DNA of 27,601 nucleotides, taken from a bacterium (lineage in GTDB: Bacteria > Blakebacterota > Blakebacteria > Blakebacterales > Blakebacteraceae). Within the stretch, counting starts at the first letter, position 1; each line of letters begins with the position of its first letter. The notes beneath the pieces were generated by a model. The model did no database searches and was not told the origin of the DNA. It saw only the letters and a program-made list of their open reading frames with translations. The stretch spans positions 1-27,601 of the forward strand of contig JALGVQ010000006.1 in assembly GCA_025774615.1 (NCBI GenBank), read 5' to 3'. Below are positions 1 to 27,601 of this stretch, piece after piece. Made by a program: the position numbers and the translations under genes.

Positions 1-2
1 CC

Positions 3-1052
3 TTTACCGAGACAAGTGGACCCACAATCACCGAGAAGGACCGACAGCGACAGGATAAGCTCCGCCGGGAGGAGCTTATGTATTCAGGTTATTACGCCTA
101 TCAGGGTGGCGACGTACAAAAAACTAAATTGAAGAAGGATTCTGTTTCAGCCCAGGCCTTCGGAACAGTCGACTGGGTTGCCCTGCGGGTGAAGTATTTT
201 ACGGCCATCATGATACCTGAGGGTGAGCCGTTCCGGAATGCGCAGATGAACGGGAGCGCCGGAAGCGTGGGTCCGGCACAGATGAATGTCGCCACAGACA
301 GGCGCCTTCCCACCGGTGAAGGAAGCGCGATCAGCACGAACCTCTATCTCGGGCCGATAGACTACCGGATCCTGCGCAGTTATGAGCGCGATCTTGATAA
401 AATGATGGACTTCGGGTTCAGCATCATCAAGCCGATCAGCCGCGGGGTCCTGCTGCTCTTCACGTTCCTGCACACGATCATACCGAATTACGGTCTGGTT
501 ATCATCATCTTCTCAATACTCGTCAAGATCGTGGTGTTTCCGCTGACCAGAAAGTCATACGAGAGCATGCATGCAATGCAGGAGCTCTCGCCGAAAATGG
601 CGGAGATTCGCGCGAAGTATAAAGATGATTCCGAGAAGATGAACAAGAAGATCATGAACCTCTACAAGGAGAACAAGGTCAACCCCCTGGGTGGCTGTTT
701 CCCGATGCTCCTGCAGATGCCGATCTTCTGGGCTCTCTTCATCGTATTCAGGACGACCATTGAATTGCGCGGAGAGCCGTTCATGCTCTGGATCACGGAC
801 CTCTCACTGGCTGATCCCTATCTGGTGCTCCCGGGGCTCATGGCCGTGACCATGCTGATCCAGCAGCGGGCGCAGCTGAAGGACCCGAAACAGCGACCGA
901 TGGCCCTCATGATGCCGGCGGTGCTTTTCTTTGTGTTCAGAACATTCCCGGCGGGACTCATTCTCTACTGGACGCTGTTCAATGTTTTCTCGGTGCTCCA
1001 GACCGAGTTCATGCACGGTAAGTCCAAGCCGGAGACGGCACCGGCGAAATAG
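3..1052 (+). CDS. yidC: YidC membrane protein insertase, 5' end missing
   Basis: YidC inserts and folds inner-membrane proteins, alone or with SecYEG. The reading frame is open back to the first bases, so this is the C-terminal part of a gene that begins outside the window; the ATG at 78 is internal. The first ~350 bases encode the end of the periplasmic P1 domain, including the VDWVALRVKYFTA stretch typical of Gram-negative YidC. From about 415 on follows the conserved membrane core: a first hydrophobic hairpin (ISRGVLLLFTFLHTIIPNYG), FPLTRKSYESMHAM with the conserved arginine of the hydrophilic groove, the charged cytoplasmic helices (LSPKMAEIRAKYKDD), the NPLGGCFPMLLQMPIFWALF signature, and the last helices ending in GLILYWTLFNVFSVLQ. 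The usual neighbours rnpA/rpmH would lie upstream. Downstream comes rsmG, without the commonly intervening mnmE. Confidence 0.96.
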   Translation, partial: FTETSGPTITEKDRQRQDKLRREELMYSGYYAYQGGDVQKTKLKKDSVSAQAFGTVDWVALRVKYFTAIMIPEGEPFRNAQMNGSAGSVGPAQMNVATDRRLPTGEGSAISTNLYLGPIDYRILRSYERDLDKMMDFGFSIIKPISRGVLLLFTFLHTIIPNYGLVIIIFSILVKIVVFPLTRKSYESMHAMQELSPKMAEIRAKYKDDSEKMNKKIMNLYKENKVNPLGGCFPMLLQMPIFWALFIVFRTTIELRGEPFMLWITDLSLADPYLVLPGLMAVTMLIQQRAQLKDPKQRPMALMMPAVLFFVFRTFPAGLILYWTLFNVFSVLQTEFMHGKSKPETAPAK

Positions 1053-1072
1053 TCACTCTTCAGGAACAGCCA

Positions 1073-1088
1073 TGTTTCACGTGAAACA
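1073..1088. other. parS: parS centromere site 1 (ParB binding)
   Basis: TGTTTCACGTGAAACA is a perfect match to the chromosomal parS consensus known from Bacillus and many other phyla. The palindrome is extended by A/T on either side (1072-1089). ParB loads here to form the partition complex and recruit SMC. Such sites cluster near the replication origin, so this one places the window close to oriC. It lies in the short gap between yidC and rsmG. Confidence 0.93.
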
Positions 1089-1118
1089 TCTCAGCGGGAC
1101 GGCACAACTTTCTCCGGG

Positions 1119-1802
1119 ATGTTTCACGTGAAACATCTCAGTAGTGACTGGCAGACTATGACCGCCGACCTCTCTGCCGCCGGACTCGATCTCGATCCCC
1201 TGCAGCTCGACCGGTGCCTTCCGCACTGGAACCTGCTTCTTGCCTCCATCGACAGACTCAATCTGGTTTCACGCGGGTCACTCGAGGAGGGGCCGATCCG
1301 TCATGTCGGTGATTCCCTGATGCCTCTTGCCCGGTGGGACCTCTCGGGGGGGCTTTCCCTTCTTGATGTTGGATCGGGCGGTGGGTTACCCGGCATTCCC
1401 CTTGCGCTGGCTGTTCCCGATCTGTCGGTTGAGCTTCTTGAGCCAAAAGAACGGAAGGCAGACTGGCTCTATCGGACGATCAGGAAGCTGGAGCTGTCAC
1501 CCCGGGTGACCGTTCGGCAGGCACGGTTCGAGGATTATAATCGTGGTGAGGCGGAAACCTTCGACCTGGTAACAGCGCGTGCCCTGGCATCCCCCGCGAA
1601 GGTGCTCCGCATGATACTCCCGGCCATGGGACATCACTCACGCCTCCTCCTCTGGCATAGCGGGAAGCAGAGCGACGAGATAGCTGAAGCCCTGACGCGG
1701 TCCCCGGGTAACCGGCAATATATATCTGATTACACGTTATCGTATGTATTTACATCTATTAACTTCTCATCAAACATAATTGGTGTTCATGACGCGCACT
1801 GA
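1119..1802 (+). CDS. rsmG: 16S rRNA (guanine-527-N7)-methyltransferase RsmG
   Basis: RsmG methylates N7 of G527 in 16S rRNA using S-adenosylmethionine, in the cytosol. The 227-residue length is normal for the family. The SAM-binding loop reads LLDVGSGGGLPGIPLAL (about residues 80-96), followed by the acidic LLEPKERKADWL and FDLVTARALASPAKVL, all characteristic. The start at 1119 lies within parS 2, giving MFHVKHL; an alternative ATG at 1158 lacks a better ribosome site. The last ~30 codons (from about 1715) are strikingly AT-rich compared with the rest and encode SDYTLSYVFTSINFSSN, which deviates from the usual basic, valine-rich C-terminus. The usual downstream partners parA and parB are not here. 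Confidence 0.93.
   Translation: MFHVKHLSSDWQTMTADLSAAGLDLDPLQLDRCLPHWNLLLASIDRLNLVSRGSLEEGPIRHVGDSLMPLARWDLSGGLSLLDVGSGGGLPGIPLALAVPDLSVELLEPKERKADWLYRTIRKLELSPRVTVRQARFEDYNRGEAETFDLVTARALASPAKVLRMILPAMGHHSRLLLWHSGKQSDEIAEALTRSPGNRQYISDYTLSYVFTSINFSSNIIGVHDAH
1120..1135. other. parS: parS centromere site 2, inside the rsmG start
   Basis: This is a second perfect TGTTTCACGTGAAACA, 47 bases after the first. It overlaps the rsmG start codon at 1119 and is translated as residues MFHVKH. An rsmG/gidB N-terminus reading MFHVKH because a parS sits there is a recurring arrangement in bacteria. The two sites are nearly an integral number of helical turns apart (47 bp, about 4.5 turns), so they face roughly opposite sides of the DNA. 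Confidence 0.93.
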
Positions 1803-1835
1803 CACCCGGTTCCGGGAACACCTGGACTCCCTGCC

Positions 1836-2315
1836 ATGACACCAGGGACCGGCATAGAGAGGGATCCATTCGACGCACGGAAGGGTACCAACGGAATATT
1901 CATCTGGGGAGCACTCCTGATGCTCCCTATTCTGTTTATCATGATTGCGGCCATATCAGGAGAGGGAACGGTTGTGGATATTGCAGCGCGCCTTGCGTTC
2001 CGCCCCCTCTGTCATCAATACTCTGATCGGTGTTACGAAATGATGGGCAGCGTGATGGTGGTTTGCGCGCGGTGTACCGGTTTCTATCTGGCGCTCGGAG
2101 TCATCGGGGCGGGAGCGTCCGTAGCGGCGCGGTTCGGGCTCAGATGGCGGGTATCGCCCCTGCTCTTCCTGCTCGTGGTTCCCCTCGTGCTGGATGGCGC
2201 GGCGAACCTGTTCACTATCTGGAGTACAACGGCGGTAGTCAGGTCGATCACGGGTGCTGCAGCTGCCGCACCCCTCGCTCTCTCTCTCATAGGGTCACGT
2301 GATGGCACTTTCTGA
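1836..2315 (+). CDS. DUF2085 membrane protein
   Basis: This is a 159-residue protein of unknown function. It carries the DUF2085 signature: CHQYSDRCYEM (about residues 59-69) followed by VCARCTGFYLAL (about 76-87), two Cys/His clusters that look like metal or redox ligands next to membrane helices. A first hydrophobic helix lies at about 23-42 and others at 82-100 and 107-125; LDGAANL near 126 is also family-typical. No clear ribosome site precedes the ATG, which is 33 bases after rsmG. It overlaps the next membrane-protein gene by 14 bases, so the two are likely co-translated. The family is assigned by motif; the function is unknown. Confidence 0.82.
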   Translation: MTPGTGIERDPFDARKGTNGIFIWGALLMLPILFIMIAAISGEGTVVDIAARLAFRPLCHQYSDRCYEMMGSVMVVCARCTGFYLALGVIGAGASVAARFGLRWRVSPLLFLLVVPLVLDGAANLFTIWSTTAVVRSITGAAAAAPLALSLIGSRDGTF

Positions 2316-2841
2316 ATCAAGACTGCGCGGCATCTTCTGGGGGGGGCTGGCCGGTGGCATAACATCCGCCATCCCCCTGCTGGCATTCATGAACTGTTTC
2401 TGTTGTCTGTGGGCATGGGCGGCGGGGGCGATCGCGGTGGCTGTGGTCGGGAGAAGCGAAACCGTACCCGACAGGCAGGCACCTGGTATCGGCGCCCTGG
2501 CCGGTGCTTTCGCAGGCCTGGTGGCATCGAGTATACAGCTGGTGTACACGCTTCTAGCGGGTCCCTCCCTGAACAGCATGCTCGGATCGCTCCAGGAAAT
2601 CATTCCCGGCGGTATCCCGGACAGCAGTGTGGAACTGTTACAGGGCCTGCCGGAGAGCGGGCTCGCGATGATTGCCATGCACCTCTTCTCAACACTGTTC
2701 ATGATGGGAGTCTTTGCGGGCTTCGGTGCTCTGGGAGCGCTCATCTACCAGCGGTTGACACGTCCGTCGGTGCCGCCTCCGACCGATGAGATCGGTCCCG
2801 ATGACGGTATGGAGGCTCATGGAACCACTCAGCCGGAATGA
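2302..2841 (+). CDS. Small multi-pass membrane protein
   Basis: This is a ~179-residue protein that I do not recognise with confidence. It has about four hydrophobic segments: a glycine-rich pair at the N-terminus around FWGGLAGGITSAIPLLAF and CFCCLWAWAAGAIAVAVV, one around GALAGAFAGLVASSIQLVY, and one near the end (MHLFSTLFMMGVFAGFGALG). A hydrophilic, acidic tail follows. The CFCC cluster at the membrane edge resembles a motif seen in small membrane proteins of Gemmatimonadota-like genomes. I chose ATG 2302 because AGGG lies just upstream; GTG 2299 is the alternative. It overlaps the DUF2085 gene upstream and the methyltransferase gene downstream, suggesting one transcription unit. Confidence 0.7.
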   Translation: MALSESRLRGIFWGGLAGGITSAIPLLAFMNCFCCLWAWAAGAIAVAVVGRSETVPDRQAPGIGALAGAFAGLVASSIQLVYTLLAGPSLNSMLGSLQEIIPGGIPDSSVELLQGLPESGLAMIAMHLFSTLFMMGVFAGFGALGALIYQRLTRPSVPPPTDEIGPDDGMEAHGTTQPE

Positions 2842-3637
2842 ACTGAGGGTTCTGCGAGGACTCACCAGCAGACCGGTCCGCAGGCGTCGGGGGGTGTTTC
2901 TCCTGGAAGGGATTCGTGCGCTCCGTACGGCCCTCGAGGTTGACGCGGACGTGCGACTCATTGCAGTAACCGACGATGTCCTGAACCACCCGGTATTCCC
3001 TGATGTTCAGGCGCTGGCCGAGGAGCGGAACATACCGATCAAACTGGCTGCTCCCGAGATAGTGATGGAACTCTCTGACACCACCACCTCACCGGGTATT
3101 CTGGCATCTGTGGCCTGGCAACCGGTGCGCGAAGCGCAGCCGCAGATGATCTGTGAAATAGTGCTGGCGAGCGGGGCTCGCCGACTGCTCTGTCTCGATG
3201 CGGTATCTGACCCGGGCAATGTCGGCAGTCTCCTCAGAGCTGCCGATGCTTTTGGCATGGACGGGGTCCTGCTTGGAACCGGCAGCGTGGAGAGCACCAA
3301 TCCGAAAGTGGTTCGCAGCGCTGTCGGGAGTCTCTTCAATCTGCCGATCGTGGCCGAAGAGGTGTCTCTCGCTCCGGTACTGCAACAGCTGCAGGAGCAG
3401 AGTTGGCAGGTGCTGCGGGCGGAGGCCCGGGGAGGGATGGCACTTCCATCCGTGATACCGGAGGCGAAGTGGGTTCTCCTGCTCGGCAGTGAAGCGCATG
3501 GCGTAAGCGATGAACTCGGCGCGACAGGTGAGGCGGTCCATATCGAGATGAGAGGGGCCGCGGGATCCTTGAATGTGGCAATGGCCGGGGGAATCCTGTT
3601 GCATGGACTGACGGAAGACCGAAAACCTGCTGTCTGA
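2819..3637 (+). CDS. SpoU/TrmH-family RNA 2'-O-methyltransferase
   Basis: This protein transfers a methyl group from S-adenosylmethionine to a ribose 2'-OH in rRNA or tRNA. The 272-residue protein has an N-terminal substrate-binding domain (RGVFLLEGIRALRTAL) and a C-terminal trefoil-knot SPOUT domain with all three motifs. These are DAVSDPGNVGSLLRAADAFG with the catalytic-type arginine, STNPKVVRSAVGSLFNLPI, and LLGSEAHGVSDEL then GSLNVAMAGGILL. The architecture matches RlmB/TsnR-like 23S rRNA enzymes, but the exact target cannot be read. The start ATG 2819 has GGAGG three bases upstream (tight spacing) and overlaps the previous stop by 23 bases. An upstream in-frame ATG at 2801 is possible. 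Confidence 0.92.
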   Translation: MEPLSRNELRVLRGLTSRPVRRRRGVFLLEGIRALRTALEVDADVRLIAVTDDVLNHPVFPDVQALAEERNIPIKLAAPEIVMELSDTTTSPGILASVAWQPVREAQPQMICEIVLASGARRLLCLDAVSDPGNVGSLLRAADAFGMDGVLLGTGSVESTNPKVVRSAVGSLFNLPIVAEEVSLAPVLQQLQEQSWQVLRAEARGGMALPSVIPEAKWVLLLGSEAHGVSDELGATGEAVHIEMRGAAGSLNVAMAGGILLHGLTEDRKPAV

Positions 3638-3650
3638 CGAGAGGGAACGT

Positions 3651-4955
3651 ATGGGATCTTCACCTTCTTCAGTTGGTGTTATCGGCCTCGGGTACGTCGG
3701 CTTGCCGCTTCTGCTGGCATTCCGAAAAGCGGGGCTGAACGTGACCGGTGTGGATATCGATCCTGACAAGATCAGACTCCTGGAGGCGGGAGAGACCTAT
3801 CTCTCGCATATCCCCGGAGATGAAATTGCCCGTGCGCTGGCATCCGACAGCGTTCTGACGACACAGATGGAGGCGCTTGCTGAGGTCGAAGCGGTGGTAA
3901 TTGCCGTTCCCACACCCCTGACAGATGTCATGACACCGGACCTGTCATATATTGAGGACACCGCAAGCGCATTGGGACCGCATGTTCAGCCGGGTCAGCT
4001 CATCTCCCTTGAGAGCACCACGTACCCCGGCACGACCCGGGAGGTGCTCATACCACGGCTTCAGGAGACCTCAGGTCTGCGTGCCGGGGATGACTTTCTG
4101 GTCGCGTTCTCCCCGGAGAGGGTCGATCCGGGGCAGTCCGACCACGACATCACCGAAGTGCCGAAACTCGTCAGCGGTCTCGACGACGAGTCTCTGCAGC
4201 GAGCGATAGACCTGTATTCGTCCATTGTCCCGCAGGTGGTTCCCTGCTCATCTCTCGAGATAGCAGAAACAGCCAAGATCCTCGAAAACCTTTACCGGGC
4301 GGTCAATATCGCACTGGTCAATGAGGTCAAGATACTGGCCGATCACATGGAACTGGATATCTGGGAGATAATCGACGCTGCCGCCACCAAGCCGTTCGGA
4401 TTCCAGGCATTCTATCCTGGCCCGGGTCTGGGGGGGCACTGCCTGCCGATCGACCCCTTCTATCTGAACTGGAGGGCAAAAACGAAGTATGATTTCGAGA
4501 TGCGCTTCGTGGAACTCGCCGGTCAGATCAATACGGGGATGCCCTTATACGTGGTTGAACGAACACGCAATGCGTTGATGCAGAAAAAGGTATCACTGAT
4601 TGGAGCCAACATCCTGTTGCTGGGCATGTCTTACAAACGGGACATCAGCGACATCCGCGAATCGCCTGGTCTGGAGCTGGTGTCTCTTTTCGAGGACAGG
4701 GAGGGAGCCACCGTCTCTTTCCACGATCCCTTTATACCAGTTATACCTCGAACGCGGAAATTCCCGCAACTGGCTGATCGTGAATCAGTCATCCTTGACG
4801 CGCAGGCATTGGAGGCCGCTGACGCGGTCGTGATCTCGACCGACCATACTGATGTGGATTACAGGCTGGTCGGCGAGCACGCCTCGCTCATCGTTGACAC
4901 CAGGAATGTGATGAAGGGGGTAGCCGACGTACGCGCCGAGATCGTCAAGGCGTAA
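3651..4955 (+). CDS. UDP-sugar 6-dehydrogenase (WbpA/TviB/WecC type)
   Basis: This enzyme oxidises the C6 hydroxyl of a UDP-sugar (probably UDP-N-acetylhexosamine or UDP-glucose) to a carboxylate with two NAD+, feeding surface polysaccharide synthesis. At 434 residues it has the full family length. Domain 1 has the Rossmann fold GVIGLGYVGLPLLLAFRKAG with VDID after it; ESTTYPGTT and SPERVDPG follow. Domain 2 has GLGGHCLPIDP with catalytic Cys264. Domain 3 has GMSYKRDISDIRESPGLEL. The sequence resembles the UDP-GlcNAc dehydrogenase branch (WbpA) more than UDP-glucose dehydrogenase, but the substrate is inferred. AGAGGGA gives a ribosome site before ATG 3651, 13 bases after the methyltransferase stop. 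No other sugar-nucleotide genes adjoin it. Confidence 0.92.
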   Translation: MGSSPSSVGVIGLGYVGLPLLLAFRKAGLNVTGVDIDPDKIRLLEAGETYLSHIPGDEIARALASDSVLTTQMEALAEVEAVVIAVPTPLTDVMTPDLSYIEDTASALGPHVQPGQLISLESTTYPGTTREVLIPRLQETSGLRAGDDFLVAFSPERVDPGQSDHDITEVPKLVSGLDDESLQRAIDLYSSIVPQVVPCSSLEIAETAKILENLYRAVNIALVNEVKILADHMELDIWEIIDAAATKPFGFQAFYPGPGLGGHCLPIDPFYLNWRAKTKYDFEMRFVELAGQINTGMPLYVVERTRNALMQKKVSLIGANILLLGMSYKRDISDIRESPGLELVSLFEDREGATVSFHDPFIPVIPRTRKFPQLADRESVILDAQALEAADAVVISTDHTDVDYRLVGEHASLIVDTRNVMKGVADVRAEIVKA

Positions 4956-4962
4956 TCTCTTC

Positions 4963-6303
4963 TCAGAACTTCATGCCCAGACCGAACCCCCAGTGGCGTT
5001 CGGCCCCATCGGGCCAGGCGATCTCCAGTCGGAGGGTTCCGAGCAGGGCGTTGTGCAGGTAGATCCCCGCCCCGATCGATCTGAGTGTGGGGGTTCTTCC
5101 CAGAAGGGTACCTGAGCCGCGCCTGATGCCACTGCCCGCCCCCGCGTCAGCGAAGAGAGAGAGCGAGACACCCACGATCTGATCACCGAGAAAACCGGTA
5201 TCGATGACACGCATCGGCACGACGTACCACCTGAACTCCCCGGAAGCCTCCCATCGCCGGTTGACGAGCCATGCCCCCAGGTCGTAACCGCGCACACTGT
5301 TCATCCCGCCCAGCGCCAGGAGCCGCCAGAAAGGGATGTCACCCCATTGGGTCTCGAACAGGCCATATCCGGCGATCACAAACTGCCTGCCGAGCATGAT
5401 ACTGCGAGATGCCACACCCCGGGCTTTGCCACCGGTGAGGGTCCCTCCCAGAGCCTCCACGTACTGCTCGAGCATGATCGATGCCTGCTGGCCCACCCGG
5501 GGAAATGCCCATGGATCCGAGGTGTCGACACCAAGGGTGACCCGGGTCATCACCACTCGATCCTGAAAGTGAGTCCCGGCAACACTGATATCTGTCCAAT
5601 GAGGCATCAATCCCTCGACTCGCCGGTACTCGAGGGCGGCCTCGGCACGACCACTGCGTCCGAACCATCGACCGAACCGGTAATGGAACCGCTCCCCCCC
5701 CTCATCGAATTCGAGCAGACGATTGTTGATACTGACAGCCGATCCACCGATGCTGAACGATTCGTGATGCCTGCCGTTCCAGGAGTTTCTGACGCTTGCG
5801 CCGAGGTAACGCGCGCCACCGGTCACGGCGGAGAGGTAGAGCCAGTGGCCCCGGTGGGCAAGGTTGAAGTGTCCGGCAGCGAGCCCGTACGACCAGCTCT
5901 CTTCCGGTGTCCAGTAGAGCTGCGGTACCAGAAACCACCCGATATGCTCTTCGAGATGGAGATGGACATCGACCGCCACAGGTGGCTCGTCTTCAGGGAA
6001 GCCGACAGCTTCGATCCGTACCGACCAGAATATCATCAGACCGGTGATGGCGCGTTCATCTCTTCGGGCTGTTTCCCTCAGCCAGCGCCCTTCCACGCGC
6101 AGATCCATGCGCCGGCGTACGACATCCTCGTCCATGGTCCGCAGGCCGTGCAGGGAAATGCTTCGAACAGGCAGACCCTCGAGGGAAGCCCCGGCCACGT
6201 CCGGGACCTGTGCGTTCAGGGGTGCGGGGGCAAAGAGAGGGCCGAACAGGAGGAGCATCAGAAAACGCGCTCGACAACAGGTATGCTGATTGACAGGCTT
6301 CAT
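4963..6303 (-). CDS. Omp85-type outer membrane barrel protein with one POTRA
   Basis: This is a 446-residue protein with a signal peptide (hydrophobic FLMLLLFGPLFAPAP, probable cleavage after APLNA). A single POTRA-like domain follows at about 45-118 (VRSISLHGLRTMDEDVVRRR), then a run of amphipathic strands filling the rest. Diagnostic of the Omp85/BamA superfamily is LLALGGMNSVRGYDLG, which holds the VRGY motif of the lid loop. The chain ends in GFGLGMKF, an outer-membrane beta signal with terminal Phe. With one POTRA it is far too short for BamA (five) or TamA (three) and belongs among the small Omp85 homologues of unknown role. Its gene converges on the dehydrogenase gene with only 7 bases between them, and it diverges from etfB. 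Confidence 0.85.
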   Translation of the reverse strand: MKPVNQHTCCRARFLMLLLFGPLFAPAPLNAQVPDVAGASLEGLPVRSISLHGLRTMDEDVVRRRMDLRVEGRWLRETARRDERAITGLMIFWSVRIEAVGFPEDEPPVAVDVHLHLEEHIGWFLVPQLYWTPEESWSYGLAAGHFNLAHRGHWLYLSAVTGGARYLGASVRNSWNGRHHESFSIGGSAVSINNRLLEFDEGGERFHYRFGRWFGRSGRAEAALEYRRVEGLMPHWTDISVAGTHFQDRVVMTRVTLGVDTSDPWAFPRVGQQASIMLEQYVEALGGTLTGGKARGVASRSIMLGRQFVIAGYGLFETQWGDIPFWRLLALGGMNSVRGYDLGAWLVNRRWEASGEFRWYVVPMRVIDTGFLGDQIVGVSLSLFADAGAGSGIRRGSGTLLGRTPTLRSIGAGIYLHNALLGTLRLEIAWPDGAERHWGFGLGMKF

Positions 6304-6453
6304 CGCCGATGAAGATACGGCTACGCCGCTTCAGGCGCCAGATGTGTGAAATGGTAGAAGAAAATCGGCTTGTCCGGCTCTATGGCTCTCACTACCGTTA
6401 CTTTCCCTGAAACTGATTGATCATACGAACACTCCGGTCTGTAAGGAGCAGTC

Positions 6454-7203
6454 ATGAACCTGGTTGTGTACATCACGCAGGTGCCCGACACCGCAACACG
6501 GGTCAAGATCGGTGCCGATGGACAGAATATCGATGAGCAGGACGCGACCTGGGTCGTGAATCCATACGATGAGATCGCGGTGGAGGCGGCTCTGCAGATC
6601 AAAGAGGCCGGGGAGGGTACGGTCACCGTGATCGGTATCGGTCCGGAGCGGGTCGGTACCGCGCTCAGATCGTGCCTCGCGCTGGGCTGTGACGAGGCGA
6701 TCCATCTCAAGACCGCCGAACCGGTCGACGATCCGCTGCAACAGGCCCGCCTGGTCGCGGCCGCGCTCGGTGACAGATCATACGACCTGATCTTCACCGG
6801 GAAGCAGTCGGTGGATGATGACACCCAGGCGCAGGGTCCGATGATCGCAACCATTCTCGGCATCCCGTGTGCTACGGAGGTCACCGCCCTTGAACTCACC
6901 GATGGCAAGGTCGAGGTGACCCGGGAGGTCGAAGGGGGCAAGCAGACCCTGAAGCTCGACATGCCCGCGCTGCTCACGACTCAGAAGGGACTCAACGAGC
7001 CCCGCTACGCGTCTCTAAAGGGGATCATGGCGGCAAAGAAGAAAGAGATTGACGCTGTAGACAGCGATCCGGGAGAAGCCGGCCTTGAGAGGGTAGAGCT
7101 TGTACTCCCGCCGACCCGTCCGGAGGGGAAGATCGTGGGAGAGGGCCCTGAGGTTGTCGTCGAGCTCGTTCGCCTTCTGAAAGAGGAAGCCAAGGTTCTT
7201 TAG
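6454..7203 (+). CDS. etfB: Electron transfer flavoprotein subunit beta
   Basis: EtfB pairs with EtfA to carry electrons from acyl-CoA and similar flavin dehydrogenases to the quinone pool, or in some organisms to bifurcating partners. Its 249 residues match the usual length. The N-terminus carries VVYITQVPDTATRVKI, then WVVNPYDEIAVEAALQIKE, the AMP-binding part. FTGKQSVDDDTQAQGPMIA and NEPRYASLKGIMAAKKKEI form the family signature at about 180-200. AAGGAG lies seven bases before ATG 6454. No acyl-CoA dehydrogenase or ETF:quinone oxidoreductase is adjacent, so the electron donor and acceptor cannot be named. Confidence 0.96.
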   Translation: MNLVVYITQVPDTATRVKIGADGQNIDEQDATWVVNPYDEIAVEAALQIKEAGEGTVTVIGIGPERVGTALRSCLALGCDEAIHLKTAEPVDDPLQQARLVAAALGDRSYDLIFTGKQSVDDDTQAQGPMIATILGIPCATEVTALELTDGKVEVTREVEGGKQTLKLDMPALLTTQKGLNEPRYASLKGIMAAKKKEIDAVDSDPGEAGLERVELVLPPTRPEGKIVGEGPEVVVELVRLLKEEAKVL

Positions 7204-7248
7204 AACACCATGCAACGGTGATCAGATAACAGGTAAGGAGCGGGAAAC

Positions 7249-8229
7249 ATGCCCAAAGGTGTTCTGGTGATAGCCGAGACCCGGGATGGTGAACTGCGCA
7301 GCGTGACGGCCGAAGCGATAAGCGCCGGTCGCTGGCTTGCTGATGGGAAAGGGGAGGAGTGCTCGGTCCTTCTGGCCGGGAGCGGGATCGCCGACCATGC
7401 AGGAGGACTCGGAGTGTATGGCGCCGATACGGTCTATCTGGCCGACCATGAAGCTCTCGGCGTGTACTCCGGAGAGCTCTGGCTCGAGGCGGCGGCAGAG
7501 GCAATTGCGGCTGCGGACCCGTCGATCATACTGATTGCGGCTACAAGCACCGGAAAAGATCTGGCTCCCCGGATAGCGGCGCGACTGGGCGCGGGTTATG
7601 CCGCGTCGTGCACGGGACTCAGCCTGGAAGAGGGAACCGTTGAGGCGACCAGGCCTGTATATGCCGGGAAGATCGTTGAGAAGGTCAGATTGTCGACTGC
7701 CGTTGGTGTTATCAGCATGCGCCCGAAGTCATTCGAGGTTGATGATTCCCGCAGTACTTCACCAGCGATCGAGCAGATCGATACTGCCTGGGCGACTGAT
7801 GCGAAGGGTGTTTCAGCCGGACCGGTCGAGGCGGCCGAGGGAGCGCGTGTCGACCTGACAGAGGCAGACCGGATCGTTTCGGGTGGACGCGGGATGGGTG
7901 GGCCGGAGAACTGGGGACTTCTGGAAGAGATCGCCGGACTTCTGGGCGCCGAACTCGGCGCTTCCCGTGCGGCGGTGGATGCCGGGTGGAGACCGCACAG
8001 CGAACAGGTGGGGCAGACCGGCAAAGTGGTAACGCCCGGGCTGTACGTGGCCTGCGGGATCTCCGGTGCCATGCAGCACCTGGCCGGAATGGGCCGCTCC
8101 AAAGTCATTGTGGCCATCAACAAGGACTCGGACGCACCGATCTTCCAGGTCGCCGACTATGGCGTTATCGGGAACGTGATGGAGGTACTCCCGGCGCTGG
8201 CAGAGGAATTGAGGAAACTGGAAGCGTAA
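7249..8229 (+). CDS. etfA: Electron transfer flavoprotein subunit alpha
   Basis: EtfA is the FAD-binding partner of EtfB. The 326-residue protein has the N-terminal alpha/beta domain (VLVIAETRDGELRSVTAEAI). The C-terminal FAD domain carries VSGGRGMGGPENW, then SRAAVDAGWRPHSEQVGQTG and VTPGLYVACGISGAMQHLAGM, ending with AINKDSDAPIFQVADYGVIG. All FAD-contacting segments are present, so the protein should be active. No extra N-terminal ferredoxin domain is seen, unlike some bifurcating EtfA proteins. TAAGGAG stands 11 bases before ATG 7249, and the gene follows etfB after 45 bases. It converges on the site-2 protease gene. Confidence 0.96.
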   Translation: MPKGVLVIAETRDGELRSVTAEAISAGRWLADGKGEECSVLLAGSGIADHAGGLGVYGADTVYLADHEALGVYSGELWLEAAAEAIAAADPSIILIAATSTGKDLAPRIAARLGAGYAASCTGLSLEEGTVEATRPVYAGKIVEKVRLSTAVGVISMRPKSFEVDDSRSTSPAIEQIDTAWATDAKGVSAGPVEAAEGARVDLTEADRIVSGGRGMGGPENWGLLEEIAGLLGAELGASRAAVDAGWRPHSEQVGQTGKVVTPGLYVACGISGAMQHLAGMGRSKVIVAINKDSDAPIFQVADYGVIGNVMEVLPALAEELRKLEA

Positions 8230-8254
8230 GTATTCTTCATCCCGGAACTGCTCT

Positions 8255-9286
8255 TCAGGTCGATTCGATCACATGGAGCAGGGTAGGGACGAAACAGAGG
8301 ACAAATACCACCAGGCATACCCAACCTATCATTCTTCTCTTCATATCGAGGGGGCTCTCATCAGGAACCGGTGGGTGCTTCAGGAGGAGCCCCTTCCAGA
8401 AGTCGATGAGACGAACATCTGTTTTGTGGGTCAGTTTCAAAAAAACCCAGACAATGCCGATCATCAGTGAAAAGATAACAGGGAATGCCAGCCACAGAAG
8501 GCTCACCGTAACTCCAAGTACGAACATCCCTGCAAACACCAGCTTACCGACCAACCATTGCCTGCGACCGAAGATTGCATATGCAAGATGCCCGCCATCC
8601 AGCGTTCCAAGTGGCAAGAGGTTCAGCATGGTGACGAAGAGGCCGACCCAGCCGGCCAGGCCGATCGGGTGGATCCACACTTCCATCCCCTCGGGTATCG
8701 GACCGAAAGTCAGATTCTGGATCGCCAGTGTCAGCACACTGTCTCCGAATGAAAATATTACAATGTCTGGATCGTTGAGTATCGGGAGAACGGCTGAGAC
8801 AGTGGAAAGCTGGTAGCCGATCAGGAGAGCGATCACGCTCGGAACGAATCCTGCCAGAGGGCCGGCCGCGCTGATATCGAAGAGTACCCTTCGGTCGGGG
8901 ATCGGAGATCGGATCGATATGAATGCACCCATGGTGCCGATGAAGTTCGGAAAGGGTATGAAGTAGGGGGGTGAAACTGCCACACCGTGACGACGGGCCT
9001 GCAGGTAATGACCGAACTCATGGCAGAGCAGAATGACCAGCAGCGGCACGGCGAAGATCCAGCCGTCCAGAAGGGTCGGCTGCCTGTCGAGGGTGGAGGC
9101 GGCCATACCTGCCCCGACCGTGAACGTGGAAAGGAGGGTGGCCAGAAAGAAAATGCCCGCCCTCCGCCAGCTGCGTCGATTCATATCCATGATCTCGCCA
9201 GCTGCAGGCACCTGCCAGCCGGGAACAGGCGGGCCTGTCCGGTCGCTCCCGGGATGGTCCTCAGGTGGCTGGTTGTACGGATCCAC
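8255..9286 (-). CDS. Site-2 protease family (M50) intramembrane metalloprotease
   Basis: M50 proteases cut substrates within the membrane. The first zinc motif HEFGHYLQARRHG lies in a helix after PLLVILLC. PPYFIPFPNFIGTMGAF and DISAAGPLAGF follow, and the third ligand sits in NLLPLGTLDGGHLAYAI. Five or six hydrophobic helices are visible. No PDZ domain is present, so it is not an RseP-type protein but resembles the EGY-like/bacterial group without PDZ. I chose GTG 9286 because GGGAG is seven bases upstream on the minus strand, giving 343 residues. The frame is open 17 codons further to GTG 9337, which lacks a ribosome site. The proline-rich N-terminal ~35 residues are cytoplasmic-like. No obvious sigma/anti-sigma partner lies nearby. 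Confidence 0.9.
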   Translation of the reverse strand: MDPYNQPPEDHPGSDRTGPPVPGWQVPAAGEIMDMNRRSWRRAGIFFLATLLSTFTVGAGMAASTLDRQPTLLDGWIFAVPLLVILLCHEFGHYLQARRHGVAVSPPYFIPFPNFIGTMGAFISIRSPIPDRRVLFDISAAGPLAGFVPSVIALLIGYQLSTVSAVLPILNDPDIVIFSFGDSVLTLAIQNLTFGPIPEGMEVWIHPIGLAGWVGLFVTMLNLLPLGTLDGGHLAYAIFGRRQWLVGKLVFAGMFVLGVTVSLLWLAFPVIFSLMIGIVWVFLKLTHKTDVRLIDFWKGLLLKHPPVPDESPLDMKRRMIGWVCLVVFVLCFVPTLLHVIEST

Positions 9287-9293
9287 TATCTTT

Positions 9294-9298
9294 CTCCC
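9294..9298 (-). promoter_or_regulatory. Shine-Dalgarno deciding the site-2 protease start
   Basis: GGGAG on the minus strand, followed by AAAGATA and then GTG (9286-9284). This normal 7-base spacing is the reason for preferring the internal GTG over the longer frame. Confidence 0.6.
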
Positions 9299-9400
9299 TG
9301 CGCATCGGCATCCCTGGGCGTCCTGGTGCACTGACACTGGACAAGAGGGTGACTCAGCTTGAGAGGGTCAAGAACGAAAGCCCCGTCTTGACACACAGAA

Positions 9401-9407
9401 GGGGAGG
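9401..9407 (+). promoter_or_regulatory. Shine-Dalgarno selecting a TTG start
   Basis: GGGGAGG stands seven bases before TTG 9415. It is 16 bases from ATG 9424, which is too far. It therefore argues for a TTG start of the M28-like gene. Confidence 0.6.
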
Positions 9408-9414
9408 TCTCAAT

Positions 9415-11277
9415 TTGCATTTTATGTCGCGTCCTCAACTGCCGTATGTAGCGGGCAGGCACGGTACGATCTGTCTGCTGTTCGTCTCACTGTTCATCGG
9501 GTCCGGCTGCGATCGGGGAGCCGGACTCAACGCTGACCGGATACTGCTTCCCTATATCGACGGACTCGTTGCAGACCAGCTTATTGAAAAGCTCGCGCCG
9601 CTGCAGCGCCTGCCGGGCACACCCGGGTTCGACAATGCCCTCGATCTGATACGTGAACAACTCGAGGCAGGGGGATTCAAAGTCGTGGAGGATCCACCGC
9701 CCGACGGCCTGCCCCTGACCGGTTATCCCGGTGGGTATGCATTTGTTCTTCAGGATTCTCTCCCCTATGAGATCACTGAACCGGTATCGGCCCGGCTTGA
9801 GGTGACAGGGCCGGATGGTTTCGTGGCCGCCGATACCCGACAGACCCCCATGGCTCTTGCGGGGAATTCCAGAGCAACTCCCGGTGAGGGTGTGACGACC
9901 CGGATGATCAACCTTGGAAACGGGACGTTCGCCCAGGAATACGAGGGAGTGGATGTCACCGGTGCCATTGTGTATGGCAGGCAACCGCTGGCCGACATCT
10001 ACCGGATGGCAGTCCTTGAGCGGGGTGCGGCCGGTGTGGTGAGTGCCTCCGCTCCGTCATGGCAGGGAACAGATCAGTACCCCGATCTGGTCTCTTTCAG
10101 CTCTGTCGGCAGGGTGGGTTTTGGATTTAAAGTGAGCACCGAGACCGCCTGGCGTCTTGAGGAAGCAATGGAGCGGGGGGGTGGGGAGGTCGAGGTACGG
10201 GCGACGGTGCAGACACGACTCCTCGAGGGACGATCACTCAGGACCCTGGTGGCTGAGATTCCCGGCAGTGAACTTCCGATGGAGCGGGTCGCTCTCATAG
10301 CGCCCTTCTCAGGTCCGGCCCCCGGTGGGGGTGATGTGAGTGGGGCAGCGGCTCTGGTAGAGACGGCCCTGGCGATACGAAAAGCGATTGAGGAAGGAGA
10401 GCTCGATCGTCCCCGTCGCGGAATCGTGTTCGTATGGGGGGCGGTGATGATGGGTTTCAGGTCATGGGCGGATCATCACATGACCGTGGTAGATGAACTC
10501 CATTCGGCAACAGTGGTCCACCTTCTGGCCGGCGATCAGGGTGTGGAATTGTCCCGGCTCCTCCTCGAGGGTGTGCCGGATCCCTCTTCGATCTGGACCC
10601 GGCCACCCGATGAACATACCCCCTGGGGCGCAGCCAATCCGCCTCACTGGCCTTTCGAGGGGCATTACCTGAGTCTGCTGACCGCCGATGCGGCGATGAG
10701 GATCGTTGGACAGAGAGGGGCCCGGGAGGTGATCGTCCACCCCTTTGAAGGGGGAGTGGACCACGAAGAGCTGCTGGAGTTGCTGATTCCCAGTCAGAGG
10801 ATCTGGTCTTTCCCCGACAGACTCTATCGATCAAGTCTCGATACACCAGAGCATGTCGATCGGGAGCTCGTGATCGTGGGCGCCGGCATCGCCGCTGTTA
10901 CGGCTTTCGAGATCGCGATGGCCGACATGATAGCGGCACAGCGGCTGGTGAACCTGGTCTACGACAGCGCGCTGGCACGGATGGAGATCTTGCTCGAGCT
11001 GGCAGCGGAGAACCTGCAGGTGGATGAAGCCGGGGTCCCGACCACAGGTGACCGATTCCTCGAACAGGATATCCTGAATGCCTGGAAGATCTGGTTCCTT
11101 GAAGCGCTGGAATCGATAAGCGCTCATCCTCCCGCTGATTCCGCACTGCTGATGCAGGGTTCGATAAAGTCGACGATGCGCGTTCTTGACCAGGAGTGGG
11201 ACAAGAGGATGCAGGCGATCGGTCTTGTTCCCCTTCCCCTGCCACAGAGATTGTTGCCCAATGTGGAGTGGCAGTGA
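9415..11277 (+). CDS. Secreted M28-like protein, zinc ligands lost (probable pseudo-peptidase)
   Basis: From TTG 9415 this encodes 620 residues. A hydrophobic signal (ICLLFVSLFIGSGC) ends at Cys32, so it may be a lipoprotein, although Gly rather than Leu at -3 makes the lipobox weak. After a PA-like insert (~100-270) comes an M28 peptidase fold: VALIAPFSG... GGGDVSGAAALVETA... RRGIVFVWGAVMMGF... VVHLLAGD... YRSSLDTPEHVD. In active M28 enzymes these places hold HxD, D(D/N)xSG, EE, LDM and YHTxxDT. Here only Asp307 survives: the His is Pro/Phe 297-298, the Glu pair is Val344-Met345, the Asp is near Leu371 and the last His is Arg472/Ser473. It thus looks enzymatically dead and may bind or scaffold. 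Its stop overlaps the next start (GTGA). Confidence 0.75.
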   Translation: MHFMSRPQLPYVAGRHGTICLLFVSLFIGSGCDRGAGLNADRILLPYIDGLVADQLIEKLAPLQRLPGTPGFDNALDLIREQLEAGGFKVVEDPPPDGLPLTGYPGGYAFVLQDSLPYEITEPVSARLEVTGPDGFVAADTRQTPMALAGNSRATPGEGVTTRMINLGNGTFAQEYEGVDVTGAIVYGRQPLADIYRMAVLERGAAGVVSASAPSWQGTDQYPDLVSFSSVGRVGFGFKVSTETAWRLEEAMERGGGEVEVRATVQTRLLEGRSLRTLVAEIPGSELPMERVALIAPFSGPAPGGGDVSGAAALVETALAIRKAIEEGELDRPRRGIVFVWGAVMMGFRSWADHHMTVVDELHSATVVHLLAGDQGVELSRLLLEGVPDPSSIWTRPPDEHTPWGAANPPHWPFEGHYLSLLTADAAMRIVGQRGAREVIVHPFEGGVDHEELLELLIPSQRIWSFPDRLYRSSLDTPEHVDRELVIVGAGIAAVTAFEIAMADMIAAQRLVNLVYDSALARMEILLELAAENLQVDEAGVPTTGDRFLEQDILNAWKIWFLEALESISAHPPADSALLMQGSIKSTMRVLDQEWDKRMQAIGLVPLPLPQRLLPNVEWQ

Positions 11278-12737
11278 GATTCCTCCCTGGTGCGGTCCTT
11301 CTCTTTCTTGGAATCACAGCCGGGACAGGACACTCTCATGGCAGACAGAACGCTCTCTACTCACCTGAAGAGTGGGAATCGATCACCGTCACCCGGTTCG
11401 CCAGTCAGGTCGTTCCGGGGACGCGGTATACGGCCGTGGCTACGACCGGCGGTCTCCTTCTTTACGACCATTTGAGACGAAGATGGCGGAACCCTCTTAC
11501 ACCGGCCGATGGCCTTCCTGCCGGCGCGATCGAGAGGATCGGGATCGGGTCGGACGGGACGATCGTTGTGGTGACGGGTTCAGAAGAGGTCCGTGTGGAT
11601 CCCTCGACGGGCTACCTCAGGAGTGACCGCTTTCCGGAAATGGCTCCACCGCCATCGCCTTCACTGCCGACAAATCTCTTCAGTGATCCCGGCTACCTCT
11701 ATCTGGGCGACGGCAGGATCAGAGGCCCGCTCAATGTTGTTGCCCCGGTGACCGACATCAGGGCAGGGGAGGGATCGGACGTGTGGATGACGACCTGGGG
11801 ACTCGGTCTGGGGTATGCCGACATGCGCACTCTCCAGCTGGAGATGATGCCCCATGGCCTGTGGAGTGGGGATGTGCGGGCACTGGTCGTGACCGATGAC
11901 ATGCTGATCGCGGGTGGGCCGGGTGATTTCAGGTCGACCGGCGGTGTGACCGAATGGCGGATGGCAGGGGACACCTGGGAGTATGTGCTGGCTGATGAAA
12001 CCATGGGACTCCTCTCCGACCGGGTTGTCGATCTTGCCCTCGATGGCCCGGAGGTGTGGATGGCGATCGACGCGGGAGTGGCTCGCAGGGAGCAGAGCGG
12101 GAGGTGGCGGACGTGGACGGAGCGGGATGGACTTCCCGATCATCGGACAACATCGATCACCGTCGGGTGCGGCGCTGTCTGGCTGGGAACCCTGCGGGGC
12201 GCGGTGGCGATCACCGGTGATTCATTGACCGGTGTTCCGCTTCCCCGGGAGGCTGTAGTCAGAGACATGGCCGCAGGTGAGGGTGCGGTGTGGTTTGCGA
12301 CCGAAAGCGGTAGCTGGGGATATCGGGGCACCTGGCCCGATGGTACGCTCTTCCGCCTGCGACACCCTGATGGAAGGCTCGACGGATCAGTTGATGTGGT
12401 GGGCACGTGGGGAGATGAAGTCTGGTGGGCGGGATCGCGTGGTATGGTAGCGTATGATTCCGGGAGCGGTGAATGGCTCCCCGTGCCGGAGGTGGGACCC
12501 CTCCTTCCGGGGGAGGCCACCTCGCTGACGCTGGACGATGCGAATGTATGGCTGACAACCATCCGGGGCGTGTGGCGTCTCATCCGTGATTCCGGCCAAT
12601 GGTATCACTATGATGAATCGGACGGCCTGCTCGATTCCCGGGTGTGGTGCTCGGCTCTCACGGGGAATACCATCTGGTTCGGAACCCGGGCGGGGATCAC
12701 CCGGTTCGACTTCTCTCTGAGGAGGAAGACACCGTGA
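11274..12737 (+). CDS. Secreted beta-propeller protein (two-component-regulator-propeller repeats)
   Basis: This is a 487-residue protein with an N-terminal signal-like segment (FLPGAVLLFLGITAG). The remainder is built of propeller blades: the pattern VW(M/L/F)xTxxG recurs at least seven times (VWMTTWGLGLGYAD, VWMAIDAGVARRE, VWLGTLRGAVAI, VWFATESGSWGY, VWWAGSRGMVAYD, VWLTTIRGVWRL, IWFGTRAGITRFD). These are Reg_prop-type repeats known from the sensor part of hybrid histidine kinases. Here no kinase follows and the chain ends after the last blade, so it is a free-standing periplasmic or surface propeller, presumably binding a ligand or partner. GTG 11274 is preferred because GGAG lies five bases upstream. 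It overlaps both neighbours by four bases, and coupling to the M28-like gene suggests related jobs. Confidence 0.75.
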   Translation: MRFLPGAVLLFLGITAGTGHSHGRQNALYSPEEWESITVTRFASQVVPGTRYTAVATTGGLLLYDHLRRRWRNPLTPADGLPAGAIERIGIGSDGTIVVVTGSEEVRVDPSTGYLRSDRFPEMAPPPSPSLPTNLFSDPGYLYLGDGRIRGPLNVVAPVTDIRAGEGSDVWMTTWGLGLGYADMRTLQLEMMPHGLWSGDVRALVVTDDMLIAGGPGDFRSTGGVTEWRMAGDTWEYVLADETMGLLSDRVVDLALDGPEVWMAIDAGVARREQSGRWRTWTERDGLPDHRTTSITVGCGAVWLGTLRGAVAITGDSLTGVPLPREAVVRDMAAGEGAVWFATESGSWGYRGTWPDGTLFRLRHPDGRLDGSVDVVGTWGDEVWWAGSRGMVAYDSGSGEWLPVPEVGPLLPGEATSLTLDDANVWLTTIRGVWRLIRDSGQWYHYDESDGLLDSRVWCSALTGNTIWFGTRAGITRFDFSLRRKTP

Positions 12738-13813
12738 AGAGGGGGACGACCGATGGAGGCACGGGGCCGATGGGCCCTGAGTTCCGACTCATCGAGATAC
12801 TGGCCGGACGCCTCGGTCCGGGTACCCCTCTGCCCGGGGATGGCCTCGCGATCGGGATCGGTGATGATGCAGCGGCCTGGGAGATCGCCCCGGGTATTCT
12901 GGGTTTGTTGACGATCGACACGGTCGTGGAGGGAGTGCATGCCTTCGGGCATGAACCGCCGGAAGGCGTCGGGGCGAGGGCTCTGACCGCGGCGGTGAGT
13001 GACATACCCGCCATGGGAGGCACACCGCTGGTGGCGGTGGTCGGTCTCCAGGTCCCCGCGGAGGCGGACGACCGGCAACTCGAACAGCTGTATGAAGGTA
13101 TCCGGGAGGAAGCAGACCTGCTCGGGGTGGCGGTTGTCGGAGGAGATGTGGTGGACACACCGGGACCGCTGGCGATCTCGATAGCCGTTTTCGGTACCGT
13201 CCGGGCTGAACGCCTCTGGAAGCGATCGGGCGCACAACCGGGTGATGTGGTCGCCGTCACCGGCCGACTCGGAGGCAGCAGGGCAGGAGTGGAACTGCTT
13301 GCTCTCGACAGGGATCTGTCGTCGGGTGAGTGGCCGGCCGCGCTCATCGAACGACACATCCGGCCGCACGCCAGAGTACGGGCGGCTGCCGCGATAAACC
13401 GGCATGGAGGAGTGAACAGCGCGATCGATATCAGTGACGGTCTGTCGAGTGAGGCCTGGCATCTGGCACTCGATTCGGGGGTCGAGCTGACGCTTGAAGC
13501 CGACGCTATCCCGATCTGTTCCGGAGTGGAGGAGTTTCTCAGGTGGCGGGCACGGGAACGGGGGGAGACGTACAGCGAAGACGATCCTGCCTGTTACGCG
13601 CTCGATTCAGGTGAGGAGTTCGAACTCCTCCTCACGCTTTCACCCGATCACCCGGCTCTCGATGAAGAGGACCTCGATGGTGACGGCCCACTGACCGTGA
13701 TCGGCCATGTCAGCGCCGGCAAGGCAGACGTGATATTGCAGGAGGGATCGGGCCACAGGTCGATCCAACCCGGCGGCTGGAGTCACCGGAAGTCTGACAG
13801 GGGAGAGGGGTAA
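12734..13813 (+). CDS. thiL: Thiamine-monophosphate kinase
   Basis: ThiL phosphorylates thiamine monophosphate to thiamine pyrophosphate with ATP, the last step of the pathway. Its 359 residues are near family length. Visible motifs are GIGDDAAAW with the paired metal-binding aspartates, TIDTVVEGVHAF, VSDIPAMGGTPLVAVVGL, VVGGDVVDTPGPL, IDISDGLSSEAWHLA and SGEEFELLLTLSP. The usual GGEDYELL is here SGEEFELL, a mild change. GTG 12734 has GGAGGAA six bases upstream and overlaps the propeller stop as GTGA, so it is translated by coupling. No other thiamine gene is adjacent. Confidence 0.94.
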   Translation: MKRGTTDGGTGPMGPEFRLIEILAGRLGPGTPLPGDGLAIGIGDDAAAWEIAPGILGLLTIDTVVEGVHAFGHEPPEGVGARALTAAVSDIPAMGGTPLVAVVGLQVPAEADDRQLEQLYEGIREEADLLGVAVVGGDVVDTPGPLAISIAVFGTVRAERLWKRSGAQPGDVVAVTGRLGGSRAGVELLALDRDLSSGEWPAALIERHIRPHARVRAAAAINRHGGVNSAIDISDGLSSEAWHLALDSGVELTLEADAIPICSGVEEFLRWRARERGETYSEDDPACYALDSGEEFELLLTLSPDHPALDEEDLDGDGPLTVIGHVSAGKADVILQEGSGHRSIQPGGWSHRKSDRGEG

Positions 13814-13846
13814 CGTGCCGCGGTTATGGTGGATGAGGAGCAAGCG

Positions 13847-14524
13847 ATGATCAGGGCAGTCATTTTCGACCTCGACAACACGCTTATCGATTTCATGCGC
13901 ATGAAGGATGAAGCGGTGAAAGCGGCCGCTGATGCCATGGTGGATGTCGGGCTTGTTCTGACGGTGGAAGAAGTGATCGAGGGGATCGAGGAGGTGTATT
14001 CCAGAAAGGGGATCGAATACCAGCAGGTGTTCGATGATTTTCTGATCGAGCGTCTCGGTGAAATCGACTGGAAGATCCTCGCCGCGGGAGTCCTGGCCTA
14101 TCGACGAAGAAGAGAGGCCCATCTCGTCCTCTATCCGCACACCCGAACGACCCTGGTACGACTGGTCAAGACGGGGATACAACTGGCGGTGGTAACAGAC
14201 GCTCCCCGGCGGGAAGCGTGGATGCGGCTCGTTGCGCTCGGCATCCACAATCTCTTCGATGTTGTGGTGACATTTGAGGATACAGGAAAACAGAAACCTG
14301 ATCCCGCCCCGTTCCAGAGAGCTCTGGAGATTCTCGGGATCGAAACCGGCGAAGCGCTCATGGTCGGTGACTGGGCCGAACGTGACATGACCGGCGCCGC
14401 TCGACTCGGCATCGGAACCGTGTTCGCCCGGTATGGGGACGTGTTCAACACTGTAGATCCCGGCGCCGATCATGAGATAGACGATATCGCCGAGCTGGTG
14501 GAGATCGTGGACGGAAAACGGTGA
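13847..14524 (+). CDS. HAD-superfamily hydrolase (phosphatase-like)
   Basis: This is a 225-residue haloacid-dehalogenase-fold protein of subfamily I with a helical cap. All four motifs are present: VIFDLDNTL with the nucleophile Asp and the acid Asp, AVVTDAPRR with the Thr, KQKPDPAPF with the Lys, and MVGDWAERDMTGA with the metal-binding Asp pair. It resembles phosphoglycolate-phosphatase or 5'-nucleotidase relatives, but the substrate cannot be read. GAGGAG is six bases before ATG 13847; an in-frame ATG at 13826 has no such site. Placed between thiL and acpS, it could be a thiamine- or coenzyme-related phosphatase, which is a guess from position only. Confidence 0.88.
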   Translation: MIRAVIFDLDNTLIDFMRMKDEAVKAAADAMVDVGLVLTVEEVIEGIEEVYSRKGIEYQQVFDDFLIERLGEIDWKILAAGVLAYRRRREAHLVLYPHTRTTLVRLVKTGIQLAVVTDAPRREAWMRLVALGIHNLFDVVVTFEDTGKQKPDPAPFQRALEILGIETGEALMVGDWAERDMTGAARLGIGTVFARYGDVFNTVDPGADHEIDDIAELVEIVDGKR

Positions 14525-14907
14525 GTGTGCTCTCGGTCGGAATAGACCTCCTCGAGGTGAAAAGAATGGAGAGAGCGATCGAGCGATGGGGACCGAGGTT
14601 GCTGGAGCGCGTATTCACTGCCGGTGAGCGGCAGGAGTCGGAGCGGGGAGTTCAGGCGCAGGCTCTTGCCGCGCGGTATGCCGCCAAGGAAGCGGTCTCC
14701 AAATGTCTCCGCACCGGTTTCTCCCGGGGTGTGTACCGGAAGGATATCGAGGTGGTGAGTGATGAGCGGGGCGCGCCCGGGATCGTTCTTCACGGCGGCG
14801 CGGCGCGCGTGGCGGCAGGCGCCCGGTTTCAACTGAGTCTCACTCATACTGACGGGATGGCGGCAGCGGTTGCCGTCATGCTCGAACCCCTGGAAGAGGT
14901 ATCATGA
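14521..14907 (+). CDS. acpS: Holo-[acyl-carrier-protein] synthase
   Basis: AcpS moves 4'-phosphopantetheine from coenzyme A to a serine of apo-ACP, activating fatty acid synthesis. The 128-residue protein has GIDLLEVKRME near the N-terminus with the Mg-binding Asp. LAARYAAKEAVSKCL at about 52-66 holds the Glu and the Lys-rich CoA-binding helix. QLSLTHTDGMAAAVAVM forms the C-terminal strand. GTG 14521 overlaps the HAD stop (GTGA), and its own TGA overlaps the next ATG. An acpS-nnr order is common in bacteria. Confidence 0.94.
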   Translation: MSVLSVGIDLLEVKRMERAIERWGPRLLERVFTAGERQESERGVQAQALAARYAAKEAVSKCLRTGFSRGVYRKDIEVVSDERGAPGIVLHGGAARVAAGARFQLSLTHTDGMAAAVAVMLEPLEEVS

Positions 14908-16517
14908 TACTTCTGACCGGAACCGAGATGCAGAGTGCGGACAGAATGGCCATCGAAGAGATGGGGATCGAATCCCTTCAACTGATGGAGGCAGCAGGCG
15001 AGGGTGTCGCCCGGGTTGTGGATGACCTTGCCGGAGAAGATGAACGATCTATCATCATCGTGTGCGGCAAGGGGAACAACGGGGGAGACGGATTCGTGGC
15101 TGCCCGTCTGCTCGCCGGACCTGGCAGATCGATCGAAGTCTGGCTCGCGGCTGACGCCGGGGAACTGACCGGCGATGCAGAAACCAACTGGAAACGGCTG
15201 AATGATGAGGGGCCCGCTCTGTCGGGAGAGATATCCCTCTTTCCGATCGGAGCGGGTCCGGTGGACAGCCGAGCCCTGATGGAACGGTGGCAAAACGGGT
15301 CGGTGCTGGTTGACGCGCTCTACGGAACGGGGATAGTCGGCCCGCCACGGGATCCGGGTGCTTCACTGATAACAGCGATGAATCTCACCGGCTGCCCGAT
15401 CGTCGCTGTGGATATTCCTTCGGGTGTCAACTCCGACAGCGGTGTCGTTGAAGGAGAAGCTGTTCTGGCCGATGTGACGGTGACGATGGCTTTTCCGAAA
15501 CAGGGACTGCTCCTGCATCCGGGCAGGGAACACGCGGGCCGCATCGAAGTGGTGGACATCGGGATCCCTGAGGGAGCGGTCGGAGAGCGCGAACTCGACC
15601 GGAGGGTCATCGACCACCAGTGGGCCATGCTGAGATTGCCCGCCCGACCTGCCGACTCCCATAAGGGAACCTATGGACGGGTCCTGGCAGTAACGGGCTC
15701 GGCAGAGATGATGGGGGCCGCGAAACTCGTCTGTGCTGCCGCAGCCCGTGCCGGAGCGGGACTCGTGAGGCATGCGTCACCGGCCAGCCTGCTCGGCATA
15801 GCACATTCAGGTCGCAGTGAGGTCGTGATAACCCCTATTCCCGATAACGGTACCGGCATATTCGTGCCGGGGGGACTCGACCTGCTTCATCAAGCCCGCG
15901 GCTGGGCCGATGTCATGGTGATCGGACCGGGCATCGGAACCGCGCAGGAAACTGCTCTCTTCTTTGCCGGAGCAATCGATAGCGGCAACACCGAACTTCC
16001 ACTGGTGATAGATGCCGACGGGCTCAACCTGCTGGCAGCCGAACCCGACCTGAGGAAACGATGGGCGGGACCGGTGGTGATCACGCCACATCCGGGAGAA
16101 GCTGCGCGTCTGCTCGGATCAGATACCGGGGCGATCGCGCGCGACCGGATCGGAGCCGCTGTTGAACTCGCCGAGCGGTACGGAGCGATAGCGGTTCTCA
16201 AGGGAGTGCCCACGATCGTTGCCGGCAGAGAGAAAGAGGTCGCGCTCTGTCCACTCGGGAATCCGGGGATGGCCTCAGGCGGTACCGGTGACGTACTCAC
16301 CGGCGTGATCGCGGGTCTCCTCGGACAGGGTCTCTCTCCCTGGACCGGTGCCACCCTTGGTGTGTACCTGCACTCGCTGGCAGCTGACCTGGCTGCTCTC
16401 GATATGGGGATGTGGAGTCTTCTGGCCGGTGACATCCTCGACTATCTCCCTGTGGCCTTCGGACATCTGGAAGCCTTTCCGGAGCTCGATGTACTCGCTG
16501 AAGGGGTATGGATATGA
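14904..16517 (+). CDS. nnr: Bifunctional NAD(P)HX epimerase / ADP-dependent NAD(P)HX dehydratase
   Basis: This enzyme repairs hydrated NADH and NADPH. The N-terminal NnrE half (about 1-215) interconverts R and S epimers and shows MQSADRMAIEEMGI, CGKGNNGGDGFVAARLL, VDALYGTGI and AVDIPSGVNSDSG. The C-terminal NnrD half (about 225-525) is ribokinase-like. It shows HKGTYGRVLAVTGS, MVIGPGIGT, VIDADGLNLLA, VITPHPGEAARLLG and NPGMASGGTGDVLTGVIAGLL with the catalytic Asp. At 537 residues it is full length for the fused form (YjeF type). ATG 14904 overlaps the acpS stop by four bases (ATGA). Confidence 0.95.
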   Translation: MILLTGTEMQSADRMAIEEMGIESLQLMEAAGEGVARVVDDLAGEDERSIIIVCGKGNNGGDGFVAARLLAGPGRSIEVWLAADAGELTGDAETNWKRLNDEGPALSGEISLFPIGAGPVDSRALMERWQNGSVLVDALYGTGIVGPPRDPGASLITAMNLTGCPIVAVDIPSGVNSDSGVVEGEAVLADVTVTMAFPKQGLLLHPGREHAGRIEVVDIGIPEGAVGERELDRRVIDHQWAMLRLPARPADSHKGTYGRVLAVTGSAEMMGAAKLVCAAAARAGAGLVRHASPASLLGIAHSGRSEVVITPIPDNGTGIFVPGGLDLLHQARGWADVMVIGPGIGTAQETALFFAGAIDSGNTELPLVIDADGLNLLAAEPDLRKRWAGPVVITPHPGEAARLLGSDTGAIARDRIGAAVELAERYGAIAVLKGVPTIVAGREKEVALCPLGNPGMASGGTGDVLTGVIAGLLGQGLSPWTGATLGVYLHSLAADLAALDMGMWSLLAGDILDYLPVAFGHLEAFPELDVLAEGVWI

Positions 16518-17761
16518 AGCAACGTGGTGGCGGGGGATCTTCGAGACATCGGCTGAGCAGGGAGGATCGCGCAAAGCTGGGCCGGCGTAGCGGGCGGGAT
16601 ACGCAGAGTCCGGTCTCCTTCCTGCGCAACATCACCATCTCTCCTCTTGCCATCCGGATCGGGGGAGGGACCATCGGGGTGGTGCTGGTGGTACTCATTC
16701 TCGGACAGCTGCTCGGCAGGGATCGGAAAGTCACCCCGGGGGAGGGTCCGGATGCACCTGATGTGAACAGATGGATGGAAGAGGTGGAGCTTCGCTCCCG
16801 TGAGTACTCGCTCGGTGCCGGTATCAGGGATTCATGGATCACCCTCCACCCTCCGGGCAGTCCTGAGGGTGATTCACTCCTGACCGTGATGGAGTTCCGC
16901 GTTCCCGGTGATCTGCACATGGAGGTGCTTAATCTGGAGCTGACCAGGGCCGTGCAGGTGGCAGGTGGCGTCGTGGTTCGCGGAGTGGAACTGAGCGATG
17001 CCCGAGTGGAACTCGATATCGCCTACCGGGGCAGACACACCCACCGGTTCGTGCTCCAGCGTTATTCCGGATACCGGAGTCACGTGGGAAGGATCGGGAT
17101 CGTAATCGATGACTTCGGCAGGGCGTCACAGGAGATGCTTGCCGGATATGCAGGCCTCGGTATTCCCTGGACGGCTTCTGTGATCCCGGGATCTCCGAAC
17201 AGCACCGGGCAGGCCAGATACTTTGCGGCCCGCGGCATCGCTATCCTGCTGCACATGCCGATGGAACCGGAGTCGGGAGAGGAGTGGGATCTCGGCGAGG
17301 GAGCGATCTACGCCGAAACACCACGGGATAATGTGGCAACACTCCTCGAATCGGCGTTCAATGAGGTTCCGGGGGCGATTGGTCTGAATAATCATATGGG
17401 CTCGAAGGCCACTCAGGAATCAACGGTCATGCGGGCGGTGATGCTCGACCTGCGCGAACGGGGCCTCTTTTTTCTCGACAGCAAAACAACCTCCGCGTCG
17501 GTTGCGGCTGATGAAGCCGAACGGGCAGGGATTCCCTGGGCAGAGCGACAGGTCTTCCTCGACCCGGAGGATGAAATACCGGTGATAGAGGAACAGTTCC
17601 AGCAGGCGCTCGACCTCGCCCGCCGCAACGGGAGTGCCATCATGATCGGGCATCCCCGAATGAATACACTGGAGGCGCTTCGCAGACTGATACCCGCAGC
17701 CCGGCAGGCAGGATTCGAATTCGTTACGGTTGACCGGTTACTCCACCGGTCCGGGAGGTAA
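16514..17761 (+). CDS. Divergent polysaccharide deacetylase family protein, membrane-anchored
   Basis: This is a 415-residue protein. A basic, Gly/Ser/Arg-rich cytoplasmic N-terminus precedes one hydrophobic anchor (about 48-66, [15 protein letters not shown]). A spacer domain and then a divergent polysaccharide-deacetylase domain (formerly DUF610) follow. The metal Asp pair is in [12 protein letters not shown]. Next come [31 protein letters not shown] with the His, [13 protein letters not shown], and [16 protein letters not shown]. All core motifs are intact, so hydrolysis of an envelope glycan N-acetyl group is plausible, but no member's substrate is known to me with certainty. I chose ATG 16514, with AAGGGG seven bases upstream and an ATGA overlap with nnr; ATG 16508 is possible. 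Confidence 0.87.
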
Positions 17762-17763
17762 TG

Positions 17764-18483
17764 ATGACTCGACTCGGTGTGAATATCGATCATGTGGCAA
17801 CCGTGCGTGAGGCGCGGAAGACCTTTGAACCCGATCCGGTACAGGCCGCTTATCTGGCCGATATGGGGGGCGCCGACGGGATCGTCTGTCACCTGCGCGA
17901 AGATCGTCGCCACATCCAGGATCGGGATCTCGATCTGCTGAAACGATCGGTCACAAGCCATCTCAATCTCGAGATGGCGGCGGTGGAGGCGATGGTTCAG
18001 ATAGCACTCAAGGTGAAGCCCGACATGGTCACGCTTGTACCGGAAAAAAGGGAAGAGGTCACCACCGAGGGAGGACTTGACGTCCGGAGCTCTCTGCAGA
18101 GAGTGACCTCGGCGGTAACGGCCCTGAAAGGTGCCGGGATCGTGGTGAGTCTCTTTATCGATCCAGACATGATCCAGATCAAGGAGGCGGTCAGAACGGG
18201 TGCTGATTTCGTGGAGTTCCACACCGGATCTTACGCCAACGCCGGATCGGCGGTCGATGAGGCGATTGAACTCGAGAAACTCGAACGGGGAGCACAGGCC
18301 GCAGCGAAACTGGGCCTGGGAGTGAGTGCCGGACACGGGCTCACCTATCATAACGTCCAGCCGATCGCCGCGATCCCCGATGTGGAGGAGCTCAACATCG
18401 GGCACTCGATCATAGCGAGATCGCTCATGGTCGGTATCGAGCAGGCGATCCGGGACATGATCGAACTGATCCGTACAGCTTGA
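17764..18483 (+). CDS. pdxJ: Pyridoxine 5'-phosphate synthase
   Basis: PdxJ condenses 1-deoxy-D-xylulose 5-phosphate with 3-amino-2-oxopropyl phosphate to pyridoxine 5'-phosphate, in the DXP-dependent vitamin B6 route. The 239-residue TIM barrel carries [15 protein letters not shown] at the start. It also has [33 protein letters not shown] with the catalytic Glu, [23 protein letters not shown] and [13 protein letters not shown], all at expected positions. GGGAGG lies five bases before ATG 17764; the ATG at 17761 overlaps the previous stop. No pdxA is nearby. Confidence 0.96.
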
Positions 18484-18515
18484 AAATCACCATCAGGAGA
18501 ACCAGGAGCAGAATC

Positions 18516-20162
18516 ATGCAGAGTACTCAGACACCGGGCGCGATCTGGAGGAGGATGGCCCTCACGGGAGTAATCCTATCGCTTGCCATCATGACCGGGG
18601 GGACCGCACTCGCCCAGAACCTCCCCCGCACCGGGGCCGAGGCAGCGCAGTGGAGCCGTCACACCACGCACGAAGAGCTGGTGGAATACCTCTTCGAGGT
18701 CCAGTCGATGTCAGACAACATGCTGGTGCAGCAGCTTACCACCACCGCTGAGGGGCGGGGTGTGTATATGGTCATCCTGGGTGACCCGCCAACAGCCACA
18801 CCGGGTACCGCCTGGTTCTCCGGCAAGCCCACCGTCTTCATCGTGCAGAACGTCCATGGTGGAGAACTGTCGGGACGAGAGGGCGGACTTCTACTGATCC
18901 GCGACCTGGCCCTCGGCCAGCTGAAACCGCTACTGAAGGATGTGAATGTCCTGATCATTCCCAGCATCAACCCTGATGGCGCGAACCGGCAACCGCGGCC
19001 GACGAGATCGAACAGTCTGGGATACGACATGAACCGCGATTACGTGGTTATGGAGACCAGGGAGATCTCGACCGTCGTCGAAGATGTGCTCACGCAGTGG
19101 TGGCCCGATGTCCACATCGACACGCATAACGGGGGGTCGAGACCGTACAACCTGACCTACCAGACAACGCTCCATCCCTCTGCCGACCGGGACATGATCG
19201 ACCTGGCCAACGGCCCGATGTTCGAGGCGGTCAGGGATCACATGGAGTCTGAAGGACTCAAGTTCTTCTTCTACTCCGGGGCACGGCAGGACCAGGAGAC
19301 GGGAGAGTGGTGGTGGGGGACGACCGAACCCCTGCTTCGCAAGCAGCACTCCTACAGCGGATTTCAGAACATGATCGCGCTCCTCTATGAATGTCCGGGT
19401 GGCTACCCCCTGGAGCTGCAGGCCCGCGCGCAAAAGGAAGGGCAGGTGGGTCTGCTCCGGTATGTTGCCGCCAATGCCGGGCTGGTCCGCTCGACCATCA
19501 TGGAGGCGCGCCGCCGCACTCTGGCCCGTGAGCAGACAGATGTCGTCCTGTCGGTGGAGCGGAGCGAGTACCCGCAGGATTATGAGTTCTATGTCCGGGA
19601 GGGAGGCCGCCAGCCGGGGATGCAGAGGGAGGCCGGAGCACGGCGGGAGGTGGGGCAGCAGAGTGAAGTGGAGTACAAGCTGGTGACGGGAAAGCTGGGG
19701 ACCCTCTATCTGCCGGCAGAGACACGCACACGACCGTGGGCTTACGCATTCGACGGCAATCTGTACAAGATCGCCGATCTGCTGCGCCGGCATGCCATCG
19801 AGGTGGAGAAACTCACGCATCCGGTGACGACCACCGTCGAGAGATACCGGGTCGAGAGCGCCGAATACGCTGCCTCAACCTACCAGAATCACGTACTCGC
19901 CACTGTTGAAGTCGAAGTGTTTGAAGAAGAGATCACGCTGCCGGCGGGAACGTATCTGGTGAGAACGGGGCAGAACGGAGGTACCCTGGCCGCCTACCTG
20001 CTCGAGCCGGACACCGACGACAGTCTCGTGACATGGAACTTCCTCGATCACGTGAGACTGAGCGGTGCCACAATACGGGGTGAGCGTGAGACGCCGGGGA
20101 CCGCGTTGCCGATCTACCGTATCATCAACCAGGTGGGAGTCAGGGCTATTCTGCTTCCCTAG
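18516..20162 (+). CDS. Secreted M14 family zinc carboxypeptidase-like protein
   Basis: This is a 548-residue protein with a signal peptide (MALTGVILSLAIMTGGTALAQ, likely cut after ALA). The M14 catalytic set is present. NVHGGELSGREG holds His114 and Glu117, and DMNRDYVV holds Asn173-Arg174 for substrate carboxylate binding. VHIDTHNGG holds His204, the third zinc ligand, and LLYECPGG holds Glu292, likely the general base. It therefore looks active, acting in the periplasm or outside the cell. A Gln/Arg/Glu/Gly-rich stretch at about 365-390 looks like a flexible insert before a beta-rich C-terminal half. AGGAG is seven bases before ATG 18516; a TTG at 18480 overlapping pdxJ is the longer alternative but adds residues before the signal. 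Confidence 0.87.
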   Translation: MQSTQTPGAIWRRMALTGVILSLAIMTGGTALAQNLPRTGAEAAQWSRHTTHEELVEYLFEVQSMSDNMLVQQLTTTAEGRGVYMVILGDPPTATPGTAWFSGKPTVFIVQNVHGGELSGREGGLLLIRDLALGQLKPLLKDVNVLIIPSINPDGANRQPRPTRSNSLGYDMNRDYVVMETREISTVVEDVLTQWWPDVHIDTHNGGSRPYNLTYQTTLHPSADRDMIDLANGPMFEAVRDHMESEGLKFFFYSGARQDQETGEWWWGTTEPLLRKQHSYSGFQNMIALLYECPGGYPLELQARAQKEGQVGLLRYVAANAGLVRSTIMEARRRTLAREQTDVVLSVERSEYPQDYEFYVREGGRQPGMQREAGARREVGQQSEVEYKLVTGKLGTLYLPAETRTRPWAYAFDGNLYKIADLLRRHAIEVEKLTHPVTTTVERYRVESAEYAASTYQNHVLATVEVEVFEEEITLPAGTYLVRTGQNGGTLAAYLLEPDTDDSLVTWNFLDHVRLSGATIRGERETPGTALPIYRIINQVGVRAILLP

Positions 20163-20205
20163 GAGCGCCAGCCGTCGGTTTCTCTGACAGGCTCCTGGTG
20201 CCCGA

Positions 20206-21861
20206 TCAGCCGCGGCGGTAGATGATCCCGCGGCTGTCGAGCCATGCTTCGACATGGATGCGGGGGCCCCGCGGGCTCCCGCGCCGGTATCGGATCTCAT
20301 AGATCCGGTCGGATGTGGCAACCTGCAGTTTATGACTCCCCTCGACTGTGACCGACCTGATCGATCCGGCTGGTATGTAAGCACGCCACTGCCGGGCCCG
20401 GAGCACGAGGGCCTCGGGAGTAAGGACGGCCTCACCCTTGCCCCGTTTCGTGAGTGGATCGTCACCTCTTCCATCAGATAGCCGCAGGAAGGACCAATGC
20501 CGGTTCGGGATGGGTCCCGGAGGAGCAAGTTCGCGGCGTTCCTCACCGTTGAGTGCCACACTGCGCGCCCACGCGCGCAGGGGGTGGGGTCCGTCAGAAC
20601 CGAGTTCAAGATGGGTGCCGTCATGAAGACGGCCCTGGATATCGCACCCGAGACAGTAAACCGTACCGTCGGGCAGACCGCGGATCGCGTTCGACCTGCC
20701 ACAGGCAGGACAGCGCCAGAGCAGGCGCCCGACGTCGGCGGCGCTGCGGCTGCGCGGTGAAGGATCCGAGGGGTGGCTGGAGAGTTCATCCACCAGCCAC
20801 AGTTCGATGTCACGGTCCCGCCCGTGAGAAGCCGGATCCCCCCACGTGACGACTACCTCGGCGCGCCTCGGACCGCGGCCCCATCGGGGCCATAGCCGGT
20901 ACGAACCACCGAGGTTGACCGACATCACGGGTGCCCCTGACAGGGCGAGCAATCTCGACACCCCCGGCAGTATGGGAGATGGTCCGCCATCCCATGAACG
21001 CTCCCCTTCGGGAAAGATGCCGACCACTCCCCCGGCACGAAGGGTCTGCATCATCAACCTGATCGCCCCTGCGTCGGGTGCATAGCGCCTCAACCGGATA
21101 CAACCGAGTCCGCGGAGAAAAAGCCGCTGCCATGCGGGGCGGAACGCTTCGGCCGAGGTGAGGAACGAGATCGGCCGGGGGAATGCGGCGGCAAGAAGGA
21201 ATCCATCGAGATATGATCGATGGTTGGCGACCACCACAAGTGGTCCATCGGAGGGCACGCTTGATATCAGGGGGTGGCTCAGTCCGCACCAGGCCCTGAG
21301 CAACGGCCGGCACATTCCGCGCAGAAAGAGGTAGAGAGGAGGTATCGATGGAGGGGAGATCGTGGATCGCCATCGTCGGGGGTCAGGCGCGAAGGGAGTT
21401 GTCGCGCGCCATTCCTGAGCCCTCGGGCCGTACCGCTTGAGCAGGGCCGGCTCCTCGATGACAAGGACATACATGATCCAGGCAGCCGTGACTATCGGCG
21501 CAATGATCAGGGGACCGGTGGATATACTGAATGCCCCTGACCATCCGAGCAGCAGCAGGGAATAACCCCAGTACACCGGATGACGCGTAAGATGATACGG
21601 TCCTGTGGTCTGCAGTCCGGTTCGCCCTTCGGGTTTGTCCTCTTCAGTCAGAAAGGTGCCAAGCATGCCTCGCTGAAGAGTGCCCCAGACCGCCAGTAGA
21701 AGGCCGATACCGCCAACAGGTATCAGCACGACCTGTACCGCCGCCGGAAGAACGGAGAGAGAGAACCTGATGTCGAGGAACCGCCCGGCCCAGGAGAGCA
21801 GCCAGGGAAGGACGATCCAGACCAGGCCCCGGAGAGCGAGCATGTTAAGGCGGAAGAGCAT
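20206..21861 (-). CDS. Fusion: ICMT-like methyltransferase + PlsC acyltransferase + zinc ribbon
   Basis: This is a 551-residue multi-domain protein. Residues 1-165 form four or five membrane helices with the isoprenylcysteine/phospholipid methyltransferase signature: GPYHLTRHPVYWG (87-99) and then EEPALLKRYG (136-145). Residues 180-350 are a PlsC-type acyltransferase with NHRSYLDG (catalytic His214, Asp219) and FPEGERS (283-289). Residues 384-406 hold CPAC...CLGC, a four-Cys zinc ribbon. Residues ~475-525 read like a GRAM/PH-like barrel (EAVLTPEALVLRARQWRAYI). Every catalytic motif is intact. The pieces suggest a lipid-modifying enzyme at the inner membrane, perhaps acylating a lysophospholipid or ornithine-type lipid and methylating a lipid; substrates are unknown. 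It converges on the M14 gene and diverges from secD. Confidence 0.82.
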   Translation of the reverse strand: MLFRLNMLALRGLVWIVLPWLLSWAGRFLDIRFSLSVLPAAVQVVLIPVGGIGLLLAVWGTLQRGMLGTFLTEEDKPEGRTGLQTTGPYHLTRHPVYWGYSLLLLGWSGAFSISTGPLIIAPIVTAAWIMYVLVIEEPALLKRYGPRAQEWRATTPFAPDPRRWRSTISPPSIPPLYLFLRGMCRPLLRAWCGLSHPLISSVPSDGPLVVVANHRSYLDGFLLAAAFPRPISFLTSAEAFRPAWQRLFLRGLGCIRLRRYAPDAGAIRLMMQTLRAGGVVGIFPEGERSWDGGPSPILPGVSRLLALSGAPVMSVNLGGSYRLWPRWGRGPRRAEVVVTWGDPASHGRDRDIELWLVDELSSHPSDPSPRSRSAADVGRLLWRCPACGRSNAIRGLPDGTVYCLGCDIQGRLHDGTHLELGSDGPHPLRAWARSVALNGEERRELAPPGPIPNRHWSFLRLSDGRGDDPLTKRGKGEAVLTPEALVLRARQWRAYIPAGSIRSVTVEGSHKLQVATSDRIYEIRYRRGSPRGPRIHVEAWLDSRGIIYRRG

Positions 21862-21925
21862 GCACCGAAGATAGCCCCGACCGGCTCCCTATGACAATTC
21901 CGCTCGTATTACCATCTCCCGACAG

Positions 21926-21954
21926 TTGACACTCCATGCATCGGTCCGTAGCTT
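21926..21954 (+). promoter_or_regulatory. Possible sigma-70 promoter for secDF-murQ
   Basis: A perfect TTGACA (21926-21931) is followed after 17 bases by TAGCTT, a weak -10 box. It lies in the 160-base gap between the divergent lipid-enzyme gene and secD. If used, transcription would begin near 21961, downstream of ATG 21936, and would favour the later GTG start of secD. Confidence 0.28.
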
Positions 21955-22022
21955 TCAGGGCTCCACGGGGCGGCGATAGCCTCCGCCTTGCTCATTACCT
22001 CTTCGATGAGGCAGTAATTAGT

Positions 22023-23702
22023 GTGAAACGGGACAATCGATTCCGCATAGGACTTATCATCGTCTTTATCCTGGGCTCCATCTGGTCGCTCCTGCCCACG
22101 CTCCGCGTGGTCACCATGGCCCCCGAGGAACGCACGAGGATGAGACTGGAAGAACCTCTGGCCTGGCAGAAGCTTGAGTCAGACGCGATCAAACTCGGTC
22201 TCGACCTCAAGGGCGGTATGCACCTGGTACTTGAGATCGACCTTGAAGAGATACCGGTCGACGCCCGGGATGACGCCCAGGAGCGGTTCGTCGGGGTCAT
22301 CCGGAACCGGATCGACCAGTACGGGATCTCGGAGCCGATCATCCAGACTCAGGGCAGGGATCGGGTCATCATCCAGCTTGCCGGTGTTACTGACCCCGAG
22401 GCGGCGCGCGACCTTGTCGGGCGCACCGCGGTGCTGACCTACAACCTCCTGAAACCTGGGGATGTCCTGGCTGATCTGGTCAACCGGATCAACCGGGTTC
22501 TCTACGAGGGACTCACTTCGGGCCGGATCGAGAAGGAGCAAATAGGGTTCCACCTTATCGAACCGGAGACGACAGCTCTGCCCGGGATCGCCGGGCTTGA
22601 CTCAACAGCTTCCGACACCACCGCCATCCCCCAGAACCCGCTCAACAGTTACCTCCTGATCGACCCGAACGCCCCTGATGTCGTCTGGGCCCGGGAGGAC
22701 AGGATGGCATGGGTCGACAGTATCCTCGCCCTGCCGCAGGTCATCGCCCTCATTCCGGGAGACGCCGAGTTCCACTGGGCGATGTGGGCAGATGAACGAT
22801 TCACGACGACCGACGGGGCGAGCTACCGCGAGCTCTTCCTCACCGAAGGACCGGTCATCACCGGAGATATGCTCGAAGGCGCGGATGTCTCGATCGGTGG
22901 ACCCCAGGATCCAGATGCGGCAGGTCAGCCGATCGTTAACTTCCGTATGAACGCCGAGGGCGGAAGAGTCCTTCAACGTTTTACACGGGCCAATATCAGT
23001 CGGCGCATGGCGATCATCCTCGACAGTCGGGTCGCGGTGGCGCCAGTCATTCAGTCCGCGCTGGGAAGAGAGGCGCGCATCACCGGTATCAACGATCACG
23101 CTGAAGCCCGGAATATCGCCATCACGCTTGAATCAGGTGCTCTCCCGGCTCCAGCGCACATCGTGGAGAACCGGACCATCAGTCCGAGTCTCGGATTGGA
23201 CAGCATCAAGGCGGGTACCATATCGACCCTGGTCGGCCTGATCGTGGTGCTCTTCTTCATGATCGCCTACTACCGGGGATCGGGTCTGATAGCCAATGTG
23301 GCTCTCCTGCTGAACATCCTCTTCATCCTGGCAGTGCTTGCGGGATTCGGGTTCACGCTGACCCTGCCTGGTATCGCCGGCATCATCCTGACCATGGGTA
23401 TGGCGGTGGATGCCAATGTGCTGATCTACGACCGGATCAAGGAAGAACTGAGGGCGGGGAAAACGACCAGGGCAGCGGTCGATTCAGGATACACGAACGC
23501 CACGAGCGCCATTCTGGACGCGAACGTCACCACCCTTATCACGGCCCTGGTGCTCTACCAGTTCGGAACCGGTCCTATCCGGGGATTCGCCCTTACCCTT
23601 TCGGTGGGTATCATTTCATCTGTATTCACGGCACTCATCGTCACCCGTCTGATATTCGACCGTAAACTCGATCAGGCGACGACGCAGGAATTGAGCATCT
23701 AA
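22023..23702 (+). CDS. secD: Protein translocase subunit SecD
   Basis: SecD works with SecF to drive late steps of Sec protein export using the proton motive force. From GTG 22023 the protein has 559 residues and starts VKRDNRFRIGLI, directly before the first membrane helix, as SecD normally does. Next come LGLDLKGGMHLVLEID, the periplasmic P1 head with FRIRNRIDQYG-type sequence (VIRNRIDQYGISEP), the GAL..P segment (ESGALPAPAHIVENR), and five C-terminal helices. The latter include MGMAVDANVLIYDRIKEEL, the conserved motif with the functionally important Asp. An open frame extends to ATG 21936 without a ribosome site, adding 29 non-typical residues. The weak GAGG, 11 bases before 22023, leaves the start uncertain. 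Confidence 0.94.
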   Translation: MKRDNRFRIGLIIVFILGSIWSLLPTLRVVTMAPEERTRMRLEEPLAWQKLESDAIKLGLDLKGGMHLVLEIDLEEIPVDARDDAQERFVGVIRNRIDQYGISEPIIQTQGRDRVIIQLAGVTDPEAARDLVGRTAVLTYNLLKPGDVLADLVNRINRVLYEGLTSGRIEKEQIGFHLIEPETTALPGIAGLDSTASDTTAIPQNPLNSYLLIDPNAPDVVWAREDRMAWVDSILALPQVIALIPGDAEFHWAMWADERFTTTDGASYRELFLTEGPVITGDMLEGADVSIGGPQDPDAAGQPIVNFRMNAEGGRVLQRFTRANISRRMAIILDSRVAVAPVIQSALGREARITGINDHAEARNIAITLESGALPAPAHIVENRTISPSLGLDSIKAGTISTLVGLIVVLFFMIAYYRGSGLIANVALLLNILFILAVLAGFGFTLTLPGIAGIILTMGMAVDANVLIYDRIKEELRAGKTTRAAVDSGYTNATSAILDANVTTLITALVLYQFGTGPIRGFALTLSVGIISSVFTALIVTRLIFDRKLDQATTQELSI

Positions 23703-23713
23703 GGAGTCGAGTA

Positions 23714-24631
23714 GTGGATCTGTTCGTAAAGGCTGATTACAACTTCCTGTCCGTAAGGCGAACCGCCTATATCGTCTCGGCCATATTCATCCTGATCGGG
23801 ATCGTCAGTCTGGTACTGCGCGGCGGACCGAACTACTCCATCGATTTCGAAGGCGGCCTGATGATGAGGATCGCGTTCGAGGAGCCGGTGCCGGTCGGAG
23901 ACCTCCGCCAGGTGATCGCGGACGCGACAGTGAAGACCCCGGAAGTCACGCACGATATCGATGAGGACGCTAACTACTTCATCCGGATAGAGCGTCTTGA
24001 GCAGACGGAGGTGGAGCTCGCGGCCCAGCAGATAAGGGATGCCCTCACGGCTGCTTTCCCCGGTAATGAGGTGGAGGTGCGATCGACCGAAGAGGTTGGT
24101 CCGAAGGTGGGTCAGGAACTGCGGGGCAAGATGATCATGGCGATCTTCTGGGCGCTGGCCGGTATCCTCATCTACATCTCCTGGCGATTCGAGTTCCGAT
24201 TCGCCGCAGTGAGTGTCATGACCCTCTTCCACGACATCGTCCTCGTGATCGGTCTCTTCAGTATCCTCGATATCGAGATCAGCCTCCCGATCGTTGCCGC
24301 TCTGCTCACTATCGTCGGTTATTCACTCAACGATACGATCGTGGTGCTTGACAGGATCAGGGAAGATCTCAAGCGCTACCGCCAGGAGAAGTACAACTGG
24401 ATCCTCAACAAGGCGATCAATGAGACGCTCAGCCGGACCGTTGTCACCTCAGTGACGACCTTCATCGTGGTGTTCATCCTCTGGGTGTTTGGCGGATCGG
24501 TCATCCATGATTTCGCGTTCGCGCTCATGGCCGGTGTGATTATCGGAACCTATTCATCGATCTTCGTCGCGGCGCCGCTGCTCGTTGAGTGGCAGGAGCG
24601 CTCCCCGCAGGTCAGAGCCAAGCGCAAGTAG
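23714..24631 (+). CDS. secF: Protein translocase subunit SecF
   Basis: SecF is the partner of SecD in the SecDF complex of the inner membrane. The 305-residue protein begins at GTG 23714, preceded by AAGGAG eight bases upstream and eleven bases after the secD stop. It shows the first helix (TAYIVSAIFILIGIVSLVL), SIDFEGGLMMRIAF as the start of the periplasmic domain, and five C-terminal helices. Within these are LFHDIVLVIGLFS and the motif VGYSLNDTIVVLDRIREDL with the conserved Asp. The last charged residues QVRAKRK lie in the cytoplasm. Confidence 0.95.
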   Translation: MDLFVKADYNFLSVRRTAYIVSAIFILIGIVSLVLRGGPNYSIDFEGGLMMRIAFEEPVPVGDLRQVIADATVKTPEVTHDIDEDANYFIRIERLEQTEVELAAQQIRDALTAAFPGNEVEVRSTEEVGPKVGQELRGKMIMAIFWALAGILIYISWRFEFRFAAVSVMTLFHDIVLVIGLFSILDIEISLPIVAALLTIVGYSLNDTIVVLDRIREDLKRYRQEKYNWILNKAINETLSRTVVTSVTTFIVVFILWVFGGSVIHDFAFALMAGVIIGTYSSIFVAAPLLVEWQERSPQVRAKRK

Positions 24632-24650
24632 CAGTGGCCTGTCACGCGAC

Positions 24651-25667
24651 ATGACACCGGGTGTGAGCGGAGAGCAGGGAGCATCCGCCGGCCCGGAAGC
24701 CGAAGATCGCGAGAACCTGCGAACGCTTTCAGAACAGCTCGACTGGCTCGTGACCGAGTCCCTTCCTGTTGGTATACCCCAACCTGATACATTGCCGACC
24801 ATCGATCTTCTGGGAGTCATGAATCGCGAAGACGCCGGAGTCGCCGCCGCGGTCGAGGAAGTACTCCCGTCGGTAGCCGATGCCGTTGATCTGATCACCT
24901 CGTCATTCGAACAGGGTGGTCGTCTCTTCTATGTCGGGGCGGGAACAAGCGGGCGGCTCGGAGTACTGGATGCGAGTGAATGCCCGCCCACCTTCGGATC
25001 CGATCCGTCACGGGTGACCGGGGTGATCGCCGGCGGCCGGGATGCACTCGTGCGGTCGAGTGAAGGGCGGGAAGATGAGTGGGAGCAGGGTTGGGATGAC
25101 CTCAAAGCAGCCGGCGCGGATCAGGGCGATGTTGTCGTGGGGATCACCGCTAGCACCCGCACACCGTATGTGCTCGGGGCCCTCAAGATGGCCCGTGACG
25201 GCGGACTTGCCACGATCTACCTAACCTGCAATCCGCACCCCGCGCCCGGAGTGGACGTCGACGTGACCATCAACCCGGTGGTCGGGCCGGAGATCCTTGC
25301 GGGATCGACCCGGCTGAAGTCGGGTACGGCGACCAAGATGATCCTGAACATGCTTACCACCGCTGCCTTCGTGAGGATGGGCAAGGTATACGGGAATCTG
25401 ATGGTCGATGTGAGGCCGGTGAGTGACAAACTCCGTGCCAGAGCGCGCCGGATCGTCATGATGGCCTGCGGAGTCGGATTCGATGAAGCTGACACCGCTC
25501 TGCGCTCTGCCGCTGAAGAGGTGCGGATCGCCATCCTGATGTTGAGGGGTGGTCTGGGTGTGGAGGAGGCGCGATCACTGGTTGCCCGGAAGGGACAGGG
25601 AAAGGGAATCAGGGAACTTCTCGATGGCCTCCCGCCGGTCTGTTCTGCCGGTGAGGACCGGGAATGA
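24651..25667 (+). CDS. murQ: N-acetylmuramic acid 6-phosphate etherase
   Basis: MurQ cleaves the lactyl ether of MurNAc-6-phosphate to give GlcNAc-6-phosphate and D-lactate during cell-wall recycling. It carries a SIS fold. Family motifs are TIDLLGVMNREDAGVA, GRLFYVGAGTSGRLGVLDASECPPTFG (with the catalytic Glu), VVGITASTRTPYVLGAL and NPVVGPEILAGSTRLKSGTATKMILNML. MGKVYGNLMVDVRPVSDKL follows. The open frame reaches back to 24585 inside secF; I start at ATG 24651 (338 residues), 19 bases after secF. No good ribosome site is seen, and GTG 24663 is also possible. No murP or anmK is adjacent. The N-terminal ~30 residues are acidic and not family-typical. Confidence 0.93.
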   Translation: MTPGVSGEQGASAGPEAEDRENLRTLSEQLDWLVTESLPVGIPQPDTLPTIDLLGVMNREDAGVAAAVEEVLPSVADAVDLITSSFEQGGRLFYVGAGTSGRLGVLDASECPPTFGSDPSRVTGVIAGGRDALVRSSEGREDEWEQGWDDLKAAGADQGDVVVGITASTRTPYVLGALKMARDGGLATIYLTCNPHPAPGVDVDVTINPVVGPEILAGSTRLKSGTATKMILNMLTTAAFVRMGKVYGNLMVDVRPVSDKLRARARRIVMMACGVGFDEADTALRSAAEEVRIAILMLRGGLGVEEARSLVARKGQGKGIRELLDGLPPVCSAGEDRE

Positions 25668-25696
25668 TAACGAAATAATCCAGGGGAATATCTGTC

Positions 25697-26092
25697 ATGG
25701 TGAAGCAGGCGATACACACAGACCAGGCTCCGGCAGCGATCGGGCCATACAGCCAGGCTCTTGCCCTCTCTGCCGGAAGTGACGGGCGGATCATCTTCAC
25801 CGCCATGCAGATCGGGCTCGACCCCGCAACCATGGAGATAGTCGAGGGAGGTATCGAGGCTGAAACGAAACAGGTTCTCAATAACCTCACCGCGATCCTC
25901 ATGGAGGCAGGGGCCGGTTGGGAGAACGTGGTGAAGGCCGTTGTCTACCTTGCGGACATGAACGATTTCACGGTCTTCAACGCTCTCTACGGGGACGTTG
26001 TGGAGGATCCCCCGCCGGCCCGCTCAGCCGTTGCTGTCAGGGACCTTCCGAAGGGTGGATGTGTCGGGATCGAACTCATAGCAATGCTGTAA
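25697..26092 (+). CDS. ridA: RidA family protein (enamine/imine deaminase)
   Basis: RidA proteins hydrolyse reactive 2-aminoacrylate and related imines formed by PLP enzymes. The 131-residue protein has APAAIGPYSQALAL with the conserved Tyr18, PPARSAVAVRDLP with the substrate-carboxylate Arg, and GIELIAML with the Glu. The usual TSGQIP loop is FTAMQIG here, so the conserved Ser-Gly is Ala-Met. Deaminase activity may be altered, making the name a family-level call. AGGGGA precedes ATG 25697 at ten bases, and the gene follows murQ after 29 bases. The nearby PLP-synthesis gene pdxJ is probably coincidental. Confidence 0.88.
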   Translation: MVKQAIHTDQAPAAIGPYSQALALSAGSDGRIIFTAMQIGLDPATMEIVEGGIEAETKQVLNNLTAILMEAGAGWENVVKAVVYLADMNDFTVFNALYGDVVEDPPPARSAVAVRDLPKGGCVGIELIAML

Positions 26093-26224
26093 TGTCCCGG
26101 AACATAGTCCCTGGACACAGTAGATGCGTTCGAAGCGCGAATGAGGTAAGATTTGCCGGGCATTTCGGATCGTGCCTTGATATACACGTGGTACGATGTA
26201 CTGAACGCGACAGGTGACATTCGC

Positions 26225-26322
26225 GGGGATTGATGGGGTCTGGTGGCCCCCGAGGCCTTCAAAGCCTTCTGCCGGGCGTTCGTAGCGTCCGGGGTGGGTT
26301 CGATTCCCACCCTTCCCCGCCA
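26225..26322 (+). tRNA. selC: tRNA-Sec (anticodon TCA)
   Basis: This 98-base gene folds as a selenocysteine tRNA. A 6-bp D stem (26235-26240 with 26245-26250) closes a 4-base loop TGGT. The anticodon stem GAGGC/GCCTT holds the loop CTTCAAA with anticodon TCA at 26259-26261. A 7-bp variable arm follows (26272-26278 with 26286-26292). The T arm GTGGG/CCCAC has the loop TTCGATT. Discriminator G26319 and an encoded CCA (26320-26322) complete it. The long D stem, 4-base D loop and TCA anticodon separate it from tRNA-Ser and suppressor tRNAs. The 8-bp acceptor (26225-26232 with 26311-26318) has two mismatches at pairs 6 and 7. SelB would use it to decode UGA as selenocysteine; selA, selB and selD are not in the window. 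Confidence 0.92.
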
Positions 26323-26376
26323 GATATTCGTTCTTTCCACCAGACAACCACACGGTTGCAGGGCAGGGGGCAGGTT

Positions 26377-27324
26377 TTGGACGAAGCGCAGAAAGGCAAC
26401 ACCAGGCCGGCGACTAGCGAGAGCGTACGGGACGTCACGCCGGTAGGTACCATGGCCGTCATTGTGAACCCGGTAGCAGGTCGGGGACTGGTCAGGAAAA
26501 GAGAAGCCGGCATTGTGGACGCGCTCAAGGCTGCGGGTTTCGAATTCTCACTCTTCCATACACAGGCCGAGGGACACGCTGTGGAACTGGCGCGGGAAGC
26601 CGCGCGGGATGGTTTCGACACGATCGTTGCCGTGGGTGGTGACGGAACGGTCCACGAAGTCGCCACCGGCATGTGGGACAGTAACGCGACCCTCAGTGTG
26701 ATCCCTTCAGGATCGGGGAACGACTTTGTAGGAAGCCAGGGGATCCCCGAGGACCTGGAAGGCGCGATCTCTGTTCTCACCGATGGTGTGGTGGGACGAT
26801 CCGATGTCGGGATATTCGGGGATAACTGCTTCTTCAATACGATAAGCATGGGCTTTGGTGCAGCGGTCTCGGTGTACAGCCGCCGACACAAGCGTCTCAG
26901 GGGCTTCCCGCTCTATCTGGTGACTGTGATACAGTCATTGTTCATGTACCGCTCCATCCCCATGATGGCAGAGACAGATGATTTCAAGTGGGACGACCTG
27001 ACCTTTATGCTGACGGTCGGGATCGGCAACCGGGAGGGGGGCGGATTCAGAGTGGTGCCCGGTGCGGTGACCGATGACGGGATTTTCGAGATCTGCATCA
27101 TCCATGACGTATCAATACCCATGGCGTTGAGAAATCTGCCGCATATCTCTAAAGGAGAGCACACACACCTGCCCATCATCACAATGATGGAGACACCACA
27201 CGTACGCGTCACGGCCAGGGAGCCGATCCTCCTGCATGCCGACGGAGAGATCTATGAGACCGGCAAGACCGTACTTGATGTCTCCTGCCGTCACCGGGCG
27301 CTCAAGGTCCGTCTCCCGCTCTGA
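26377..27324 (+). CDS. Diacylglycerol/lipid kinase family protein (YegS/DagK type)
   Basis: This protein transfers phosphate from ATP to diacylglycerol or a similar lipid. From TTG 26377 it has 315 residues, and from ATG 26452 about 290, the usual family size. Motifs are MAVIVNPVAGRGLVRK, TIVAVGGDGTVHEVATGM (nucleotide-binding GGDGT) and VIPSGSGNDFVGSQGI. FNTISMGFGAAVSVYSR follows, and the C-terminal domain ends VRVTAREPILLHADGEIYE with the conserved DGE. The frame is open to 26230, but that lies inside the tRNA, so translation must start after 26322. AGGGGG precedes TTG 26377 at 7-8 bases, while ATG 26452 matches the conserved domain start. It abuts the next gene after four bases. Confidence 0.91.
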   Translation: MDEAQKGNTRPATSESVRDVTPVGTMAVIVNPVAGRGLVRKREAGIVDALKAAGFEFSLFHTQAEGHAVELAREAARDGFDTIVAVGGDGTVHEVATGMWDSNATLSVIPSGSGNDFVGSQGIPEDLEGAISVLTDGVVGRSDVGIFGDNCFFNTISMGFGAAVSVYSRRHKRLRGFPLYLVTVIQSLFMYRSIPMMAETDDFKWDDLTFMLTVGIGNREGGGFRVVPGAVTDDGIFEICIIHDVSIPMALRNLPHISKGEHTHLPIITMMETPHVRVTAREPILLHADGEIYETGKTVLDVSCRHRALKVRLPL

Positions 27325-27328
27325 TGAA

Positions 27329-27601
27329 ATGACCATTCACGAGTCGAAGCCGTCGATAGCCCTGATCTCACTCTCTCTTCTGCTGGTCCTCTCTTCATCA
27401 CATCTGCTCTGTGCCCAGGTGGAAGGGACCAGCCCCGGTTCGGGGGGCGGAGCGGCACGATCAGATTCCTCTCATGCGGTCACTCCAGGCGGAGCTCTTC
27501 TCCGCTCGGCGATCCTGCCCGGATGGGGGCAGATCTATACCGGACACAAGGTCAAGGGGGTGGCAATGATCATCGCTGACGCGACGATCATAGGTCTGGC
27601 G
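27329..27601 (+). CDS. DUF5683-like secreted/membrane protein, 3' end missing
   Basis: The frame from ATG 27329 stays open to the end of the window (91 codons). It starts with a signal peptide or first helix (IALISLSLLLVLSSSHLLCAQ). A low-complexity Gly/Ser linker follows, then ALLRSAILPGWGQIYTGHKVKG and the start of a second hydrophobic helix (VAMIIADATIIGLA). The LLRSxxxPGWGQxYxG pattern is typical of DUF5683 proteins found in Bacteroidota- and Gemmatimonadota-like genomes; their function is unknown. Its start lies four bases after the lipid kinase stop, so coupling is likely. Confidence 0.72.
   Translation, partial: MTIHESKPSIALISLSLLLVLSSSHLLCAQVEGTSPGSGGGAARSDSSHAVTPGGALLRSAILPGWGQIYTGHKVKGVAMIIADATIIGLA

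Follow-up and report, generated by a model that had tools for sequence, protein, structure and literature searches.

Introduction

Lipid enzymes of the PlsC and ICMT/PEMT types are well known. The 1-acyl-sn-glycerol-3-phosphate acyltransferase of Thermotoga maritima (TmPlsC; 5KYM, PF01553) has 247 residues and carries no methyltransferase, ribbon or PH domain, and ICMT/PEMT enzymes, among them an archaeal ICMT (4A2N) and a eukaryotic ICMT (5VG9; PF04191/PF04140), stand alone. Acyl-[ACP]-phospholipid O-acyltransferases of the PRK08633 and PRK08043 type likewise have a PlsC-type domain joined to another lipid enzyme; to our knowledge, the partner in these fusions is not a methyltransferase. Bacterial PHb domains (PF08000; PMC2817789) and eukaryotic PH, PTB and EVH1 domains are built from a seven-stranded sheet and a C-terminal helix.

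Here we describe a protein in which relatives of all these parts occur in one chain. It is encoded in a stretch of 27,601 nucleotides, referred to as the window, from a bacterial contig. With TmPlsC it shares a common fold and the HX4D and PEG/R motifs; with the ICMT structures it shares RHPxY and EE motifs that align; and its tail has the strands and helix of a PH fold. Unlike ICMT/PEMT enzymes, its methyltransferase domain is fused to an acyltransferase, with an acceptor that in most carriers is unlikely to be phosphatidylethanolamine (PE) made by the phosphatidylserine (PS) route; unlike TmPlsC, it occurs in genomes that, where sampled, hold a separate PlsC of the plain type; and unlike known PH-fold proteins, its tail goes together with a Cys4 ribbon and a PlsC domain. 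Every part comes from a known superfamily, and the combined architecture is apparently undescribed; an initial annotation made from the sequence had supposed this of the enzyme's substrates. In the open-access papers covered by our search, we found no published description of the fusion and nothing relevant on PlsC with a zinc ribbon, isoprenylcysteine methyltransferase or a fused phospholipid methyltransferase.

Results

Domain composition of the protein

The open reading frame starts with ATG and comprises 551 codons with no internal stops (Table 1). Pfam assigned PF04191 (PEMT) to residues 52-146 (E 1.5e-9; score 38.6 bits, cut-off 25) and PF01553 (Acyltransferase) to residues 201-316 (E 8.6e-20; score 71.3 bits, cut-off 23), and no family, including no PH family, to the rest of the chain. 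PF04140 (ICMT) stayed under its cut-off of 24 in the window protein (12.7 bits) and was cleared by the L032 member with 29.7 bits; PF04191 was also matched in the L032, L034, L113 and L220 members. NCBIfam holds no whole-protein model close to the window protein, the best matches falling far under their cut-offs; the match to the PRK08633/PRK08043 type is weak, at 59 bits far below the cut-off of 1221. A profile of four phylum-spanning members matched the ICMT structures 4a2n (E 9.6e-9) and 5vg9 (E 1.9e-8), with the RHP and EE motifs aligned, and the four-row profile matched 5kym at E 1.7e-22.

The SAM motif of the methyltransferase half reads G87-x-Y89, R93-H94-P95-x-Y97, G106 and E136-E137, and the catalytic motifs of the PlsC part are H214-x4-D219 and F283-P284-E285-G286-E287-R288. 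Between residues 384 and 406, two CxxC knuckles (CPxC...CLxC) form a putative zinc ribbon. The strings quoted in the initial annotation (GPYHLTRHPVY, EEPALLKRYG, NHRSYLD, FPEG and CPAC...CLGC) are all present.

Elsewhere in the window lies a predicted selenocysteine tRNA (Table 1), and some TGA codons may therefore be decoded as Sec in this genome.

Table 1. Features of the window protein and of related loci, with their coordinates (window positions unless a locus is named).
Feature	Location	Strand	Remarks
Four-part protein	20206..21861	-	551 aa, PEMT/ICMT - PlsC - Cys4 ribbon - PH fold
PEMT/ICMT-type membrane methyltransferase half, residues 1-165	21367..21861	-	PF04191, ICMT-structure profile, residue conservation; model confidence low
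PlsC-type glycerophospholipid acyltransferase, residues 199-345	20827..21267	-	PF01553, VIA-align Z 21.2 to 5kym over 205 residues, fixed residues
Cys4 zinc-ribbon-like knot, residues 381-410	20632..20721	-	C384-P-x-C387 ... C403-x-x-C406
PH-superfold tail, residues 446-551	20209..20526	-	7 strands + C-terminal helix; AlphaFold, Foldseek, VIA-align
Predicted selenocysteine tRNA	26224..26322	+	anticodon TCA
PEMT/ICMT-LGT fusions	L189:1-1449 (G003), L191:1246-2463 (G002)		
Permuted form, Cys4 ribbon + PH-type domain before PlsC	L038, L041, L042, L043, L045, L116, L122		one clade
Split pair, ribbon+PH frame and PlsC frame	L117:2043-2822 and 1408-2664 (G334)	-	overlapping frames
Two different four-part proteins in tandem	L226:5781-8870 (G403)	-	one genome
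Repeat element interrupting the fusion gene	L002:1403-1505 (G001)		roughly 100 bases

Predicted structure

The AlphaFold model of the whole chain, computed from a 12-row alignment, has a mean pLDDT of 74; PlsC and the tail are well predicted, whereas residues 1-165, modelled as helical, reach a pLDDT of only about 40-74. The PlsC part superposes on TmPlsC (Table 1). Residues 454-543 fold into seven strands and a C-terminal helix (pLDDT mostly 82-93), match PH, PTB and EVH1 domains with VIA-align Z scores of about 11-12 over 83-103 residues, in agreement with Foldseek, and adopt the same PH fold when modelled in isolation, as had been proposed for the tail from its sequence. No ICMT structure ranked among the top Foldseek or VIA-align matches to the full-length model, a result of little weight since structure searches barely probe the poorly predicted methyltransferase region. 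Because of this low confidence, the evidence for the methyltransferase half is sequence-based, and residue conservation and profile matches, rather than the predicted structure, support a SAM pocket in residues 1-165.

Conservation of the active-site motifs

Across 32 four-part proteins less than 70% identical to one another, P19, G53, G87, Y89, R93, H94, P95, G106, E137, L140, Y151 and P156 are near-invariant in the methyltransferase half. Within the SAM motif, P95 is present in 32/32 proteins, H94 in 31/32, and R93 and E137 in 30/32 each; E136 and Y97 also reach 18/20 in a narrower set of 20. One member has RQPLY at this place, and a strict [RK]HPx[YFW] match is also missing from three more of the 32. 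The acyltransferase residues H214, D219, E285 and R288 are fixed in all 32, with D291, P311, P325, W327 and others near-invariant as well, and the cysteines C384, C387, C403 and C406 occur in every one of the 32 proteins and of 12 aligned tails, bearing out the proposed CxxC/CxxC ribbon. The average column of the methyltransferase half is poorly conserved (mean 0.38, n = 32), and a near-invariant motif in such a half is what one would expect of an active site when the membrane scaffold around it diverges. The PH part is also poorly conserved (mean 0.29, n = 32), so that no PH ligand can be named.

Between the window and its closest relative, the sister species G001, rough dN/dS values, computed with synonymous sites near saturation, are 0.46 for residues 1-77, 0.11 for the SAM half (88-165), 0.07 for PlsC, 0.10 for the ribbon, 0.14 for PH and 0.12 for the neighbouring SecD. 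Both halves look active because the SAM motif, HX4D, PExxR and the four cysteines are near-invariant across the 32 proteins, in keeping with the earlier reading that no catalytic residue has been lost.

Occurrence of the fusion across phyla

The four-part fusion, counted where a single open frame gave a match starting at or before profile position 83 and ending at or after position 408, is intact in 68 genomes in several phyla, including the window's own. Whole-genome searches found it in 29 of the 103 genomes of G325's phylum, in 11/100 genomes of L032's phylum (MAGs titled Bipolaricaulota), in 26/199 of L034's phylum (MAGs titled Neomarinimicrobiota) and in one further lineage, G311; the window's own phylum is represented by four genomes only. 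A scan of GTDB contigs placed four-part proteins in L032 and L033 (Bipolaricaulota-titled) and L034 (Neomarinimicrobiota-titled). G325's phylum is probably Thermotogota, and a canonical PlsC from it matches TmPlsC with E 3e-51. Two of the carriers, G325 and G407, are single-contig genomes, each 99% complete. The fusion is thus real, conserved across phyla and not peculiar to the window's genome: recurrence of the same part order in several phyla is not a matter of chance. An early idea of novelty at the level of the genus, prompted by G002 and G004, in which the methyltransferase half is missing, was overturned by the finding of the fusion in other phyla. One genome encodes two different four-part proteins in tandem (Table 1).

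A constant core of PlsC, ribbon and PH domain

The initial annotation had treated the protein as a bifunctional four-part unit. The fusion and its conserved motifs stand; the constant unit is, however, the combination of PlsC, ribbon and PH domain, to which the methyltransferase half is added as a partner, one that relatives lack or carry in interrupted form. The GTDB contig scan found PlsC, ribbon and tail without the methyltransferase in KSB1, Spirochaetes and others, and a permuted order, with the ribbon and PH-type tail preceding PlsC, in Calditrichia and others. The C-terminal tails of three- and four-part proteins and the N-terminal heads of the permuted ones represent one and the same module, with an hhalign probability of 98.8% (E 1.3e-16). 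This module was seen 12 times in 386 genomes and shares a chain with PlsC in 11/12 cases; in the exception, G334, the ribbon+PH frame overlaps the start of the PlsC gene, forming a natural split pair (Table 1). The fused, permuted and split forms are a strong pointer to a ribbon+PH module that functions with PlsC. The G334 pair adjoins a gene resembling family-2 glycosyltransferases.

A quick tree of PlsC domains groups the architectures strongly, the four-part state requiring 3 changes, compared with 22 in shuffles. All permuted proteins fall into a single clade (96), and another (100) unites the window and G001 with G002, which lacks the methyltransferase.

Loss and interruption in close relatives

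In G002, from a sister genus of the same family, the gene occupies the same place beside secD and lacks the methyltransferase half. Since the window, G001 and G002 fall in one clade, G002 has most simply lost this half, although the tree cannot prove the direction. G001, a sister species in the window's genus, keeps both halves out of frame, the break being due to roughly 95 extra bases in the loop before GPYHLTRHP. The inserted sequence has 24 matches in G001, 16 in G000 (the window's genome) and more in G002 and G003, with no match to an Rfam family. An assembly slip was considered for this break; a mobile or repeat element is likelier, because the extra bases match dozens of places in the phylum's four genomes. 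Missing in G002 and interrupted in G001, the methyltransferase half is dispensable in some close relatives.

Proteins of the sister genus combine the same PEMT/ICMT domain with a prolipoprotein diacylglyceryl transferase (LGT; PF01790, E 5e-16; Table 1), and within the window's family the methyltransferase domain appears as a recurrent partner of lipid transferases. Another long PEMT fusion, of about 520-584 residues and with a C-terminal part that has no Pfam family, occurs in G000 (L199, contig C93) and G001 (L194, contig C333).

Genome context and lipid pathway

Every carrier sampled encodes, apart from the fusion, a PlsC-family protein that scores highly and has roughly 210-300 residues (carriers within the 14-genome sample: G000, G001, G311, G325, G407, G393 and G482), and the fusion is therefore probably not the housekeeping phosphatidic acid enzyme. 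A search for PS decarboxylase, positive in the controls E. coli and B. subtilis and negative in T. maritima, gave no match in 11/14 intact carriers; the three in which it detected the enzyme are the window's genome, G311 and the genome of L034. As far as the gene content of these 11 genomes indicates, PE from the PS route is improbable as a general methyl acceptor and unlikely to be the acceptor in most carriers.

Conserved neighbours, a possibility raised by the initial annotation, did not emerge: no neighbouring gene is common to carriers across phyla, and the links are clade-local only. In family f238 the gene lies downstream of a two-component system of response regulator and histidine kinase in G325, G405 and G407 (in G407 the genes are arranged end to end), a hint of envelope-stress control of the fusion in that clade. 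Three-part PlsC+ribbon genes at L224, L230 and L123 are followed by genes for a similar membrane protein, presumably one resembling a sodium/glutamate symporter, with no Pfam match.

Discussion

On the observed fusion, its recurrence, the conservation of its motifs, the PH fold and the modular independence of the core, we build the following model for catalysis, substrates and regulation. We lean towards a bifunctional membrane-lipid enzyme that joins a second lysolipid acyltransferase to a SAM-dependent lipid methyltransferase. The core of PlsC, Cys4 ribbon and PH domain would constitute a second, non-canonical lysophospholipid acyltransferase, whose HX4D/PExxR site, by analogy with the family, would acylate a lysolipid on the cytoplasmic side of the membrane, with acyl-ACP or acyl-CoA as the donor. 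The ribbon+PH module may place or regulate the acyltransferase through a lipid headgroup or a protein partner, and the membrane-embedded ICMT/PEMT-type half may methylate the same lipid, or its product, in a SAM-dependent reaction.

What if the N-terminal half no longer methylates anything? It could be a mere membrane anchor or substrate channel of methyltransferase origin, making the protein a membrane-anchored acyltransferase. The loss of this half in G002 and its break in G001, where the core shows no visible decay, would fit such a role, as would the fast evolution of residues 1-77 and the altered motif of a few members such as the one with RQPLY. An anchor, however, has no need of RHP...E, whereas the SAM motif is among the near-invariant residues in 32 divergent proteins and purifying selection on the SAM half is about as strong as on SecD; we judge a pure anchor or channel unlikely. 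The chance that the fusion itself merely reflects an assembly or frame error in a metagenome-assembled genome is negligible: the window's genome is in 324 contigs and the reading frame of its nearest relative is broken at the joint, but the break in G001 is explained by the roughly 95-base element, of which some 20 other copies exist there, and the same fusion occurs in single-contig G325 and G407 and in dozens of other genomes. An assembly chimera is ruled out by this recurrence.

More specific is the proposal of a phosphatidylethanolamine N-methyltransferase joined to PlsC, in which PlsC would act at an early step, producing phosphatidic acid, and the PEMT half at the last, yielding methylated PE or phosphatidylcholine. 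PF04191 is named for PE methylation, and three carriers do have PS decarboxylase. Most of the intact carriers do not detectably have it, although other routes to PE are possible, and a canonical PlsC for phosphatidic acid is already present in each carrier sampled, so that this arrangement is quite improbable. Returning to a bifunctional enzyme, we tentatively speculate that a multi-phylum family methylates and acylates one lipid whose acceptor is not PE, giving rise to an uncharacterised methylated polar lipid, and that this activity is gated by a ribbon+PH module that senses the state of the membrane.

The combination of parts is conserved in several deep bacterial lineages and is not represented by a whole-protein model in Pfam or NCBIfam. 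The membrane-spanning lipids of Thermotogota have biosynthetic steps that are unknown (PMC8788747). If G325's phylum is indeed Thermotogota, the product of the fusion could be sought in the lipidome of culturable bacteria.
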